From Nocardioides luteus (GTDB taxonomy: Bacteria; Actinomycetota; Actinomycetes; Propionibacteriales; Nocardioidaceae), in NCBI RefSeq assembly GCF_015752315.1, contig NZ_JADOVJ010000001.1:2968501-3032500 (forward strand): a stretch of DNA of 64,000 nucleotides. The letters run 5' to 3'. How positions within the stretch are numbered: the stretch's first letter is position 1; every line of letters starts with the position of its first letter. Made by a program: the position numbers and the translations under genes. Shown piece after piece: positions 1 to 64,000 of the stretch. Below the pieces are notes generated by a model. That model was given only the letters and a program-made list of their open reading frames with translations, had not been told where the DNA came from and did no database searches.

Positions 1-455
1 TCGAAGTCCTTGGGCAAGCCGTACGTTGCGTCGTCCTCCCCGACCCACAGCTCGGCGAGGCCGTCCTGATAGATCGAGAGGTCGAGGCCGTCCCCCTCGA
101 TGCGGTCGCTCAGGTCCAGGAGCTGGCCCTGCGCCGCGAACTGCGGGAAGTAGGACAAGTGGTTGGTGAAGACGTCCGGTGCTGTGTCCGAGGCGAAGCC
201 AGTGGTGACGTTCTGCCAGTAGTCGTCCCACCCGTACTGCTCGATCTTCACCTCGATGCCGGTGTGCTCCTGGAAGTCGGTGGCGCACTGCTGGTACGCG
301 GGCTGCTGGTTGCTGTCCCACAGCCAGTACGTGATGGCGCCGTCGACGTCGTCGTCCCCGTCTGACGACGACCCGCATCCGGCGAGGGCGAGGGCGAGCG
401 TCGCAGCGGCCGCGGCTGCGGCGATCGCGCGAACCCGGAGATGGAGGGTGTGCAT
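1..455 (-). CDS. Sugar ABC transporter substrate-binding lipoprotein (3' part cut off by the window)
   Basis: N-terminal 151 residues of an extracytoplasmic solute-binding protein. The start is ATG at 455, with AGGAAGG just upstream. The protein opens with a basic/hydrophobic signal peptide ending in the lipobox LAGC, so it should be lipid-anchored outside the membrane. The mature part (AITYWLWDSNQQPAYQQC, then DFQEHTGIEVK) resembles family 1 sugar-binding proteins. It is the last gene of a leftward unit behind two MalF/MalG-type permeases and an alpha-galactosidase, so an alpha-galactoside is the likely ligand (inference). Placing the binding protein after the permeases is less common than placing it first. 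The C-terminal two thirds lie outside the window. Confidence 0.88.
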   Translation of the reverse strand, partial: MHTLHLRVRAIAAAAAAATLALALAGCGSSSDGDDDVDGAITYWLWDSNQQPAYQQCATDFQEHTGIEVKIEQYGWDDYWQNVTTGFASDTAPDVFTNHLSYFPQFAAQGQLLDLSDRIEGDGLDLSIYQDGLAELWVGEDDATYGLPKDF

Positions 456-507
456 GTCGAACCTTCCTGTGTGAATCGGGACGGCTACGCCGCCCGGGAT
501 AATGCGG

Positions 508-1458
508 TTACTTGATGCCCGAGTAGCCGAGGTTGTCGACGAGCCTGCGTCCGAAGACGAGGAACAGCACGAATACCGGCAAGGCCGCGATCAACGTGCC
601 GGCCATGAGGCCTGACCAGTCGGGGCCGGTCTGCGGCGTCTGCGACCGGAAGATGCCGAGGGCCACCGTCAGGACGCGCGACTCCTCGTCGCGACCCACG
701 AGCAGTGGCCACATGTACTCCCCCCACGCGGTGGTGTACGTCAGCAGGCCGAGGGTGAACAGGGGCGTACTCGACATGGGTAGGAGGATCTGGAGGAAGA
801 TCCGCACATGCCCGGCGCCGTCGATCCGAGCAGACTCCTCCACCTCGCGGTTGATCCCGAGGAAGAACTGGCGCATGAAGAAGACCGCGAACGGAGTCAT
901 GAAGAAGAACGGGAGAATGATCCCGGTCAGCGTGTTCAGCAGGCCGAGGTCCCGGATGAGGATGAAGTTGGGCAGCTGCACGAAGATCGGCGGGATCATC
1001 AGGGCGGTCAGGAACACGAAGAACACGGCGTCCCTCCCCGGCCACTGCAGCCGCGCGAACGCGTACGCGGCCATGGCGGAGAAGAAGACCTGACCGAACG
1101 TGATGGCGGTGGCGACGATCACCGAGTTGCGCAGGTACAGCCAAAGATCGATCGAGCCGGTGGTCCCGCCCTCGGCCGCAGCTTCCTCGGCCGTCGCCAC
1201 GCCCAGCACTCGCGCGAATGCTCCCCAGCTGAAGTCGACAGGCAGGAGGCTCCCCGGGTTGGTGTACAGGGCCGTGTTCGTCGACAGCGCCGTGCGAAGC
1301 ATCCAGTAGAAGGGAAACAAGGTGACGATCAGCAGGACACCCAGGGCGGCCCATGCCAACGCGCGGCCCCATCTGACTCGCGTGCGGCGTCTGACATGCG
1401 CGTTCGTGGTGCCTCGAATGTCGGTCGCAGGGACGGCGTCGTGTGTGGTCGTGGTCAT
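508..1458 (-). CDS. Sugar ABC transporter permease, MalG type
   Basis: Inner-membrane permease of a carbohydrate ABC importer, about 316 residues with six predicted membrane segments beginning near residue 30. The EAA loop that contacts the ATPase is visible as EESARIDGAGHVRIFLQILL. The chosen start is ATG 1458, with GAGG seven bases upstream. An in-frame GTG at 1470 would overlap the stop of the previous gene by four bases (GTGA) and is the alternative. It pairs with the MalF-type permease just upstream and the binding protein downstream. No ATPase gene is present, so a shared MsiK-like ATPase elsewhere is likely, as is common for actinobacterial sugar importers. Confidence 0.93.
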   Translation of the reverse strand: MTTTTHDAVPATDIRGTTNAHVRRRTRVRWGRALAWAALGVLLIVTLFPFYWMLRTALSTNTALYTNPGSLLPVDFSWGAFARVLGVATAEEAAAEGGTTGSIDLWLYLRNSVIVATAITFGQVFFSAMAAYAFARLQWPGRDAVFFVFLTALMIPPIFVQLPNFILIRDLGLLNTLTGIILPFFFMTPFAVFFMRQFFLGINREVEESARIDGAGHVRIFLQILLPMSSTPLFTLGLLTYTTAWGEYMWPLLVGRDEESRVLTVALGIFRSQTPQTGPDWSGLMAGTLIAALPVFVLFLVFGRRLVDNLGYSGIK

Positions 1459-1466
1459 CGGGTTCC

Positions 1467-2387
1467 TCACGTCAGATCCGACTGGTTGGAGCGCATGATT
1501 TTCAGCTGGAAGTACGCAATGCCGGCGAGTGCGACCAGCAGGAAGACGGACATCGCGGAGGCGTAGCCGAGGTCGAAGCGCTCGAACGCCTGTTGGTAGA
1601 TGTAGTAGTAGATGACCCGCGTCGAGTTGATCGGCCCGCCTTCGGTGGTGACCGCCACGGTGTCGAAGATCTGGAAGGACCCGACGACCGTGATCACCAT
1701 GACGAGGGCCAGCACGGGCCGCAGCAGCGGCAACGTGATCGACCAGAACATCCGCGGCTCAGAAGCGCCGTCCAACCCGGCTGCCTCGTACAACTGATCC
1801 GGGATGGTCTGCAGCCCGGCGAAGATCAGCAGGGCCGTGTACCCCACATAGCGCCAGACGTTGATCAGCGCGATCGTCGGGATGGCCAGCGTCTCATCGC
1901 CGAAGAAGGCGACCCTGTCCCCGGTGGCCCAGTCGAGGACGACGTTGATGAAGCCCGTCGAGTAGTCCATCATCCAGAACCACACGAGGGCGACGACGAC
2001 GTTCGCTACCAGATATGGAAGCAGGATGATGCCCCGAACCAACGCCGATCGCGTCAGCCGATGCATGAGGACGGCGATCGCGAGCGCCAAGACCGTCTGG
2101 ACACCGATATTGATGACGACGTACCAGAGTGTCACCTTCAACGCGTTCCAGAAGAGAGGGTCGCCGAGCAGCTCCTGGTAGTTGGCCGTCCCGACGAACT
2201 CTCCCGAGCCCACGAGGTTGCGATCGGTGAAGCTGAACCACAAGCCTCGAAGGGAGGGAAGCAGGTAGAAGGCAACGAAGCCGATCGAAGCCGGGGCAAG
2301 GAACAGGAGCGCGACGCCGAGGTCACCTGTACGGCGTCCTCGCTGCCGCGGCACGGCCTGGTGCCGGGGGTTGGCCATTTTCGTCAT
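1467..2387 (-). CDS. Sugar ABC transporter permease, MalF type
   Basis: First permease of the importer, 306 residues, with a short cytoplasmic N-terminus, about six membrane segments and the EAA loop LYEAAGLDGASEPRMFWSI. It starts with ATG 2387, overlapping the alpha-galactosidase stop as ATGA, which shows translational coupling. A longer reading from 2498 would run inside the galactosidase gene and is rejected. Together with the MalG-type partner it should form the membrane channel for an oligosaccharide. The tight galactosidase-permease-permease-binding protein order points to alpha-galactosides such as melibiose or raffinose (inference from context). Confidence 0.93.
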   Translation of the reverse strand: MTKMANPRHQAVPRQRGRRTGDLGVALLFLAPASIGFVAFYLLPSLRGLWFSFTDRNLVGSGEFVGTANYQELLGDPLFWNALKVTLWYVVINIGVQTVLALAIAVLMHRLTRSALVRGIILLPYLVANVVVALVWFWMMDYSTGFINVVLDWATGDRVAFFGDETLAIPTIALINVWRYVGYTALLIFAGLQTIPDQLYEAAGLDGASEPRMFWSITLPLLRPVLALVMVITVVGSFQIFDTVAVTTEGGPINSTRVIYYYIYQQAFERFDLGYASAMSVFLLVALAGIAYFQLKIMRSNQSDLT

Positions 2388-4579
2388 CGGTAGGTCGCCT
2401 CCACGTGGAGAAGGGCTGAGTGGTCGGGATCGAGGGCCGGCACATGCACGCCCACGTCGCCGAGGACCGCGCCGCTGAGCTCGATCCCGTGGCCCCACCA
2501 GCTCGGGTGGACACGTTCGTCAGGTGGCGCATCTGAGCCGGGACCTGCCGCCTGGACGCGGTAGGTGAGGTCGCGGCGCAGACCGGGAAGCTGGACGCGC
2601 CCGGACGGCCAGGTGACGTGCCGCTCCCGGAGGGTCACGGCATACAAGGCCTCCCGCTGGTCCGGCGAAACGGCTCCGTGGAGCCAGAGGTCACCCTGTT
2701 CGGCGTCGCGGCGTACGACGGTGCCGGTGTGGATGAGCGGTCGCATGCGCTTGTAGAAACTGACCCAGGCCGCCAGCTCGGCCCGATCGGCGGCCGTGGT
2801 CGCCCTCAGGTCCCATTCCACGCCGAAGTGCCCGAACAGGGCGGTGGCCGCCCGGAAGTCCAGGTCGAGCCGACGCCCGGTTGTGTGGGCACGGTCAGCC
2901 CCTATGTGGCTGCCCACCAGCTCCGGTGGCAGCAGCTGGGCGGTCCATCGCTGGATCTGCTGACGCTCGTGCGCGTCGATGCAGTCCGACGCCCACACGC
3001 GATCCGTGTGGTCGATGATCTCCAGGTCGATGCGGGCGCCTCCGGAGGAGCAGGACTCGATCTCGAGCCCAGGTGCCTTCGACCGGATCGCGTCGAGCAG
3101 CCGGTAGGTCGCCAGAGTCTGGCGGTGCACTCCGGCACGTCCCGTGAGCGTGGACCCGGCGTCGATGAGGTCCCGATTGTGGTCCCACTTGATGTAGTCG
3201 ATGCCGTACTCGTGCACCAGCGCCAGAATCTGGTCGCGTACGTGCTCGAACGCGCCGGGATGGGTCAGGTCGAGGACCTGCTGTCGCCGGAACTCGACCG
3301 GCATCCTCCCGGGGACTTGCAGGATCCACTCCGGGTGGGCGCGGGCGATCTCGGAGTCGAGGCTGATCATCTCGGGCTCGAACCACAGACCGAACTGCAT
3401 CCCACGGTTCTTCACCGCGTCGACCAGGACGCGGAAGCGCCCCTCCCCCCATACCTCGCTCGAGACCACCCAGTCGCCGAGTCCGGACGTCTCGTCGCGG
3501 CGGCCTCCGAACCAGCCGTCGTCGAGCACGAAGCGCTCGACACCCACGTCGGCTGCAAGTGCGGCAAGCTCGACCAGCTGCTCGACGTCGTGTTCGAAGT
3601 AGACGGCTTCCCAGACGTTCATCACCACCGGGCGGGGACTGCGCGGATGGTGCGGGCGGGCGCGAAGGTACCGATGCAGCCGCGAGGCAACGTCGTCCAG
3701 CCCTGCGCCGTACACCGCGAAGATCTTCGGCGTCTCGTAGGTCTCACCTGTCCGCAGCTCGACCTCGCCCGGGAGCAACAGCTCACCGCCGAGCAGAAGA
3801 CGCTCGCCGGAGTGGGCTCGTTCGCCGATCACCCGATGGTTACCGCTGAAGGCCACATGAAGGCCCCAAGCCTCACCACCGGCGAAGCCGAGGTCGGCCG
3901 TCCCCGCCATCAGCAACGTGGCGGCGTCCGCACCCGTGCGGCCGTGGCGTCCTTCACGGACATGGGATCCGACGGTGAAGGGCCGGCGCTGTACGACCTT
4001 CTCCTTCGACCAACGGCCGGCGAAGTCCCAGAGATCGTCCGCCCGGGTTGGGACGGGCAGCGCCAGGCTGACCGCGTCGACCGTGTAGGTCCCGGTCCCC
4101 GTGTTGGTCACGCCAGCCTGCATGCGGACGAGGCCGGTCTCCAGCATCTCGACCCGGAGCCCGACCTCAAGCCCTGCCACGGCGTCCGCAGCCACGATCT
4201 CAACGTGCCCGCCTTCCCCGGGAATCGTCGAGACGTCGACGCGCTGGGGACGCAACCACGGGGACCACGAGGTCCCTGAACGATGTCCGGACACTCCGGG
4301 AGTCCCTGCCCACCCCGTGCGCCCCTCCGGGAGGATCGACACCACGACCGGAGTGTCCACTCCGTTGGTCGCCCGCGGCGGGATCGCGGACACTGCGAGC
4401 GCATGTAGACCGGTGTCTGTCTGCGGCCCGGGGTCCGCGCCCCAATGGACCACGTACGGCAACGAGTCCTGCGGGACCGCGAGTATCAATGCGGCCCCTG
4501 AGGCCGCAAGCGTGACGACCTCCGGCCAGCCGGTCTTGGCAGGAGATTCAGCGCCGTCGCGCAGCATGGGAGTGCTCAA
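2384..4579 (-). CDS. Alpha-galactosidase, glycoside hydrolase family 36
   Basis: Cytoplasmic enzyme of 731 residues that hydrolyses terminal alpha-1,6-galactose. The family length is about 700-730. An N-terminal beta-sandwich is followed by a TIM barrel. The nucleophile motif IDYIKWDHNRDL puts the nucleophile near Asp466, and the acid/base motif WASDCIDAHERQQIQ puts it at Asp532/535. The TTG at 4579 has AAGGGCGAGAAG upstream; ATG 4567 (MLRDGAE) is the alternative start. It is the first gene of the unit, so it releases galactose from the imported sugar. No signal peptide is seen. The galactose pathway genes next to it (galK, galT) are broken, so galactose must be handled by copies elsewhere or by another route. 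Confidence 0.93.
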   Translation of the reverse strand: MSTPMLRDGAESPAKTGWPEVVTLAASGAALILAVPQDSLPYVVHWGADPGPQTDTGLHALAVSAIPPRATNGVDTPVVVSILPEGRTGWAGTPGVSGHRSGTSWSPWLRPQRVDVSTIPGEGGHVEIVAADAVAGLEVGLRVEMLETGLVRMQAGVTNTGTGTYTVDAVSLALPVPTRADDLWDFAGRWSKEKVVQRRPFTVGSHVREGRHGRTGADAATLLMAGTADLGFAGGEAWGLHVAFSGNHRVIGERAHSGERLLLGGELLLPGEVELRTGETYETPKIFAVYGAGLDDVASRLHRYLRARPHHPRSPRPVVMNVWEAVYFEHDVEQLVELAALAADVGVERFVLDDGWFGGRRDETSGLGDWVVSSEVWGEGRFRVLVDAVKNRGMQFGLWFEPEMISLDSEIARAHPEWILQVPGRMPVEFRRQQVLDLTHPGAFEHVRDQILALVHEYGIDYIKWDHNRDLIDAGSTLTGRAGVHRQTLATYRLLDAIRSKAPGLEIESCSSGGARIDLEIIDHTDRVWASDCIDAHERQQIQRWTAQLLPPELVGSHIGADRAHTTGRRLDLDFRAATALFGHFGVEWDLRATTAADRAELAAWVSFYKRMRPLIHTGTVVRRDAEQGDLWLHGAVSPDQREALYAVTLRERHVTWPSGRVQLPGLRRDLTYRVQAAGPGSDAPPDERVHPSWWGHGIELSGAVLGDVGVHVPALDPDHSALLHVEATYR

Positions 4580-4614
4580 GCTTCTCGCCCTTCGAAGAAC
4601 CGTGCAGGTTAGTT

Positions 4615-4630
4615 CTGCAAACGTTGGTCA
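4615..4630. promoter_or_regulatory. LacI-type operator O1 in front of the alpha-galactosidase operon
   Basis: CTGCAAACGTTGGTCA, with the central CG and half-site typical of LacI-family operators (TGACCAACGTT on the other strand). The same 16 bases recur exactly 54 bp away at 4669. It lies just downstream of the proposed -10, where bound repressor would block transcription. Confidence 0.75.
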
Positions 4631-4645
4631 AGTGACGTCGGTCAC

Positions 4646-4674
4646 ACGCTACACGAGAGGCATACTGCCTGCAA
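4646..4674 (-). promoter_or_regulatory. Promoter of the alpha-galactosidase/ABC operon
   Basis: On the minus strand TTGCAG (4674-4669) and TAGCGT (4651-4646) are separated by 17 bases, a plausible sigma-70-type -35/-10 pair. The -35 sits inside operator O2 and O1 lies just after the -10, which fits repression by the neighbouring LacI protein. Confidence 0.55.
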
Positions 4675-4684
4675 ACGTTGGTCA
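4669..4684. promoter_or_regulatory. LacI-type operator O2
   Basis: Exact second copy of CTGCAAACGTTGGTCA, overlapping the proposed -35 of the operon. The centre-to-centre distance to O1 is 54 bp, about five helical turns, which would suit a repressor pair or tetramer looping between the sites. Confidence 0.75.
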
Positions 4685-4738
4685 GACATATTTTGCGGAC
4701 GGCTGTCCCCGCCTCGCGGCGGAGGCCCGCGCGCCCCG

Positions 4739-5749
4739 TCAGCGGGCCCGGGCGGCGCTCTCCCGAAGCACCAGCGTGGGCTGCACGGCCGAGTCGGCCG
4801 GGCGCTCGTCGGTGCGGATCCATGCCTCGAGCAGGCCGAACGTTCGGCGTCCGAGGTCGGTGAAGTCCTGCGCCACCGTGGACAGGGCTGGCACCCACAT
4901 GGCCGCGAAAGGCTGGTCGTCGAAGCCGACGATGCTGACGTCGTCGGGGATCTTGCGTCCTCGCTCGGACAACGCTCGGGCCGCCCCGATCGCCAGCTCG
5001 TCGTTGCCACACAGGATGGCAGTCACACTCGGATCGTCGAGGAGCCGCAGAGCCGCGTCATAGCCGGACGTCGGCGAATATTCGGCGCGAACGACGTCTG
5101 GCACGGGGGCCGACGCGGACTCCAGCGCAGCCCGCCACCCCCATTCACGGCCGCTTCGCCGGCGTGTTGCCGGGATCGCGATGTGGTGAACGGTCTGATG
5201 CCCCAAGCTCAAGAGATACTCAGTCGCCGCGCGCCCCCCGGCCTCGTCGTCCAGGAATGCGTGCGGCGTCGAGCCCGCCCTCCGACGAGCGCCCGCCGCG
5301 GCCACGACCGGCACGATGCCCTGCAGCGCGTCGAGCATCGCAACACCCACCGCGTCGAACTCGATCACGATCGCTCCGGCCACCGTCTGGGAGAGCGTCA
5401 TGTCCACCGCGCGAGCCACATCTTCACGGCGACCCGACTCGATCACGGTGATCATCACGACGTACCCGGCCGCACGCGCAGCCTCCTCGATACCCTGGAG
5501 AGTCGCCGCGTATCCGAACCGCGTGGTGTTGCGGGCGAGCACGGCTATGGCGGAGCGCTTTCCGCTCACCAAGGTCTGTGCCGCCGCGTTCGGGCGATAC
5601 CCGAGTTCGTCGACCGCTGCCCGCACCTTCAGGCGCAGCTTCTCGCTCACCGGCGTGCGACCGGTCAGCACACGAGACACCGTCGACAGACTGACTCCGG
5701 CCTTCGCCGCGACGTCGACCAACCCCGGCGGCTTACGAGCTACGTCCAT
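4739..5749 (-). CDS. LacI-family transcriptional regulator of the alpha-galactoside locus
   Basis: DNA-binding repressor of 336 residues. The N-terminal helix-turn-helix reads LVDVAAKAGVSLSTVSRVL (about residues 9-27), followed by the hinge helix region RPNAAAQTLVSGK and a periplasmic-binding-protein-like sugar domain. The frame is open further upstream to 5851, but ATG 5749 (MDVARKPPG) is chosen because the family starts at the HTH and because a copy of the operator lies at 5764-5778, directly upstream. It reads in the same direction as the alpha-galactosidase operon, 160 bp from it, and very probably represses that operon and itself, with a galactoside or galactose as inducer (inference). 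Confidence 0.93.
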   Translation of the reverse strand: MDVARKPPGLVDVAAKAGVSLSTVSRVLTGRTPVSEKLRLKVRAAVDELGYRPNAAAQTLVSGKRSAIAVLARNTTRFGYAATLQGIEEAARAAGYVVMITVIESGRREDVARAVDMTLSQTVAGAIVIEFDAVGVAMLDALQGIVPVVAAAGARRRAGSTPHAFLDDEAGGRAATEYLLSLGHQTVHHIAIPATRRRSGREWGWRAALESASAPVPDVVRAEYSPTSGYDAALRLLDDPSVTAILCGNDELAIGAARALSERGRKIPDDVSIVGFDDQPFAAMWVPALSTVAQDFTDLGRRTFGLLEAWIRTDERPADSAVQPTLVLRESAARAR

Positions 5750-5763
5750 ACGTTCAAGGCTAT

Positions 5764-5778
5764 GGCCAACGTTGGTCA
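5764..5778. promoter_or_regulatory. LacI-type operator O3, autoregulatory site
   Basis: GGCCAACGTTGGTCA, the most symmetrical of the three related sites (CCAACGTTGG is a perfect 10-bp palindrome). It lies 15 bases upstream of the lacI-type start codon, so binding there would give autorepression. Confidence 0.7.
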
Positions 5779-5859
5779 CCGCCACACTCGCCTCCCGCTC
5801 CGAGGCAAAGAGGGCCGCGGACGCCGCCGCGAATTCGGATCGTGCGACCAAGGCCGTGC

Positions 5860-6579
5860 ACCGTCCGCATAGCCACCGGTGGCATGGACGTGCTCCACAC
5901 GGGTGTCGATCACAGTAACGTCAGCCCTGGCGGCTCCAGGTCTTCGACCGGCACCACCCGGGACCTACGGCTGCGGCAGTCGAGGAATACCGCGTGGTCG
6001 GGCTGTGCGAGCAGGGACGCCGTCTAGCCCAGGATCCCGGGTGGTGCTCCGACGATGTGATTCTCGGCGAGATCCGTGGCACGCACCAGAGCTCCCGAGC
6101 CTGGGCGGAGCGCCACACCTCGTCGAGCGCAACCGCGAGCGCGCTCTCGAGCGCTGCCGAGGACGACTGACCAGCACCGACCGGGACATCGGAGACGAAG
6201 AAGGCGTCAAACCCGCTCACACTCGCGAGGTCCGCGCCGACCTGGGCCGAGCCCCCAGGCCGTGCCGAGCGGATACGCGGACCAGCCGGTCGCAGCCTCA
6301 CGGGTGACGTCAGCCAGGGCGTGCTCGACAAGGCCGTCGGACCTGTCGAAGCCACCCGGACGGTCTGGTCGGCGCGCAGCGCGAGGGCCACCTAGGTGCG
6401 CCGCCCGATGCCGAAGGGCAGCACGAACCCTTCGTTGTACTCGGTGTGCTCGCCGATCAGGTTCACTCGGCTGGGGCGGACCAGATCCCGTCGGGTTCCC
6501 GGCCGAAGTGGTCGGCGAAGCCGACGCGGGCACGCTCGAGAATCGACTCCGACGTGGTGCCGGTCGTCGAGTCGGTCAT
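5860..6579 (-). pseudogene. galK: Decayed galactokinase gene (galK), N-terminal half only
   Basis: Pieces of galactokinase are readable in three shifting frames. ATG 6579 opens [17 protein letters not shown]. At about 6,470 a one-base loss breaks [18 protein letters not shown]. The signature [19 protein letters not shown] then meets an in-frame TAG at 6394-6392. Further on come FVSDVPVGAGQSSSAALES (ATP-binding GHMP motif), AENHIVGAPPGIL and TRVEHVHATGGYAD, each needing a frame change. Similarity stops near 5,860, where the lacI-type region begins, so the C-terminal half is lost. The start overlaps the galT remnant as ATGA. The gene cannot make an active kinase. Confidence 0.88.
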
Positions 6580-6824
6580 ACCGGGTTGTCCTCGTCCGCA
6601 CGGGCGATCGCCTCGCGCATCCGCTCGGCCTGGTGCTCCGGCGGGATCTCGGCCACCCAGGCCTCCAATGCGGCCTCGCTCCAGGCCAGGTCCTTCAGCT
6701 TGTCGGCCCCGCGACGCGGGCCGGTGAGCTGGAGAGTGAGGCGGACGCTGTCGCGGTGGGAGCGCACCGGAACCTGCTGCCAGGCGGCGATGTAGGGGGT
6801 CGGGGCGTCGTAGAGCGCGTCGAC
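6576..6824 (-). pseudogene. galT: C-terminal remnant of galactose-1-phosphate uridylyltransferase (galT)
   Basis: About 80 codons with clear GalT C-terminal similarity: ALYDAPTPYIAAW, then [17 protein letters not shown] and [16 protein letters not shown]. The frame ends with TGA overlapping the galK start (ATGA), the usual galT-galK coupling. The catalytic HPH region and the rest of the protein are missing; sequence upstream of about 6,825 belongs to a different, duplicated segment. The gene therefore looks truncated by a rearrangement and is non-functional. Confidence 0.85.
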
Positions 6825-6894
6825 GCCAGCCGCTGTTTCGTCGCCGCGGCGTCGTACTCGTCCAACTGCCTGACGACCTGGCTGCGATCCTCGC

Positions 6895-7062
6895 ACTGCC
6901 CCGCCAAATGGCGGGCAGACCTGTGCAAATTCCGCCACCGGCCGGGTGCCAGGTGTGGGATGCAGGAGTAAGGATGGTCACACCCGCCCGACAGGCGCAG
7001 CCAGTAACCCACACCAACGACGTCTACCCCGATGCCCCGGCCCGGTCGCCGTTCGACTCCGG
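6895..7062. repeat. Diverged duplicate, copy 1, of the esterase control region and start
   Basis: Aligns with 8,473-8,640 over about 170 bp. Shared landmarks are the palindrome CCCGCCA-NN-TGGCGGG (here 6900-6915), ATTCCGCCACCGGCCGGGTG, CAGGAGT and GGTCACA, then a degenerate copy of the esterase N-terminus (CACCAACGACGTCTACCCC for TNDVYP). The start codon is not preserved in this copy and the reading frame soon stops. It appears to be a dead copy left by duplication; it abuts the truncated galT. Confidence 0.75.
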
Positions 7063-7270
7063 GTGTCGGGCATCCACAGTCGGTCGGCAGACCCCGTCAC
7101 GGTGTTCATGGCGGGTCCAGACCCGTGCCCACGTAGGTCGGGACGGGCGTCGAACGTGCGTCTTCCTCATCCCCGTAGGCGAAGGGAACGAACCGGTCGA
7201 CCAGGTTCGCAAGTACGCCGACGCCCTCGGGTTGAACCAAAACACAGTTTGCAGGCTCAAGGAGGAACGC

Positions 7271-8053
7271 ATGCCCATCACCATCGAAGGCAAGAAGATC
7301 ATCGTCACCGGAGGCGCACGCGGCATCGCAAGCGACGCAGTGCGCCACTTCGGGCAAGAAGGGGCTGCTGTCTTCGTGTTCGACGTCCTCGAAGACCTCG
7401 GTCAGCAAGTCGCGGAGGAGACGACTGCCGCTGGCCCAGGAACGGCTGCCTTCCGGCGTGTCGATGTGAGCAAGGAAGACGAAGTACGAGATGCCGTCGA
7501 CTTCGCGGCACGGGAAATGGGCGGTCTCGACGCCGTTTTCAATATCGCCGCCGTCACGGCCGTGACGATGGCTGAGGACATGACGGACGCGTTGTGGGAT
7601 CGCTTGCTCGACGTGAACCTCAAGGGCTTGTCTCACGTATGCCAAGCCGCGTTCCCTCATCTGAAGGAACGCGGCGGCAGCATCGTGAACTTCGGATCGG
7701 ATGTCGGACTGATGGATCGTCCTGCGACGAACATCGCCTATGGAGCGACGAAGGGCGCGATCATCAGCTACACCCGGCTGCTGGCCAACGGGTGGGGGCA
7801 GTACAACATCCGGGCGAACGTGGTCAATCCGCTCATCCGTACCCCGATGTATGACGAGTTCTTGGCGGACCTCAGCGCGGAACAGCGAAGGGCCTACGAG
7901 GACGGCCTGAAGGAGGCTGTGCCACTCGGCGGCACCATGGGCGATGGGCCGACGGATCTCGCTCCCGTTCTCGCCTTCCTCGCCTCGGACGCGTCCAAGT
8001 TCATCACGTCACAGATCATCGGCGTCAACGGAGGTCTCAATCCCGCTCGATGA
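7271..8053 (+). CDS. Short-chain dehydrogenase/reductase
   Basis: Classical SDR of 260 residues. ATG 7271 follows a strong GGAGGAACGC ribosome site; the frame is open upstream but without family sequence. The NAD(P) motif reads VTGGARGIASDAV (the last glycine of TGxxxGxG is Ala), FNIA stands for NNAG, and the active site is YGATK with the upstream Ser in FGSDVG. The ending QIIGVNGGLNPAR is typical of the C-terminus. An acidic residue after beta-2 (FDVLED) favours NAD. The substrate is unknown. The gene lies alone between decayed sequence and an esterase gene, and a strong hairpin follows it. Confidence 0.92.
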   Translation: MPITIEGKKIIVTGGARGIASDAVRHFGQEGAAVFVFDVLEDLGQQVAEETTAAGPGTAAFRRVDVSKEDEVRDAVDFAAREMGGLDAVFNIAAVTAVTMAEDMTDALWDRLLDVNLKGLSHVCQAAFPHLKERGGSIVNFGSDVGLMDRPATNIAYGATKGAIISYTRLLANGWGQYNIRANVVNPLIRTPMYDEFLADLSAEQRRAYEDGLKEAVPLGGTMGDGPTDLAPVLAFLASDASKFITSQIIGVNGGLNPAR

Positions 8054-8109
8054 CCCCGGTGCACTCCTAGCCAATCGTCGCGATCTCGGCGTGAGATGGT
8101 TAGCGCCCC

Positions 8110-8140
8110 GGGCATGTCGTCTCCGTCGCGAGACATGCCC
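8110..8140 (+). terminator. Hairpin downstream of the SDR gene
   Basis: GGGCATGTC (8110-8118) pairs perfectly with GACATGCCC (8132-8140) around a 13-base loop, 57 bases after the SDR stop. No T-tract follows, so it may be an RNA-stabilising hairpin or a weak terminator. Confidence 0.4.
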
Positions 8141-8212
8141 ACATTCGTGACCGAGGAAGTCCCGTCAGGAATGGGCCCCGGTCCCTGAATCGCCCCAGAA
8201 TATCCGGAGAGT

Positions 8213-8257
8213 TTGGTCTGCCCCGGGTTCCGACGCGCGGAACCCGGGGCGGACCAA
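8213..8257 (+). terminator. Very stable hairpin, probable terminator after the SDR gene
   Basis: A 19-bp stem (8213-8231 with 8239-8257) with a single G-U wobble and a 7-base loop; the core is CCCCGGGTTCC/GGAACCCGGGG. It separates the SDR gene from the esterase unit. With no clear T-run, it could act in both directions. Confidence 0.6.
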
Positions 8258-8261
8258 TTCG

Positions 8262-8476
8262 TTGGAAGGATCACTCTCCCGCACGTCGCTCGAGGTATCC
8301 CTCGAGCTGTATGAGTGCGCTGTTCGTCTGGCGATCCGTGATCGCAGCCGCGGCGATCAGTCGTCCGAGTCCGCGACCACCAAGTCGGTCGTCGGCAAGT
8401 TCGGCACCGACGCGCTGAGCAGGTACGCAAGGGGCTGCGTCAGCTCGAACTGGACCTGGCGGCGTTCCTCGACCAT
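8262..8476 (-). other. Degenerate small divergent reading frame opposite the esterase
   Basis: From ATG 8476 a 39-codon frame begins MVEERRQVQFELTQP and ends at a TGA (8357). A second frame then gives RLIAAAAITDRQTNSALIQL, ending near 8,270, as if a frameshift split one product of about 70 residues. A related stretch (CEDRSQVVRQLDEYDAAAT) occurs in the duplicated segment at 6,840-6,900. I do not recognise a family. It may be a broken small regulator, since the shared palindrome lies immediately upstream of it. Confidence 0.3.
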
Positions 8477-8477
8477 A

Positions 8478-8493
8478 CCCGCCAGGTGGCGGG
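8478..8493. promoter_or_regulatory. Palindromic operator-like site upstream of the esterase
   Basis: CCCGCCAGGTGGCGGG: perfect 7-bp arms around two bases, conserved in the diverged copy at 6900-6915 although its centre differs (AA). A related near-palindrome, CCGCCACTGGCCGG, follows at 8511-8524. Conservation between decaying copies suggests a regulator-binding site. Confidence 0.55.
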
Positions 8494-8583
8494 AGGGTAC
8501 CGCGGTATTTCCGCCACTGGCCGGGTGCCGGGTGGAGGACACAGGAGTGAAGGTGGTCACATCCGTATGAGAAGGAGTATCCG

Positions 8584-9582
8584 ATGACCGGCACCAACGA
8601 CGTTTACCCCAGTACTACGCCCCGGCCGCCGTTCGATCCCGAGATCGTGCCGGTGCTGGAGGTGATGCGGGAGGCGATGCCGCCGTTCACCGCCGAGAAT
8701 CTCCCTGCGCTGCGGCGGGCGCTGGCCGAAGGGCTGCCCGGCGTAGAGCCGACCGACCTCACCGTAGGCGGCACGGTGCAGGTCGACGAGCGCGACGTGC
8801 CGGGCCCCGACGGCAACCACGACATCACGCTGCTGATCCTGACGCCCGCTGGCCAGCACGGCCCACTGCCGGCGATCTACCACATCCACAGTGGCGGCAT
8901 GGTCGTCGGCGACCGCCGGACGCAGATCGAGATGCTGCTTCCGTACGTGGCCGAAGGACTCGCCGTCGTGGTGTCGGTCGAGTACCGACTCGCCCCCGAG
9001 CACCCCGACCCTGCTCCGGTCGAGGACTGCTACGCCGGCTTGGTGTGGACCGCCAAGAACGCGGCCAAGCTCGGCATCGACCCAGGTCACCTGATCATCG
9101 GCGGCGCCAGCGCCGGCGGCGGACTGTCCGCCGGCACCGCCCTCCTCGCCCGAGACCGCGCCTTCCCCCGGCTCACCCACCAGATCCTGGTCTGTCCGAT
9201 GCTTGACGACCGGCTACGAACCCCCAGTAGCCGGATGCTCGACGGCGAAGGCATGTGGGACCGCAACGACAACCTGTTCGGCTGGACTGCCTTGCTCGGC
9301 GAGCGACGCGGAGGATCCGACGTGTCGCCGTACGCCGCCCCGGCCCGGGCCGAGGACCTCGCCGACCTACCCCGCACCTACATCGACACCGGTTCGGCCG
9401 AGACGTTCCGCGACGAGGCCTTGATCTACGCGCAGCGGTTGTCCCAGGCCGGCGTGAGTGTCGACTTCCACATGTGGGGCGGCGGCACCCACGGGTTCGA
9501 CCTGATGGCCGCTCACACTCAGCTGGCCCGGGCTTCGATCGCGGCCCGCGACGAGTTCATCCGACGCGCACTCGAACGCTGA
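8584..9582 (+). CDS. Alpha/beta hydrolase, hormone-sensitive-lipase-type esterase
   Basis: Cytoplasmic carboxylesterase of 332 residues in the HSL (bacterial family IV) group. The oxyanion motif is H102-S-G-G instead of the usual HGGG, the nucleophile elbow is GASAGG with Ser176, and the remaining triad is Asp277 (ETFRDEA) and His303 (GGTHGF). ATG 8584 is preceded by AAGGAG. Such enzymes cleave small acyl esters; the natural substrate is not evident. The control region upstream, with its palindrome, has a decayed duplicate at 6.9 kb. The gene ends 760 bp before the next intact gene and stands as a single-gene unit. Confidence 0.92.
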   Translation: MTGTNDVYPSTTPRPPFDPEIVPVLEVMREAMPPFTAENLPALRRALAEGLPGVEPTDLTVGGTVQVDERDVPGPDGNHDITLLILTPAGQHGPLPAIYHIHSGGMVVGDRRTQIEMLLPYVAEGLAVVVSVEYRLAPEHPDPAPVEDCYAGLVWTAKNAAKLGIDPGHLIIGGASAGGGLSAGTALLARDRAFPRLTHQILVCPMLDDRLRTPSSRMLDGEGMWDRNDNLFGWTALLGERRGGSDVSPYAAPARAEDLADLPRTYIDTGSAETFRDEALIYAQRLSQAGVSVDFHMWGGGTHGFDLMAAHTQLARASIAARDEFIRRALER

Positions 9583-9948
9583 CGCCCACTGGCCCGCGGT
9601 CGCCCCCGGTCGGCGATAGATGGCGATCCGGAACAGTCCGATCCGGTCCGCTTTCGTGTGCACCGTAGGTTCCTCGAACTGGTCCTCGTCGACGTTTCGG
9701 TGTCTGGCGGGCTGCTCGCGCCACGGCGGGCACGCCGAGATGGCCCGCATGGCGAGTACGCCGCGACCTGGCTCCGCACCGGCCCATCATCCAGAGGCCG
9801 CTGCTGGCTCCCTGCACGGCTACATCGCGACCGCCCCGGAACTGACGAGTCGGCGTCGGGGCTGGCATCACCAACATCAACCGCTCGAGGCGCCACGCCG
9901 GCAACCCTCGGGCGTCTGTCCGCACAACGAGCACGTCGGCGAACTTGC
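9583..9948. other. Gene-free stretch, nothing recognised
   Basis: No coding frame here has a start site and family similarity that I can support. Open frames are short and mutually contradictory. Given the SDR fragment just after it, this is probably decayed coding sequence. Confidence 0.5.
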
Positions 9949-10035
9949 GAGGTCGGCCTCGCGATCGCGCGTCAGTTCGTCGATGCGGGGCAACCGTCGT
10001 GATCGTCGACATGGACGAGGCGGTCCTCCGTGTCG
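9949..10035 (+). pseudogene. Fragment of a short-chain dehydrogenase gene
   Basis: VGLAIARQFVDAG in one frame continues as ATVVIVDMDEAV in the next after loss of one base near 9,989. Together they match the NAD-binding helix and second strand of an SDR (typically GIGLAIARRFVDAGATVVIVD). Nothing of the catalytic half follows. The 300 bases up to the TetR gene show no further recognisable gene. Confidence 0.6.
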
Positions 10036-10342
10036 CGCCAACCGTCCACACAGGGCGAGACCAGGCTGGGACGCGCGCTTGTCCGGGATCCCCGCGGACG
10101 CACTCGGCAAGGGTTCAAGGCTCGATGAGCCGTCGACGGCATACGGTCCGTACCCGAGTCGGCCCAGGTGGCACTGCCCTGGCCTCTCGACTGTATGACT
10201 CGTCCATGGCGACGGCCTCATTCCGAGCGGTTCGCAGACCGCGAAACCCGTGCTCCTCGTCACGAGACCTAGTAACGGTCGAGCCCGTTGCGCGTGACAC
10301 ATAGATATGCATGGCTGGTCGACTTCAGCGCTCAGTATGCCG

Positions 10343-10936
10343 TCACCGTGTGAGTGCTCGAACCCAGATGGCCGCCAGGTCATGTGTCAGGCGGTCGTCG
10401 TGGTTTGTGCTATGCGGCCCAAACATCGTCGCGGCGACCTGGACCGTTGCAGTCAGGAGCATGGCAAGGCCACCCTGCGCGATCGGCGCGGCGGCCGGAT
10501 GCTTGAGCCTCAGCTCCTTCAAGAGGTCACCGCTCGTCTCGTGCATCGACTCAAGCAAGGCAGTCGAAAGATCGCGGTTGTGACCGATTGCCTCGCTGAC
10601 GACACCGGCCACCGCGCCGAACGACCGCAAGGTGGAAATGAGCTCGGAGACCCATTCCTTGATGCCCGAATCGTCCAGCGAGCGATCCGGGAGCGTCCGT
10701 ATCACCCGAACCATGCCGGGATTCAACGACCGGGCGATCTCGTCCGCCACAGCACCCTTGTTCGCAAAATGCTTGTACAGCGTGGCTCGCCCGACCCCGG
10801 CTCGACCGGCGATCTGGCTCATGGATGTGGATCGGTAGCCGAGTTCGGTGAAGGCGGACACAGCCGCCTCCACGATCAGCTGCCGAGTCCGCTCCTTGTT
10901 TTCATCCCGCAGCGAAGTTCCCATCTCGTCAATCAT
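10343..10936 (-). CDS. TetR-family transcriptional regulator
   Basis: Repressor of 197 residues. The N-terminal HTH is MSQIAGRAGVGRATLYKHF (about residues 38-56), preceded by the usual helix RQLIVEAAVSAFTELGYR; a C-terminal ligand domain follows. ATG 10936 is taken as start; ATG 10924 (MGTSLRDEN) is possible. It is divergent from the FAD monooxygenase gene. The 106-bp gap holds two tandem TAGACA/TGTCTA sites, so it most likely controls that monooxygenase/hydrolase pair and itself. The ligand is unknown. Confidence 0.92.
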   Translation of the reverse strand: MIDEMGTSLRDENKERTRQLIVEAAVSAFTELGYRSTSMSQIAGRAGVGRATLYKHFANKGAVADEIARSLNPGMVRVIRTLPDRSLDDSGIKEWVSELISTLRSFGAVAGVVSEAIGHNRDLSTALLESMHETSGDLLKELRLKHPAAAPIAQGGLAMLLTATVQVAATMFGPHSTNHDDRLTHDLAAIWVRALTR

Positions 10937-10970
10937 CCCAACTTTCGACTACTTGTAAACGCAAATTCGA

Positions 10971-11003
10971 TAGACACTTGTCTCCTCAATAGACATGTGT
11001 CTA
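10971..11003. promoter_or_regulatory. Two tandem TetR operators between regulator and monooxygenase
   Basis: TAGACACTTGTCTC (10971-10984) and TAGACATGTGTCTA (10990-11003) share the arms TAGACA and TGTCTA around two bases. The second is fully symmetric in its arms; the first has one mismatch. Their centres are 19 bp apart in the divergent promoter region. Confidence 0.7.
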
Positions 11004-11042
11004 CACTCCAAGTGACACCTGACACAACAGCAAGGAGCAACG

Positions 11043-12353
11043 GTGAGTTCTTTGAAGGTGCTGATCGCCGGGGGTGGCATCGGGGGGCTCGCCCTCGCGC
11101 ACGGACTTGTCCGACGGGGGATGACGGTTCGCCTCTTCGAGCGCGCTCCGCACGGGGGCGCTGCTGGCTATCGACTGCACATGAACGGCGACGGCGGAAC
11201 CGCCCTGGAGGCCTTGTTGCCTCCCGAGTTGTTCGAGTTGTATCTCGATACCTCGCGCACCGATCCCCGCCAGGAGCGCCTCCTCATCCTGGACAAACAA
11301 CTGCGGTACCTCGCGTCCCGACCTCATCTGGGTGTGGCGACGTCAGGGCGCCGCAAAGACACGGCCGTCAATCGCCGCACCCTGCGTCAGATCATGTTGT
11401 CGGGGCTGGAGGACGTGGTCGTCACGGGTGAAGTCGCCTCATACGAAGACCGAGGTCAAGAAGTGGAGGTCGTCCTCAGTGATGGTCAGCGCGAGACCGG
11501 TGACGTACTGGTCGGCTTCGACGGAATCCACTCCCGAGTCCGAGCGCAACGATTGCCTGATGCCCAAGTCAAGGACTTGGGGGCGCTCGGCGTCTACGGC
11601 AGGGTCCCGCTGACTGACGAGCTGAGAGACTCTCTCCCACCCGAGCTCGACGACGGCTTTGTCCTTGCCTTCGGCCCACAACTCCTCGAGAACGGCGTTC
11701 TTGCCCTGGGCGCCTTCACGCCCCGTGTCCAGGTCTCGCAAGCGGCCACGCTACGAGGCGTCGAGCTTGCCTTGGACGAGGTCGCCCCCTACATGATGCT
11801 GGGCGCAGCGATCCCGGAAGCCATCGCCAAGACTCTCGGTCTCGACCCCGCGCGACCGAACACACAGATTCTCAAGCGCGCCATCCAGGAGTTGGTCCGC
11901 GGCTGGCACCCCGCGATCATCGAGCTCGTAGAACGGGCCCCGGCGGAGGATCTGTTCCTCACCCGAGCGCGCTACCTGGATGTGTCACACCCATGGGAGC
12001 CGAGTCGGGTCACTTTGGCAGGTGACGCCATCCACGCCATGCCACCGTCGCTCGGCGTCGGCGCAAATCTCGCCCTGCGGGACGCGCACGTTCTCGCTGA
12101 TGCGCTGGAGTCGATCTCGACAAACGAATCGTCGGTGGTGATCGACGCCATCGGCCGCTACGAGAAGGCCATGCGAGGCTATGCCTTCCCGCTCCTCCGG
12201 CGTGCCATCACCCAGGAAGGCATGGCATCCGGATTCTCTCCCATGGGTCTGTACCGCCTAGTGCGCATGGTTGGTCTGCGCAAGATCGTCCGTGCTTCAC
12301 GCGCTCGCAACGAAACGGTGGGCACCACCACAACGTCAGCAGAAGGGAAGTAA
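11043..12353 (+). CDS. FAD-dependent monooxygenase (UbiH/PHBH-like)
   Basis: Flavoprotein hydroxylase of 436 residues starting at GTG 11043 after AAGGAGCAACG. The three FAD fingerprints are present: GGGIGGLALAHGL at the N-terminus, the DG motif GFDGIHSRVR near residue 160, and the GD motif LAGDAIHAMPPSLGVGANL near residue 325. These enzymes add oxygen to aromatic or polyketide-like substrates using NAD(P)H. An alpha/beta hydrolase follows by two bases and a TetR gene diverges, forming a small catabolic or detoxifying unit. The substrate cannot be told from sequence. Confidence 0.9.
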   Translation: MSSLKVLIAGGGIGGLALAHGLVRRGMTVRLFERAPHGGAAGYRLHMNGDGGTALEALLPPELFELYLDTSRTDPRQERLLILDKQLRYLASRPHLGVATSGRRKDTAVNRRTLRQIMLSGLEDVVVTGEVASYEDRGQEVEVVLSDGQRETGDVLVGFDGIHSRVRAQRLPDAQVKDLGALGVYGRVPLTDELRDSLPPELDDGFVLAFGPQLLENGVLALGAFTPRVQVSQAATLRGVELALDEVAPYMMLGAAIPEAIAKTLGLDPARPNTQILKRAIQELVRGWHPAIIELVERAPAEDLFLTRARYLDVSHPWEPSRVTLAGDAIHAMPPSLGVGANLALRDAHVLADALESISTNESSVVIDAIGRYEKAMRGYAFPLLRRAITQEGMASGFSPMGLYRLVRMVGLRKIVRASRARNETVGTTTTSAEGK

Positions 12354-12355
12354 GG

Positions 12356-13243
12356 ATGAGCTTCAGGGAAGTTGAGATCGACGTCTTCGGGACCACCCTC
12401 AGGGGCAGGCTGTTCACGCCTGACAGCACCAAGCCTTCCCCCGTGGTCGTGATCCAGAGTGGGTTGGGTGGCCCGGCGGACACGGTGTTCCCCATGGCCG
12501 ACGTGTTCACTGAGGCTGGCCTGTCGTGCATGGTGTACGACCACCGATACACCGGCGCAAGTGATGGCGAGCCTCGGCAGCAGTTCGACCCTTGGCAGCA
12601 GTGCCGGGACCTTCGCCACGTGATCACCTGGCTTGGCCTGCAGCCCGAGGTCGATCGCGACCGCATCGGACTTTGGGGTATCAGCATCGGTGGCGCTAAC
12701 AGCCTGTTCGTGACCGCGATGGACAAGCGAGTCAAGGCAACGGTGGCACTCATCCCGCCGGTCAGTGGCTGGTCGGCGCGAAAGTTGCAGCCTGCAGACA
12801 CTCTAGCCGCGCTCGATGCGCGCATTCCCGCAGACCGGGAGGTTCAACTCGAAGGCGGGCCTGCCGAAACGCTCCGACTACACGGCATTCCTGCTCCCGG
12901 CGATCCGGTCATGTTCTCCGACGAAGCCGGCCTCGAGTTCGTCGAAGAGATGTTGAAGGCATCGCCGACGTTCAAGAACGCCATCACGTTGTCGACTCTG
13001 GACTACCTCTACGAGATGGAGGTCGTCGCCTACGCCGAGCGCATCAATCAGCCGATCTTGATGGTCCTGGCCGACCAGGACTTCGTCGCTCCCGTCGAGG
13101 AAGCGCGCGCGATGTACTCGCGCATTCCTGAGCCGAAGGAGATCGTGGAGTATCCCGGGCAGCACTACGAGATCCTGTCCAACTACCTGCCCGAGATCCT
13201 CGGGCGAACGGCAGCCTGGTTGCGCGACAACCTGTACGCCTGA
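12356..13243 (+). CDS. Alpha/beta hydrolase
   Basis: Cytoplasmic hydrolase of 295 residues. ATG 12356 comes two bases after the monooxygenase stop, with GGGAAGTAAGG as ribosome site. The nucleophile elbow is LWGISIGGANS (Ser near residue 111), the acid is probably in LADQDFVAPVEEA and the base in YPGQHYEI. The pattern resembles YcjY/acetyl-xylan-esterase-like hydrolases. Coupling to the flavin monooxygenase suggests that it hydrolyses that enzyme's product (for example an ester or ring-cleavage product), but this is inference. Confidence 0.88.
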   Translation: MSFREVEIDVFGTTLRGRLFTPDSTKPSPVVVIQSGLGGPADTVFPMADVFTEAGLSCMVYDHRYTGASDGEPRQQFDPWQQCRDLRHVITWLGLQPEVDRDRIGLWGISIGGANSLFVTAMDKRVKATVALIPPVSGWSARKLQPADTLAALDARIPADREVQLEGGPAETLRLHGIPAPGDPVMFSDEAGLEFVEEMLKASPTFKNAITLSTLDYLYEMEVVAYAERINQPILMVLADQDFVAPVEEARAMYSRIPEPKEIVEYPGQHYEILSNYLPEILGRTAAWLRDNLYA

Positions 13244-13279
13244 CAGGAGAGACTGCCAGGACCTCGAACAACAGACCGA

Positions 13280-13315
13280 TCGTCCCGGACCGAATTTCAT
13301 GCGGGTCCGGGACGA
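13280..13315 (+). terminator. Terminator after the monooxygenase/hydrolase unit
   Basis: A perfect 12-bp stem TCGTCCCGGACC/GGTCCGGGACGA with a 12-base loop, 37 bases after the hydrolase stop, followed by GTCTTCT. Confidence 0.7.
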
Positions 13316-13412
13316 GTCTTCTCTACGCCGACAAGGCGCATGCCCCGCACCGTCAAGAAGAGCGATGAGGATCTTGCGACGCTGGGCCAACGCGCTGCAC
13401 AGGGTGCACCGG

Positions 13413-13529
13413 TTACGCCGCCACCGCGACCACCACGAGACCGACGAGGAGCAGCAGTCCCCCGAGGCGGAAGAACCATGCGTAGCCGTTGTAAAGGTCG
13501 GACGCCCGAGCGAAGACGGTACCCGGCAT
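13413..13529 (-). CDS. Small membrane peptide or transporter C-terminal remnant (38 aa)
   Basis: ATG 13529 opens a 38-residue frame: a polar start (MPGTVFARASDLYNGYAW), then one hydrophobic segment GGLLLLVGLVVVAVAA. An in-frame TGA lies three codons upstream of the ATG, so it is not simply the tail of a longer intact frame. It could be a free single-span peptide or the last helix of a decayed transporter. There is no clear ribosome site. Low confidence that it is expressed. Confidence 0.3.
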   Translation of the reverse strand: MPGTVFARASDLYNGYAWFFRLGGLLLLVGLVVVAVAA

Positions 13530-13820
13530 CACAAAGTATCAACTCAACGCGCGGAAAACTGCGGTCCACGATTGAACTCACAGACAGATCCCAATTTCAG
13601 CGAAGCCGTCGAAGGTAACCAGACCCTCGATGTCGAGATTCCGGGTCGCTGGAGGGTCGCCCGAGGCGCGAATACCACCCACGATCTGCATCGTCCATGC
13701 ATCACAGGTCATGAGCCTCCATTGTCAAAGAATGGACAGCAGGCTCGCGAGGACGAGCACCGGCGCTGCTTCCATGATGCCGTGGTTGCGGCCAGGATGT
13801 GGTTGCCTTCATCGGGGTCC
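13530..13820. other. Gene-free stretch, nothing recognised
   Basis: No supported gene. It contains no strong hairpin and no family motif in either strand. It lies between the small membrane frame and the end of the ferredoxin reductase gene. Confidence 0.4.
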
Positions 13821-14957
13821 TTATGGGGTGGTCATCGTTCTCAGGCGGCCGACCGGAATCTTGCGGCCGTAGGCGACCACGGTCGGAGCGCCGGACGACT
13901 CCCAGCGCAGGACCGCGTCACCGGCGTCGACGTCTCCCTCGATCGAGGTCGGATCGCCGTTCACCGGCAGGGGCCCGACGACCTTGATGGGGAGGCCGAG
14001 GATCTCGGTCCAGAAGTAGTCGTCCTTCGGGGGATGTGGCCGCGGCTCACCGAGGATCGAGGCAGCAGCCACCTTGCCCTGAGCCACTGCGTTGGACCAG
14101 AACGGCGCCCGACTGGCTCGCTCACCCGTGCCGGGGGTCAGGTAGGCGACGTCTCCGGCGGCGTACACGCCGGGAATCGACGTCGAGCACTGCTCGTCGA
14201 TGGCAACGCCCAGGGAGTCCGCGAGGCCGGTCCCCGACAGCCAGGCCACGGCTGGTACGTCACCGGCGCAGGTGATGACCAGGTCCGCGGACTGCGTGCT
14301 TCCGTCCGGCAGAGCCACACCGGTCACCGGATCGCCGACCAGGTGAACGTGTCCGGCTGCCTGGATCAGGCGGACTCCGTGTCGGGTGAGGTGAGCACCG
14401 ACATGCTCGGACACAAAGGGGCCGAGGTGTCGGAGCAATGGGAGTTCGCTGTCGACGACCGTGACCTCGACTCCGCACGCCGAGCATGCGCTGGCCACTT
14501 CCAGGCCGAGGAAGCCCGCGCCCACGACGATCGCCGATCGGGCGCACTCGATCCGCCGCCGGATCAGGCGGGCATCCGCGAGTGTTCGCAGGACCAGCTC
14601 TCCGGTCTGGGCCGGCCGGGCCAGGCGGCGGGCGTCTGCCCCGGTCGCGATGAGCAGCGCGTCGTAGGGGACGAACCGTCCGTCGGCCGTGGTCACGGTC
14701 CTCGACGAGGCGTCGAGTCCCACGGCTGCGGATCTGACGTGCGCCAGGTCGAGGTCGGCGTGGGAATAGCTGAGGTGCGCCTCGTACGTCGCCTCTCGCA
14801 GCACCTCCTTGGAGAGCGGTGGTCGCGCGTAGGCGCCCTCAGGGTCACGTCCGATCATGGTCAGGCTGCCGGCGTAGCCTCGCCGGCGCAGCTCCCGCGC
14901 AGCGGTCAACCCGGCGATCGACTCCCCCACGATGACGACCGCGTCGGGCCGGTTCAC
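13821..14957 (-). CDS. Ferredoxin reductase of a P450 system (NAD(P)H/FAD)
   Basis: FAD-dependent pyridine-nucleotide reductase of 378 residues, similar to rhodocoxin/putidaredoxin reductases. The FAD motif is VVIVGESIAGLTAARELR, the second Rossmann motif is IVVGAGFLGLEVASA near residue 150, and GVYAAGDVAYL is the FAD-binding GD box. GTG 14957 is chosen because it overlaps the ferredoxin stop by GTGA and sits just before the first strand. It should pass electrons from NAD(P)H to the adjacent ferredoxin and on to the P450; the three genes form one operon. Confidence 0.9.
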   Translation of the reverse strand: MNRPDAVVIVGESIAGLTAARELRRRGYAGSLTMIGRDPEGAYARPPLSKEVLREATYEAHLSYSHADLDLAHVRSAAVGLDASSRTVTTADGRFVPYDALLIATGADARRLARPAQTGELVLRTLADARLIRRRIECARSAIVVGAGFLGLEVASACSACGVEVTVVDSELPLLRHLGPFVSEHVGAHLTRHGVRLIQAAGHVHLVGDPVTGVALPDGSTQSADLVITCAGDVPAVAWLSGTGLADSLGVAIDEQCSTSIPGVYAAGDVAYLTPGTGERASRAPFWSNAVAQGKVAAASILGEPRPHPPKDDYFWTEILGLPIKVVGPLPVNGDPTSIEGDVDAGDAVLRWESSGAPTVVAYGRKIPVGRLRTMTTP

Positions 14958-15151
14958 GGGATCTCCCGCAGGGCGGCCACCGGACACGAGGCGATGGCGG
15001 CGCGGGCCTGGGCCAGCTCGTCGGATCCCACCTCGGCCCCCTCGGCGTGGTAGGTCAGCTCGGCGTCGTCATCGAGGGAGAAGAGGTTGGGAGCCTGTTC
15101 GGCGCAGAGACCATGGCCCTCGCACCGGTCGTAGTCGACGTCGATCTTCAT
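14954..15151 (-). CDS. P450-type ferredoxin, probably [3Fe-4S]
   Basis: A 65-residue ferredoxin. The cluster ligands are Cys10, Cys16 and Cys56 (CEGHGLC, SCPVAAL). The position that is Cys in four-iron proteins is His13 here, the CxxHxxC(n)CP pattern of actinobacterial P450 partners. The start is ATG 15151. It lies between its P450 (5-base gap) and its reductase (4-base overlap), so it is the electron carrier of this set. Confidence 0.92.
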   Translation of the reverse strand: MKIDVDYDRCEGHGLCAEQAPNLFSLDDDAELTYHAEGAEVGSDELAQARAAIASCPVAALREIP

Positions 15152-15156
15152 GGTGG

Positions 15157-16344
15157 TCACCTCGCGGGGATCAGCTCGAGCGGAAGGTGCTCGAGGCGGT
15201 GGATGATGTTGTTGACGGCCCACACGGGCTGGCCGGTGAGCTCGATTCGTTCGACCCGGTCGAGCAGGTGGCCGAGGATTGTCCGCGTCTCGAGCCGGGC
15301 CAGCCCCTGGCCGGCACATCCATGGGTGCCGTGGCCGAAGCCGAGCTGCTGCGTCGCGTCCCGGGTGATGTCGAAGGCCTCCGGCGAGTCCCAGACCAGC
15401 TCGTCCCGGTTCGCGGAGGCGTACATGACCAGCACCCGGCTGCCCGCGGGCAGCTCCACGTCGGCGAGGGTCATGTCGGCAGCGACCTTGCGGCTGAACG
15501 CGCGCAGCGGTGATTCCAGACGGACGACCTCGTTGATGGCGTTCGGCAGCAGGGCGCGGTCCGCCCGCAGCGCCTGCCACTGGTCAGGGTGCCGGGCGAA
15601 CAGGTAGAGCGCACTGGCGATGGCGCTGAGGGTCGTGTCGATCGAGGGTGCCAGGTAGTCGACGAGCAGCTTCGGGCATTCCGCGGCGTCCAGACGGCCC
15701 TCATCGACGGCCTGCAGCAGGTCACCGCCCAGGCTGCCTTCGCGCAGCCGGCGGTCCTTGGCGACACCATGGGCGTAGCGCAGCATCTGCACGCTCGGCC
15801 GGATGCTGCGGACCGCCTGGCCGTTCATCGGGCCGAGCGCGTCGAACGTCGCCGCGCCCCACGCCAGCAGACGGTCCCGACCCTCCTCCGGCCAGCCGAC
15901 CAGGTCGGGGACGATGGACATCGGCAGCGCCGTCGCCAGGTCCTCGACACCGTCGATCCGGCGGCGTTCGAGGGCCGCGGCCACGACGCGTCGGGCCTGG
16001 GCGTCCACCTGGTCGTGCATCTCGCGCAGCGCGCGGGGCGTGAGTCGGTGCGCGACGAGCTTGCGTCGCTCGTCGTGCTGGGCTCCGTCGCTGTTGAGCG
16101 TCGTGCCGCGAGCGAGCCGGTTGGTGACCGGGTTGAGAGCCACGCCCGCGCCCGACACGAAGGTCGAGTCGTCCAGGAGCGCTGCCTTGCACTCCGCGTA
16201 CCGCGGCAGGGCGAACACCTTGTGGCGCTCCAGCCAGACCACGGGGCCCTGGGCGCGAAGCCGGGAGTAGTGGGGGTAGGGATCCAGGATCGCCGAACGG
16301 GAGTACAGGTCCCCGGCGTCACTTGATGCGAATCTCTGCGGCAT
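15157..16344 (-). CDS. Cytochrome P450
   Basis: Soluble bacterial P450 of 395 residues. ATG 16344 has GGAG upstream. The I-helix reads YLAPSIDTTLSAI (acid-threonine pair DT), the K-helix ExxR is EVVRLESPLRAFSRK, and the heme loop FGHGTHGCAGQGLA holds the ligand Cys343. The last two glycines of the heme motif are kept. It leads an operon with its own ferredoxin and reductase, a complete class I system. A PucR regulator diverges from it. The substrate is unknown; similar stand-alone sets often hydroxylate terpenoids, phenolic ethers or steroids. Confidence 0.93.
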   Translation of the reverse strand: MPQRFASSDAGDLYSRSAILDPYPHYSRLRAQGPVVWLERHKVFALPRYAECKAALLDDSTFVSGAGVALNPVTNRLARGTTLNSDGAQHDERRKLVAHRLTPRALREMHDQVDAQARRVVAAALERRRIDGVEDLATALPMSIVPDLVGWPEEGRDRLLAWGAATFDALGPMNGQAVRSIRPSVQMLRYAHGVAKDRRLREGSLGGDLLQAVDEGRLDAAECPKLLVDYLAPSIDTTLSAIASALYLFARHPDQWQALRADRALLPNAINEVVRLESPLRAFSRKVAADMTLADVELPAGSRVLVMYASANRDELVWDSPEAFDITRDATQQLGFGHGTHGCAGQGLARLETRTILGHLLDRVERIELTGQPVWAVNNIIHRLEHLPLELIPAR

Positions 16345-16378
16345 GTTCGCTCCTCGACTTCGTGCTGGTTCCGAATGA

Positions 16379-16426
16379 GTGTCAGACACCGGGACCTGCG
16401 ACCGGAAGGGCGCAATGTCGTAGAAT
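16379..16426. promoter_or_regulatory. Divergent control region of P450 and pucR genes
   Basis: Contains the palindrome GTGTCAGACAC (16379-16389) and, on the plus strand, a near-consensus -10 TAGAAT (16421-16426) 46 bases before the pucR start. The palindrome is a candidate PucR operator; a matching -35 is not obvious. Confidence 0.4.
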
Positions 16427-16471
16427 CGCCTCACTTTTAGGCAGAATGCACATCGAACGAAGGGTGGGTCG

Positions 16472-17716
16472 ATGAGCCTCGGACTGGTCAGAGCCTGGGA
16501 ACCACCGTCTCCTCGGCTGGCCGGCCTTCTCCGGCAAGCCGTCCTGACGATGCTCGACCAGGTCGAGGAGCTGCTCGCGACGATCGACGCCGCAAGCTTC
16601 GAGGTGAACCGTGAGCTGCTCGAGCTGGCTCCAGGACTCGCCGGTCCGCTGCGGGCCGCGGGCCGCTCCAACGTGACGGTCTGGGCCACGGCCAACCTTC
16701 GTAAGCCCGGCCTTCCCGTGCCCGCCAATTTGAGCCCGGAGAACGTCGACTTCGCCCGGGACGTCGTACGCCACGGGTTCGACGAGACGATCCTCAGCGG
16801 GTTCCGCGTGGGACAGAACCTGGCCATGCAGGCCGCGACCGATGTGGCCTTCCGGGTCACCGACGACCACGACGACCTCCGCGAGCTGCTGGCGTTGGTG
16901 GCGCGGTCGATCTTCGCCTACGTCGAGGAGACGCTCGAGGGAATCGGCACGATGATCCGCGCCGAACGCTCTCAGCTGCGCGACGCGACCACGGCCGCCA
17001 GGGCCGAAGCCGTGGCGCTCATCCTCGAGGGAGGACCGATCTCCGAGCGACGGGCCACCCAGCTGCTCAGCTACGACGTCGCTCGGTCGCACACGGCCGC
17101 GATCGTCTGGTCCGACGAGACGCCACCCGAGGGCGCGCTCGAGGCCGCGGCCAGCGAGCTGGCCCGTGCGGGTGGTACGGCGCGCCCACTCATCCTCCCG
17201 GTCGGACGATCGACCCTGTGGGTCTGGCTCTCCGGAGGCGACACCGGTGACCTCGGCTCACGACTGCGACAGAAACTTCCCCAGGCCGCCACGGACATCC
17301 GAGTTGCCACCGGCCGGCCGGGACCGGGTCTCGCGGGCTTCCGCAAGAGTCACCACGAGGCAGCGGCGACACAGCGGTTGGCGCGGAGGCTGCCCCTGCA
17401 CAGCAACATCACCTCCTACGACGAAGTCGAGGTCGTGGCACTGGCCAGCAGCAACGAGGACCAGGCCCGCGAGTTCGTGGCCCGCACACTGGGCCCACTC
17501 GCCGACGCACCCGCAGAGGTCCGCGAGACCCTGCGGACGTATCTGCGGCAGGAGTGCAACCTGACCCGGACTGCTCAGGTCGAGTTCGCACATCGCAACA
17601 CGGTCGCCACACGACTGGAGCGAGCGAGAGACCTCCTGCCCCACGAGCTCACCGAGCGGACTCTCCAGGTTGGCCTGGCCCTGGAGGTCGCCCGCGTCAT
17701 CGGATCCGCCTCATAG
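16472..17716 (+). CDS. PucR/CdaR-family transcriptional regulator
   Basis: Regulator of 414 residues. The C-terminal PucR helix-turn-helix is readable from about residue 350: LRTYLRQECNLTRTAQV followed by HRNTVATRLERARDLL. The central GGDEF-like CdaR domain holds ALILEGGPISERRATQLLSY. The N-terminal 120 residues look like an RsbRD-type helical sensor. The start is ATG 16472 with GAAGGGTGGG upstream. It diverges from the P450-ferredoxin-reductase operon and is its probable regulator. Confidence 0.9.
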   Translation: MSLGLVRAWEPPSPRLAGLLRQAVLTMLDQVEELLATIDAASFEVNRELLELAPGLAGPLRAAGRSNVTVWATANLRKPGLPVPANLSPENVDFARDVVRHGFDETILSGFRVGQNLAMQAATDVAFRVTDDHDDLRELLALVARSIFAYVEETLEGIGTMIRAERSQLRDATTAARAEAVALILEGGPISERRATQLLSYDVARSHTAAIVWSDETPPEGALEAAASELARAGGTARPLILPVGRSTLWVWLSGGDTGDLGSRLRQKLPQAATDIRVATGRPGPGLAGFRKSHHEAAATQRLARRLPLHSNITSYDEVEVVALASSNEDQAREFVARTLGPLADAPAEVRETLRTYLRQECNLTRTAQVEFAHRNTVATRLERARDLLPHELTERTLQVGLALEVARVIGSAS

Positions 17717-17818
17717 GCCAGGTCGGCGCCGCTTGACGGACTGGGCGCCTGCTCGACCGCGTAGTTGAAGACGCCGTAGAGCAGTCCGTGGTAGTTCGCC
17801 TTGGTCTTCAGCTGTACA

Positions 17819-17848
17819 GAGAAACCCCAGGGAGACCTGGGGTTTCTC
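17819..17848. terminator. Bidirectional hairpin between pucR and alcohol dehydrogenase
   Basis: A perfect 13-bp stem GAGAAACCCCAGG/CCTGGGGTTTCTC with the tetraloop GAGA, lying between two convergent genes. The flanking bases are not a strong T-tract on either side. Confidence 0.7.
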
Positions 17849-17934
17849 GCATTTCAGCCTCACGCCGAGACTCGCCGGGACACCAAGTGGTCGGAGGCCC
17901 CGGAGATGGCACGGATCGAGCGCGAGAAGCGGTC

Positions 17935-18951
17935 TCAGAGCTCGAAGACGAGCCGTGCCGAGGTACGCGCATGGAGTACGTCGTCGATCGACTCGTTGAC
18001 CTCCTCGAGCTTGCGCGGCTCCGCGATGACGCGGGTGCGCCCCAGCGCGTGGAGCCGGAAGACCTCGGCGAGATCCTCTCGGGTGCCGACGATCGAGCCG
18101 ATCACGCTGATCCCGAACAGCACGGTCTGGAAGATCGGCAGGTGCATCGGGCCCTCGCTCTCCGGCGGAAGCCCGACACAGACCAGCCGACCCCCGCGGC
18201 GCAGCGACGCGAACGCCTGCTCGAACGCCTTGGGGGTCACCGCGAGCGCGACGGCGACATCAGCACCGCCGAGGTCCGCGATCGCCTGCACGGGGTCGGT
18301 GGTGGCGGCGTTGACGGTGTGGTCCGCGCCCAGCTCGCGAGCGAGGTCGAGCTTCTCGTCGGTGAGGTCGACCGCGATGACCTCGGCGCCGACCAGTCGG
18401 GCGTACTGAACCGCGAGGTGGCCCAGACCGCCGATCCCGAAGACGGCGACCCTCTCCCCCGGCGTCACCTGGGCGACCTTGATCGCCTTGTACGTCGTGA
18501 CCCCGGCGCAGGTCAGCGGCGCCGCGTCGAACGAGGAGACTCCTTCAGGGACGGCCACGACGTAGTTCGCGTCGGCGACGGCGTACTCGGCGAAGGCGCC
18601 GTCGACCGAGTAACCACTGTTCCGTTGCTCCTCGCAGAGCGTCTCCCAGCCGCTGACGCAGTAGCCACAGCGGCCGCACGCGTGGCCGAGCCAGGCGATC
18701 GCGACACGGTCACCGACCGCACGGTGCGCGACACCCTCGCCCAGCGCGGTGACGACACCGACCCCTTCGTGACCGGGGACGAACGGCGGAGCCGGCTTCA
18801 CCGGCCAGTCGCCGTGGGCGGCGTGGATGTCGGTGTGACAGAGCCCGCACGTCTCGAGCTGCACGAGCACCTGGCCCGGGCCGGGTTCGGGGACAGGACG
18901 GTCCTGGATCTCCAGGGGCCGGTCGAAGCCGGTGACGACTGCTGCTCTCAT
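17935..18951 (-). CDS. Zinc-dependent alcohol dehydrogenase (AdhP-like)
   Basis: Medium-chain dehydrogenase of 338 residues. The catalytic zinc ligands are Cys in TCGLCHTD, His in GHEGVG and a later Cys/Glu; the structural zinc cluster is CGRCGYCVSGWETLC. The Rossmann motif GIGGLGHLAVQYA binds NAD(P). ATG 18951 is preceded by AAGGAGA; the open frame upstream to 19041 has no family sequence. It oxidises primary alcohols or reduces aldehydes. It is divergent from a TetR regulator across a 324-bp gap. Confidence 0.95.
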   Translation of the reverse strand: MRAAVVTGFDRPLEIQDRPVPEPGPGQVLVQLETCGLCHTDIHAAHGDWPVKPAPPFVPGHEGVGVVTALGEGVAHRAVGDRVAIAWLGHACGRCGYCVSGWETLCEEQRNSGYSVDGAFAEYAVADANYVVAVPEGVSSFDAAPLTCAGVTTYKAIKVAQVTPGERVAVFGIGGLGHLAVQYARLVGAEVIAVDLTDEKLDLARELGADHTVNAATTDPVQAIADLGGADVAVALAVTPKAFEQAFASLRRGGRLVCVGLPPESEGPMHLPIFQTVLFGISVIGSIVGTREDLAEVFRLHALGRTRVIAEPRKLEEVNESIDDVLHARTSARLVFEL

Positions 18952-19275
18952 GTCAGTTCTCCTTCGGGTGGACGTCTGGCATCCACTGCACCTCACCCGC
19001 CGATCCGGGATGAGTGCCGAATGTCCTGGGCCCTCAGGCACTTGGTCGAGGCGTCAGGTGCTCCGGGTCACGCGATCCGGTACCGGACGAACCTCCCGCG
19101 GCAACGTACGATCACCGCGGCACTTCGCTATCGCGGCGTTGTGCCGACACACGCCAGCCGACGGCTCGTCGACACGTATACCGTCCCTGCTGCCAGGGCC
19201 GGTCCCGTGTCTACGGCAGGCTCGCGTGCCTTCCCCCCGAACCAGCGCGTCGACACGTGCCAAGGAGTGACGCTC
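18952..19275. promoter_or_regulatory. Divergent control region, adh / TetR
   Basis: A gene-free 324 bp. CGTCGACACGT occurs twice as a direct repeat (19167-19177 and 19248-19258), with a weaker relative CCGACACACG near 19145. These are candidate regulator sites for the downstream TetR protein; no convincing -35/-10 pair was picked out. Confidence 0.35.
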
Positions 19276-19926
19276 GTGACCAACCTCCACCCGATGCCCG
19301 TACCTGCGGGGCAGATGCGGGCAGCCATGATCGAGGCGGCTCGGCGGCTGTTGGAGGATTCCCCCATTCGCAACGTCTCGATCAGAGAGGTGTGCGAAGC
19401 CGTGGGTGTGGGAAAGTCCGTGCTGTACCGACACTTCGGCGACAAGAACGGACTCCTCAGCGCGGTGATCGACGAGGCGTTCAACCGCTACATCGAACGC
19501 AAACGCTCCCGCGAACACACGGCCGACCCGGTGACAGACCTTCATGCCTGCTGGGACGACTACCTCGACTTCGCGGCCGCCAACCCGGCGCTCTACCGAC
19601 TGATGTTCTCCCCCGCCATGCCCAAGATGCCGGACGCAGCAGGGAGGATCTTCGTCCTCCTCACCGAGGCGCTCGACCGTTGCGCCGTCGCCGGCGCCCT
19701 CCGCATCCCGAGCCGGGAAGCCGCACAGATGATCCTCTCGGCGAACACCGGGGTCGCGCTGAGCCTCCTCTCCCAGCCCGACCGGTTCGGCGATCCGGAA
19801 CTGTCGGCGCGCGTTCGCGATGCCGTCTTCGCCATCTGCCTCACCAGCGGTACGAACCGGCCGGAGGCCCCGGGCACGCAGGCGCTCGACGACGGCTTCG
19901 AGATCGGCGGCCGGTACCGCCGCTAG
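19276..19926 (+). CDS. TetR-family transcriptional regulator
   Basis: Repressor of 216 residues. HTH: SIREVCEAVGVGKSVLYRHF, preceded by MIEAARRLLEDSPI. GTG 19276 is chosen for the AAGGAG nine bases upstream; the frame stays open far upstream but with no family sequence. The ligand domain (DYLDFAAANPALYRLMFSP) is TetR_C-like. It diverges from alcohol dehydrogenase and probably controls it. Its TAG stop shares the four bases CTAG with the stop of the convergent histidine kinase gene. Confidence 0.9.
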   Translation: MTNLHPMPVPAGQMRAAMIEAARRLLEDSPIRNVSIREVCEAVGVGKSVLYRHFGDKNGLLSAVIDEAFNRYIERKRSREHTADPVTDLHACWDDYLDFAAANPALYRLMFSPAMPKMPDAAGRIFVLLTEALDRCAVAGALRIPSREAAQMILSANTGVALSLLSQPDRFGDPELSARVRDAVFAICLTSGTNRPEAPGTQALDDGFEIGGRYRR

Positions 19927-21143
19927 CCCGGCACACGCACCTGCACCACGAGGCCGCCGCCCTCGCGTGGCTGGGCGGTGACGGAGCCGTGGTGCGCTCG
20001 CGCGATCGCCTCGACGATCGAGAGGCCCAGACCCACGCCCCGGTCCACGACGATCCGGTCGCGGTCCAGGCGACGGAACGGCTGGAACAGCTCCGCGACC
20101 TCGTACGCCGGCACCTCCGGGCCGGTGTTGGTGACGACGACCTCGGCGTGCTCGTCGACGGACCGGCATCGTGCCTCGACCCACCCACCGGCGACGTTGT
20201 GACGGATGCCGTTCTCCACCAGGTTGGCGACGAGTCGCTCGAGCAGGATGGCGTCGCCCGAGGTGGGCGTCTCCCCCACGTCCGTGCGGACCTCGACACC
20301 CGCCGACTCGGCCTCAGGAGCGGTGAGGTCGGCGACGTGCTCGACGATGTCGGCGAGGTCGACGGGCCGGCGGTCGATCGGCCCGTTCTCGGCGCCGGCG
20401 AGGTCGAGCAGGCCGGAGATGAGCGCCTCGTGCCGGGCGTTGAGAGCCAGCAGGTCGGCACCGAGCGTACGCAGGTCCGACGAGGCGTCGGGCCGGTGCA
20501 TCGCCAGCTCCACCATCGCCCGACCGACCGTGAGCGGCGTACGCAGCTCGTGGGACGCGTTGGCCACGAACCGGCGCTGCCCGGCGAAGGAGCGGTCGAG
20601 CCGGCCGACCATCGCGTCGAAGGCGTCGGCCAGCTCCTTGACCTCGTCGTCGGGACCCTTCAGCTCGATCCGCTCCCCCAGACCCATGTCGGCGGCCGGA
20701 GCCGCGGAGATCCGGTGAGCCGTGGCGGTGACGGTGTGGAGCGGGGCGAGCACCCGGCCCGAGATGAACCAGCCGAGCACGCAGGCGATGATCAGCACGA
20801 CCACCAGGGCGATCGCCCCCTGGATCAGCAGCGACTCCGCTGCCGCGCTCTGCAGCTCCTGCCGCTGGGCGAGCAGCCAGTCCCGCGCCTGCGGACCCGT
20901 GAGGACGTCGCCCTTCTGCGTCTCCACGTAGGTGGTGTCGAGCAGCTGCTGGAGCGCGTCCGGGTCGTCGCCGGGGCCGGGCAGCCGGGTCGCCTTCACG
21001 ATCATCGACCCGCCCGAATCGAGCTGGTTGACGAAGAGGCCATAGGTCACCGCGAGCAGCAGCCCGCCAGCGAGCAGGAACAGACCCGCGTAGGTGAGCG
21101 TGAGCCGCGCCCGCAGGCCCAGTCGGTTGGGCAGGATCCTCAT
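19923..21143 (-). CDS. Sensor histidine kinase
   Basis: Membrane sensor of 406 residues. TM1 is about residues 12-33, an extracytoplasmic loop of about 75 residues follows, then TM2 (ALVVVLIIACVLGWFI), a HAMP region, the phospho-acceptor box FVANASHELRTPLTVGR and ATP-binding N-box LVANLVENGIRHN with G-boxes ending GVGLGLSIVEAIA. ATG 21143 overlaps the response-regulator stop (ATGA). Together they form a two-component system divergent from an efflux operon, which is its likely target. Confidence 0.95.
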   Translation of the reverse strand: MRILPNRLGLRARLTLTYAGLFLLAGGLLLAVTYGLFVNQLDSGGSMIVKATRLPGPGDDPDALQQLLDTTYVETQKGDVLTGPQARDWLLAQRQELQSAAAESLLIQGAIALVVVLIIACVLGWFISGRVLAPLHTVTATAHRISAAPAADMGLGERIELKGPDDEVKELADAFDAMVGRLDRSFAGQRRFVANASHELRTPLTVGRAMVELAMHRPDASSDLRTLGADLLALNARHEALISGLLDLAGAENGPIDRRPVDLADIVEHVADLTAPEAESAGVEVRTDVGETPTSGDAILLERLVANLVENGIRHNVAGGWVEARCRSVDEHAEVVVTNTGPEVPAYEVAELFQPFRRLDRDRIVVDRGVGLGLSIVEAIARAHHGSVTAQPREGGGLVVQVRVPG

Positions 21144-21796
21144 CGCAGCCGGTACCCCACACCGGTGACCGTCTCCACCAACGGTGGATCACCCAGCTTG
21201 CGGCGCAGCTTGTGCAGGGTCACCCGCACGGCGTTGGTGAACGGGTCGGCGTGCTCGTCCCACACCTTCTCCAGCAGGTGCTCCGCCGAGACCGGCGCAC
21301 CGTCGGCCATCATCAGCTCCGCCAGCACTCCGAACTCCTTGCGGGCGAGCGGGACGTAGCGGCCGCCCCGGAACACCTCCCGGCGGCTGGGGTCGAGGGT
21401 CAGGTCTCCACGGCGCAGCACCGGCGGCACCGCCTGGCGCGAGCGCCGTCCGAGGGCCAGCACCCGGGCGGCGAGCTCGGGGAACGCGAACGGCTTGGTG
21501 AGGTAGTCGTCGGCCCCCAGGGCGAGCCCGGAGACCCGCTGGGTGACGTCGGCCGCGGCCGTCAGCATCAGGACCCGCGCACCGGACTCCGAACCCACGA
21601 TCTGGTGACAGACCTGGTCGCCGTGGACGACCGGCAGGTCGCGGTCGAGGACGACCACGTCGTACTCGTTGACGCCGACCCGCTCCAACGCCTGCCCACC
21701 GTCGAGGGCGACGTCGACGGCATGGCTCTGCTGCCGCAGCCATTCGGCCACGGACTCCGCCAGCTGCGGCTCGTCCTCGACCACCAGCACCCGCAT
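21140..21796 (-). CDS. OmpR-family response regulator
   Basis: Response regulator of 218 residues. The receiver domain contains VEDEP and the phospho-acceptor Asp in VVVLDRDLPVVHG, with Thr (LMLTAAAD) and Lys (YLTKPFAF). The C-terminal winged helix reads LLEKVWDEHADPF then VRVTLHKLRRKLG. The start is ATG 21796 with AAGGAGTGAGG upstream. It is cotranscribed with the kinase (ATGA). The direct repeats just upstream suggest autoregulation and control of the divergent efflux genes. Confidence 0.95.
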   Translation of the reverse strand: MRVLVVEDEPQLAESVAEWLRQQSHAVDVALDGGQALERVGVNEYDVVVLDRDLPVVHGDQVCHQIVGSESGARVLMLTAAADVTQRVSGLALGADDYLTKPFAFPELAARVLALGRRSRQAVPPVLRRGDLTLDPSRREVFRGGRYVPLARKEFGVLAELMMADGAPVSAEHLLEKVWDEHADPFTNAVRVTLHKLRRKLGDPPLVETVTGVGYRLR

Positions 21797-21816
21797 CGCC
21801 TCACTCCTTCTCGACC

Positions 21817-21866
21817 CATGACTCGACTCATGACCCGGCTCATGACCGGTCCCTCCGGACCGGTCA
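21817..21866. promoter_or_regulatory. CATGAC direct repeats plus palindrome upstream of the response regulator
   Basis: CATGAC occurs three times at exact 12-bp spacing (21817, 21829, 21841), a layout like OmpR-family tandem half-sites. The third copy runs into a perfect inverted repeat TGACCGGTCC/GGACCGGTCA around CTCC (21843-21866). It lies in the 207-bp gap between the two-component genes and the divergent lipoprotein/efflux operon. Confidence 0.5.
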
Positions 21867-22003
21867 GCCTGCCGCGTACGGCATTTCCTCGACGTTAACC
21901 CGTGCCAGATCACCGGGAAACGCATTCCCGAGTTGGCTGGGGCCGCCGGCCCGGACGCCACCCAGCCCGGGCCAGCGCCATGACCCCGACTCGAGGAGAA
22001 TCC

Positions 22004-22558
22004 ATGTTCACCCGAACACTCACCGCCGCGGCGTTGGTCGCGCTCGGCCTGACCCTGACCGCCTGCGGCGGGGACGACACCGGCGGGATCGCGTCGGCCG
22101 GCGGGGACAGCACCGCCGACGCCGATGCGAGCGCGGCCGCTGGCGACGAAGGCGGCGACCGCGAGCAGATGCTGAAGTTCACCAAGTGCCTGCGCGAGCA
22201 CGGCCTCGAGGTCGAGGACCCGCCGCCGGGTGAGGGGCTGAAGCTCCAGCTCGGTGGCGGCGGTGGACAGCAGGTCGACCGCGAGACGGTGCAGAAGGCG
22301 ATGGAGGCCTGCCAGGAGTACGCCCCGCAGGGGCAGATGGGCGCCGACAACCCCGAGATGCGCGAGGCGATGCTGGAGATGGCCGAGTGCATGCGGGAGA
22401 ACGGGGTCGAGGACTTCCCCGACCCGGAGCCGGGCCAGATGGGCATGCAGATCACTCCCGAGATCGGTGAGGACCCGCAGTTCGAGGCAGCGCAGGAAGC
22501 CTGCCGCGACATCCTGGAGGACGTTCGGTCCCAGGCGCAGGAGGGGCAGAGCTCGTGA
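22004..22558 (+). CDS. Secreted lipoprotein of an ABC efflux operon
   Basis: 184 residues. ATG 22004 follows GAGGAGAATCC. The signal peptide ends in the lipobox LTAC, followed by a Gly/Ala/Asp-rich linker. The mature part has two similar segments, each with Cys: KFTKCLREHGLEVEDPPP and MAECMRENGVEDFPDPEP, a pattern seen in actinobacterial lipoproteins next to MacAB-like pumps. It overlaps the adaptor gene by GTGA. It is probably an extracytoplasmic accessory or sensor of the pump; function not established. Confidence 0.82.
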   Translation: MFTRTLTAAALVALGLTLTACGGDDTGGIASAGGDSTADADASAAAGDEGGDREQMLKFTKCLREHGLEVEDPPPGEGLKLQLGGGGGQQVDRETVQKAMEACQEYAPQGQMGADNPEMREAMLEMAECMRENGVEDFPDPEPGQMGMQITPEIGEDPQFEAAQEACRDILEDVRSQAQEGQSS

Positions 22559-23721
22559 CCGACATCGATGACGTACCCGTCCGTGCGGAACCGGCCGGGA
22601 GCTCGGTGCCCGGCGAGGCGCTGACGCCACCCGGCCGTCCGCGGCGCACCGCCAAGATCGCGGGGGTCGGCCTCGCCGTCCTCGCGGTCGCCGGCACAGC
22701 GGCCGGCGCGTATGCCTACGCCGACCGCGACGGCAGCTCCGCCACGCAGGACGCGCTCCCCCCGGCGACGGCCGAGGTCACCCGCGGCACGCTCACGGAC
22801 GAGGTCACCGAGGGCGGCACCCTCGGCTACGGAACCCTCGTCCCGATCAGCTCCCGCAGGCCCGGCACCGTCACGGCCCTCCCCGACGAAGGAGAGGTCG
22901 TACGCCGCGGCGAACCGCTCTTCGAGGTCGACGCCACCCCCGTGCCCCTGGTCTACGGCACCGTCCCCGCGTGGCGAGACCTCGCCCCCGGTGTCGAGGG
23001 CAAGGACGTGAAGCAGCTCGAGAAGAACCTCTGGGCGCTGGGCTATCGCGGCTTCGACGTCGACGAGGACTACACCTACGCGACCGCGGACGCCGTCGCG
23101 GAGTGGCAGGAGGACCTCGGCGTCGAGGAGACCGGGAAGATCCGGACCGGTGACGTCGTCGTCCAGCCCGCCGCGGTCAGGATCGGCAGCCTCTCCGCGA
23201 GCCTGGGCGACCAGGCAGGAAACGGGGGTCCGGTGCTGTCCGTGACCGACACCGTCCCCTCGGTGACCGTCACCCTCGACCCCGCCGACCGGCGGATGGC
23301 CGAGGTCGGCGCCGCCGTCGAGGTCACCCTTCCCGACGGCACCCGGGCGGCGGGCAAGGTCACCGACGCCGCCACCAAGGTGTCCGAGGAGTCCGGCGGG
23401 GGCGGCGGGGACGACGGCGAGTCCACCACCACGCTCGAGGTGGTCGCCGTGCTGACCGAGAAGAAGGGCCACGAGGCCGCCGCTGCCTACGACGCCGCGG
23501 CCGTCGACGTCGCCTTCACCGCCGGCGAGCGCAAGGACGTGCTCACCGTCCCGGTCGCTGCGCTGGTCGCCCTCGCCGAGGGCGGCTTCGGCGTCGAGGT
23601 CGTCGAGGGCAGCACCACCGAGTACGTCCCGGTCGAGGCCGGCCTCTTCTCGGGCGGTCGGGTCGAGATCTCCGGCAAGGGCATCACCGAGGGCACCGTC
23701 GTGGGGGTGCCGGGTGAGTGA
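22555..23721 (+). CDS. Periplasmic-adaptor-like (HlyD/MacA) protein with peptidoglycan-binding domain
   Basis: 388 residues starting at GTG 22555. One N-terminal membrane segment (GVGLAVLAVAGTAAGAYAYA) is followed by a beta-barrel/lipoyl-like region (TLGYGTLVPISSRRPGTVTA), then a PG-binding_1 domain (VKQLEKNLWALGYRGFDVDE) and C-terminal barrel elements. Actinobacterial adaptors of ABC exporters carry this inserted cell-wall domain. It links the permease below to the wall or the lipoprotein. It overlaps the next gene by eight bases. Confidence 0.88.
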   Translation: MTDIDDVPVRAEPAGSSVPGEALTPPGRPRRTAKIAGVGLAVLAVAGTAAGAYAYADRDGSSATQDALPPATAEVTRGTLTDEVTEGGTLGYGTLVPISSRRPGTVTALPDEGEVVRRGEPLFEVDATPVPLVYGTVPAWRDLAPGVEGKDVKQLEKNLWALGYRGFDVDEDYTYATADAVAEWQEDLGVEETGKIRTGDVVVQPAAVRIGSLSASLGDQAGNGGPVLSVTDTVPSVTVTLDPADRRMAEVGAAVEVTLPDGTRAAGKVTDAATKVSEESGGGGGDDGESTTTLEVVAVLTEKKGHEAAAAYDAAAVDVAFTAGERKDVLTVPVAALVALAEGGFGVEVVEGSTTEYVPVEAGLFSGGRVEISGKGITEGTVVGVPGE

Positions 23722-24415
23722 GCCGATGATCGAGCTGACCGACGTGCACAAGTCGTACGCCGGCGGCGTGCGCGCCCTCGACGGTGCCAGCGTCCGCATC
23801 GATGCCGGCGAGCTGGTCGGCATCGTCGGCCCCTCCGGATCGGGCAAGTCGACGATGCTGCACATCCTCGGCACCCTGGACCGACCGACCTCCGGCCGGG
23901 TCGGCATCGCCGGGCACGACGTGCGCACGCTCGACGACGCCCAGCTCTCCGCGCTGCGGGCGAGGCGGATCGGCTTCGTCTTCCAGCAGTTCCACCTCGC
24001 CCCCGGGACGACCGCCCTCGACAACGTCGCCGACGGGCTGCTCTACAGCGGCCGACGACGTACCGAGCGTCGCGAGCTGGCCGCCCAGGCGCTGACTCGG
24101 GTCGGCCTCGGCCACCGGCTGACCCACCGGCCGCACGAGCTCTCCGGTGGTGAGAAGCAGCGGGTGGCGATCGCCCGGGCGGTCGCCGGTGGGCCCGCGC
24201 TCCTGCTCGCCGACGAGCCGACCGGTGCCCTGGACTCGGCGTCCGGGTCCGGGGTGATGGAGCTCCTCGGGGACCTCCACCGCGACGGCACGACCGTCGT
24301 GATCATCACCCACGACCACGACATCGCCCGATCGCTGCCGCGACAGATCGGGATCCGCGACGGCCGGATCGTCTCCGACAGCTCCTCGGTGTCCCTGGTG
24401 GGTGGTCGCCGATGA
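23714..24415 (+). CDS. ABC exporter ATPase (MacB/LolD-type)
   Basis: ATP-binding subunit of 233 residues starting at GTG 23714. Walker A is GPSGSGKST, the Q-loop follows in FVFQQFHL, the signature is LSGGEKQRVAIARA, Walker B is LLLADEPTGALD and the H-loop is IITHDHD. It is coupled to the permease gene by an ATGA overlap. It powers the adaptor/permease pair, probably for export of a toxic compound or a lipid-like substrate. Confidence 0.95.
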   Translation: MSEPMIELTDVHKSYAGGVRALDGASVRIDAGELVGIVGPSGSGKSTMLHILGTLDRPTSGRVGIAGHDVRTLDDAQLSALRARRIGFVFQQFHLAPGTTALDNVADGLLYSGRRRTERRELAAQALTRVGLGHRLTHRPHELSGGEKQRVAIARAVAGGPALLLADEPTGALDSASGSGVMELLGDLHRDGTTVVIITHDHDIARSLPRQIGIRDGRIVSDSSSVSLVGGRR

Positions 24416-25611
24416 GCACGCTGACACCCAGCCGGCTCAGTGCCGGCGACCGGCTGCGGGTCGGAGCCGCCGGGCTGCGGACCCGACCGATGCGGGTCTT
24501 CCTCTCCTCGCTGGGGATCGCGATCGGGATCGCGGCGATGATCGCGGTCGTCGGCATCTCCACCTCCTCCCGCGCCGACCTCGACGCCCAGCTCGACGCG
24601 CTCGGCACCAACCTGCTGAGCGCGCAGAACGGCACGACCATGATGGGCGCGCAGGCGGTGCTGCCGCTGTCCGCGGAGGCGATGGTCGGCCGGATCGGCC
24701 CGGTCACCGACGTCTCCGCCATCGGCGTCGTGCCCGACGCCCGGGTCTACCGCTCCGACAAGATCCCTGCGGCCGAGACCAAGGGGATCGCGGCGTACGC
24801 GGCCCGGACGGACCTTCTGGAGACCACTTCCACCGAGCTCGCCGCCGGGATCTGGCTGAACGACTCGACCGCCCAGTACCCGGCCGTGGTGCTCGGTTCG
24901 GCGGCCGCGGAGCGGCTGGGCGTGAGCTCGCCGAGCCCCGACGTACAGATCCTCGTCGGGGGACGGTGGTTCACCGTCGTCGGGATCCTGGAACCCTCCC
25001 CGCTGGTGCCCGAGATCGACTCCGGGGCGTTGATCGGCTGGCCGGTCGCCCAGGAGGTGCTCGGCTTCGACGGGCATCCCACCACCCTCTATGCCCGAGC
25101 CGCGCCGGACCAGGTGGAATCGGTCCAGGAGGTGCTCGGCGCCACCGCCAACCCGGAGGCCCCCGGTGAGGTCGACGTCGCCCAGCCCTCCGACGCACTC
25201 GAGGCGCAGCAGGCGGCCGACCAGGCCTTCACCGCCCTGCTGCTCGGCATCGGCGCGGTCGCGCTGGTGGTCGGCGGCGTCGGCGTGGCCAACACGATGG
25301 TGATCTCGGTGCTGGAGCGGCGTGCCGAGATCGGTCTGCGCCGCTCGCTGGGTGCGACCCGCGGCCAGATCCGCTCCCAGTTCCTGACCGAGTCGCTGCT
25401 GCTCTCGCTGCTCGGCGGACTCGCGGGGGTCGCCATCGGCGGGGCCGTCACCCTGGCGTACGCCCTGACGCAGGGGTGGACCCCGGTGGTCCCGCCCTGG
25501 GCGCTGGGCGGTGGCCTCGGCGCCACCTTGCTGGTCGGCTGCGTCGCAGGTCTCTACCCGGCGGCACGGGCGGCGCGGCTCTCGCCGACGGAGGCGCTCG
25601 CGACCCCGTGA
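24412..25611 (+). CDS. ABC exporter permease (MacB/FtsX-type)
   Basis: 399 residues with one N-terminal membrane segment (VFLSSLGIAIGIAAMIAVVG), a large extracytoplasmic MacB core domain and three C-terminal segments with the FtsX signature (VLERRAEIGLRRSLGATRGQ). The start is ATG 24412. It is the last gene of the lipoprotein-adaptor-ATPase-permease operon, and a strong bidirectional hairpin follows. Confidence 0.95.
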   Translation: MSTLTPSRLSAGDRLRVGAAGLRTRPMRVFLSSLGIAIGIAAMIAVVGISTSSRADLDAQLDALGTNLLSAQNGTTMMGAQAVLPLSAEAMVGRIGPVTDVSAIGVVPDARVYRSDKIPAAETKGIAAYAARTDLLETTSTELAAGIWLNDSTAQYPAVVLGSAAAERLGVSSPSPDVQILVGGRWFTVVGILEPSPLVPEIDSGALIGWPVAQEVLGFDGHPTTLYARAAPDQVESVQEVLGATANPEAPGEVDVAQPSDALEAQQAADQAFTALLLGIGAVALVVGGVGVANTMVISVLERRAEIGLRRSLGATRGQIRSQFLTESLLLSLLGGLAGVAIGGAVTLAYALTQGWTPVVPPWALGGGLGATLLVGCVAGLYPAARAARLSPTEALATP

Positions 25612-25629
25612 CGGCCGAGGCGTCGCACG

Positions 25630-25665
25630 CGCCGTCCCACCGGTGAACGTACTGGTGGGACGGCG
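25630..25665. terminator. Bidirectional terminator
   Basis: A perfect 12-bp stem CGCCGTCCCACC/GGTGGGACGGCG with a 12-base loop, placed between the convergent efflux permease and acyl-CoA dehydrogenase genes. Confidence 0.75.
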
Positions 25666-25690
25666 TCGGACCTTCCGCCGCCCGCGTAGG

Positions 25691-26863
25691 TCACAGGGTC
25701 GACTGGATGCCGGCGAGGAGCTGGCGAGCCATCACGATGCGCTGGACCTGGTTGGTGCCCTCATAGATCTGCGTGATCTTGGCATCACGCATCATCCGCT
25801 CCACCGGATAGTCACGCGTGAACCCATACCCACCCAACAACTGGACCGCATCCGTGGTCACCTGCATCGCCACATCCGAGGCGAACGCCTTCGCCGCAGC
25901 ACCGAAGAACGTCAGATCCTTGTCACCACGCTCGGAACGACCCGCGGCGGCATAGGTCAGCTGGCGGGCGGCCTCGATCTTCATCCCCATGTCCGCCACC
26001 ATGAACTCCACACCCTGGAACTCCGCGATCGGCTTACCGAACTGCTTGCGCTCCTTGATGTAACCCAACGCATAGTCCAACGCACCCTGCGCGACGCCGA
26101 CGGCCTGGGCGGCGATCGTGATCCGGGTGTGGTCCAGGGTCTGCATGGCGTAGGTGAAGCCCTTGCCCTCCTCGCCGATGAGCCGGTCGGCGGGGATGCG
26201 TACGTTGTCGAAGTAGACCTCGCGGGTCGGGGATCCCTTGATGCCCAGCTTCTTCTCCGGGGCACCGAAGGAAACCCCCTCGTCGGACTTCTCGACCACG
26301 AACGCGGAGATGCCCTTGGAGCGCTTCTCCGGGTCGGTCACGGCCAGCACCGTGTAGTACTCCGAGACACCCGCGTTGGTGATCCACCGCTTCACGCCGT
26401 TGAGCACCCAGAAGTCCCCATCACGCACCGCCCGGGTCTTCTGGTTCGCCGCGTCCGAACCCGCATCCGGCTCGGAGAGGCAGTAGGAGAAGTTGCCCTG
26501 CCCCGCGGCCAGCGCACCCAGATACTTCTTCTTCAGCTCCTCCGACCCACCGATCTGCACCGGCAGCGAGCCCAGCTTGTTCACCGCCGGGATCAACGAG
26601 GCCGACACATCCGCCCGGGCGATCTCCTCGATCACCAGCACCGTCGCGAGCGCGTCGGCACCCACACCCCCGTACGCCTCGGGCACATGCGGCGCGAAGA
26701 ACTCGGTCTCCACCAACGCATCGTGCGCCTCCTGCGGATAACGAGCCTCCTCATCGACCGCAGCCGCGGCCGGCGCGATCTTCGCATCACAGATCTCACG
26801 GATGGCCTTGCGGATCTCCTGGTGCTCCTCGGAGAGGGCGAACAGGGGGTACTGGTCGGACAT
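25691..26863 (-). CDS. Acyl-CoA dehydrogenase (short-chain type)
   Basis: FAD enzyme of 390 residues that makes the 2,3-double bond of an acyl-CoA. Start ATG 26863 (MSDQYPLF), GGAG upstream. Family blocks include YCLSEPDAGSDAAN, FVVEKSDEGVSFG, DHTRITIAAQAVG and the C-terminal catalytic Glu in QIYEGTNQVQR. It follows 3-hydroxybutyryl-CoA dehydrogenase by 25 bases and is divergent from icmF, so butyryl-CoA (or isobutyryl-CoA) is the probable substrate. Codon choice becomes noticeably C-rich in parts, as in the 3' half of icmF. Confidence 0.95.
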   Translation of the reverse strand: MSDQYPLFALSEEHQEIRKAIREICDAKIAPAAAAVDEEARYPQEAHDALVETEFFAPHVPEAYGGVGADALATVLVIEEIARADVSASLIPAVNKLGSLPVQIGGSEELKKKYLGALAAGQGNFSYCLSEPDAGSDAANQKTRAVRDGDFWVLNGVKRWITNAGVSEYYTVLAVTDPEKRSKGISAFVVEKSDEGVSFGAPEKKLGIKGSPTREVYFDNVRIPADRLIGEEGKGFTYAMQTLDHTRITIAAQAVGVAQGALDYALGYIKERKQFGKPIAEFQGVEFMVADMGMKIEAARQLTYAAAGRSERGDKDLTFFGAAAKAFASDVAMQVTTDAVQLLGGYGFTRDYPVERMMRDAKITQIYEGTNQVQRIVMARQLLAGIQSTL

Positions 26864-26888
26864 TCGGACTCCACTCACGTGTGCGGGC

Positions 26889-27737
26889 TCAGTACGCGTA
26901 GAAGCCCTGGCCGGACTTCTTGCCGAGGAGACCGGCGTCGACCATGCGGTCCAGCAGCGGCGGCGGCGAGTAGAGCGGCTCCTTGAACTCCTCGTACATC
27001 GAGATGCCGATCGCCCGGACGGTGTCCAGCCCGATGAGATCCGACAGCGCCAGCGGGCCCATCGGATGGCCGCAGCCGAGGACCATCCCGTTGTCGATGT
27101 CGGCCGCGGAGGCGTAGCCCGCCTCGTACATCCTGACCGCGCTGAGCAGGTAGGGCACCAACAGGCTGTTGACCACGAAGCCCGCTCGGTCGGTCGCCTC
27201 GATCGGCTGCTTGCCGAGCGTCTTGGCGACGAAGGTCTGCATCCGCTCCAGCGTCTCCGGCGACGTGGTCAGGCTCGGGATCAGCTCGACCAGCTGCATC
27301 ACCGGGGCCGGGTTGAAGAAGTGCACACCCATCACGTTCGCGGCCCGCCCGGAGACCGCACCGAGCTTCACGATCGGGATGGAGGAGGTGTTGGAGGCGA
27401 GGATCGCGTCGTCCTTCTCCAGCAGCGCACCGACGGTCCGGAACAGCTCGAGCTTGACGTCCTCCTTCTCCGAGGCCGCCTCGACCACGAGGTCGCGGTC
27501 GCTCAACCGGCCGAGATCGGTCGTGAAGGTGATGCGGTCCAGCACGCCGGCGAGGTCCTCCTCGCTGAGCTTGCCGCGGCTCACCGCACGCTCCAGACTC
27601 CCCCGCACCTTCGCCTCGGCGGCTCGCACCGCTTCCTGGCTGATCTCGACCGTAACGGTGTCCAGCCCGGAACGAGCACACACCTCGGTGATCCCCGAGC
27701 CCATCAGCCCGCCACCGATCACGCCAATCCGATCCAT
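26889..27737 (-). CDS. 3-hydroxybutyryl-CoA dehydrogenase
   Basis: NAD-dependent dehydrogenase of 282 residues. ATG 27737 follows AAGGAGCTTGGGG. The N-terminal Rossmann motif is IGVIGGGLMGSGI; the catalytic His is in NVMGVHFFNPAPVMQLVE, with Ser/Asn nearby. The C-terminal half (DRAGFVVNSLLVPYLLSAV) is the 3HCDH domain. It oxidises 3-hydroxybutyryl-CoA to acetoacetyl-CoA. In context it completes the route from IcmF-made butyryl-CoA; the crotonase step must be supplied elsewhere. Confidence 0.95.
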   Translation of the reverse strand: MDRIGVIGGGLMGSGITEVCARSGLDTVTVEISQEAVRAAEAKVRGSLERAVSRGKLSEEDLAGVLDRITFTTDLGRLSDRDLVVEAASEKEDVKLELFRTVGALLEKDDAILASNTSSIPIVKLGAVSGRAANVMGVHFFNPAPVMQLVELIPSLTTSPETLERMQTFVAKTLGKQPIEATDRAGFVVNSLLVPYLLSAVRMYEAGYASAADIDNGMVLGCGHPMGPLALSDLIGLDTVRAIGISMYEEFKEPLYSPPPLLDRMVDAGLLGKKSGQGFYAY

Positions 27738-27779
27738 CCCCAAGCTCCTTGTCCACAGGTCGGTCACGGGTTCCTCAAA

Positions 27780-27824
27780 ATTACTTGGACACCATAGTAT
27801 CTAATTACTTGGACATCAAAGTAT
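27780..27824. promoter_or_regulatory. Two 21-bp direct repeats between the divergent icmF and dehydrogenase units
   Basis: Two copies (27780-27800 and 27804-27824), differing at two bases and spaced 24 bp apart. Each is a near-palindrome of the form TACTTNGANNTCNAAGTA in the downstream copy. The AT-rich repeats also contain TTGGAC (-35-like) elements, so a bound regulator would cover both divergent promoters. No regulator gene adjoins them. Confidence 0.65.
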
Positions 27825-27843
27825 TGCCCTTGAGGAGCCTCCG

Positions 27844-30800
27844 ATGACCGAACTGCACAAGCCCGCGAACCCGGTACGACTGATCACGGCGAGCAGTCTG
27901 TTCGACGGACACGACGCCTCGATCAACATCATGCGCCGGATCTTCCAGAGCCAGGGGTGCGAGGTCATCCACCTCGGCCACAACCGGTCGGTCGGCGAGG
28001 TTGCCGAGGCCGCGATCGAGGAGGACGTCAACGGCATCGCGGTCTCGTCCTACCAGGGCGGGCACGTCGAGTACTTCGAGTACCTCGTGCAGCTGCTGCG
28101 CGAGCGCGGCGCCGGCCACGTCCAGGTCGTCGGCGGAGGTGGCGGCGTCATCGTGGCCGACGAGATCGCCCGTCTGCGTCAGGCGGGCGTCACCATCTTC
28201 TCCCCCGAGGACGGTCAGCGCATGGGGCTGGCCGGCATGATCAACTCGGTCGTCGCCTCTCTCGACACCGACCTGTACGCAGCCCGCGGCTGTGACGTCG
28301 AGGGCGTGCTCTCCGGGGACCGAGCGCAGCTCGCCCGGGCGATCACCGGTGCCGAGCAGGGACGTCTGTCGCCGCAGGTGCTGGACGCCCTGCGCTCGAC
28401 CGGCCGGGACGTACCCGTGGTCGGCATCACCGGAACCGGTGGGTCGGGCAAGTCCTCGCTGACCGACGAGCTGGTACGCCGCCTGCGCACCGACCAGCAG
28501 GACAAGCTGAGCGTGGCCGTGATCGCCATCGACCCGACCAGGCTGCGCGGCGGTGGCGCGCTGCTCGGCGACCGGATCCGGATGAACGCGATCGACGGGG
28601 ACCGGGTCTACTACCGGTCCCTGGCCACGCGGGGCAGGCACGAGCTGCCGGAGCACCTCGATGACGTACTCACGGTCGTGAAGGCGGGCGGCTTCGACCT
28701 GGTGATCGTGGAGACCCCGGGCATCGGTCAGGGCGATGCGGGGATCGTGCCGTTCGTCGACCTGGCGATGTACGTGATGACGCCCGAGTTCGGCGCCGCG
28801 AGCCAGCTGGAGAAGATCGACATGCTCGACTTCGCCAACATCGTGGCGATCAACAAGTTCGAGCGCCGCGGTGCGGAGGACGCGCTGCGGGACGTCGCTC
28901 GTCAGCTGGTGCGCAACCGGGAGGCGTTCGGCTCGCAACCGTCGGACATGCCGGTCTTCGGCACCTCGGCGGCGACGTTCAACGACGACGGCGTGACCGC
29001 CCTCTACCAGGAGCTCGTCCGGCTGCTGCGTCCCCTCGGGGTGCCGTTCCAGGAAGGGCGGATCGCACCGGTCTCCGTCCGCCGCTCGAGCGGTACGCAG
29101 CAGCCGGTTCCTCCGCAGAGGGTGCGCTACCTGGCCGAGATCTCCGAGACGGTCCGTGGCTACCACTCCGAGACGGAGGAGCTGGTCGAATCGGCCCGCC
29201 GGGTCGATCGTCTCGACCGCGTCCGGCAGGAGCTCGGCGACGGTGCCGGCGCCGAGGCCGTCGGCGGGCTGCTCGACAGCGCTCGAGGCGACCTCCCTGA
29301 GGCGCTGGCCGAGCAGATCGAGCAGTGGCCCGAGGTCGTCGCCTCCTACTCCGGCGACGAGCAGGTCGTCACGGTGCGCGACAAGGAGATCGTCACCAAG
29401 CTGACCAAGGAGTCGCTGGCCGGCACGCGGGTCCCCCGGGTGGCGCTCCCGCCGGACGACGAGGTCGGCAGCCTGGTCCGGTTCTGGCGCAAGGAGAACC
29501 TGCCCGGCCGCCACCCGTTCACCGCCGGGGTGTTCCCGTTCAAGCGCGACAACGAGGACCCGGCCCGGATGTTCGCCGGCGAGGGCGACCCGTTCCGCAC
29601 CAACCGTCGCTTCAAGCTGCTCTCCGAGGGCCAGCCCGCCACCCGGCTCTCGACCGCGTTCGACTCGGTCACCCTCTACGGCCGCGACCCGGGCGAGCGG
29701 CCCGACATCTACGGCAAGGTCGGCACGTCCGGGGTCTCGGTGGCGACGCTCGACGACATGAAGGCGCTCTACGACGGCTTCGACCTGACCGCGCCGTCGA
29801 CGAGCGTCTCGATGACGATCAACGGCCCCGCACCCACCGTGCTCGCCTTCTTCCTCAACACCGCCATCGATCAGGCGGTCGACAAGTTCCGCTCGAAGGA
29901 GGGCCGCGAGCCCTCAGAGGCCGAGAGGGATCAGCTGGCTGCGTACGCCGTCTCGACGGTGCGTGGCACGGTGCAGGCCGACATCCTCAAGGAGGACCAG
30001 GGCCAGAACACCTGCCTGTTCTCCACCGAGTTCTCCCTGCGCTGCATGGCCGACATCCAGGAATGGTTCATCCAGAACAGCGTCCGCAACTTCTACTCCG
30101 TCTCGATCTCCGGCTACCACATCGCCGAAGCCGGAGCCAACCCCATCTCCCAGCTCGCCTTCACCCTCGCCAACGGGTTCACCTACGTCGAGTCCTACCT
30201 CGCCCGCGGCATGTCGATCGACGACTTCGCCCCCAACCTGTCCTTCTTCTTCTCCAACGGCATGGACCCCGAATACTCCGTCATCGGCCGCGTCGCCCGC
30301 CGGATCTGGGCCATCGCCATGCGGGAACGCTACGGCGCCTCCGAGCGCTCCCAGAAGCTGAAGTACCACATCCAGACCTCCGGCCGGTCCCTGCACGCCC
30401 AGGAGATGGACGTCAACGACATCCGCACCACCCTGCAAGCGTTGATCGCGATCTACGACAACGCCCAGTCACTACACACCAACGCCTTCGACGAAGCCGT
30501 CACCACCCCCTCCGAAGAATCCGTCCGCCGCGCACTGGCGATCCAGCTGATCATCAACCGCGAATGGGGCCTCGCGTTCAACGAGAACCCACTCCAAGGC
30601 TCCTTCATCATCGACGAGCTCACCGACCTCGTCGAAGAAGCCGTCCTGAAGGAGTTCGACCGGATCTCCGAACGCGGCGGCGTCCTCGGCGCCATGGAGA
30701 CCGGCTACCAGCGCGGCAAGATCCAAGACGAGTCCATGCTCTACGAGCACCGCAAGCACGACGGCACCCTGCCCATCGTCGGGGTCAACACCTTCGTCCG

Positions 30801-31062
30801 CGACACCAACGGCACCCCCGCCGGCCCCGTCGAGCTCGCCCGCGCCACCGAGACCGAGAAGAAGTCCCAGCTCGACCGCGTCCACGCCTTCCGCGACACG
30901 CACAGCGACGACGCGGCCGCCGCCCTGGAGCGGCTCAAGGAGGTCGCCACGTCCGACGGAAACGTCTTCGCGGCGCTCATGGACGCGGCTCGGGTCTGCT
31001 CGCTCGGTCAGATCACGGACGCCTTCTTCGAGGTCGGGGGCGCCTACCGCCGCCACGTCTAG
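27844..31062 (+). CDS. icmF: Fused isobutyryl-CoA mutase (IcmF), coenzyme-B12 dependent
   Basis: 1072-residue fusion. The N-terminal B12 domain has DGHDAS (ligand His23; the usual DxHxxG Gly is Ser) and a GGG loop near 100. The middle P-loop chaperone domain has GTGGSGKSS (about 195-203), and a methylmalonyl-CoA-mutase-like TIM barrel follows (SGYHIAEAGANP, His759). Gln721 (DQGQNTCLF) occupies the place of the carboxylate-binding Arg of methylmalonyl-CoA mutase, which supports isobutyryl/butyryl-CoA specificity. GAGGAG precedes ATG 27844. The G-protein domain should load and protect the cofactor. Divergent beta-oxidation genes share its control region. Confidence 0.95.
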   Translation: MTELHKPANPVRLITASSLFDGHDASINIMRRIFQSQGCEVIHLGHNRSVGEVAEAAIEEDVNGIAVSSYQGGHVEYFEYLVQLLRERGAGHVQVVGGGGGVIVADEIARLRQAGVTIFSPEDGQRMGLAGMINSVVASLDTDLYAARGCDVEGVLSGDRAQLARAITGAEQGRLSPQVLDALRSTGRDVPVVGITGTGGSGKSSLTDELVRRLRTDQQDKLSVAVIAIDPTRLRGGGALLGDRIRMNAIDGDRVYYRSLATRGRHELPEHLDDVLTVVKAGGFDLVIVETPGIGQGDAGIVPFVDLAMYVMTPEFGAASQLEKIDMLDFANIVAINKFERRGAEDALRDVARQLVRNREAFGSQPSDMPVFGTSAATFNDDGVTALYQELVRLLRPLGVPFQEGRIAPVSVRRSSGTQQPVPPQRVRYLAEISETVRGYHSETEELVESARRVDRLDRVRQELGDGAGAEAVGGLLDSARGDLPEALAEQIEQWPEVVASYSGDEQVVTVRDKEIVTKLTKESLAGTRVPRVALPPDDEVGSLVRFWRKENLPGRHPFTAGVFPFKRDNEDPARMFAGEGDPFRTNRRFKLLSEGQPATRLSTAFDSVTLYGRDPGERPDIYGKVGTSGVSVATLDDMKALYDGFDLTAPSTSVSMTINGPAPTVLAFFLNTAIDQAVDKFRSKEGREPSEAERDQLAAYAVSTVRGTVQADILKEDQGQNTCLFSTEFSLRCMADIQEWFIQNSVRNFYSVSISGYHIAEAGANPISQLAFTLANGFTYVESYLARGMSIDDFAPNLSFFFSNGMDPEYSVIGRVARRIWAIAMRERYGASERSQKLKYHIQTSGRSLHAQEMDVNDIRTTLQALIAIYDNAQSLHTNAFDEAVTTPSEESVRRALAIQLIINREWGLAFNENPLQGSFIIDELTDLVEEAVLKEFDRISERGGVLGAMETGYQRGKIQDESMLYEHRKHDGTLPIVGVNTFVRDTNGTPAGPVELARATETEKKSQLDRVHAFRDTHSDDAAAALERLKEVATSDGNVFAALMDAARVCSLGQITDAFFEVGGAYRRHV

Positions 31063-31088
31063 CCACCCGGCACGCGCGGCAACGCATG

Positions 31089-32756
31089 TCAGGGGACCAT
31101 CCAGCCGAGGACAGGGGTCGACTGGAGGGCGACGAGGACGCACATGAAGGCCAGCATCGCGATGCTCCACCCGAAGACCTTGCGGAAGATCTCGCCCTCC
31201 TTGCCGGCCATGCCGACGGCCGCCGCGGCGATGGCGAGGTTCTGCGGGCTGACCATCTTGCCGAGCACGCCGCCCGAGGAGTTGGAGGCGGCCATCAGCA
31301 CCTGGTCGAGGCCGGCCTCCTTCGCGGTGGTCACCTGGAGGAGGCCGAAGAGGGCGTTGGAGGACGTGTCCGAACCCGTCACGGCCACCCCGAGCCAGCC
31401 GAGGATCGGCGAGAGGATCGCGAACGCGCTGCCGGTCCCCGCGAGCCAGGCGCCGATCGAGCCGGTCTGCCCTGAGAAGTTCATGACGTACGCCAGGCCG
31501 AGCACCGCCATCACGGTGACGATGGCGGGGGCGAGCTGGCGGTAGGTGTCGCGGTAGGTCGTCGCGACCGCGCCCGGCCGGATCCTCAGGCAGATCGCGG
31601 TGATGACGCCCGAGAGCAGCAGCATCGTGCCGGCCGCGGGGAACCAGTCGAACTTGAACCCGCCCTGGGCGCCGGCGACGTCGCCGAGCCCCGGGAAGAT
31701 CACGGTCGGGGTGTGGTCGGTCCCGGAGAGGGTGAACGGCCGGTGGGCCAGGGCCTCCTTGATCGCCGGGATGCTGACGATCACGAAGATCACGATGATG
31801 ATCGCGTACGGCAGGAAGGCCTTGAAGACCTCCCTGGTGCTGTCCCGCTCCTCGCCGCCGTCGCCGGACCGGGGCGCAGAGTTGGTGTCGGTCGACCCAC
31901 CGACGGATGCGCCGACCAGCGACTCGGCAGGGACCTTCTCCCGCGGCTGCCAGACCCGCAGCAGGCCGACGACCACGGCGACCGAGAAGAGCGAGGCGAC
32001 GATGTCGGCCAGCGGGACGGAGATGTAGTTCGAGGCCACGAACTGGGCGATGCCGAAGCCGAGGCCGCACAGCAGCGCCGGGATCCAGGTCTGCCGGAGA
32101 CCACGCCGGCCGTCGACCACGAAGACCAGGATGAGCGGCACCACGACCGCCAGGACCGGGGTCTGACGGCCCACCATCGCGCCGAGCGTGTCGACGCTGA
32201 AGCCGGTCTGGTCCGAAAGTGCGTTGATCGGCGAGGCCATCGCGCCGTACGCCACCGGGGCGGTGTTGGCGATCAGCGCGACCGCGGCGGCCTTGACCGG
32301 CTTGAAGCCCATCGCCATCAGCATCACCACGGTGATCGCGACCGGCGTACCGAAACCGGCCAGGGCCTCCAGCAGTGCGCCGAAGGAGAAGGCGATGATC
32401 AGCGCCTGGATCCGCTGATCGTCGCTGACCTTGCTGAACGCCCGGCGCAGCACGTCGAAGTGGCCGGTGTGGACGGTCAGGTTGTAGACGAAGACCGCGT
32501 TGATGACGATCCACATGATCGGGAAGAAGCCCGAGAACAGGGCGCCCTGGGCGGCCGACAGGATCGCGTCGTCGGCCGGCATCTCGAAGAGGGCGACGGC
32601 GACGACCAGGGCGACGGCCAGCGAGATGAGGCCGGCCTGCCAGGCCTTCATCTTCAGCCCGCCGAGAAGGACGAACATGGTGATCAGCGGCAGGGCGCCG
32701 CACAGGGCGCTCAGGACGAGCGAACCGCCGACCTGGTCCGGTACTGGCTCAAACAT
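31089..32756 (-). CDS. LctP-family permease (glycolate/L-lactate)
   Basis: Membrane transporter of 555 residues with about 13 hydrophobic segments and family blocks LIIAFSFGALLEALAGFGTPVAI and NTAPVAYGAMASPI (each shorter than the full conserved stretch). ATG 32756, GGAG upstream. LctP-family members carry lactate and glycolate; E. coli GlcA is one. Here it is the last gene behind glcD-glcE-glcF-type genes, so glycolate uptake is the best reading, though lactate is possible. The hydrophilic insert PPESEGR-like region around 260 is variable in the family. Confidence 0.9.
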   Translation of the reverse strand: MFEPVPDQVGGSLVLSALCGALPLITMFVLLGGLKMKAWQAGLISLAVALVVAVALFEMPADDAILSAAQGALFSGFFPIMWIVINAVFVYNLTVHTGHFDVLRRAFSKVSDDQRIQALIIAFSFGALLEALAGFGTPVAITVVMLMAMGFKPVKAAAVALIANTAPVAYGAMASPINALSDQTGFSVDTLGAMVGRQTPVLAVVVPLILVFVVDGRRGLRQTWIPALLCGLGFGIAQFVASNYISVPLADIVASLFSVAVVVGLLRVWQPREKVPAESLVGASVGGSTDTNSAPRSGDGGEERDSTREVFKAFLPYAIIIVIFVIVSIPAIKEALAHRPFTLSGTDHTPTVIFPGLGDVAGAQGGFKFDWFPAAGTMLLLSGVITAICLRIRPGAVATTYRDTYRQLAPAIVTVMAVLGLAYVMNFSGQTGSIGAWLAGTGSAFAILSPILGWLGVAVTGSDTSSNALFGLLQVTTAKEAGLDQVLMAASNSSGGVLGKMVSPQNLAIAAAAVGMAGKEGEIFRKVFGWSIAMLAFMCVLVALQSTPVLGWMVP

Positions 32757-32824
32757 GGCGACTCCGAGGGTCGTGGTGTGGGAGATGAGCCCCCGAGACG
32801 TGGGGGTGTTCAGTTGTCGGAGAA

Positions 32825-34153
32825 TCAGATGGTGCGACTGCGCAGCACCTCGGGCGAGGAGCCGCTGATCGAGGCGTCGAGCACCTCGACGAGATGGGCC
32901 ATGCCGAGCCGGTGTCCCTGCGCGGTGATCGCCGAGGCGACCTGGAGCAGACAGCCCGGGTTGGCGGTGACGAGCACCTCGGCGCCGGTGGCGACGATGT
33001 TGCGCGCCTTGCGCTCGCCCAGCTCGCGGGCGGGCTCGGGGTTGAGGATGTTGTAGATGCCGGCCGAGCCGCAGCAGATCGACCCTTCGGCGATCTCGCG
33101 CAGCTCGACGCCGGGGATGCCTCGCAGCAGCGCCCGCGGCTGGGTGCGTACGCCCTGGGCGTGGGCGAGGTGGCAGGCGTCGTGGTAGGCGATGGTGAGG
33201 TCGAGCGGGTGACGCTCGGCGACCGGGCCGAGCTCGTCGAGGATCTCGGCGATGTCACGGACCTTGGCCTCGAAGGCCGCGGCCCTGGTGGCGTACGCGG
33301 GGGCGTCGGCGAGCAGCCGGGCGTAGTCCTTGAGCGTCGAGCCGCAGCCGGCGGCGTTGATGACGATGTGCTCGACCCCGGCGTCCTCGAAGGCGTCGAT
33401 GATCCGGCGGGCGTACGCCTGGGCCTCCCGCTCGCGGCCGTTGTGCACCGAGAGCGCACCGCAGCAACCCTGGTCCGCCGGGATGACCACGTCGCAGCCC
33501 TCCGCCGCGAGCACCCGCGCGGTCGCGGCGTTGACGCCCGGGAAGAACGCGCCCTGGACGCAGCCGGTGAGCATGCCGACCACCGCCCGCCGCTCCCCCA
33601 CCGCGGGCACACGCTCGGGCAGCGGCGCGGCTTCGGTGATGGTCGGTGTCAGCCGCTCCATCGCGGCCAGATGGGGCGCCATCCGGTCGAGCAGGCCGGT
33701 CCGGCGCAGGCGGCGGTCCAGCCCGGTGCGCTGCAGCAGCTTCAGCGGACCGCGCATCGCGCGCAGCCGCCTGGGGTGCGGGAAGATCGCGAAGATCAGG
33801 CTCCGCAGCGCCTCCTCCTTCGGCGTACGCGTGTGGTTGCGCTCAACCTGGGCGCGGGTCTGCTCGATGAGGGTGTCGTAGCGGACGCCCGAGGGGCAGG
33901 CGGTCACGCACGACATGCAGCCCAGGCAGTTGTCCCAGTGCTGCACCATCGAGTCCGACATCGGCTCGCCCTCGAGCCCCTCCTTCATCAGGTAGAGCCG
34001 CCCGCGCGGGGAGTCCATCTCCTCGCCCCACAGCAGGTAGGTGGGGCAGGTCGGCAGGCAGAAGCCGCAGTGCACGCAGTCGTCGAGCAGGTGCTGGTCG
34101 GGAGGGTGCTCCTCGTCGAAGGCGCCGAGGTTTCGGATGTCCATGTCGGTCAT
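32825..34153 (-). CDS. glcF: Glycolate oxidase iron-sulfur subunit
   Basis: 442 residues. Two N-terminal 4Fe-4S motifs, CVHCGFCLPTCPTY and CLGCMSCVTACPSG, are followed by two cysteine-rich CCG domains (CCGALSVHNG and CCGSAGIYN). This is the GlcF/LldE/HdrD-type electron-transfer subunit that takes electrons from the flavin subunits toward the quinone pool. ATG 34153 lies four bases after the stop of the GlcE-type gene. Confidence 0.94.
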   Translation of the reverse strand: MTDMDIRNLGAFDEEHPPDQHLLDDCVHCGFCLPTCPTYLLWGEEMDSPRGRLYLMKEGLEGEPMSDSMVQHWDNCLGCMSCVTACPSGVRYDTLIEQTRAQVERNHTRTPKEEALRSLIFAIFPHPRRLRAMRGPLKLLQRTGLDRRLRRTGLLDRMAPHLAAMERLTPTITEAAPLPERVPAVGERRAVVGMLTGCVQGAFFPGVNAATARVLAAEGCDVVIPADQGCCGALSVHNGREREAQAYARRIIDAFEDAGVEHIVINAAGCGSTLKDYARLLADAPAYATRAAAFEAKVRDIAEILDELGPVAERHPLDLTIAYHDACHLAHAQGVRTQPRALLRGIPGVELREIAEGSICCGSAGIYNILNPEPARELGERKARNIVATGAEVLVTANPGCLLQVASAITAQGHRLGMAHLVEVLDASISGSSPEVLRSRTI

Positions 34154-34157
34154 GGGG

Positions 34158-35372
34158 CTAGATCCCTCCTACGAAGCGGCCCGGGCTGAGCCGGTGGTCG
34201 GGGTCGAACTCGTCCTTGACCCGGCGCATCAGCTCCAGCGCCGGCACCGGCCCCCACAGGTCCAGCTGCTCCTTGATCGCCTGCGGGGCGTCGAGCACCA
34301 CGGTGCTGCCGCCGTGACGACCGGTGGTCTCGCGCAGCCGCGCGAGAACCCCACGGATCTCGGTGATGACCCGGTCGGCGGGGACGGCGACGTACGCGAC
34401 GCCGACGCCGGCCGAGCCGCGCAGCCCGAGCCCGCCGGCGGCCTCGATGACGTCGGCCAGACCGGAGAGCCGGAAGGTCACCTTGATCCTGACGTGCCTG
34501 TCGCTGGTGTCGCCCCACGGGTACCGGCCCCAGCCGGCGGGCGGCCGGTCGCTGATCTCGGCGCCGGGAAGCAGCTGCTTCAGGACGGCCGTACGTCCCG
34601 CCACGCCCTCCGGGCGTCCCTCGACCAGCACGTCGACCTGCAGCCCGTCAGCGGTGGCGTCCACCTCGAGACCGGAGGGCACCGTCTGGGAGTGCAGGAC
34701 CGCCTGGGTGAGCTCGGCGGCGTGCGCCGCGTCGCGCGCGGCGACGCCGACCCAGCGTCGGCTCTGCGGGACCGGGTGGAGCCGGAAGGTCGCCTCGGTG
34801 ACCACCGCGAGCGTGCCCATCGAGCCGACCAGGAGCTTGCCGACGTCGTAGCCGGCGACGTTCTTGACGACCTTGCCACCGGCCTTGGCGACCACGCCGT
34901 CGGCGCGCACCATCGTCACCCCGATGAGCAGGTCGCGCATGGTGCCGGCGAGCATCCGCAACGGGCCGCTGGTGTTGGCCGCCAGGGTGCCGCCGACGGT
35001 CGCGCCGGCCAGGGTCTCGTCGAGCGCGAGGCGCTGGTCGGCGGTGGCGACCTGCTCGTTCAGCCGGGCCAGCGGCGTGCCGGCTCCGACGGTGGCGATC
35101 AGGTCGCCGGAGGCGTGCTCGATCACCTGGTCCAGCGCGGAGAGGTCGAGCAGGATGTCGGCCGAGGTCGGCGGGTTGCCCCAGCGCAGCTTGGTGCCGG
35201 CTCCGGTCGGGACCACGGACTCCCCCGCCGACGCCGCGGCGCGCATGATCTCGGCGACCTCGGCGGTGCTCGCCGGGCGCTCGATGCGGCCGGGGCGTAC
35301 GCCGGAGATGGACCGTGTTGGTCTCGACACGCTCGCTTCGCTCGCGGCTCGACCGGCGATGGAATCGCTCAT
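34158..35372 (-). CDS. glcE: Glycolate oxidase FAD-binding subunit (GlcE type)
   Basis: 404 residues from ATG 35372, which overlaps the glcD stop (TGATG). The FAD-binding_4 (PCMH) fold is visible in ESVVPTGAGTKLRWGN, GATVGGTLAANTSGP and NVAGYDVGKLLVGSMG. The N-terminal 15 or so residues (after MSDSI) are encoded by a REP-like 35-bp repeat, unusual for the family, so the true N-terminus may have been altered by its insertion. It is a partner of GlcD and GlcF in glycolate oxidation to glyoxylate. Confidence 0.9.
   Translation of the reverse strand: MSDSIAGRAASEASVSRPTRSISGVRPGRIERPASTAEVAEIMRAAASAGESVVPTGAGTKLRWGNPPTSADILLDLSALDQVIEHASGDLIATVGAGTPLARLNEQVATADQRLALDETLAGATVGGTLAANTSGPLRMLAGTMRDLLIGVTMVRADGVVAKAGGKVVKNVAGYDVGKLLVGSMGTLAVVTEATFRLHPVPQSRRWVGVAARDAAHAAELTQAVLHSQTVPSGLEVDATADGLQVDVLVEGRPEGVAGRTAVLKQLLPGAEISDRPPAGWGRYPWGDTSDRHVRIKVTFRLSGLADVIEAAGGLGLRGSAGVGVAYVAVPADRVITEIRGVLARLRETTGRHGGSTVVLDAPQAIKEQLDLWGPVPALELMRRVKDEFDPDHRLSPGRFVGGI
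35320..35354. repeat. REP-like palindromic repeat inside the start of glcE
   Basis: GGTCTCGACACGCTCGCTTC followed by GCTCGCGGCTCGACC: imperfect inverted arms and the tandem CGCTCGC-TTC-GCTCGCG core. Elements of this type are abundant in intergenic regions of some actinobacteria (general knowledge). Here it is translated as part of the glcE N-terminus (RAASEASVSRPT). Confidence 0.6.
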
Positions 35373-36838
35373 CAGAAGACCTCCGCGACGCCGGCCTGCT
35401 GCAGCGGGTGCGCGCCCTGACGCCGGCCCGGGCGCTCTCCGCACAGGCGTGGGGTCGGGAAGATCTTGCCCGGGTTGGAGATCCGGTCCGGGTCGAAGGC
35501 GCACCGGACGAGCTGCATGGTGTCGAGGTCGTCAGCGGCGTACATCTTCGGCATGTGGCCCGCCTTGTCGGCGCCGACGCCGTGCTCGCCGGTGATCGAG
35601 CCGCCGTGCTGCAGGCAGAGGTCGAGGATCCCGCGGCTGACCTCCTCGGCGGCGTCCCCGGCGCCGGGGACGGCGTCGTCGAAGAGCACCAGCGGATGCA
35701 GGTTGCCGTCGCCTGCATGGAAGACGTTGGCGACGCGTACGCCGGAGCGCTCGGAGAGCTCCGCGATCGCCCGCAGCACCTCGGGCAGGGCGGTCCGCGG
35801 GATGACGCCGTCCTGCACGATGTAGTCGGGGCTGATCCGGCCGACGGCGGCGAAGGCGGACTTGCGACCCTTCCAGATCAGGAACCGCTCCTCGGCGGTC
35901 TTCGCGGTGCGGATCTCGAAAGCGCCGGTCTCCTCGCAGAACCGGACCACGTCGGCGTACTCCGCGTCCACCTCGGCGGCCGGACCGTCCAGCTCGATGA
36001 CCAGCACCGCGCCCGCGCCGTCGGGATAGTTGCAGTGCACCGCGGCCTCGGCGGCCTCGATCGCGAGCGCGTCCATCATCTCGATCGCCGCCGGCACGAT
36101 GCCGGCCGCGATGATCGCGGACACCGCGGCACCGGCCCGGTCGGTGGAGTCGAAGCCCACCAGCAGAGTGACCACCTTCTCCGGCAGGCGCACCAACCGC
36201 ACCGTCACCTCGGTGACGATCCCGAGGGTGCCCTCCGAGCCGACGACGGCGCCGAGCAGGTCGTAGCCGGGACTGTCGGGAGCATCCCCGCCGAGGCGTA
36301 CGCGGTCGCCGTCGGCGGCCACGAACTCGGCGGCGAGCACGTGGTTGGTCGTGAAGCCGTACTTGAGGCAGTGGGCACCGCCGGAGTTCTCGGCGACGTT
36401 GCCGCCGATCGAGCAGACCTGCTGGCTGGAGGGGTCCGGCGCGTAGTAGTAGCCCTCCGGGGTCGCCGCCCGGGTGACGTCGAGGTTGATGACGCCGGGC
36501 TCGACGACGGCGCGCTGGTCCTCGCGCCGGACCTCCTTGATGGCCCGCAGCCGCGAGGTGACCACCAAGACACCCTCGGCGTGCGGCAGGCTGCCGCCGG
36601 AGAGCCCCGTGCCGGAGCCGCGGGCGACGTACGGGATCTGCAGCTCGGCACAGCACCGGACGATCGCGGCGAGCTGCTCGGCGGTCTCCGGGATCACCAC
36701 GAGCGCCGGGGTGACCCGGTAGTGGGCCAGCCCGTCGCACTCGTACGTCCGCAGCCTGGCGTGGTCGGTGATCACGCCGTCCTCGGGGAGGAGCGCCCGC
36801 GCCCGCCGGATCAGAGTCTCCAGAGGTGTCAGGCCCAT
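35372..36838 (-). CDS. glcD: Glycolate oxidase FAD-linked catalytic subunit
   Basis: 488 residues from ATG 36838, with GAGGGAA upstream. The N-terminal FAD-binding_4 domain has PYVARGSGTGLSGG and GGNVAENSGGAHCLKYG. The C-terminal FAD-oxidase_C domain has FHAGDGNLHPLV and the terminal GEHGVGADK box. It oxidises glycolate (or a 2-hydroxy acid such as D-lactate) to the keto acid. It heads the glcD-glcE-glcF-permease operon; the aspA stop lies 90 bases upstream. Confidence 0.94.
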   Translation of the reverse strand: MGLTPLETLIRRARALLPEDGVITDHARLRTYECDGLAHYRVTPALVVIPETAEQLAAIVRCCAELQIPYVARGSGTGLSGGSLPHAEGVLVVTSRLRAIKEVRREDQRAVVEPGVINLDVTRAATPEGYYYAPDPSSQQVCSIGGNVAENSGGAHCLKYGFTTNHVLAAEFVAADGDRVRLGGDAPDSPGYDLLGAVVGSEGTLGIVTEVTVRLVRLPEKVVTLLVGFDSTDRAGAAVSAIIAAGIVPAAIEMMDALAIEAAEAAVHCNYPDGAGAVLVIELDGPAAEVDAEYADVVRFCEETGAFEIRTAKTAEERFLIWKGRKSAFAAVGRISPDYIVQDGVIPRTALPEVLRAIAELSERSGVRVANVFHAGDGNLHPLVLFDDAVPGAGDAAEEVSRGILDLCLQHGGSITGEHGVGADKAGHMPKMYAADDLDTMQLVRCAFDPDRISNPGKIFPTPRLCGERPGRRQGAHPLQQAGVAEVF

Positions 36839-36884
36839 CGTTCCCTCGATTTCGTATCGCGGAATCTTCCTTCTGCCCCCTGGA

Positions 36885-36914
36885 ACTTTAGGGCACAGAG
36901 GGCAGTGAGGGCAA
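36885..36914 (-). promoter_or_regulatory. Possible promoter of the glycolate operon
   Basis: On the minus strand, TTGCCC (36914-36909) and TAAAGT (36890-36885) are 18 bases apart. The -10 lies in a loop flanked by TGCCCT/AGGGGGCA, which might be an operator. Distance to the glcD start is about 40 bases. Confidence 0.35.
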
Positions 36915-36928
36915 TGGTTTGCTGTGAC

Positions 36929-38362
36929 TCACGTCACCAACTGTCCCGGGTCGGCCGGGTCGACCGTCCCGGGCTGGGCGAGCTGCTCCGGCCGGAGCAG
37001 GTGCGCGAGCCGCTCCGGCGAGATCAGGTTGCGCTCGAGGATCAGCTCGGCGACGCCACGACCGCTGCGGAGCGCCTCGCGGGCGATCTCGGTCGCGGCG
37101 ACGTACCCGATCTCCGGGTTGAGCGCGGTGACGAGCCCGATGGAGCGCTCGACCTGGGCACGGGTCAGCTCTGCGTTGACCGTGATGCCACGTACGCAGC
37201 GCTCGGCGAGCACGCGGCACGCGGCGGCCAGGTGGGTGATGCTGGCGACCAGGGAGTGCAGGATGACCGGCTCGAAGGCGTTGAGCTGGAGCTGGCCCGC
37301 CTCGGCGGCCATGGTGACGGTGACGTCGTTGCCGATCACCTCGAACGCGACCTGGTTGACGACCTCCGGGATGACCGGGTTGACCTTGCCCGGCATGATC
37401 GAGGACCCGGCCTGGACCGGCGGCAGGTTGATCTCACCGAGCCCGGCTCGCGGCCCGGAGGAGAGCAGCCGCAGGTCGTTGCAGGTCTTGGATACCTTGA
37501 CCGCGACCCGCTTGAGCACGCCGGAGAGGTGGACGAACGCCCCGCAGTCCTGGGTCGCCTCGATCAGGTCCGGCGCGGTGATCAGCGGCAGGCCGGTGAT
37601 CTCGGCGAGGTGACGACGGGCGATCTCGGCATAGCCCGCGGGCGCGTTGAGCCCGGTGCCGATCGCGGTCGCGCCCAGGTTGATCTCGTGCAGCAGGGTG
37701 ACGGCCTCCTGCAGCCGGAGCCGGTCCTCCCCCAGCATCACCGCGTAGGTGCGGAACTCCTGGCCGACGGTCATCGGCACGGCGTCCTGGAGCTGCGTAC
37801 GTCCCATCTTGAGGATGCCGGCGAACTCCTCGGCCTTCGCGGCGAAGGCGTCCTCGAGGACGCGCATGGCGTCGGCGAGCGCGCCGACCGCGATGATGGT
37901 CGCGATGTTGACGGCGGTGGGATAGGCGTCGTTGGTCGACTGGCTGAGGTTGACGTGCTCGTTGGGGTGGAGGTGGCCGTAGCTGCCCTTCTCGTGGCCG
38001 AGCAGCTCGAGGGCCCGGTTGGCGATGACCTCGTTGGCGTTCATGTTGGTCGAGGTGCCGGCGCCACCCTGGATGACGTCGACGACGAACTGGTCGTGCA
38101 GCTTCCCGGTGCGGATCTCCTGGCACGCGGACGCGATCGCCCCGGCACGTTCGGGGTCGAGGAGGCCGAGCTCGAGGTTGGCGAGCGCGGCGGCCTCCTT
38201 GACGGCGCTGAGCGCGTTCACCAGGTGCGGGTAGGTGCCGATCGTGGTGCCGGTGATGGGGAAGTTCGCGCGGGCGCGGGCGGTGTGGACGCCCCAGTAC
38301 GCCTCCGCGGGGACGTCGAGATCGCCGAGCAGGTCGTGCTCGCGCCGGGTCGGTGGGGTCAT
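36929..38362 (-). CDS. aspA: Aspartate ammonia-lyase
   Basis: 477 residues from ATG 38362, overlapping the asparaginase stop (ATGA). Fumarase/aspartase family blocks: THMNVNEV-like region NMNANEVIANRALELLG, SQSTNDAYPTAVNIA and the signature GSSIMPGKVNPVIPE. It converts aspartate to fumarate and ammonia. With the asparagine permease and asparaginase upstream, the operon gives complete use of asparagine as carbon and nitrogen source. Confidence 0.94.
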   Translation of the reverse strand: MTPPTRREHDLLGDLDVPAEAYWGVHTARARANFPITGTTIGTYPHLVNALSAVKEAAALANLELGLLDPERAGAIASACQEIRTGKLHDQFVVDVIQGGAGTSTNMNANEVIANRALELLGHEKGSYGHLHPNEHVNLSQSTNDAYPTAVNIATIIAVGALADAMRVLEDAFAAKAEEFAGILKMGRTQLQDAVPMTVGQEFRTYAVMLGEDRLRLQEAVTLLHEINLGATAIGTGLNAPAGYAEIARRHLAEITGLPLITAPDLIEATQDCGAFVHLSGVLKRVAVKVSKTCNDLRLLSSGPRAGLGEINLPPVQAGSSIMPGKVNPVIPEVVNQVAFEVIGNDVTVTMAAEAGQLQLNAFEPVILHSLVASITHLAAACRVLAERCVRGITVNAELTRAQVERSIGLVTALNPEIGYVAATEIAREALRSGRGVAELILERNLISPERLAHLLRPEQLAQPGTVDPADPGQLVT

Positions 38363-39363
38363 GGCTTCTCCGTCGGGTCGAGAGCGGTCGGGGTGAGCGC
38401 GGCGGCCGGGCGCAGCGCGGCGGGCGCGAACGGGGCGAGCACGTCGGGGTCGACGCCGCCCGCGGCCAGCAGGGCGAGCAGCGCGGGCAGGCGGGCCCGA
38501 TCGGCGCCGTCGGCGACCTTGAGCGCGAGGCTGGTGCCGTCGGGCAGGGCGGCGATCTGGACGCCTTCGAAGCCGTCCTTGGCCAGCAGGCCGGGCACGG
38601 CCTGCATCAGGGCGGTGACGTCGCGGCGGTGGCCGGCGACCATCTCGGGGTGGCGGCGCATCGCCGCGGCGACCCGGTGCTCCGCGCTGCCCTCGGGGGC
38701 GAGCACGAGGCTCCGGGCGGCGCGCGCGAGGCCGTGCAGCGAGATCCCGAACAGCGGGGTGCCGCAGCCGTCGGCGGTCACCGTCGCGACCCGCTGCCCG
38801 GTGAGCTCCTCGACGGTGGCTCGGATGACCTCCTGGAGCGGGTGCGCGGGATCGAGGTAGCGATCGTGCGCCCACCCCGCGGCGGCGCAGGTCGCGACCA
38901 TCGCGGCGTGCTTGCCCGAGCAGTTGTGCGCGAGCCGGCTGCGCTGCCCGTCGGCGCGCAGCCAGGCCTCGCGCTCGACCGGGTCGTAGGGCAGGTCCGG
39001 CGGGTTCTGCAGGGCGTCCTCGCCGAGGCCGGCGGAGGCCAGCAGCCGGCGGGCTCCGGTCTGGTGGACCACCTCGCCGGAGTGGCTGGCCGCGGCGAGC
39101 GCGAGCAGGTCGTCGCCGACGTCGAGCCCGGCGCGCACCATCGCCACCGCCTGCATCGGCTTGGCCGCCGAGCGCGGGTAGAACGCGGCCTCGATGTCAC
39201 CGACGGCCAGGCGTACCCGGCCCTCGGGGTCGAGGAGGACGGCCGAGCCGTGGTGCACGCCTTCGACCATCTCGCCGCGCCAGACCTCGACCAGAGGCTG
39301 GTGGGCCGGCACTCGCATCGGAGCCGCGTCGGCGACCGGTGTCACGAGGTGGGGCAGGCTCAT
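38359..39363 (-). CDS. Asparaginase (asparaginase II family)
   Basis: 334 residues, from ATG 39363 overlapping the permease stop by one base (TGATG). The family is recognised from YPRSAAKPMQAVAMV, HNCSGKHAAMVATC and TADGCGTPLFGISL, typical of the Rhizobium/Bradyrhizobium-type asparaginase II group rather than the E. coli type. It hydrolyses asparagine to aspartate and ammonia in the cytoplasm, feeding AspA. Confidence 0.92.
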   Translation of the reverse strand: MSLPHLVTPVADAAPMRVPAHQPLVEVWRGEMVEGVHHGSAVLLDPEGRVRLAVGDIEAAFYPRSAAKPMQAVAMVRAGLDVGDDLLALAAASHSGEVVHQTGARRLLASAGLGEDALQNPPDLPYDPVEREAWLRADGQRSRLAHNCSGKHAAMVATCAAAGWAHDRYLDPAHPLQEVIRATVEELTGQRVATVTADGCGTPLFGISLHGLARAARSLVLAPEGSAEHRVAAAMRRHPEMVAGHRRDVTALMQAVPGLLAKDGFEGVQIAALPDGTSLALKVADGADRARLPALLALLAAGGVDPDVLAPFAPAALRPAAALTPTALDPTEKP

Positions 39364-40790
39364 CACACCTCCATCGCGGAGGTGTCGATACGGTCGCGGA
39401 CGAGGAACCAGCCGCCGACCAGCGCGACCAGCAGCACCGGCATCGCGAGCAGGGTGATCCGGCCGACGTGGTCGAAGAACATCAGGATCAGGACGAGGGC
39501 GAGGAACGCCAGCGCGATGAACTGCGGCACCGGCGACCGCGGCACCCGGAACGCCGGACGCTCGAGCTCTCCGGCGCGAGTGCGGCGGACGAAGATCGTG
39601 TGGCTGATCAGGATGATCGCCCAGGTCGCGATGATGCCGACCGAGGCCAGGTTGAGGACGATCTCGAACGCCTGGGCGGGCACGACGTAGTTGAGCCCGA
39701 CACCGAGGACGCAGACCGCAGCGGTCATCAGGATCCCGCCGTACGGCACCTTGTGACGGTTCATCGAGGCGGCGAAGCGGGGCGCGGTGCCGGCGGCGGC
39801 GAGCGAGCGCAGGATCCGGCCGGTGGAGTAGAGGCCGGAGTTGAGGCTCGACATCGCGGCGGTGAGGACCACCAGGTTCATCACGTCGCCCGCACCGGGC
39901 ACGCCGACCCGCGACAGCACGGTCACGAACGGGCTCTCGTCGGCCGAGTAGGCCGACCACGGCAGCAGCATCGCGAGCAGGACGACCGAGCCGACGTAGA
40001 AGATCCCGATGCGCCAGATGATGGTGTTGATGGCCCGGGGCATGACGCGGCGCGGGTCCGCGGTCTCGCCGGCGGCGACGCCGACCAGCTCGATGGACGC
40101 GTAGGCGAAGATGACGCCCTGGATGACCAGGACCATCGGGAGCACGCCGGAGGGGAACATGCCGCCGTGGTCGAGGATCAGCTGCGGTCCGGGGGTGGTG
40201 CCGTCGATCGGGTGCCGGGTCACGATGAGCACGATCGCGATCGCCATGAAGACCACCAGGGTGGCCACCTTGACGAGTGCGAACCAGAACTCCATCTCCC
40301 CGAACAGGCGGACCGAGAGCAGGTTGAGGGTCAGCACGATCACCAGGGCGCCCAGGGCGAGCACCCATTGCGGGACCGGCGCGAAGAACGACCAGTAGTG
40401 GGCGTAGAGCGCGATCGCGGTGATGTCCGCGATGCCGGTGGTCGACCAGTTCAGGAAGTACATCCAGCCGGCGGTGTAGGCGCCCTTCTCGCCGAGGAAC
40501 TCGCGGGCGTAGGAGACGAAGGCTCCCGACGAGGGACGGTAGAGGATCAGCTCACCGAGGCAGCGCACCACGATGAACGCGACGAGCCCGCACGCGGCGT
40601 ACGCGATGGCGAGGGAGGGACCTGCGCTGGCCAGCCGCCCGCCCGCGCCGAGGAACAGGCCGGTGCCGATGGCACCCCCGATCGCGATCATCGTGATGTG
40701 GCGCGGCGTCAGCGACTTTCCGTAGCCGTCGTCGCCGGCGTCGGTGATCTGAGGTGTTGCTTCGGTGCCAGTGGAGGATGGCAGTGTCAT
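39363..40790 (-). CDS. ansP: Amino-acid permease, probably L-asparagine
   Basis: 475 residues with 12 predicted membrane segments, of the amino-acid/polyamine/organocation superfamily. The N-terminal signature is LTPRHITMIAIGGAIGTGLF, with GELILYRPSSGAFVSYAREF after it, as in AnsP/GabP permeases. It starts at ATG 40790, overlapping the GntR stop (ATGA). Specificity for asparagine rests on the operon (asparaginase, aspartase); gene symbol accordingly tentative. Confidence 0.88.
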   Translation of the reverse strand: MTLPSSTGTEATPQITDAGDDGYGKSLTPRHITMIAIGGAIGTGLFLGAGGRLASAGPSLAIAYAACGLVAFIVVRCLGELILYRPSSGAFVSYAREFLGEKGAYTAGWMYFLNWSTTGIADITAIALYAHYWSFFAPVPQWVLALGALVIVLTLNLLSVRLFGEMEFWFALVKVATLVVFMAIAIVLIVTRHPIDGTTPGPQLILDHGGMFPSGVLPMVLVIQGVIFAYASIELVGVAAGETADPRRVMPRAINTIIWRIGIFYVGSVVLLAMLLPWSAYSADESPFVTVLSRVGVPGAGDVMNLVVLTAAMSSLNSGLYSTGRILRSLAAAGTAPRFAASMNRHKVPYGGILMTAAVCVLGVGLNYVVPAQAFEIVLNLASVGIIATWAIILISHTIFVRRTRAGELERPAFRVPRSPVPQFIALAFLALVLILMFFDHVGRITLLAMPVLLVALVGGWFLVRDRIDTSAMEV

Positions 40791-41509
40791 CGGTCGGTGT
40801 TCCTGTCGGTGGTGGGGTCGCGGACGATGTCTCCGAGCGCGCCGTCGACGTGCTCGAGGTGGGCACGCATGGCCGCCTCGGCGGTCTCCGAGGAGCCCGA
40901 GGCGATGGCGTCGACGATCAGGCGGTGCTCGGCGTCGGAGGCCGTACGCCGCGTGTCGTCGAGCTTGTTGAGCAGCGCGGACTGGGTGGCGAGGGCCTCG
41001 CGGATCTCCTCGATCACCTTTCCGAAGACGGGGTTGGCCGAGGCGCGGGCGATGGCGATGTGGAACAGCGAGTCGAGGGCGACCCAGACCGCACCGTCCT
41101 CCTCGCGCTCCATCCGCTCGAGCAGGCTGCGCATCTCGTCGAGGTCGTCGCCGCTGTGCCGGGCCGCGGCGTAGCCGGCCGCCGGCACCTCGACATGTCG
41201 GCGTGCCTCGACCAGGTCACGTGCGGAGTAGCTGCCGAACGTCGGGTTGTCGGCGGCCCGGTCGGAGACGACGAACGTGCCTCGCCCCGACTGGGACTCC
41301 GTCATGCCGAGCGCCTGCAGCGCTCGTAGGGCCTCCCGGACGACCGGGCGGCTGACCCCGAAATCGCGGACCAGGGTCGCCTCGGACGGCAGCCGGGTGC
41401 CCACCGGGAAGGTGCCGGACTCGATCTCCGAGCGCAGCTCGGCGAGGACGAGGTCCATGGCGCTGGCACGCCGAATCGGTTTGACTGTTTGCCTGTCAGA
41501 CAGGTTCAT
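40787..41509 (-). CDS. GntR-family regulator (FadR subfamily) of the asparagine operon
   Basis: 240 residues. The N-terminal wHTH reads GTRLPSEATLVRDFGVSRPVVREALRALQ (two helices of the FadR type), and the C-terminal FCD ligand domain contains DSLFHIAIARAS and the metal-binding His pattern ending AMRAHLEHVD. ATG 41509 is used, but ATG 41458 (MDLVLAEL) is equally plausible, because the palindrome CCTGTCAGACAGG, a FadR-type operator, would then lie in front of the gene. It leads the ansP-asparaginase-aspA operon. Confidence 0.9.
   Translation of the reverse strand: MNLSDRQTVKPIRRASAMDLVLAELRSEIESGTFPVGTRLPSEATLVRDFGVSRPVVREALRALQALGMTESQSGRGTFVVSDRAADNPTFGSYSARDLVEARRHVEVPAAGYAAARHSGDDLDEMRSLLERMEREEDGAVWVALDSLFHIAIARASANPVFGKVIEEIREALATQSALLNKLDDTRRTASDAEHRLIVDAIASGSSETAEAAMRAHLEHVDGALGDIVRDPTTDRNTDR
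41492..41504. promoter_or_regulatory. FadR-type operator at the GntR start
   Basis: CCTGTCAGACAGG, arms CCTGTC/GACAGG around one base, fits the GT-N3-AC core of FadR-subfamily sites. On the minus strand TTGACA (41546-41541) lies upstream as a perfect -35, with a weak -10 CACACT 18 bases on. Binding would repress the asparagine operon. Confidence 0.6.
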
Positions 41510-41539
41510 GGCGATGAGTGTGAGGGGCGTCACCGTCGC

Positions 41540-41567
41540 CTGTCAACCCGGCCTGGCCTGATAGCGT
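41540..41567 (+). promoter_or_regulatory. Promoter of the ABC-F leader transcript
   Basis: CTGTCA (41540-41545), a 16-base spacer and TAGCGT (41562-41567). Transcription would begin at about 41574-41575, at the GTG of the leader ORF, so that ORF would be leaderless. The -35 overlaps the -35 of the divergent gntR promoter. Confidence 0.5.
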
Positions 41568-41574
41568 TGGGGGC

Positions 41575-41604
41575 GTGGGACTGATCGAGGTGGACAAGTT
41601 CTAG
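41575..41604 (+). CDS. Nine-residue leader peptide upstream of the ABC-F gene
   Basis: GTG 41575 opens a 10-codon frame ending in TAG: V-G-L-I-E-V-D-K-F. It has no separate ribosome site but lies at the predicted transcription start, as in leaderless actinobacterial mRNAs. Its stop codon forms the foot of the first of several hairpins that fill the 180 bases before the ABC-F start. The arrangement matches ribosome-mediated attenuation leaders of antibiotic-resistance genes. Expression is inferred only. Confidence 0.5.
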   Translation: MGLIEVDKF

Positions 41605-41761
41605 CCACCGCACTGCCGGTGGCTCTCGCCTGACGCGCTCGCGTCGGCATGCCGGCACGTCCGCCTCCGCGGACGCGCGATCACGACCCCTCGGTCGACC
41701 TCGCGGTGCATTCGCCATCGACTTGTCACCGATCCCGTCGCGCCCTCGTGGCGCTCGACGG
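41604..41761 (+). promoter_or_regulatory. Hairpin-rich leader of the ABC-F gene (putative attenuator)
   Basis: Stems: GCCACCG/CGGTGGC (41604-41623), GACGCG/CGCGTC (41632-41645), the palindrome CGGCATGCCG (41645-41654), CGTCCGC/GCGGACG (41658-41675), and CCGTC-GCGCC/GGCGC-TC-GACGG (41735-41761) just before the ribosome site GAGAAAGAGAA. Overlapping GC-rich segments permit alternative pairing depending on ribosome position on the leader ORF. Confidence 0.55.
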
Positions 41762-41784
41762 ATGAGAAAGAGAACCCACCGCGA

Positions 41785-43413
41785 ATGTCCACCCCATCAG
41801 CCATCACCCTGCGCGACCTCACGTTCGAGTGGCCCGACGGCACCGTCGCGCTCGACCAGGTCAACGGCACCTTCGGCACCGACCGGACCGGCCTGATCGG
41901 TCGCAACGGCACCGGCAAGTCCACCCTGCTCCGTCTCATCGCCGGCGAGCTGTCCCCGAGCTCGGGGCAGATCGACACCGGCGGCGAGGTCGGCTACCTG
42001 CCGCAGACGCTCACCCTCCGGCGGGAGACCACGATCGCCGAGCTGCTTGGCATCGACGCCACCCTCACCGCGATCCGGGCCATCGAGTCCGGCGAGGTCG
42101 ATCAGCGCCACTTCGACACGATCGGCGACGACTGGGACATCGAGTCCCGGGCCGACGAGGCCCTGGACCAGATCGGCTTCTCTGCCGCCGATCTCGACCG
42201 CCGCGTCGCCGAGATCTCCGGCGGGGAGGGCATGCTGATCGCGATCACCGGCCTGCGGATCCGCCGCACTCCGATCACGCTGCTCGACGAGCCCACGAAC
42301 AACCTGGACCGGGCCACCCGCGCCAGGCTCGCCGAGTTCGTCGACCAGTGGCCGGGGACGCTCGTGATCGTCAGCCACGACCTCGAGCTGCTCGAGCACA
42401 TGGACAGCACGACCGAGCTGTACGCCGGGACGCTGAGCACGTTCGGCGGACCCTACAGCGCGTGGAAGGAGCACCAGGAGCAGGAGCAGGCGGCCGCTCT
42501 CCAGACCGCTCGGTCAGCGCAGCAGGCGCTCAAGGTCGAGAAGCGGCAGCGGATCGAGGCGGAGACGAAGCTCGCCCGCCGTGAGCGGACCGCGAAGAAG
42601 ACCCAGAAGGACGGCGGGATCCCGAAGATCCTCGCCGGCAACCGGGCCAGCAAGGCCCAGGCGTCCGCAGGCTCCCTGCGCTCGACGCTGGACGACAAGG
42701 TCAAGGCCGCCCAGGCCGCCGTGGACGCAGCCGGTGCCCGCGTACGCAGCGAGGAGCACATCCACCTCACCCTCCCCGACCCCGGCGTGCCCCGCGGCCG
42801 GCGGATCGCGGAGCTCGAGGACGAGGGTCGGACGGTCGTGGTCCAGGGGCCGGAGCGGGTGGCACTGGTCGGCGCGAACGGCTCCGGCAAGTCGACCCTG
42901 CTCGCTCATCTCGTGCAGGGATCCGACCCGGTGGCCGGCCGGCCGCACGGTCGTCTCCTCACCGACCAGGTGGGCCTCCTCCCCCAGCGCCTCGACGGCC
43001 TCGACGAGGAGGCCAGCGCGATGGAGAACGTCCGCGCCGTCGCACCGGAGACACCTTCGGGCACCATCCGCAACCAGCTCGCCCGCCTGCTCCTGCGCGG
43101 CGCCAGCGTGGACCGCCCGGTGCGTACGCTCTCGGGCGGCGAGCGCTTCCGCGTCTCCCTCGCCCGTCTGCTCCTGGCCGACCCGCCCGCGCAGCTGCTG
43201 ATCCTCGACGAGCCGACGAACAACCTCGACATCACCAGCGTCGAGCAGCTCGCCGAGGCGCTCGACGCCTACCGCGGCGCGTTGCTCGTGGTCAGCCACG
43301 ACTTCGGGTTCCTGGAGCGGATCGGCATCGACACGGTCGTCGAGCTCGACGCGGAGGGTCGCATGCACCAGCGTCGGGGGCTGGACGAGGCCGGGCCGAC
43401 CTCACCCGCCTGA
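41785..43413 (+). CDS. ABC-F ribosomal-protection-type ATPase
   Basis: 542 residues with two ABC domains and no membrane segment. Walker A motifs are GRNGTGKST and GANGSGKST, signatures ISGGEG and LSGGERFR, Walker B LLDEPTNNLD twice. The interdomain linker (about residues 230-320) is long, charged and helical. ABC-F proteins act on the ribosome, many displacing antibiotics from the peptidyl-transferase region. The leader peptide and hairpins suggest drug- or stalling-induced expression. It ends 12 bases inside the convergent glycosyltransferase gene. Confidence 0.93.
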   Translation: MSTPSAITLRDLTFEWPDGTVALDQVNGTFGTDRTGLIGRNGTGKSTLLRLIAGELSPSSGQIDTGGEVGYLPQTLTLRRETTIAELLGIDATLTAIRAIESGEVDQRHFDTIGDDWDIESRADEALDQIGFSAADLDRRVAEISGGEGMLIAITGLRIRRTPITLLDEPTNNLDRATRARLAEFVDQWPGTLVIVSHDLELLEHMDSTTELYAGTLSTFGGPYSAWKEHQEQEQAAALQTARSAQQALKVEKRQRIEAETKLARRERTAKKTQKDGGIPKILAGNRASKAQASAGSLRSTLDDKVKAAQAAVDAAGARVRSEEHIHLTLPDPGVPRGRRIAELEDEGRTVVVQGPERVALVGANGSGKSTLLAHLVQGSDPVAGRPHGRLLTDQVGLLPQRLDGLDEEASAMENVRAVAPETPSGTIRNQLARLLLRGASVDRPVRTLSGGERFRVSLARLLLADPPAQLLILDEPTNNLDITSVEQLAEALDAYRGALLVVSHDFGFLERIGIDTVVELDAEGRMHQRRGLDEAGPTSPA

Positions 43414-44508
43414 CAGGGTGCGGAGAGTGTGCCCGTAGAAGATCTGGTGGGCCCGCGCGGCGCGCTCCCAGGTGTAGCCGGCGGCGAGCTCGCGCCCCGC
43501 CGCCGGCTCGGGCGGCGTGTCCAGCACCTTGCCCAGCGCTACGGCGATCTCCGCCGGCGAGGTGGCATAGGCGACGGTCTCGGCAAAGACCTCCCGCAGC
43601 ACCGGCAGGTCGCGGGCCACGACGGGTACGCCGGCGGCGAGCGCCTCCAGGGCGGCGAGCCCGAAGCCCTCCTTGGTCGAGACCATCGCCAGTGCGCGGG
43701 CCTCGGCCACCAGGGAAGGCAGCTCGTCCTCGGCGATCACCCCGGTGACGACGACCGGCACGCCCAGCTCACGGGCCCGGGCGTCGAAGGCGGCCCGGTA
43801 GTCGCGGTAGTCGAAGAGGGTCTCACCGCCGCCGAAGACCAGCGTGAGGTCCTGGTGGCGGGGGTCGGAGTCGCGCAGCTCGGCGTACGCCTCGAGCAGG
43901 TCGAGCGACCCCTTGCGCGGCTCGATCCCGCCGAGCGCGAGGACGTAGCCGCCGAGGCGGTCCCGCCACACCGCACGCCCGGCGTGGTCGTCGGCTCCGG
44001 CCGCGAACCGGGCCGCGTCGACGCCGTTGGGGATGACCTCCGGGGTGAACCCCCATCCGGCCGCGACCTCGTCGGCCACCGACCGGGACACGCAGATCCG
44101 GGCGTACGGCTCGACGACGGCCTTCTCGTGGCAGGCGGCGAGCTGCGGGGTGGTGAAGTGGTCGAGATGGTGGATCGTGCGGACGCACGGAAGCGCGGCG
44201 TTGGCGCTGATGCAGTCCTGGGCGTGCACGATGTCGTAGCCGTCCCGCTCCCGCTCGAACGCGGTCCGCAGCACGGCGATGGAGCGCACGATCCGCTCCC
44301 CCGCCGACTCCTCCTCACGTGCCTCGAACGGCACGGCGTGGACGGTGACGGCCGGATCGACCGGGCGGAAGAACTCCGTGTCGCCGTGGCGGCCGAGGGT
44401 CCACACGTGGACGTCCTCGCCGAGCGCAGCCAGTGCCTCGGCGAGCGCCAGCGTGTGCACGACGCCGCCGCGCGGCCGGGTGGAGTAGGTGAGCAGCGCG
44501 ATCCTCAC
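43402..44508 (-). CDS. Glycosyltransferase, MSMEG_0565 family (Nit1C-type cluster)
   Basis: 368-residue GT4-like glycosyltransferase from GTG 44508, overlapping the upstream stop by GTGA. The N-terminus VRIALLTYSTRPRGGVVHTL is the MSMEG_0565-family opening; the donor-binding half shows LALGGIEPRKGSLDLLEAY and the E-x7-E region STKEGFGLAALEALA. It is the last of nine coupled genes. In other genomes this enzyme occurs in most but not all copies of the cluster. Acceptor and sugar are unknown. Its 3' end overlaps the convergent ABC-F gene. Confidence 0.9.
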   Translation of the reverse strand: MRIALLTYSTRPRGGVVHTLALAEALAALGEDVHVWTLGRHGDTEFFRPVDPAVTVHAVPFEAREEESAGERIVRSIAVLRTAFERERDGYDIVHAQDCISANAALPCVRTIHHLDHFTTPQLAACHEKAVVEPYARICVSRSVADEVAAGWGFTPEVIPNGVDAARFAAGADDHAGRAVWRDRLGGYVLALGGIEPRKGSLDLLEAYAELRDSDPRHQDLTLVFGGGETLFDYRDYRAAFDARARELGVPVVVTGVIAEDELPSLVAEARALAMVSTKEGFGLAALEALAAGVPVVARDLPVLREVFAETVAYATSPAEIAVALGKVLDTPPEPAAGRELAAGYTWERAARAHQIFYGHTLRTLSGG

Positions 44509-45359
44509 TGCGGGGATCCCGGGAGCTGGTAGGCCGTCGGGGTCAGCTCCTTGAGGTGGTGGAGGACCCGGCGGGACCGGGCGATCTCCGCCTCGACGTC
44601 GATCTCCGCGACGGCGAGGCCGCCCTTGGAGGTGGTGCGCGCGAGGATCTCGCCACCGGGACCGACGACCTTGGCCTGCCCGAGGAACCGCAGCCCGCCC
44701 ATCACCCCGGTCTGGTTGGAGGAGACCCAGACGACCTGGTTCTCGGCCGCCCGGGCCTGGTCGTAAAGGTCGAAGAGCCGGGACTGGCGGTCCTGAGGGA
44801 GCCGCGAGGCGCGGTCGGTGACCGACGCCGGCCAGGCCGAGAGGCACGCGATCACCGAGGCGCCGTCGAGGGCGAGCGTGCGGGCCGCCTCCGGGAAGGT
44901 CTTGTCGTAGTCGATGAGCATCCCGAGCCGCCCGACCGGGGTGTCGAAGGCCGCGAAGCTCTCCCCCGCCGCGTAGACCAGCGACTCGCCGGCGGGCTGG
45001 TGCACCTTGCGGTGGCGCCCGAGGATCCCGTCGCCGCTGAGGCAGACGGCGGAGTTGTAGAGCCGCGCCTGGCCGTCGGCGACGACCTCCTCGGCGTAGC
45101 CGAGGCAGACGACCATCTCGCCGGCCATCGCGATCACCCGGGCCAGCTCGAAGGAGTCCTCGGTGAGTGCGGGCGGGAGCGCGAGCGGGTCGGGATGACG
45201 CAGGTCGGAGAGGTAGCCGCCGAGGGTCGCGTCCGGGAGGACCAGCAGGCCGACCCCGTTGCGGCGGGCGTCCTCGACGATCCCTTCGAGCTTGGCGACC
45301 GCGCGGGTCAGGTCGCGCCCGAAGTGGGCCGCAACCGCCCCGATACGCACGTTCGACAT
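44505..45359 (-). CDS. Nitrilase-fold protein lacking catalytic residues (probable inactive paralogue)
   Basis: 284 residues from ATG 45359 (ATG 45383 possible). The whole carbon-nitrogen hydrolase fold aligns with the intact nitrilase two genes upstream. The catalytic Lys118 is kept (RHRKVHQPAGE), but the nucleophile Cys is Asp150 (LIDYDKTFPE versus LICYDKAFPE) and the catalytic Glu is Asp43 (LPDATLGGY versus LPEACLGGY). GAC in place of TGC/TGT needs two base changes, so a sequencing slip is unlikely. It should not hydrolyse nitriles by the normal thioester route; a structural, regulatory or altered role is likely. Confidence 0.88.
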   Translation of the reverse strand: MSNVRIGAVAAHFGRDLTRAVAKLEGIVEDARRNGVGLLVLPDATLGGYLSDLRHPDPLALPPALTEDSFELARVIAMAGEMVVCLGYAEEVVADGQARLYNSAVCLSGDGILGRHRKVHQPAGESLVYAAGESFAAFDTPVGRLGMLIDYDKTFPEAARTLALDGASVIACLSAWPASVTDRASRLPQDRQSRLFDLYDQARAAENQVVWVSSNQTGVMGGLRFLGQAKVVGPGGEILARTTSKGGLAVAEIDVEAEIARSRRVLHHLKELTPTAYQLPGSPQ

Positions 45360-45404
45360 GGTTCTCAACCTATCCGTCGTCATCGTTCCGGCCCGGGATC
45401 TCCC

Positions 45405-46730
45405 TCAGGCCACCGCCGAGGCGTCCAACGGCGCCGGGGACCGCCGCCGCGCCAGGTCGGCGGCGGGCTCGGTGGCCGGACCGGTCCGGCCCGTTCGACC
45501 GGTGATCTCACCGGTGACGTATTCCGCATCCGCGGCGACGCCGAGGAAGCGGCCGGAGCCCCAGGTGTGCAGCCAGGGCAGACCGAGGAAGTAGAGCCCG
45601 GCGACGCCGGTCACGCCCCGGGTGTGGGTCGGCCGCCCGCTCCCGTCGAAGACGCCGGCGCGGACCCAGCGGTAGTCGGGCCGGTAGCCGATCGCCCAGA
45701 TCACCGTCGTGATGCCCGCCTCGGCGAGGTCGAGGCGGGTCGGTTCGGCCTCGGGCTCCCAGACCGGCCGGTACGCCTCGGCCGGCACGACGTCGAGACC
45801 CTGCGTCTCGATGTAGGCGTCGATGTCGCGGCAGATCGAGCGGTAGACGTCGTCGGCGGAGTCGAGGGCGTCGCGCAGCGTCGGTGCGATCGCGAGATCG
45901 GTGCCCGCCCCGGACTCGAGCCGCCCGTAGAGCCGCATGCCCTCGGCGGCGAACTGGCGCAGGTCGATGTCCCGCCCGCCGTCGCGGCCGGTGACGTAGT
46001 GGTTGGTCTTCTCGCGAGCGGCCGGCCCGCCCGGGTAGCTGGCGACCGGGGTGTCGTAGAGCCCCATCTCGGCGAGCCAGGTCATGCAGTCACGCCCGCG
46101 GTGGAACCGGGCGACCCGGGGCGCGTCGCCGATCGCGAGGTGCACCTGGCGTCCCTCCAGGTGCAGGTCCTCGGCGATCTGCGCACCGGACTGCCCCGAG
46201 CCGACCACCAGCACGCCGCCGGGGCGAAGCCGCGAGGCGCTCTTGTAGTCGGCCGAGTGCAGCTGGTCGACGGCGGGGTCGAGCGCGGGCGCCCAGGCCG
46301 GCACGACCGGTACGTGGTAGCCGCCGGTCGCGACCACGACCTGCTCGACCTCCCAGGCCTCGGCGCCCTCGGGTCCCTCGGCCTCGACCAGGAACCCGCC
46401 GTCGGCGCGCTGGGTCAGCGAGGTCACCCGGGTGTGCTCGCGCAGCGGCGGGCCGAAGCTCGGCGCGTAGCCGGCGAGCCACCTCACCACCTCGTCGCGG
46501 GTCATGAAGCCGTCCGGGTCGGGCCCGGCGTACTCGTAGCCGGGCAGGCGGCAGTGCCAGTTGGGCGTCACCAGGGTGAAGTTGTCCCAGCGGGTCTCGG
46601 CCCACTCGTGGCCGGCGGTGCCCGCCTCGAGGACGACGTGGTCCACGCCGTCGCGGACGAGGAACCAGCTGGCGGCCAGGCCTGCCTGCCCGCCGCCGAC
46701 GATCGCGACGGTGGTGCGGTGGGTGGTCAT
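45405..46730 (-). CDS. Flavin-dependent oxidoreductase, MSMEG_0569 family
   Basis: 441 residues from ATG 46730, overlapping the previous stop (ATGA). FAD motif VAIVGGGQAGLAASWFL and NADPH motif VLVVGSGQSGAQIAEDL, as in flavin monooxygenase-like proteins, with WAIGYRPDYRW near the C-terminus. It is one of the fixed members of the Nit1C/MSMEG_0565-0572 set. It may oxidise a nitrogen-containing intermediate; the actual reaction is unknown. A 45-base gap separates it from the nitrilase-like paralogue. Confidence 0.9.
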   Translation of the reverse strand: MTTHRTTVAIVGGGQAGLAASWFLVRDGVDHVVLEAGTAGHEWAETRWDNFTLVTPNWHCRLPGYEYAGPDPDGFMTRDEVVRWLAGYAPSFGPPLREHTRVTSLTQRADGGFLVEAEGPEGAEAWEVEQVVVATGGYHVPVVPAWAPALDPAVDQLHSADYKSASRLRPGGVLVVGSGQSGAQIAEDLHLEGRQVHLAIGDAPRVARFHRGRDCMTWLAEMGLYDTPVASYPGGPAAREKTNHYVTGRDGGRDIDLRQFAAEGMRLYGRLESGAGTDLAIAPTLRDALDSADDVYRSICRDIDAYIETQGLDVVPAEAYRPVWEPEAEPTRLDLAEAGITTVIWAIGYRPDYRWVRAGVFDGSGRPTHTRGVTGVAGLYFLGLPWLHTWGSGRFLGVAADAEYVTGEITGRTGRTGPATEPAADLARRRSPAPLDASAVA

Positions 46731-47044
46731 CGGATCTCCCGGGGTGTCGAGGTGGCGGGCAGGGGCGGGTGCATCGCGAGGACGGTGACGTACTGGCCGA
46801 ACTCGTACGCAGCTGCCGAGGCGCGCAGCTGATCGGCCGTCGCCATCGCGCTGGTGCAGGCGAAGCCGAACTTCGCGCGGACCCGCTCGGAGGCGGTCGC
46901 CAGAGCGGTGAGGCTGCGGTCGAGGAAGTCGTCGACGGCGTACGTCCCGCCGACCGCGAGGTGGTCGTGCATCACCAGCGAGGGTGAGTAGCAGTCCTCG
47001 ACCCGCCCGTCGGGCCAGCGCACGGTGAAGGTCATCTCAGGCAT
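46727..47044 (-). CDS. MSMEG_0570-family small nitrogen-starvation protein
   Basis: 105 residues from ATG 47044 (MPEMTFTVRWPDG), overlapping the nitrilase stop by eight bases and coupled to the flavoprotein gene by ATGA. The MPEM-F-VRWPDG...CYSPSLVM opening is characteristic of this family, found only in these clusters. Function unknown; the family name comes from its cluster partners' response to nitrogen starvation. Confidence 0.88.
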   Translation of the reverse strand: MPEMTFTVRWPDGRVEDCYSPSLVMHDHLAVGGTYAVDDFLDRSLTALATASERVRAKFGFACTSAMATADQLRASAAAYEFGQYVTVLAMHPPLPATSTPREIR

Positions 47045-47951
47045 GCCCCTCACCCACCGGGCTGAACGGCTCGGCGGTCGCCAGCGCGGAGGGGTACGCC
47101 TCGGGCCGGCGGTCGCGCAGATGGAACATCGCCCGGCGGGCCGTCGCCAGGGCGCTGGGCACGTCCAGCTCGGCCACGGCCATGCCGGCGTCGACGCCGG
47201 TGGTCGCCAGGACGTCTCCGCCCGGACCGACCACCTTCGCGTTGGCGACGAAGCGGAGCTTGCCGAAGGTCCCGTGCTGGTTGGAGGCGAGCCAGACGAC
47301 CTGGTTCTCGAGTGCCCTGGCGGCGTCGAAGAGGTTGAACCGCTTCGTCCACCGGTCGTCCTCGATCGAGGCGCTGGTGGCGGTGCGGGAGGCCGGCCAG
47401 GCGGAGATGCAGGCGATGACCTCGGCGCCGTCGACGGCGAGCGCGCGGGCTCCCTCGGGGAACGCCTTGTCGTAGCAGATCAGGGTGCCGATCCGGCCGG
47501 CCGGCGTATCGACGCAGCCGAACCCGTCGCCGGCCGCGTAGTAGAGGTTCTCCCCCAGCGGCTGGTGCACCTTGCGGTGGGCACCCAGCACGCCGTCGCC
47601 GGTGACGACGGCGGCCGTGTTGTAGCGGTCGGCGCCGTCGGACTCGCACAGGCCGACGACCACGGTCATGTCTCCGGCCAGCGCGGCGACCCGCGCGAGC
47701 TCGGGCCCGTCGATGTCCATCACCGGCGGGAGGTCGTCGGGCGCCTCGTCGTGGTTGCCGTCGCGCCCGGCGCCGAGGACGGAGAGGTAGCCGCCGAGAC
47801 AGGCCTCGGGAAGGGCGAGCAGGCCGACGCCTGCCTGGCGGGCGTCGTCGATGAGGGCGCCGATCTGGGCGAGGTTCTCGTCCACGTCGCGGCCGAAGCC
47901 GGCGCAGACGGCCGCGACGGCGCTGCCGCGGTGGGTGTCGGTGGTGGTCAT
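47037..47951 (-). CDS. Nitrilase (Nit1C cluster, Sll0784-like), catalytically intact
   Basis: 304 residues from ATG 47951. The nitrilase-superfamily triad is complete: Glu49 (LPEACLGGY), Lys127 (AHRKVHQPLGEN) and Cys159 (LICYDKAFPEGAR); Glu134 is the usual supporting acid. It hydrolyses a nitrile or amide bond. In Nit1C clusters the nitrilase has been linked to use of cyanide as nitrogen source. It is coupled by ATGA to the acetyltransferase/AIRS fusion upstream. Confidence 0.93.
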   Translation of the reverse strand: MTTTDTHRGSAVAAVCAGFGRDVDENLAQIGALIDDARQAGVGLLALPEACLGGYLSVLGAGRDGNHDEAPDDLPPVMDIDGPELARVAALAGDMTVVVGLCESDGADRYNTAAVVTGDGVLGAHRKVHQPLGENLYYAAGDGFGCVDTPAGRIGTLICYDKAFPEGARALAVDGAEVIACISAWPASRTATSASIEDDRWTKRFNLFDAARALENQVVWLASNQHGTFGKLRFVANAKVVGPGGDVLATTGVDAGMAVAELDVPSALATARRAMFHLRDRRPEAYPSALATAEPFSPVGEGHA

Positions 47952-49366
47952 GTCGCAGGTCCTAGTCCGGTGACGGTGTGGTCGATGGCGTCGGTGACGG
48001 TCCCGTCCGGCCAGCGCAGGCCGACGCCGGTGCCCGCGACGAGCTCGCCGCAGACGGCGGAGGAGACGAAGCCGGGCAGGCCGGCCGGTGTCGCGGCGCG
48101 GCCGGGTTCCTCGGCCGTGAGCATCGCGAAGCCCGGGAAGCAGGTGAACCAGTCCGCGGTCGCGGCTGCCTCAGGGGTGGGGACGGCGGCGACGTCGATG
48201 ATCGCGCGACAGCCGCTGGCCTCGGCCAGCATGCCGGCGGTGCCGATCAGGCCGGCCATGCTGACGTCCTTGGCGGCCGTCGGGGCCAGTGCGGGCACGA
48301 CTCCGGACAGCGCCCGCAGCTCGGCCGAGGTGCGGTGCGAGGACGAGTCCCACTGCCGACCCTGGTAGCCGGGCCGCCACCCTCCGCCGAGGTCCGCGCT
48401 CAGGCGCAGCCGGTGGCCGGGTGCTCCCCCGCCGCCCGGAACCGGGCGTTCCGCGCGCCCGAGGGCGGTGACCGAGAGCGCGGCCGGGACGCCGAGCTGG
48501 GTGTGCCCACCGAGGACGGGTACGCCCCACGCCTGCGCCGCCTCGGCCAGCCCGCGCACGATCCGGCGGGCGAAGGAGGCGTCCCGGGCGCCGATGGCGT
48601 CGAGCAGGCCGACCGGCGCCGCGCCCATCGCGGAGAGGTCGTTGACGTTGACGAGGACCGCGCACCAGCCGGCCCACTCGGGGTCGCGCTCCACCATCGA
48701 GGGCAGGATCGCGTCGCAGGCGGCGACCAGGTCGCTGCCGGGGACGGGGGCGCCGTCGTCACCCCGGAACCCGGGGGTCGACCGCCCGACGAGGGCACCG
48801 ATCAGGTCGCCGAGGGGCGACTTGGTGGCCTCGGAGAGCTGCCGGATGCGTTCCACCGGCCACTCCATGACCACATGGGTCATGTCGTGGAGGTGGATCC
48901 GCTCGCGCGGGACCCAGCCCAGCCGCCGGAAGAGTCCCTCGTTGCGGGCCTGGACGGTGGCGTCGAAGCGAAGCGCACCGGCCTGCTCGGCCGCCGCGCA
49001 GGCCGCCCGGACCAGCGCCGCGCCGACGCCGAGCAGCTGGCGGGCGTCGGCCTTGACCGCCAGCCGGCTCCCGCGCCACCAACCCACGTCAGGTGCGTCC
49101 GGCTGCGCCGGGTGGAGGCGTACGCCGCCCAGGACCTCGCCGTCGTCAGCCCGGGCGAGCAGCACGATCCGGCGCGGGTCCTCGTCGACGTCGTCGAGGT
49201 CGGAGCCGGCGAAGAGGCCCTGCTCGGTGACGAAGACCTCGCGGCGCAGGCGGAGGTAGGCCTCCCGATCGGCCGCGGTCTCGGCGCGGACCACGCGGTA
49301 GCCCACCAGGCTCGGCGCCCGGCGCACCCCACCGGCCAGGATGACGTCGTCGAGCAGCTCGGTCAT
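47948..49366 (-). CDS. Fused GNAT acetyltransferase (Sll0786-like) and AIR-synthase-related protein (Sll0787-like)
   Basis: 472 residues from ATG 49366, overlapping the radical SAM stop (ATGA). Residues about 1-165 form a GNAT domain (RLRREVFVTEQGLF, acetyl-CoA loop region LLGVGAALVRAA, RFDATVQARNEGLFRRLGW). From about 170 on the PurM/AIRS fold appears (DAILPSMVERDPEWAG, LVNVNDLSAMGAAPVGLLDA, TAAKDVSMAGLIGTAGMLAE). In cyanobacteria these are separate proteins. The AIRS part suggests ATP-dependent activation of an amide or similar; the substrate is unknown. Confidence 0.88.
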   Translation of the reverse strand: MTELLDDVILAGGVRRAPSLVGYRVVRAETAADREAYLRLRREVFVTEQGLFAGSDLDDVDEDPRRIVLLARADDGEVLGGVRLHPAQPDAPDVGWWRGSRLAVKADARQLLGVGAALVRAACAAAEQAGALRFDATVQARNEGLFRRLGWVPRERIHLHDMTHVVMEWPVERIRQLSEATKSPLGDLIGALVGRSTPGFRGDDGAPVPGSDLVAACDAILPSMVERDPEWAGWCAVLVNVNDLSAMGAAPVGLLDAIGARDASFARRIVRGLAEAAQAWGVPVLGGHTQLGVPAALSVTALGRAERPVPGGGGAPGHRLRLSADLGGGWRPGYQGRQWDSSSHRTSAELRALSGVVPALAPTAAKDVSMAGLIGTAGMLAEASGCRAIIDVAAVPTPEAAATADWFTCFPGFAMLTAEEPGRAATPAGLPGFVSSAVCGELVAGTGVGLRWPDGTVTDAIDHTVTGLGPAT

Positions 49367-50442
49367 GCCGACTCCTCCCCGCAGGCTCCCAGTGCCGAGC
49401 AGGCACCGCACGACGCGCAGCCGGCGGCCTGGTCGGCGCCGGCCATCCCGGCCCGGCGCAGGAGCGCGGCGACGCGCGAGGTGACCCGGTAGACGTCGGC
49501 GTGCGGTGGCGCGGGGACGGCGTCGACGTCCTTGGCGAGGGTGCCGTCCAGCGGGCGGTAGGGCACCACGAACGGGTAGACGCCCATCGCGATGAGCTCC
49601 TCGCAGCCCGCGACCAGCTCGTCGGGATCCTCGCCGAGGCCGACCAAGATATAGGTCGAGACCTGGTTCCAGCCGAAGACGCGGACCGCCTCCGCCCACG
49701 CAGCACGATACTCACTCATGGGCACCGAGCCCTTGCCCGGCATCCAGCGCAGCCGGGCCGCGTCGTCGAGCGACTCGACGTGGATGCCGATCGAGCGGGC
49801 GCCGGCGTCGTAGAGCTCCTGGATCGAGGCGAGGTCACCCGGCGGCTCGCACTGCACCTGGATGGGCAGGTCGGGGACCGCCTCGTGCACCGCGCGTACG
49901 CAGCGCGCCAGATGGGTCGCCCCGCGGTCGCGTCCCCGGGAGGTACCCGTGGTCATCACCATCTGGGTGACCCCGTCGAGCTCGACGGCCGCCTTGGCGA
50001 CCTCGGCGAGCTGGGCGGGCTGCTTGACCGCGACCGTGGAGCCCTGGCGCAGTGACTCCTCGATCGCGCAGAAGCGGCATCGCTCCTCCTCCGCATAGCG
50101 GGCGCAGGTCTGCACGACCGTCGTGGCGAGCACGTTGGCCGAGTGCAGGCGGGCGATCTTGTCGTAGCCGACGCCGTCTGCGGTGGTCAGGTCGTAGAAG
50201 CGCGGCCGGGCGACGGCCTCGACCCCGAGACCGGTGTCGGCGCCGTCGAGGAGCAGCTTGCCGCCGCGTACGGAATAGGGGCTGCGGGGGTTGAGCGGGA
50301 TGGCCGCGCCGACCCCGTCCAGGAGGACGTGGCCGTCGTCGCTCGGTCCGGCGCCCGAGCGGCGGGCGACGGGGGCGTCGAGCAGGCGGATCCCCTGGAT
50401 GGCGACGTCGACGCGGGTGCTGGACGAGATCGGCGAGGTCAT
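49363..50442 (-). CDS. Radical SAM enzyme, MSMEG_0568 family
   Basis: 359 residues from ATG 50442. The iron-sulfur motif is Cys113, Cys122, Cys125 (QTCARYAEEERCRFCAIEES), that is CX8CX2C rather than the standard CX3CX2C. The TIM-barrel region shows MVMTTGTSRGRDRG, IQVQCEPPGD and IGIHVESLDD. The C-terminus is cysteine-rich (CASCGACSALGACG), suggesting a second cluster. It is the signature enzyme of the Nit1C cluster and probably does the key C-H or C-N chemistry; the product is unknown. Confidence 0.9.
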   Translation of the reverse strand: MTSPISSSTRVDVAIQGIRLLDAPVARRSGAGPSDDGHVLLDGVGAAIPLNPRSPYSVRGGKLLLDGADTGLGVEAVARPRFYDLTTADGVGYDKIARLHSANVLATTVVQTCARYAEEERCRFCAIEESLRQGSTVAVKQPAQLAEVAKAAVELDGVTQMVMTTGTSRGRDRGATHLARCVRAVHEAVPDLPIQVQCEPPGDLASIQELYDAGARSIGIHVESLDDAARLRWMPGKGSVPMSEYRAAWAEAVRVFGWNQVSTYILVGLGEDPDELVAGCEELIAMGVYPFVVPYRPLDGTLAKDVDAVPAPPHADVYRVTSRVAALLRRAGMAGADQAAGCASCGACSALGACGEESA

Positions 50443-50452
50443 GGCCGGTCCC

Positions 50453-50989
50453 TCAGAGGTTGTAGGTCGAGTTGATGATGGCGCCCTTGCGGGCGTAGTG
50501 GATCAGCGCGTCCTGCACGTCGAGCGGGTGCGAGGGCACGACGCCCTCGATCAGGTCCTCCTCGCGCAGGCCGTGGAGGCCCATCCCGAAGCGGCAGCAG
50601 AAGACCGTGCCGCCCTCCTTGATGAACGTCTCGATGGCGCCGTTGGTGTTGAGCTCGCCGGGGAAGCCGGCGTCACCCATGGTCGGGAAGCCGCGCGAGG
50701 CCATGCAGGCGAGCGTGCCCGGGCCGTAGAAGTAGATGGCCGACTCGAAGCCTTTCCGCAGCGCGCGCGTGGCCTGCAGGACGGCGACGAAGCTGACCGA
50801 GGACTCGTGCGGGATGCCGTGGACGAGGGTGAAGTAGGTCTCCCCCTCCTCGGCCTGGTAGTCGGGGAAGATCTTGGTCGAGCCGTAGATGTTGGTGCCC
50901 GGCTGCGACGAGGGGTGCGGGATCTCGCCGAGCGACTTGGCCATGTTCTCGGCGATCTGGGCGTCGATGTCAGCGGTGTCAGTGGTCAC
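50453..50989 (-). CDS. MSMEG_0572/Sll0783-family nitrogen-starvation response protein
   Basis: 178 residues from ATG 50989. A conserved block around the middle (HGIPHESSVSFVAVLQATRA, YFYGPGTLACMASRGFPTMG) and a CCRFGMGLHGLREEDLIEGV segment identify the family. The Synechocystis member is induced by nitrogen starvation and is needed for polyhydroxybutyrate accumulation under it. The fold may be DsrE-like, but this is a guess. It precedes the radical SAM gene by ten bases. Confidence 0.9.
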   Translation of the reverse strand: MTTDTADIDAQIAENMAKSLGEIPHPSSQPGTNIYGSTKIFPDYQAEEGETYFTLVHGIPHESSVSFVAVLQATRALRKGFESAIYFYGPGTLACMASRGFPTMGDAGFPGELNTNGAIETFIKEGGTVFCCRFGMGLHGLREEDLIEGVVPSHPLDVQDALIHYARKGAIINSTYNL

Positions 50990-51036
50990 GAGGGTCTCCA
51001 GAGAGGTCGGATGAGCGGTGCGGGATGGGAGCGGGC

Positions 51037-51075
51037 TCGTCGTCCTTGACGAGTGGCCGGCAGTGGAGCTGCCGG
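51037..51075 (-). terminator. Two intercistronic hairpins after the amidohydrolase gene
   Basis: CCGGCAG/CTGCCGG (51057-51075, loop TGGAG) begins two bases after the stop codon, and CTCGTC/GACGAG (51037-51054) follows. They may partly terminate or set the relative amounts of the amidohydrolase and the downstream eight-gene mRNA. Confidence 0.45.
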
Positions 51076-51077
51076 TC

Positions 51078-51902
51078 TCAGCCGTAGAGGGCTGAGAAGT
51101 TGTGGTGGAAGAAGGCGTCGGCGAGCTCGCCGTCGCCGGCCGCGGCGGAGAGACGGGCGTGCTCGCCAGCGAAGTCGCCCCACGGGGCGTCGGTGGCGAA
51201 GAGGATGCGGTCGTGCCCGACGCCGCGGCGCTCGATCTCCTGGACCAGCCAGATCGGCGCGAAGCCGATCGCCCAGCTGGTGTCGGTGTAGACCTGCATC
51301 CCGGCCTCGATCCAGTCGAAGAGCCGGCCGCCGATGAGCTTCATGTGGCCGCTCATCCCGCCGCCGAGGTGCACGAGATGGAGACGTACGTCCCGGGCAT
51401 AGCGCTCCACGAGCGTGCCGATCTGGTCGACGTCGGAGGCGGCGCCGGGCGAGGTGTGCACGTGCACGGTCAGGTCGTGCTCGCGCGCGGTGGCGAAGAC
51501 CTTGTCGAGCTGCTCGAGGCAGTCCGGGTCGGTGGGGTGGCCGCCGAGCAGGAAGCTGGTCTTGAGGGCGGCCACGCCGTCCTCGCCGGCGAGGGCGAGG
51601 GCGGCGTCGTTGCGGGCGGAGTCGGTCGGCTTCGGCGAGACCCACAGGCCGCACCGGATCCGGTCGTCGCTCTGCGCGGCCTCGATGGCCAGGTGGTTGA
51701 GGTCGAAGGCGGCGTCCGGGTCGGGCACGCCGTAGTTCGGCAGCACCAGCGCGCGCTCGATCCGGTCGGCATCGAGGTCGGCCACCAGCTCCTTCACGGT
51801 GTCGCGCGCGGTCACGTCGGCGTTGATCGCGGGACCCCCGTAGAAGGGGTACGCCGGCAGCCGGCCGATGTGGCGGTGCGCATCGCGAAGGGGCTTGGTC
51901 AT
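51078..51902 (-). CDS. Amidohydrolase-family protein, first gene of the Nit1C-type operon
   Basis: 274-residue metal-dependent hydrolase (amidohydrolase_2 group). ATG 51902 follows GAAGG. Metal/active-site elements of the TIM barrel are present: DAHRHIG (HxH), HVHTSPG, LVHLGGGMSG and the late Asp in FATDAPWGDF. It lies 88 bases before the nitrogen-starvation gene and downstream of two GlnR-like boxes. Members of this group hydrolyse amides or decarboxylate acids; the substrate may be a product of the pathway encoded below it. Confidence 0.85.
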   Translation of the reverse strand: MTKPLRDAHRHIGRLPAYPFYGGPAINADVTARDTVKELVADLDADRIERALVLPNYGVPDPDAAFDLNHLAIEAAQSDDRIRCGLWVSPKPTDSARNDAALALAGEDGVAALKTSFLLGGHPTDPDCLEQLDKVFATAREHDLTVHVHTSPGAASDVDQIGTLVERYARDVRLHLVHLGGGMSGHMKLIGGRLFDWIEAGMQVYTDTSWAIGFAPIWLVQEIERRGVGHDRILFATDAPWGDFAGEHARLSAAAGDGELADAFFHHNFSALYG

Positions 51903-51925
51903 GGCATCAAGCCTTCGGCCCGGGT

Positions 51926-51985
51926 GTTTCGGGCTGGTTACCCCTGGAATACGGAGTGCGCGTCAGCTCGTAAGTTCGAGGTAAC
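51926..51985 (-). promoter_or_regulatory. Two GlnR-like boxes upstream of the Nit1C-type operon
   Basis: On the minus strand: GTTAC-CTCGAA-CTTAC (51985-51970) and GTAAC-CAGCCC-GAAAC (51941-51926). The second matches the actinobacterial GlnR consensus GTNAC-N6-GAAAC exactly; both satisfy AC-N9-AC. Their starts are 44 bp apart, twice the 22-bp GlnR repeat period. The downstream box ends 24 bases before the start codon, so the promoter must lie between or over the boxes. Confidence 0.6.
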
Positions 51986-52005
51986 GCGGATTGCGGGGCC
52001 GCCCC

Positions 52006-52665
52006 TCAGGCGCCCTCGGTCGTGAGGGCGGCGACGGCGGTCGCGTACATCGTGGACTTGATCGCGCCGAGCGTCTCGGCCGGCTTGCCCGCGAGCGGGG
52101 CGACGCGCGCGATGGCCTGCTCGAGCAGCTCGGCCTCGGGTGCGGTGCCGTCGACGATGCCGGCCGCGAGCGCGTCAGGGCCGGGGAAGCGGCGGCCGGT
52201 GGTCATCGAGTCGGTCGCCGCCCGCGGGGTGAGCTTGGCCTGGATCAGGGCGGCCATGCCCGGGGTGAACGGGATCTGGATGTCGACCTCAGGGAAGCAG
52301 AAGAAGCCGCGGTCCTCGCGCATGACCCGCCAGTCGAGAGTCATCGCGAGCATCGCGCCGGCGCCGAAGGCGTGCCCGTTGATCGCGGTCACCGTCGGCA
52401 CCGGGAGGACCAGGAGGCGGGCGAGGAGCGCCTGGACCCGGGCGACGTACGGCTCGAACTGGTCGGCGTTCTGGCCGAGCCAGTCGAGGTCGAGGCCGTT
52501 GGAGTAGAACTTGCCGGTCGCGGTCAGGACCAGCGGCGCCGGCGCCGCCACGACCTTGTCGAGGGCGTCGTTCACCGACGTCATCCAGTCGGGGCTGAAC
52601 CGGTTCTCGGTGTCGCCGATGTCGAGGACGTACACACCGTCCGTCTGGGTCAGGGTCGTCGTCAT
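52006..52665 (-). CDS. Enoyl-CoA hydratase/isomerase family protein
   Basis: 219 residues, on the short side for crotonases. ATG 52665 follows GGAAGGAA. The crotonase fold is shown by TATGKFYSNGLDLDWL (first oxyanion segment), NGHAFGAGAMLAMTLDWRVM (second oxyanion segment) and a short C-terminal tail. Typical hydratase Glu residues are not obvious, so it is perhaps a delta-isomerase or a related activity (similar to plant/peroxisomal delta3,delta2-enoyl-CoA isomerases). The operon with the GlnR boxes starts 103 bases downstream. Confidence 0.88.
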   Translation of the reverse strand: MTTTLTQTDGVYVLDIGDTENRFSPDWMTSVNDALDKVVAAPAPLVLTATGKFYSNGLDLDWLGQNADQFEPYVARVQALLARLLVLPVPTVTAINGHAFGAGAMLAMTLDWRVMREDRGFFCFPEVDIQIPFTPGMAALIQAKLTPRAATDSMTTGRRFPGPDALAAGIVDGTAPEAELLEQAIARVAPLAGKPAETLGAIKSTMYATAVAALTTEGA

Positions 52666-52750
52666 GGTCGTTCCTTCCGGGGTCAGCCGCGCGGGGAGCG
52701 CAGGCTCTCGAGGCCGTTGGCTGGGGCGGGCACCCGGCAGGTGACCAGGT

Positions 52751-55135
52751 CTACTCCCGCTCCCCCACCAGAACCAACGCACCGAAGAGAGTAGCTGCGG
52801 TGAAGACGTACGCCAGCAAGTTCTGGTTCGCACAGTGCGCATGCAGGAGGACCACGCGTTCGTGATTGCTCTCCCGATCCGAGACGGGCCGACGCAAGGA
52901 GTACCAGTAGTGAGCCAGTCGGACCGCGTGATGCTCGTTCGTGTCCGCGGCGTTCGTCGCCGACTTGAATGCCTCGCCCTTGGCACTCTTCTTGATCACG
53001 TTCCTGGCGTGGCGCTTGTTGAGCTTCGTCGAGTCAATGAACACCCTGACGAAGAGGGTGAGCATCGGGCTCGCGACGGTGAAGCTCGTCGCGATCCTGG
53101 CCCACAGCTCGGGTGCCGTCGAGAACATCGCGGCCTGCGTCGGAAACACCGCTGCGATCAGGAAGAGCAATCCGAACAGCACCCCGTCCTGGACCAGGCC
53201 CGCGCTCACCGAATAGCTGAAGTCATCGGGATCGCGGTCACTCACATGTGCGGCAGCCGGGGCGGCTGCGTACGCCGCGGCTGCGACGACGACGCAGTTG
53301 ACGAGCAGTAAGAAGAGCGCTGAGAGAAGGCCGACCCAGAACGGGTACGGGCTGGCCAGGGTCGGTCCGAGCGCCGCGGTCGCGGCGACGTACCCGGTCA
53401 CCGCCGAGCTCAGGCCACAGGACGCTGAGACGATCCAGAAGAGCGGCGTCATCTCTGCTCCCCGCAGGAGGACGACGTTTCCGAGGACCGAGTTGAGCGT
53501 CCAAGCGGCGTAGATCAGCGAGGCAGCGACGACCAGCACAAGGACGAGCGCGGCCGAGTTTCCAGGCACACCCGGCGCATCCCGCGGCAGTCTCAGGGGG
53601 CCGAGAGCAAGCAGTCCCAACGGCCACAGGAGAACACCCAGACCCGCCGCCGGCTGGCGTAGCCAGGCGCCGCAACCGGTGATCAGAATGACGACAATCG
53701 CCAGAAGCAGAACGCCGGTCACGTCGCGCGGCTCGGCCCCGGACGCGGTCTCTTGCCGGGCGAGCAGCGTGGAAAAGGCGAGCGAGGCGAGTGCCATCGC
53801 TGCCGTGATCGCCGCGAGGAAGAGGAATCCCTTGTCGGCCGCGGCGTTCCGCCACGGCTCCTCACCATTCGGCTTCGTTGGGGTGTCGGGGTCAGGGGCC
53901 TCCTGCAACAGTCCCTCGACCAGGCCCTTGATCGGCGGATAGAGCACCCCTGTCAGGAACGCGATGACCCCGACGACGCCGATCTCGGCGGCTGGCCCGG
54001 TCATCAGGTCTGCCCAGTCCCGTGACGCCGCGAGCAGCGTGACGGCCCCCAATGACCACACCGAGAACAACACCGACCAGTTCGCCCGGAGATCAACATC
54101 GCCTGTACGCAACCAGCGCAGCACGCCACCGGCGAGCGGGCCGGCCGCGAGCCAGATCAGCATCGCCCGAAGGTAGGACTCCGTCTGCACGAAGGTTGCG
54201 AGGACGCCCCAGGTCAGCGCGAGCGCCGGCCCGAGCACCATCACCACCGCGACAAGATGCCAGCCGGTGCGTGCATCGAACTCGTTCGGACGATCCTCGT
54301 ACGTCGCCAGCACCCCAGCCGCGACCGCCAACAAGACGCTCGTCGCCAGCCCCAGCTCCCAGCCGCGATCGACCTTGTCTGCGGCATCAGGCAGGATTGT
54401 GAAGCAGAGCAATACCATCACCGCGCTCCAGGTGGCCCACCCGAACGACCATGCGAACCATCGCGTGAACCAGCGCCAGCTCCGCCCGATCGCCCAGGAC
54501 CCGGCCAGCGCGACGACAACGGTGGCGACGATGATCGCGGTCAGCGAGGTCGCACTCGCCAGCTCGCGGGGGGACGAATCCCTCGCGGCCAGAAGCGCGA
54601 ACCCCAGCAGGCTGCCCAGCGTGACGATGGCACCCGGCCCGTCGACCAAGTTCCGCACCATCTCCTGACGCCCGCTGCGGAGGGCGTCGCGTACGGCCAG
54701 CAGGGCCGTCCACCCAAGGCAGGCGAAGATCGCCGATGCACCCACGAGATATCCGAAATGCCACCAGCCGGCAAGGTTGAAGTGGTGCGGCTCCGGCAGG
54801 GTCCAGTTGAGGCCTGGGCTCGGATCGGCAAGCCAGAGCGCCTGCGTCGTGAGTCCGACACCGAGACCGATCGTGCCCGCAATCAGGCCAGACCGCCCCA
54901 ACGGACTGCGCCCGAGGCTGCTGCAGAGCGTCATCAGCCCGCCAGCGGCGATCGGCAGCAGGATGACATCGCCGAGGTATGCACTCGGGTAGTCGAACAG
55001 CCCGTTGAGCCCACTGAGGTCACCCGACGACCACACCCCACGAGTCGCCCACAGGACGCCGGTCACCAACCCACCGAGACTGAGAAGTACGCCGACAACG
55101 AGCCCTGGGCGGTCACGGAGGAGAGCTCGCATCAC
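52751..55135 (-). CDS. Very large multi-spanning membrane protein of unknown function
   Basis: 794 residues, not recognised. About 17-20 hydrophobic segments run from residue 12 (LVVGVLLSLGGLVTGVLWAT) to about 690, with few long loops; the last 100 residues (from about STKLNKRHARNVIKKSAKGE) are polar and basic with a final hydrophobic stretch near the end. No channel, transporter or enzyme motif was found. Alternative start ATG 55132. Codon use is less extreme in GC than its neighbours' (more A/T at third positions), as in the genes up to 59 kb, which might indicate a transferred block. Confidence 0.75.
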   Translation of the reverse strand: MMRALLRDRPGLVVGVLLSLGGLVTGVLWATRGVWSSGDLSGLNGLFDYPSAYLGDVILLPIAAGGLMTLCSSLGRSPLGRSGLIAGTIGLGVGLTTQALWLADPSPGLNWTLPEPHHFNLAGWWHFGYLVGASAIFACLGWTALLAVRDALRSGRQEMVRNLVDGPGAIVTLGSLLGFALLAARDSSPRELASATSLTAIIVATVVVALAGSWAIGRSWRWFTRWFAWSFGWATWSAVMVLLCFTILPDAADKVDRGWELGLATSVLLAVAAGVLATYEDRPNEFDARTGWHLVAVVMVLGPALALTWGVLATFVQTESYLRAMLIWLAAGPLAGGVLRWLRTGDVDLRANWSVLFSVWSLGAVTLLAASRDWADLMTGPAAEIGVVGVIAFLTGVLYPPIKGLVEGLLQEAPDPDTPTKPNGEEPWRNAAADKGFLFLAAITAAMALASLAFSTLLARQETASGAEPRDVTGVLLLAIVVILITGCGAWLRQPAAGLGVLLWPLGLLALGPLRLPRDAPGVPGNSAALVLVLVVAASLIYAAWTLNSVLGNVVLLRGAEMTPLFWIVSASCGLSSAVTGYVAATAALGPTLASPYPFWVGLLSALFLLLVNCVVVAAAAYAAAPAAAHVSDRDPDDFSYSVSAGLVQDGVLFGLLFLIAAVFPTQAAMFSTAPELWARIATSFTVASPMLTLFVRVFIDSTKLNKRHARNVIKKSAKGEAFKSATNAADTNEHHAVRLAHYWYSLRRPVSDRESNHERVVLLHAHCANQNLLAYVFTAATLFGALVLVGERE

Positions 55136-55231
55136 GGCGCACGACGCTAGCGATCGCCGCGCCCGGCACCACGGGATCTCAGATGATCGATACCAATTTG
55201 GGGTACGAGCACGTGATCGGCCACCTGTCGC

Positions 55232-55936
55232 TCATCGCACTGCGACGAGCACCCCGATCTTGTCGATACGGTGCTCAGGATTGTCGAACTCGTCGGCCCA
55301 GTAGTTGCCGGCGGCGTGGTCCTCGGGCGTGGCGCAGGTCGACAGCGTGATCATCGCGCGGGTGGGCTCCTCACCGGGCCTGCCGGGGACCGGCGCCCGC
55401 TGCGCCCGCAGCGAAGCCTCCGACCGAAACGACGTCTCCCGGGTGGCGGTGATGCGATAGACGTACGTCGCCTCCTCGGTGCGCACGGAGACCCGGTCGC
55501 CTCGCCTCAGCTCGGGCAGCCTGAGGAAAGCCTGCGTCGATGAGAGCCGGTGCGCGGTCACCTGGTAGTTGCCGATCCCGCCCGGGCCGGTGCCGCCGCG
55601 AGGCCCGAACGGGCTCGCCGCGACGCCGCCGTTCTGGATCTCCGTCCCGGGAGCGTCGTCGGTCCACCCGCGGTACGGAACGACCTCCAGGTCGTTGACG
55701 CCGATCTTCGGGATGGACAGCTCGCCACGCAACGGCCTTCCGTCGGAGGACAACGGCGCCGTCTCGGTGGGCGTAGGTGACGTAGAGGAGGTCGAGGATG
55801 CCGTAGCGGTCGGGGACGCCGTGGCGGAGGGCGAGGCCGACGACGTGCCGCTCACCGACGAGGCCTCTGTGCCGCACCCGCCGACCGCGAGTGTGCCAAG
55901 GACCGCGAGGGCGGCCCCGGATGAGGTGAACTTCAT
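55232..55936 (-). CDS. Sortase-family lipoprotein
   Basis: 234 residues. The signal peptide ends in the lipobox AVGGC; a long Ser/Thr/Pro/Ala-rich linker (about 25-65) would span the wall. The catalytic domain has sortase elements: RGELSIPKIGVNDLEVVPY, His in YQVTAHRLSS, Cys in MITLSTCATPED and Arg in NPEHRIDKIGV. It is probably class E/F-like. Lipid anchoring instead of a transmembrane helix is unusual for sortases. No LPXTG-type substrate gene is seen nearby. Confidence 0.85.
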   Translation of the reverse strand: MKFTSSGAALAVLGTLAVGGCGTEASSVSGTSSASPSATASPTATASSTSSTSPTPTETAPLSSDGRPLRGELSIPKIGVNDLEVVPYRGWTDDAPGTEIQNGGVAASPFGPRGGTGPGGIGNYQVTAHRLSSTQAFLRLPELRRGDRVSVRTEEATYVYRITATRETSFRSEASLRAQRAPVPGRPGEEPTRAMITLSTCATPEDHAAGNYWADEFDNPEHRIDKIGVLVAVR

Positions 55937-56011
55937 GGCGCCGCCTCGGGCAAGCTGCTGGACGGAGATCCACGGTACGTCGCGGCGACAAGCCCGATCG
56001 GACGGATGTCG

Positions 56012-57085
56012 TCAGGAGAGCCGGTAGAAGCGCCAGAACCCGAACTCCTCGATCGGCAGCACCTCGAACCCGCCGAAGCCCGCCGCCTCGCCGTAGCTCT
56101 GCAGGGTCGACGGCCGCATCACCGTCCCGGTTCCGACGCTCGGCGGCGAGGAGAGCCCGTCCGGAAGACACACCAGCAGACTGAACCCGTACATGATCCG
56201 CTCCAGCTCATCGCCGTCCGGAGCGAAGCTGTCCGCCACAGCCTCGTCCATCACGACCATGGATCCCCCAGGCGCCAGCGTCTTCCTGACTGCGCTGAGG
56301 ACGTCGACCGGCCGCGGCATGTCATGCACGCACTCGAACGCGAACGCCATATCCACCGTCCCCTCCTGAACAGTCGCGGCGTCCTGGCACAGGAACCGCA
56401 CCCGATCCTCGACCCCAGCCTCCCGCGCGTTCGCCACCGCCATGTCGACCGAGGGCTGGTCGATGTCGATGCCGAGCACGGTGGCCTCGGGGTAGGCACG
56501 AGCCAAGGCGATGCTCGACCATCCCCCACCGCAGCCCACGTCGAGAATCCGGCACCCCGGCGCGGAGAGAGCGTCGTGGACGACGGGAACACCGGCCAGC
56601 GCCGGCCCGAGCTGCTTCTCGTACCACGGCCGATTGGCATCCGCCTGCGACTGCCGAGCGTCATCGCCGAGGTCGTCCCAGCTCACCCCACCACCATTCC
56701 GGTACGCCTCCATCAGCCGAGGCAGCACCGGCCCCACCGCCCCGAACATCCGCGCGATGGGCACCAGATAGGCCAGGCTCGTCGGATCGGTCATCACCTC
56801 CGCCGTACTGGCCGGAATCGCGAACCGCCGCTCGTCAGGGCGGCCGTCAGCCTCGACCACCAACAGCCCACTCACCGCCTGCTGCTCGAGCCACTCCCGT
56901 GCGTACCGAACCTGCGTCCCCGTACGCTCCGCCAGCTCGGCCGCACTCGCCGGCCCGTCATCCGCCAGCGACCGATACCAACCGAGCCGGTCCCCGATGA
57001 ACACCGAGACGATCTCCACCGTGCCGAGGAGCGACCCGAAGAGCCGCTCGGCAACCTCATCCGCCGTCTGCTGAGATGCGTCCAT
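56012..57085 (-). CDS. SAM-dependent methyltransferase with N-terminal winged-helix domain
   Basis: 357 residues from ATG 57085. The first 90 residues look like a dimerisation/winged-helix domain (ASAAELAERTGTQVRYAREW), and the class I methyltransferase fold follows, with motif I LDVGCGGGWSSIALA near residue 170 and the acidic end of strand 2 in GIDIDQPSVDMA. This layout occurs in O-methyltransferase-like and Rv2258c-type proteins. Substrate unknown; monocistronic. Confidence 0.88.
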   Translation of the reverse strand: MDASQQTADEVAERLFGSLLGTVEIVSVFIGDRLGWYRSLADDGPASAAELAERTGTQVRYAREWLEQQAVSGLLVVEADGRPDERRFAIPASTAEVMTDPTSLAYLVPIARMFGAVGPVLPRLMEAYRNGGGVSWDDLGDDARQSQADANRPWYEKQLGPALAGVPVVHDALSAPGCRILDVGCGGGWSSIALARAYPEATVLGIDIDQPSVDMAVANAREAGVEDRVRFLCQDAATVQEGTVDMAFAFECVHDMPRPVDVLSAVRKTLAPGGSMVVMDEAVADSFAPDGDELERIMYGFSLLVCLPDGLSSPPSVGTGTVMRPSTLQSYGEAAGFGGFEVLPIEEFGFWRFYRLS

Positions 57086-57176
57086 CGATCCACTTTGGGT
57101 CGAGCCACGCACACCCACACAGCCCGTTTCGGACCTTACTTGGTTTGAGGTACGGCCTTAGATCTCGTCCGCGCGA

Positions 57177-58064
57177 TCAGTTTCGGTTCAATCCGAACTC
57201 GCGCGTCATGAGGGCGTTCTTATAGTGCGACTCTGCTGCATCGATCTCTGTGGACGAGGTCGACGGGCCAAACACCCGCAGGATACTGAACACGAAGTGA
57301 CGAGCATGGTCGGTGCCCAAAGGTCCGCCGTGCTCCCGTACCGCGGTGGCGAGCTCGCGGAGAGCTAGGTTGCCACCATGGCCATCTCGGGCGTACTGCA
57401 TCCATCGGCCAAGGATTCGTTCACCGCCGTCAGCCTTCCCGACGTATTGGCGGCCCGTCGAGGAGTCTGTGATCAGATAGATGCCCTGCACCTCCGACAG
57501 CGCTGCACGCCAGTCGGCGTAACGGTGATCGGTCGTCATCTCTTGGAGCTCGTGGAAGCGGAGCAAGACACGGTCGAACCCCGGGAACGGGACTTTGTCG
57601 CGGTCGGCGATCTCCAACACCGGTAGCGTGGCCGCGCTCGTCGCATGTCGATGCCAATTGCGCGGGCTGCTCCACTCCACGACGAGGCGGCCGGTCAGGG
57701 GCTCGAGGAAGTCGGTGCGCCGTAGGTCGAAAACACGAGTCGTCTCCGATCTCTCCGGAACGAGCTCGCCGTGGTTCTCGTATACACAGAACAGGCGTGA
57801 TCGACGCTGACCGTCGGCAATCAGGACCACCCAATAGCGCTCCGGATCCGCCGGGAATCTTCTCGTCGAGATCTCCTGCTCACGGGTGTAGGCCAGGACC
57901 CGCTCTTCCGTTAGGTCCTCGGGCCCACGTAGAGCGGCGTGGTCGCTCGGCTTGAACGCGTGCCGGATGATGCGGATGTCCTCCAACCGGATCCGCGGTT
58001 CATGGTCGGCGCCGACGGACTCAAGCACGTGGCCAAGGGTGGGATACGCCGGGTACACAGACAT
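57177..58064 (-). CDS. GIY-YIG nuclease-family protein with unknown N-terminal domain
   Basis: 295 residues; ATG 58064 is preceded by GGGAGGG. The C-terminal third carries a GIY-YIG core: GIYLITDSSTGRQYVGKA (YVG for YIG), then the conserved Arg in GERILGRWMQY and the metal-binding Glu in DAAESHYKNALMTREFGLN. The N-terminal 170 residues (from VYPAYPTLGHVLE) are unrecognised, perhaps a DNA-recognition or PUA-like domain. Stand-alone proteins of this build occur as orphan restriction-like or repair nucleases. No methyltransferase partner adjoins it in an operon. Confidence 0.82.
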   Translation of the reverse strand: MSVYPAYPTLGHVLESVGADHEPRIRLEDIRIIRHAFKPSDHAALRGPEDLTEERVLAYTREQEISTRRFPADPERYWVVLIADGQRRSRLFCVYENHGELVPERSETTRVFDLRRTDFLEPLTGRLVVEWSSPRNWHRHATSAATLPVLEIADRDKVPFPGFDRVLLRFHELQEMTTDHRYADWRAALSEVQGIYLITDSSTGRQYVGKADGGERILGRWMQYARDGHGGNLALRELATAVREHGGPLGTDHARHFVFSILRVFGPSTSSTEIDAAESHYKNALMTREFGLNRN

Positions 58065-58179
58065 ACCCTCCCATGAGCCATGAGGGTTCGTGCCGCAGAC
58101 CGACGGACGCCGGCCGCGCGCCGTATCGGCCTGCTGACACCGGGTACTTTTGGCGATCGACCCATGCGTTTGATCACCG

Positions 58180-58473
58180 ATGATGGGCGTGGATGATGTG
58201 GAGCAACACTTTGACCGGCCACGCATTCACGACCGACAAGAACGGCACCCTTTGAGCGCCTTGATCCTCAACGACCTCGACGGCACGCTCCTCGGCCCAG
58301 ATGCCATGTTGTCGGAGGGCGAGAGGATGCGCCGCTTCCTGGCGGAAAGGGTGGGTGACCGACGCTTTCGAACGATGTACCGGTCTAACAAGAACCGGGC
58401 CTCAGATGAGACTCGCGAGAAGATCGACGACGGTCTGGAGGCAGTGGGCGATGCCATCACATTCTGGGACTGA
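58180..58473 (+). CDS. Small hypothetical protein, HAD-like start only
   Basis: 97-codon frame. ALILNDLDGTLLGPDA resembles motif I of haloacid-dehalogenase phosphatases (DxDGT), but the next 60 residues (RFLAERVGDRRFRTMYRSNK) do not continue that fold, and the protein is far too short. The start is uncertain (ATG 58180/58183 or TTG 58254). It overlaps the next gene by 23 bases. Possibly a fused remnant. Confidence 0.4.
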   Translation: MMGVDDVEQHFDRPRIHDRQERHPLSALILNDLDGTLLGPDAMLSEGERMRRFLAERVGDRRFRTMYRSNKNRASDETREKIDDGLEAVGDAITFWD

Positions 58474-59191
58474 CGCTGCGCGAGAAAACCCGGACGGACG
58501 GTTCGCCGCACCACCCGTCCTCTCGAAGTCAGTCCTTCGCGTCTACGTACTCATCGCGCTGGTGATCGTCGGTCTCGGACTCGGTCTCTGGGTCCTCTGG
58601 GTCTCCGGTTCGACCTCAGCTCGAATCGCTGCCATCTTGATGGCCGCCGTCGTCCTGCTCCCGACCGTTGCGCTGGTGCTGAGCATGGCACGCCGCCGTT
58701 CCGCCGTTCTGGTGATCGAAGAGAACCCGGCCGAGGTCGTGTTGCGGGGGTCCCGGTTCTTCGCACTCGCGCTGCTGACAGCGCTGGCCTGCATCGTCAC
58801 TTATCCGATCGCACTCGGAGTGGCCGTCGTCCGCGACGGCGTCGAGGAAGGCTCGGCGACGATGTTCGTAGTCTCCCTGGTCGTCGCCCTGGCCTGCCTC
58901 CCGGTGCTAGTGATGATGCTGCTGGGCAAGTACAGACTGAACTGCCTGGTGCTCACGCACGACCTAGTCACCTACCGCGGCTACCGCCGTGCCTCATCAG
59001 CTCCGTGGGATGCACTGGACAGGGTCGAGATCACCCCTGAGCCGAAGGTTCAGCTGCTCGTCTCCGGACCTGGAACGGCGATCGAGGTTCCTCTGGGTCT
59101 CATGGCCAGCGGTCCGGTGCCGCTCGCGGAGTACGTCGACGATCTGCTTCGTCACCCCGAGCGACGGCCCAGCAAGTCTCGTACGAACTAG
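58451..59191 (+). CDS. Membrane protein, four segments, unknown function
   Basis: 246 residues from ATG 58451, with GGAGG nine bases upstream. Two pairs of hydrophobic segments ([20 protein letters not shown] and a partner near 45-65; [18 protein letters not shown] region and [19 protein letters not shown]) are followed by a cytoplasmic PH-like C-terminus ([20 protein letters not shown]). The layout resembles actinobacterial PH-domain membrane proteins. Function unknown. Confidence 0.7.
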
Positions 59192-59211
59192 GCCTTCCTT
59201 CCGCGGAGGCC
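59191..59211. terminator. Short hairpin between convergent genes
   Basis: GGCCT-T-CC pairs with GG-AGGCC directly at the stop of the membrane protein gene and before the end of the dodecin gene; it is small and has one bulged base. Confidence 0.4.
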
Positions 59212-59225
59212 GCGCGGCTGCCCGG

Positions 59226-59438
59226 TCAGTCATCCTCCATGCGGAAGCCGACCTTGAGCCCGACCTGGAAGTGCTGGATCTCGCCCTCTTCGAGGTGGCC
59301 GCGGATCTGGGTGACCTCGAACCAGTCCAGGTGACGCAGGGTCTGGGTGGCGCGACCGAGGCCGCTGCGGATGGCGTCCTCGAGTCCGACCTCGGAGGTT
59401 CCGACGATCTCGGTGACGCGGTAGGTGTGCGCAGACAT
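59226..59438 (-). CDS. Dodecin (flavin-storage protein)
   Basis: 70 residues, the exact dodecin length, from ATG 59438. Family sequence [38 protein letters not shown] (with the flavin-stacking Trp) and [14 protein letters not shown]. It forms hollow dodecamers that bind flavin and sometimes CoA. Monocistronic, divergent from zwf. Confidence 0.96.
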
Positions 59439-59549
59439 GGCGTGCCTCTCGTGTTGGTGGATGTATCCACCATGGATCCGAGGTCGAGACCGTGCAAGGG
59501 GTCCGGCGCGCTGACCTGCCGGTGTGACCCCGAGTGGGAGACTGAGCAC

Positions 59550-60986
59550 GTGTCCTCCAAACCAGCCCCGCACGTACTCGTTCTCTTCGGCGCGACCGGC
59601 GACCTGGCCGCGCGCAAGCTGTTCCCCGGGCTGTATCGGCTCGCCCTGGCCAAACGGCTCCCCGACCAGTTCGCGGTCATCGGCAGCGGGCGGCGCTCGC
59701 CGGGCACCGACGACGAGTTCCGCGACCAGGTTCGCCAGGCGCTGAAGGAGTTCGTCGGCGACGTCGATGAGTCTGTCGCGGGGCCGCTGTTGGAGCGGAT
59801 CCGCTTCGTCGCCTCCTCCGCCGACGACGGCGCCGCGCTGGCCGAGGCGGTGCACGAGGCCGAGGACCGGCTCGCGCTGGACAGCGGGCAGACGGTGGGC
59901 GATGTACAGCGCCTTCTCTATCTCTCCGTGCCGCCGCAGGCGGTGGAGCCGATGGTCGGGATGCTCGACCGTGAGGGGCTGAATCTGCGCAGCCGGCTGG
60001 TCGCGGAGAAGCCGTTCGGCACCGACCTCGCCTCGGCGCGCGAGCTCGACGCCGTGCTCAGCGAGGCCTTCGACGAGCCGCAGATCTTCCGGATCGACCA
60101 CTTCATCGGGAAGGAGGCCGTGCAGAACCTGCTGGCGCTGCGTTTCGCCAACGGCCTCTTCGAGCCCGCGTGGAACCGGCACAGCATCGAGTCGGTGCAG
60201 ATCGACGTACCGGAGAAGCTCACCGTCAAGGGGCGCGGCAGCTTCTACGAGGGCACCGGCTGCCTGCGCGACATGGTCACCACCCACCTGTGCCAGCTGC
60301 TCGGGTTCGTGGCGATGGAGGACCCGCACGCGTTCCGCGAGGGCGCGATCCGTGCGGCGAAGGCCGCCGCCTTCGCGGCCGTCCGGCCGCTGGACCCCGA
60401 GCGCGTGGTCTTCGGGCAGTACGACGGCTATCGCGAGGAGCCCGACGTCGCCGCCGACTCCGAGGTGGAGACGTACGTCGCGATCGAGGCGTGGATCGAC
60501 AACGACCGCTGGCGCGGGGTGCCGTTCTACCTGCGCACCGGCAAAGCGCTCGCGGCCGGGCGGCGGACGATCACGATCCGGTTCACCGACCCGCGGCACC
60601 GCTGGCTGCAGCCGGCCGATCCTGGCTCGGCCCAGCCCAACGAGCTGGTGATCGAGCTCAGCGACGACGCCCATATCGAGATCGAGGTACGCGCCAAGCG
60701 CCCCGGTCCCGGCATGGCGCTGACCGAGGGGGTGTTCCGCCTCGACCTCGCCTGCGACGCACCGGACGCCGGCCCGCTGGAGGCCTACGAGCGGCTGCTC
60801 CTCGACGTCATGAACGGCGACCGCACCCTGTTCACCAGCGCGCGCGAGGTCGAGCGGCTGTGGGAGATCTGCCAGCCGGTCCTCGAGCACCGGCCCGCCG
60901 TGCACAGCTACCCGCAGGGATCCTGGGGGCCGGAGTCGGCGCTCGAGCTGCCAGAAGGCGGCTGGAGGCTGGGAAGGAACCAGTGA
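59550..60986 (+). CDS. zwf: Glucose-6-phosphate 1-dehydrogenase
   Basis: 478 residues from GTG 59550 ([10 protein letters not shown]), GGGAG upstream. NADP motif [16 protein letters not shown], substrate site [13 protein letters not shown] (catalytic His in the next conserved block) and [11 protein letters not shown]. It makes 6-phosphogluconolactone and NADPH. It is coupled to the exonuclease gene by GTGA rather than to opcA, tal or pgl, so this may be a secondary zwf copy outside the pentose-phosphate operon (inference). Confidence 0.95.
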
Positions 60987-61975
60987 GCAGCGCGCCCCGC
61001 CGCCTCCTGCTCGTCGTCGACGCGCCGTCCCTGCTCCACCGCAACCATCACGCGCGGGCGCACACTCGCATGGTCGACCGTGCCGGGCGGCCCGCCTGGG
61101 CGCTGCACGGCATGCTGCGGCAGATCCTCGACTCGATCGACGCCTTCGCCCCGGACGCGGTGCTCTTCGGGCTCGACGACCGCACCGCGTCCGTACGCCG
61201 CGACGCCTATCCCGACTACAAGGCCGGACGCGCCGAGAAGGACCCGATGCTGGTCGAGCAGCTCGGCCGCGCCGGTGCGATGCTCGATGCCCTCGGGCTC
61301 GCGACCCTCACTCCCCCGGGTCTCGAGGCCGACGACGTCAATGCCTCCGCCGCGGCGTGGGCGGTCCGCAACGGCTGGAACTGCGTCGTCATCACCTCCG
61401 ACCGCGACGCGTTCGCGCTGATCAGCGAGCACACCCAGGTCCTACGGCTGATCAACGGCGGCATCAACGGCTCTCCCCTGCTCAACCCCGCCCGGCTCTA
61501 TTCGATGTACGGCGTTCCCGCCACTCGCTACCTCGAGTACGCCGCGCTCCGCGGTGACGCCAGCGACAACCTGCCCGGGGTGAGCGGCATCGGCGAGAAG
61601 ACCGCCGCCGCGCTCCTCGACCAGTTCGGCCCCATGGACGGCGTGTGGGCCGACATCTCCGACAACGACGGGCAGAAGGTGACCGAGGTCCTCGACGCGT
61701 GGGCGGCCGACACCGGCGTACGCCGCATCGGCTCGCGCGTCGTCCGCGCCCTGTCCGCGCCCGGCGCGCGGGAGCGCTACGACTTCAACCTGGGCATGAT
61801 GACCTGCCACGAGGACCTCGACCTACGCCTCACCCCGGACATCCCCGGCACCCCCGGCCTGCTCCCGCTCGACATCGACCGGGTCACCCGGGTCGTGGGC
61901 TTCCTCGGTGTCGAGGCGACCACGGCCGTGGCGCAGCGGGTGCTGAGCACGAACCCCGCCTCGACCTCGTTCTAG
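60983..61975 (+). CDS. 5'-3' exonuclease-like protein (FEN/PolI N-terminal domain)
   Basis: 330 residues from GTG 60983. Metal-binding acidic residues of the flap-nuclease fold are present: [24 protein letters not shown]...[33 protein letters not shown] and the helix-hairpin-helix [19 protein letters not shown]. It is the stand-alone exonuclease domain of DNA polymerase I, as seen in many actinobacteria. Role: removal of RNA primers or flaps. Its TAG shares the CTAG tetranucleotide with the stop of the convergent gene. Confidence 0.93.
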
Positions 61976-63423
61976 ACGGTCGAGTTCCAAGCCTCGGTCG
62001 CCGTCTTCTCGGCCTCCGGCCTGGCCGCGTCGATCTGCTCCGCGCACGCGACGCCATGTCTGGAGAAGTCTGTCTTCTCCACAACGCCCCGACCCGTCGC
62101 GGTCGACCGTATCCACGCCACGATCGTGCCGGTCTCATCCTCGCCGCCGCAGTCGTACGGCGCCGAGACGAGACCGACCAGCCTCGTGTCCTGCCAACCG
62201 ACTCCACGCAGCAGCGTCATCACCTTCCGCAGCTCGTCAGGCCGGAAGGATCCTTCTGGCTTGGGATAGGCCAGGACGTACGGCCTTCGCTTGTCGACCC
62301 CGACCAAGTCAGGTCCCCAGAGGATGACGTAGCCGAGCTTCGCTATCTCTGCCAGCCTCGGCGCAACCCGGGCCACCTCGGAAGGCCGGTCCACGATATG
62401 TGCTGGGCCTGCGCTGTCGCCGTACCACTCGACCGGCTCCGGCCAGGTCACGGCGAGCTCGAGCTGGGGATCGATCTCGACCGCCGCCGCTCCGACGGCA
62501 CCGACGTCGCTCAGTGTCGCGGTCTCGGCCGTGATCTCGGTGAGACCCATGTCGATCTCGATCACGGCCGTCGCCCCCGCACCACGGAGACTCCGGACGG
62601 CAGCCAGAGCAGGCTCGATCCGCTGGCCTTCGGCACCCGAGTACGTGACGGCGTCGGGGTCCTCACCGACCTCGATCCGAGCGACCTCGTCCTTCTCGAG
62701 GATGCTCTCGACGGCACTCCAGACCGCAGGCGCCTCTCGCTCATCGCCGACCGAAGTGCGAAGGTCGGAGATCCGACCGTCTCGACCCACCTCCAGCGTC
62801 ACCGGCATCCGGAGGGCCTCGGCCAACCGGCCCAACCTGGTAGCTGTCTTGTCGGGATCGTCCAACGGCGAACGCCGGACCCAGACCGCATCTCCGCCCG
62901 CCGAGTCCGCGCCGCCGCCGTTGACGAGGATCTCCCACGACCTCCTGGCCAGGCTCTGATCGGCAGCGACCAGAGCGAACAACTTCTGCGCGATCCCGAC
63001 CCGCGCGCTCGCATCGGCAACCGTCACGCGCGCCTGCAGCTGCAAGGATCGGTCCCGGAGCTCGATCCGCTCGACCTCGGCGTCGCGAAGCGCACCGTAC
63101 GTCACCAGGGCGGCCGCAGTATCGCGGCTGCCGGGAAGCGCCTCGACCTCGGCGACGCCAAGGCGAGCCACCCACCGACCGCGCGCCGGCCCAGCGTTCA
63201 AGCGCTCAAGGACCTTCGCGGCCTGCTCCACCGTGATCCCGTCGGCGAGCACGACTCGCTTGCCGTCGGCGTCGACGTCGCGTACGCCAGGCATCTGCGC
63301 GACCTCGCCCTGCAACCGCCGTTCGGCCTGCCCGTCCGAACCCCACCACCGCACACCGCCGGCAACAGCGCCCGCGATCAGCACAGCCACAGCAACCACC
63401 GCGAACCAACGCCCCCGAGTCAT
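61972..63423 (-). CDS. Membrane-anchored hypothetical protein
   Basis: 483 residues from ATG 63423. One N-terminal anchor (WFAVVAVAVLIAGAVAGGV) and then a soluble extracytoplasmic part rich in alternating alpha/beta, with repeated BON-like pieces (VRDVDADGKRVVLADGITVEQ; VTVADASARVGIAQKLFALV). No enzyme motif. A pair of cysteines (APYDCGG, GVACAEQ) might form a disulfide. Not recognised; it may be a cell-envelope protein. The frame could begin at 63444, but MTRGRWF fits a signal anchor better. Confidence 0.7.
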   Translation of the reverse strand: MTRGRWFAVVAVAVLIAGAVAGGVRWWGSDGQAERRLQGEVAQMPGVRDVDADGKRVVLADGITVEQAAKVLERLNAGPARGRWVARLGVAEVEALPGSRDTAAALVTYGALRDAEVERIELRDRSLQLQARVTVADASARVGIAQKLFALVAADQSLARRSWEILVNGGGADSAGGDAVWVRRSPLDDPDKTATRLGRLAEALRMPVTLEVGRDGRISDLRTSVGDEREAPAVWSAVESILEKDEVARIEVGEDPDAVTYSGAEGQRIEPALAAVRSLRGAGATAVIEIDMGLTEITAETATLSDVGAVGAAAVEIDPQLELAVTWPEPVEWYGDSAGPAHIVDRPSEVARVAPRLAEIAKLGYVILWGPDLVGVDKRRPYVLAYPKPEGSFRPDELRKVMTLLRGVGWQDTRLVGLVSAPYDCGGEDETGTIVAWIRSTATGRGVVEKTDFSRHGVACAEQIDAARPEAEKTATEAWNSTV

Positions 63424-63492
63424 GGCCTGATGCTCGCACACCACGGTTGAGATGGGTCACGAGTCCCGGCTCGGCCATCTCCTGGACCCGGC

Positions 63493-64000
63493 TCACGCCC
63501 ACCGCTCTTGGAGGTCGGCGACCAGCTTCTCGGCTTCGCTGGTGTCGGGCGCGCGTACGGCATCGAGGCTGGACTGCGGCAGCACCACGTATCGCCCGCC
63601 GCCGTTTCGGCCGAGCTCGCTCAGCGCGTCGAGCACGCCGCTCTCGGACAGGTCCAGGACCTGGATGTCCTCGCCGATCCGGTCGAGGACATCTCGGCCG
63701 GAGCCGGCCTTCACCTGGTCGATCTGGGCGGCGAGCTGCGTAACGGCGGCACGCGCGTCTTGGGCAGCGAGCTCTGCGACCTTCATGTTGTTCTCGGCCG
63801 CCTGCATGTTCTGCATGGCTGCGACGTGCTGCTTCTCGGCTTCCTTCTTGTTCTGGTCGGCGGCGTTGGCGGCGCTCTTCGCCGCAGCGCCGGTCACCGA
63901 GACCCCGAGGAGCGCGCCGAGAACAAAGAGCGCGATGTTCTGGACCCGGTCGATGATGCCGAGCAGCTGCTCCCAGTCAGCCCGCTCCTGTGCCTCGTTG
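63493..64000 (-). CDS. Membrane-anchored coiled-coil protein, 5' end outside the window
   Basis: The last 168 residues of a longer frame that is open through position 64000. A hydrophobic segment (NIALFVLGALLGVSVTGAA) near the visible start is followed by an Ala/Lys/Gln-rich coiled coil (about 45 residues, AKSAANAADQNKKEAEKQHV) and a globular end with YVVLPQSSLDAVRAPD. Not recognised. Same direction as the neighbouring envelope protein, 69 bases upstream of its start. Confidence 0.65.
   Translation of the reverse strand, partial: NEAQERADWEQLLGIIDRVQNIALFVLGALLGVSVTGAAAKSAANAADQNKKEAEKQHVAAMQNMQAAENNMKVAELAAQDARAAVTQLAAQIDQVKAGSGRDVLDRIGEDIQVLDLSESGVLDALSELGRNGGGRYVVLPQSSLDAVRAPDTSEAEKLVADLQERWA

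Follow-up and report, generated by a model that had tools for sequence, protein, structure and literature searches.

In the nitrilase superfamily the first glutamate of the active site acts as the general base, and proteins of this fold commonly oligomerise. Pseudoenzymes as a kind are already known; to our knowledge, no whole nitrilase-fold clade with an aspartate in place of the cysteine has been described. Cysteine mutants in the PDB (C146A in 6ypa, C158S in 5h8k and 5h8l, C171A in 8hpc and C145S in 5nz5) keep the fold after loss of the cysteine, and 6ypa, 5h8l and 8hpc are ligand-bound by title; those proteins, however, are laboratory-made, whereas the one described here carries a naturally fixed aspartate. 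It is NitD, the Asp copy, one of two nitrilase-fold proteins encoded in a single cluster within a 64,000-nucleotide stretch of Nocardioides luteus DNA, referred to below as the window. The other, NitC, is the intact Cys copy, a carbon-nitrogen hydrolase family protein of the same operon. The cluster and the codons of interest are as follows.

43402..44508, minus strand: MSMEG_0565-family glycosyltransferase, GT (TIGR04047, 436 bits, cut-off 259.85)
44505..45359, minus strand: Asp copy (NitD), nitrilase fold, 284 aa (ORF reading, Pfam, AF2 and PDB matches)
44910..44912, minus strand: Asp150 codon GAC at the catalytic Cys position
44985..44987, minus strand: Glu125 codon, second active-site Glu, retained
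45006..45008, minus strand: Lys118 codon, catalytic Lys, retained
45231..45233, minus strand: Asp43 codon GAC at the first catalytic Glu position, variable in the clade
45405..46730, minus strand: MSMEG_0569-family flavin-dependent oxidoreductase (TIGR04046, 618 bits, cut-off 498)
46727..47053, minus strand: MSMEG_0570-family small protein (TIGR04042, 121 bits, cut-off 79.85)
47037..47951, minus strand: intact Cys copy (NitC) with Glu, Lys, Glu and Cys all present, 55% identical to NitD
47948..49402, minus strand: GNAT and AIR-synthase-like fusion, MSMEG_0567 (TIGR04045 and TIGR04050, above cut-off)
49363..50442, minus strand: MSMEG_0568-family radical SAM protein (TIGR04043, 500 bits, cut-off 303.7)
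50453..50989, minus strand: MSMEG_0572/Sll0783-family protein (TIGR04044, 235 bits, cut-off 109.85)
51078..51902, minus strand: amidohydrolase-superfamily gene, a frequent companion (PF04909, 1.9e-16)

The genes matching TIGR04043, TIGR04044, TIGR04045/TIGR04050, TIGR04042, TIGR04046 and TIGR04047 lie adjacent and above cut-off, which is the composition of a Nit1C-type cluster. Clusters with the Nit6803-type nitrilase (TIGR04048) have the companion families TIGR04043, TIGR04044, TIGR04045, TIGR04046 and TIGR04047 in common with the window, but NitD, which matched eight families, gave no TIGR04048 match at E 1e-3 and NitC scored 50.9 bits, far under the cut-off of 502.6. Judged by these scores, neither nitrilase-fold gene of the window belongs to the Nit6803 family model. 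The best PDB sequence match of NitC is N-carbamoylputrescine amidohydrolase (6.1e-21); set against that N-carbamoylputrescine/D-carbamoylase-like branch of PF00795, the Asp copy has Asp for Cys and has lost the first Glu. The amidohydrolase gene was present in 55 of the 80 named loci described below (the best 80 of at least 540 relatives), a set in which contig ends truncate several loci. In the window, nitC shares 17 bases with the MSMEG_0570 gene, which is read in another frame.

The active site and fold of NitD

The nitD frame runs on the minus strand from an ATG at 45359 to a stop at 44505-44507 and comprises 284 sense codons; if translation began at another ATG, at 45383, the product would have 292 aa. 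The first-pass annotation had described a second nitrilase-fold gene with an intact frame but without its catalytic Cys and Glu, and on rereading its observations hold. The frame is open in the window and intact in many genera; LICYDKAFPE of NitC is LIDYDKTFPE in NitD, and LPEACLGGY is LPDATLGGY, the latter change (Glu to Asp43) being GAG against GAC. The exchange of Cys for Asp150 does need two base substitutions (TGC in NitC, GAC in NitD), and Lys118 is preserved (HRKVHQP). Glu125, which that annotation did not mention, is also kept. These four positions correspond to the Cys, first Glu, Lys and second Glu of the superfamily active site.

The Pfam CN_hydrolase match of NitD (2.5e-35) is above the gathering score, and the AF2 model (pLDDT 87.5) predicts a nitrilase fold and has nitrilase-fold PDB matches; a low-confidence loop of the model, at 179-185, contains R183, so that any placing of this residue in the pocket is tentative. 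By fold and sequence, then, NitD is a member of the nitrilase superfamily, and it is classed outside the Cys-Glu-Lys hydrolases because the two defining residues tested, the nucleophilic Cys and the first catalytic Glu, are absent. Selenocysteine was considered and rejected: a single in-frame TGA was flagged in many Asp copies, and in the 30 frames read it is an ordinary stop near the C-terminal end, the active-site codons being Asp.

Conservation, selection and descent of the Asp copy

If relatives kept Cys and Glu, the window copy would be a lone mutant, and we therefore read the active-site positions across genomes. In a sample of the order, 38 of 293 genomes matched at E 1e-40 and 37 of the 38 have two copies; the Asp copies read, from the loci of 30 of these 38 genomes, all have Asp150 (30/30), with Asp, Gly or His at position 43. 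A scan of named genomes confirmed at least 540 relatives, and in the best 80 loci, a set biased in that it was ranked by similarity to the Asp copy, although the search patterns held no active-site motif, Asp150 was again invariant (80/80). An alignment of 87 sequences (the window copy added to those of the 80 named and six further loci) has Asp150 and Lys118 in 87/87 and Glu125 in 86/87, the remaining one being Asp, whereas position 43 is Asp in 79, His in 3, Tyr in 2, Gln in 2 and Asn in 1. Glu, Lys, Glu and Cys are all present in 81/81 companion Cys copies, a count from which those of L080 and L126, recovered as fragments, were dropped. A second, less biased set of 63 Asp copies, made up of 62 sampled genomes, some possibly of the same species as named ones, and the named locus L085, includes the truncated G093 copy, from which position 43 is absent. 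Asp150 and Lys118 are present in 63/63 of this set, and Cys in 76/76 Cys copies. Genera among the matches listed are Nocardioides, Aeromicrobium, Amycolatopsis, Gordonia, Williamsia, Streptomyces, Mycolicibacterium, Arthrobacter, Saccharopolyspora and Actinomadura, and the nearest named copies listed are those of Nocardioides luteus (95% identical) and Nocardioides sp. YR527 (97%).

The possibility of a lone mutant among Cys- and Glu-bearing relatives thus failed: Asp150 is invariant in every set read, and across all sets position 43 is Asp, Gly, His, Asn, Gln or Tyr, never Glu. The proposed conserved clade with Asp at both positions stands in its first half only; since Asp150 is invariant and position 43 varies, it is position 150 that is the conserved trait. 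Three features expected of a pseudoenzyme family are present, namely a predicted fold that is kept, a catalytic residue that is lost, and a state conserved among orthologues. Because the copies examined in many actinobacteria share the same swap, it is very likely that the Asp copy has been maintained for a new task and is not a broken enzyme, and the first-pass suggestion of a purpose other than Cys-based nitrilase or amidase chemistry is very likely correct in view of the conserved Asp clade and its intact frames.

Divergence gives a similar picture. Over 780 pairs of 40 genomes the mean identity was 69.7% for Asp copies and 66.6% for Cys copies, and the Asp copies were more alike than the Cys copies in 592 of the 780 (non-independent) pairs and equal in 10. 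In three close pairs with the window, the Asp copy gave dN/dS values of 0.055-0.205 and the Cys copy values of 0.093-0.245; medians from 748 distant pairs (0.413 and 0.418, respectively) were discarded, as synonymous sites look saturated. These rates indicate that the Asp copies are under purifying selection and about as constrained as the active copy. A decaying pseudogene, or an annotation or sequencing artefact, is hence scarcely credible. Decay does occur, as in genome G093, where a truncated copy lies beside the GT gene and the radical SAM gene is absent. Intact frames in many genera with one fixed residue, close-pair dN/dS well below 1 and a divergence no faster than that of the active copy nevertheless refute this reading.

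The Asp copies also have conserved residues of their own. At eight positions both sets of 40 are at least 90% conserved but the residues differ (Asp copy/Cys copy): 150 D/C, 154 T/A, 192 Q/W, 195 L/R, 205 A/L, 226 L/V, 266 L/M and 271 E/D; Trp192 and Arg195 of the Cys copy are thus Gln and Leu in the Asp copy. Residues gained by the Asp set of 40 are D52, P56, C85, R183, R186, Q228, R241 and K245. Among the 63 Asp copies, T154 and R183 are each found in 62, R186 in 60, Q192, L195 and A205 in all 63, and K245 in 61. New near-invariant Arg, Lys and Gln residues argue against a dead scaffold, which would hardly gain them. In a sequence alignment the Trp of NitC at 192 lies opposite a Trp of N-carbamoylputrescine amidohydrolase, and since the Asp copy has Gln there, it has apparently lost a trait of that branch. 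C85, present in 62 of the 63 Asp copies, may be an alternative nucleophile.

This pattern bears on whether the Asp copy might be a new, acid-based enzyme, in which Asp150 and Lys118, with or without Glu125, would catalyse chemistry that needs no Cys (for example hydration, elimination, isomerisation or decarboxylation) on an intermediate of the cluster. The invariance of Asp150 and Lys118, the near-invariance of Glu125, the new near-invariant charged residues, and the replacement of the first Glu while a new acid occupies the nucleophile position are all consistent with this. The loss of the first Glu and the free drift of position 43 (D, G, H, N, Q, Y), however, imply that the old proton relay is gone, and an invariant salt bridge serving ligand binding would give the same pattern, so that we regard such an enzyme as possible but doubtful.

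The origin of the Asp copy was followed in a 62-row tree (28 Asp and 28 Cys copies, selected from those collected, and six others), from which positions 43 and 150 were excluded and whose root was not inferred. A branch with support 99/93 separates the Asp copies from all other rows, and another (99/88) does so for the cluster Cys copies, a separate clade. A further split (98/84) places the Asp copies with four solo Cys enzymes, which come from other actinobacterial classes, opposite the cluster Cys copies and two cluster-linked Cys copies of those classes. Standing apart from the cluster Cys copies, the Asp copy is unlike a recent copy of the cluster nitrilase, and a recent tandem duplication of nitC is unsupported by this unrooted tree. 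Two of the four solo relatives (L129 and L133), from two different families of the phylum, lie directly upstream of a glutamine-hydrolysing asparagine synthase gene.

Distribution of the Asp copy and its coupling to the glycosyltransferase gene

In a class-wide sample 49 of 394 genomes matched: 32 have both copies, 16 the Cys copy only and one the Asp copy only. The 16, out of 48 with a Cys copy, lack the Asp copy with six candidates scored per genome; in three of them (G772, G785 and G862) all candidates were scored and the Asp copy was absent. Fifteen of the 16 share one family code (f93), which suggests few independent losses. G710, the genome in which the Asp copy stands alone, gave no match for the MSMEG_0568 radical SAM protein, and its next-best relative of the Asp copy is at E 5.9e-16. 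Its copy keeps Asp150, Lys118, R183, R186, Q192 and K245 but has V154, V226, V266 and G271, altered residues that suggest it is possibly drifting; found alone, it might act independently of the cluster or be a remnant.

Of 396 genomes sampled across the phylum, 9 matched. Five of these carry both copies, G435 and G672 a single Cys copy, and G392 and G413 two Cys copies each, a cluster-linked one among them. The latter two genomes have no Asp copy and, genome-wide, no GT above the TIGR04047 cut-off; a 29%-identical glycosyltransferase lies about 6 kb away in G392. Six loci from other actinobacterial classes (L161-L166) carry radical SAM, GNAT and GT genes, and the amidohydrolase and MSMEG_0572 genes are each present in five of the six; no nitrilase-fold match to the two-copy profile, which a distant nitrilase could escape, was found in the 15-20 kb read. 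This patchy presence across class, phylum and the clusters of other classes indicates that the Asp copy is an optional, lineage-specific addition to the cluster.

A functional substitute in the gap between nitC and the GT gene was considered and rejected: 14 of the 16 Cys-only loci hold a different flavin monooxygenase, at the place of the usual flavin enzyme. The usual flavin enzyme occurs without the Asp copy in two Cys-only genomes (G718 and G862), and the alternative one accompanies the Asp copy in G705, so that neither flavin-enzyme type is strictly tied to the Asp copy. The unrelated monooxygenase, seen in L221-L228 and L230-L235 (f93) and in L253 (G705), lies beside nitC where checked; that of L223 has 534 aa and weak Trp_halogenase and FAD_binding_3 matches, and a TIGR04046-type flavin enzyme was not found in these stretches. 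A scan of viral contigs found no relative of the Asp copy. Four Rhodococcus plasmids have two matching places each, and in the one read, Rhodococcus qingshengii plasmid pN9T4-1 (L150, 5612-13098), both copies were confirmed; this two-copy cluster lies on a linear, mobilizable-typed plasmid between two IS256 transposase genes.

The gene order of the cluster places the Asp copy next to the GT gene. The latter is directly downstream of nitD in 76 of the 80 named loci (the best 80 of at least 540); of the exceptions, L073 and L113 end at or near a contig edge, L112 has the GT gene upstream and L085 has none in 9 kb downstream. All 39 loci of one sampled set and 19 of 21 further ones show the same order, the exceptions being G951, where the Asp copy and cluster genes are present and the GT gene was not found in the stretch read, and G710, where it was not found in the 20 kb seen. 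In the window the GTG start of the GT gene overlaps the TGA stop of nitD (GTGA). Counting start/stop overlaps of 4 or 1 bases, with longer ones scored as apart, nitD overlaps the GT gene in 47 of 59 loci, the window included, against 4 of 21 for nitC and nitD; elsewhere in the operon, the GNAT-AIR fusion gene overlaps nitC in 55/66 and the MSMEG_0570 gene overlaps the flavin enzyme gene in 28/30. By these counts nitC is coupled to the GNAT-AIR gene and nitD to the GT gene; as overlaps are common across the operon, however, overlap alone is no proof of a physical partner. Distance correlations among seven cluster genes in 66 loci were weak and followed gene order, the Asp copy giving 0.35 with the flavin enzyme and 0.30 with the GT, which is mild evidence only, explainable by shared inheritance of neighbours. 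All 16 Cys-only genomes of the class sample carry the GT gene, as do clusters of other classes that lack the Asp copy; the GT gene therefore does not need the Asp copy.

The same data weigh on the first-pass proposal that the Asp copy is a pseudo-subunit, which would assemble with the Cys copy into a mixed dimer or spiral and tune the stability or activity of the latter. Both copies are found together in 37 of 38 matching order genomes, in 32 of 49 of the class sample and on the one Rhodococcus plasmid read, the four such plasmids having two matching places each; nitC is present in 76 of the best 80 named loci, the other four being on short contigs or near contig ends; the two genes are directly adjacent in many loci; and oligomerisation would suit the fold. 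The copies are, however, not always together, as an obligate nitrilase partner would be; the overlap of nitD with GT is commoner than that with nitC; the 98/84 grouping is with solo Cys enzymes, apart from the cluster Cys copy; and the partial distance correlation between Asp and Cys copies is only 0.18. A pseudo-subunit is therefore not favoured and we consider it distinctly unlikely, although a facultative hetero-oligomer may form.

The annotation had also raised a sensor; in such a protein the former active site would bind a nitrile, an amide or a nitrogen-status metabolite, with signalling to other cluster proteins. A conserved pocket without Cys would suit such a protein, and NCBIfam names neighbouring families nitrogen starvation response proteins; CN_hydrolase is, however, the sole Pfam match at 1e-3, with no DNA-binding or signalling domain, and the usual place of the gene is the downstream end of an enzyme gene cluster. 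On balance we consider a sensor very unlikely.

A possible role for the Asp copy and its meaning

The reading we prefer, somewhat tentatively, is that the Asp copy is an old nitrilase paralogue of single origin that was neofunctionalised, probably into a non-hydrolytic pocket protein with an Asp150-Lys118 pair that serves the GT step. The Asp copy would have lost the Cys-Glu-Lys hydrolase chemistry and been retained by selection to serve a different function in the Nit1C-type cluster of actinobacteria. Asp150 may take over the charge of the lost Glu and pair with Lys118 in the old active-site pocket; the remodelled pocket could then bind a pathway intermediate and perhaps carry out acid-base chemistry on it. 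The protein would work in step with the GT, for example by holding or presenting the GT acceptor or by activating the GT, and not as a nitrilase subunit. A bolder form of this picture, which we consider fairly unlikely, is that the Asp copy is an active enzyme that uses Asp150 and Lys118 for acid-base or carboxylate chemistry in place of the Cys-thioester and acts on a pathway intermediate already glycosylated or about to be, a change that would have been fixed once and kept across Actinomycetes. If true, this would be a natural change of reaction type within the nitrilase superfamily.

In the three annotated plasmid records that carry it, the Asp copy is named a carbon-nitrogen hydrolase family protein, which its active site does not bear out. 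The fixed change from Cys to Asp, together with the clade's own conserved residues, offers a handle on the unsolved steps of Nit1C-type clusters. The natural presence and absence of the copy among class genomes (16 with the Cys copy only, one with the Asp copy only) provides ready comparisons for metabolite work. The Asp copy also offers a natural setting in which to study how a nitrilase fold is recruited to a different function.
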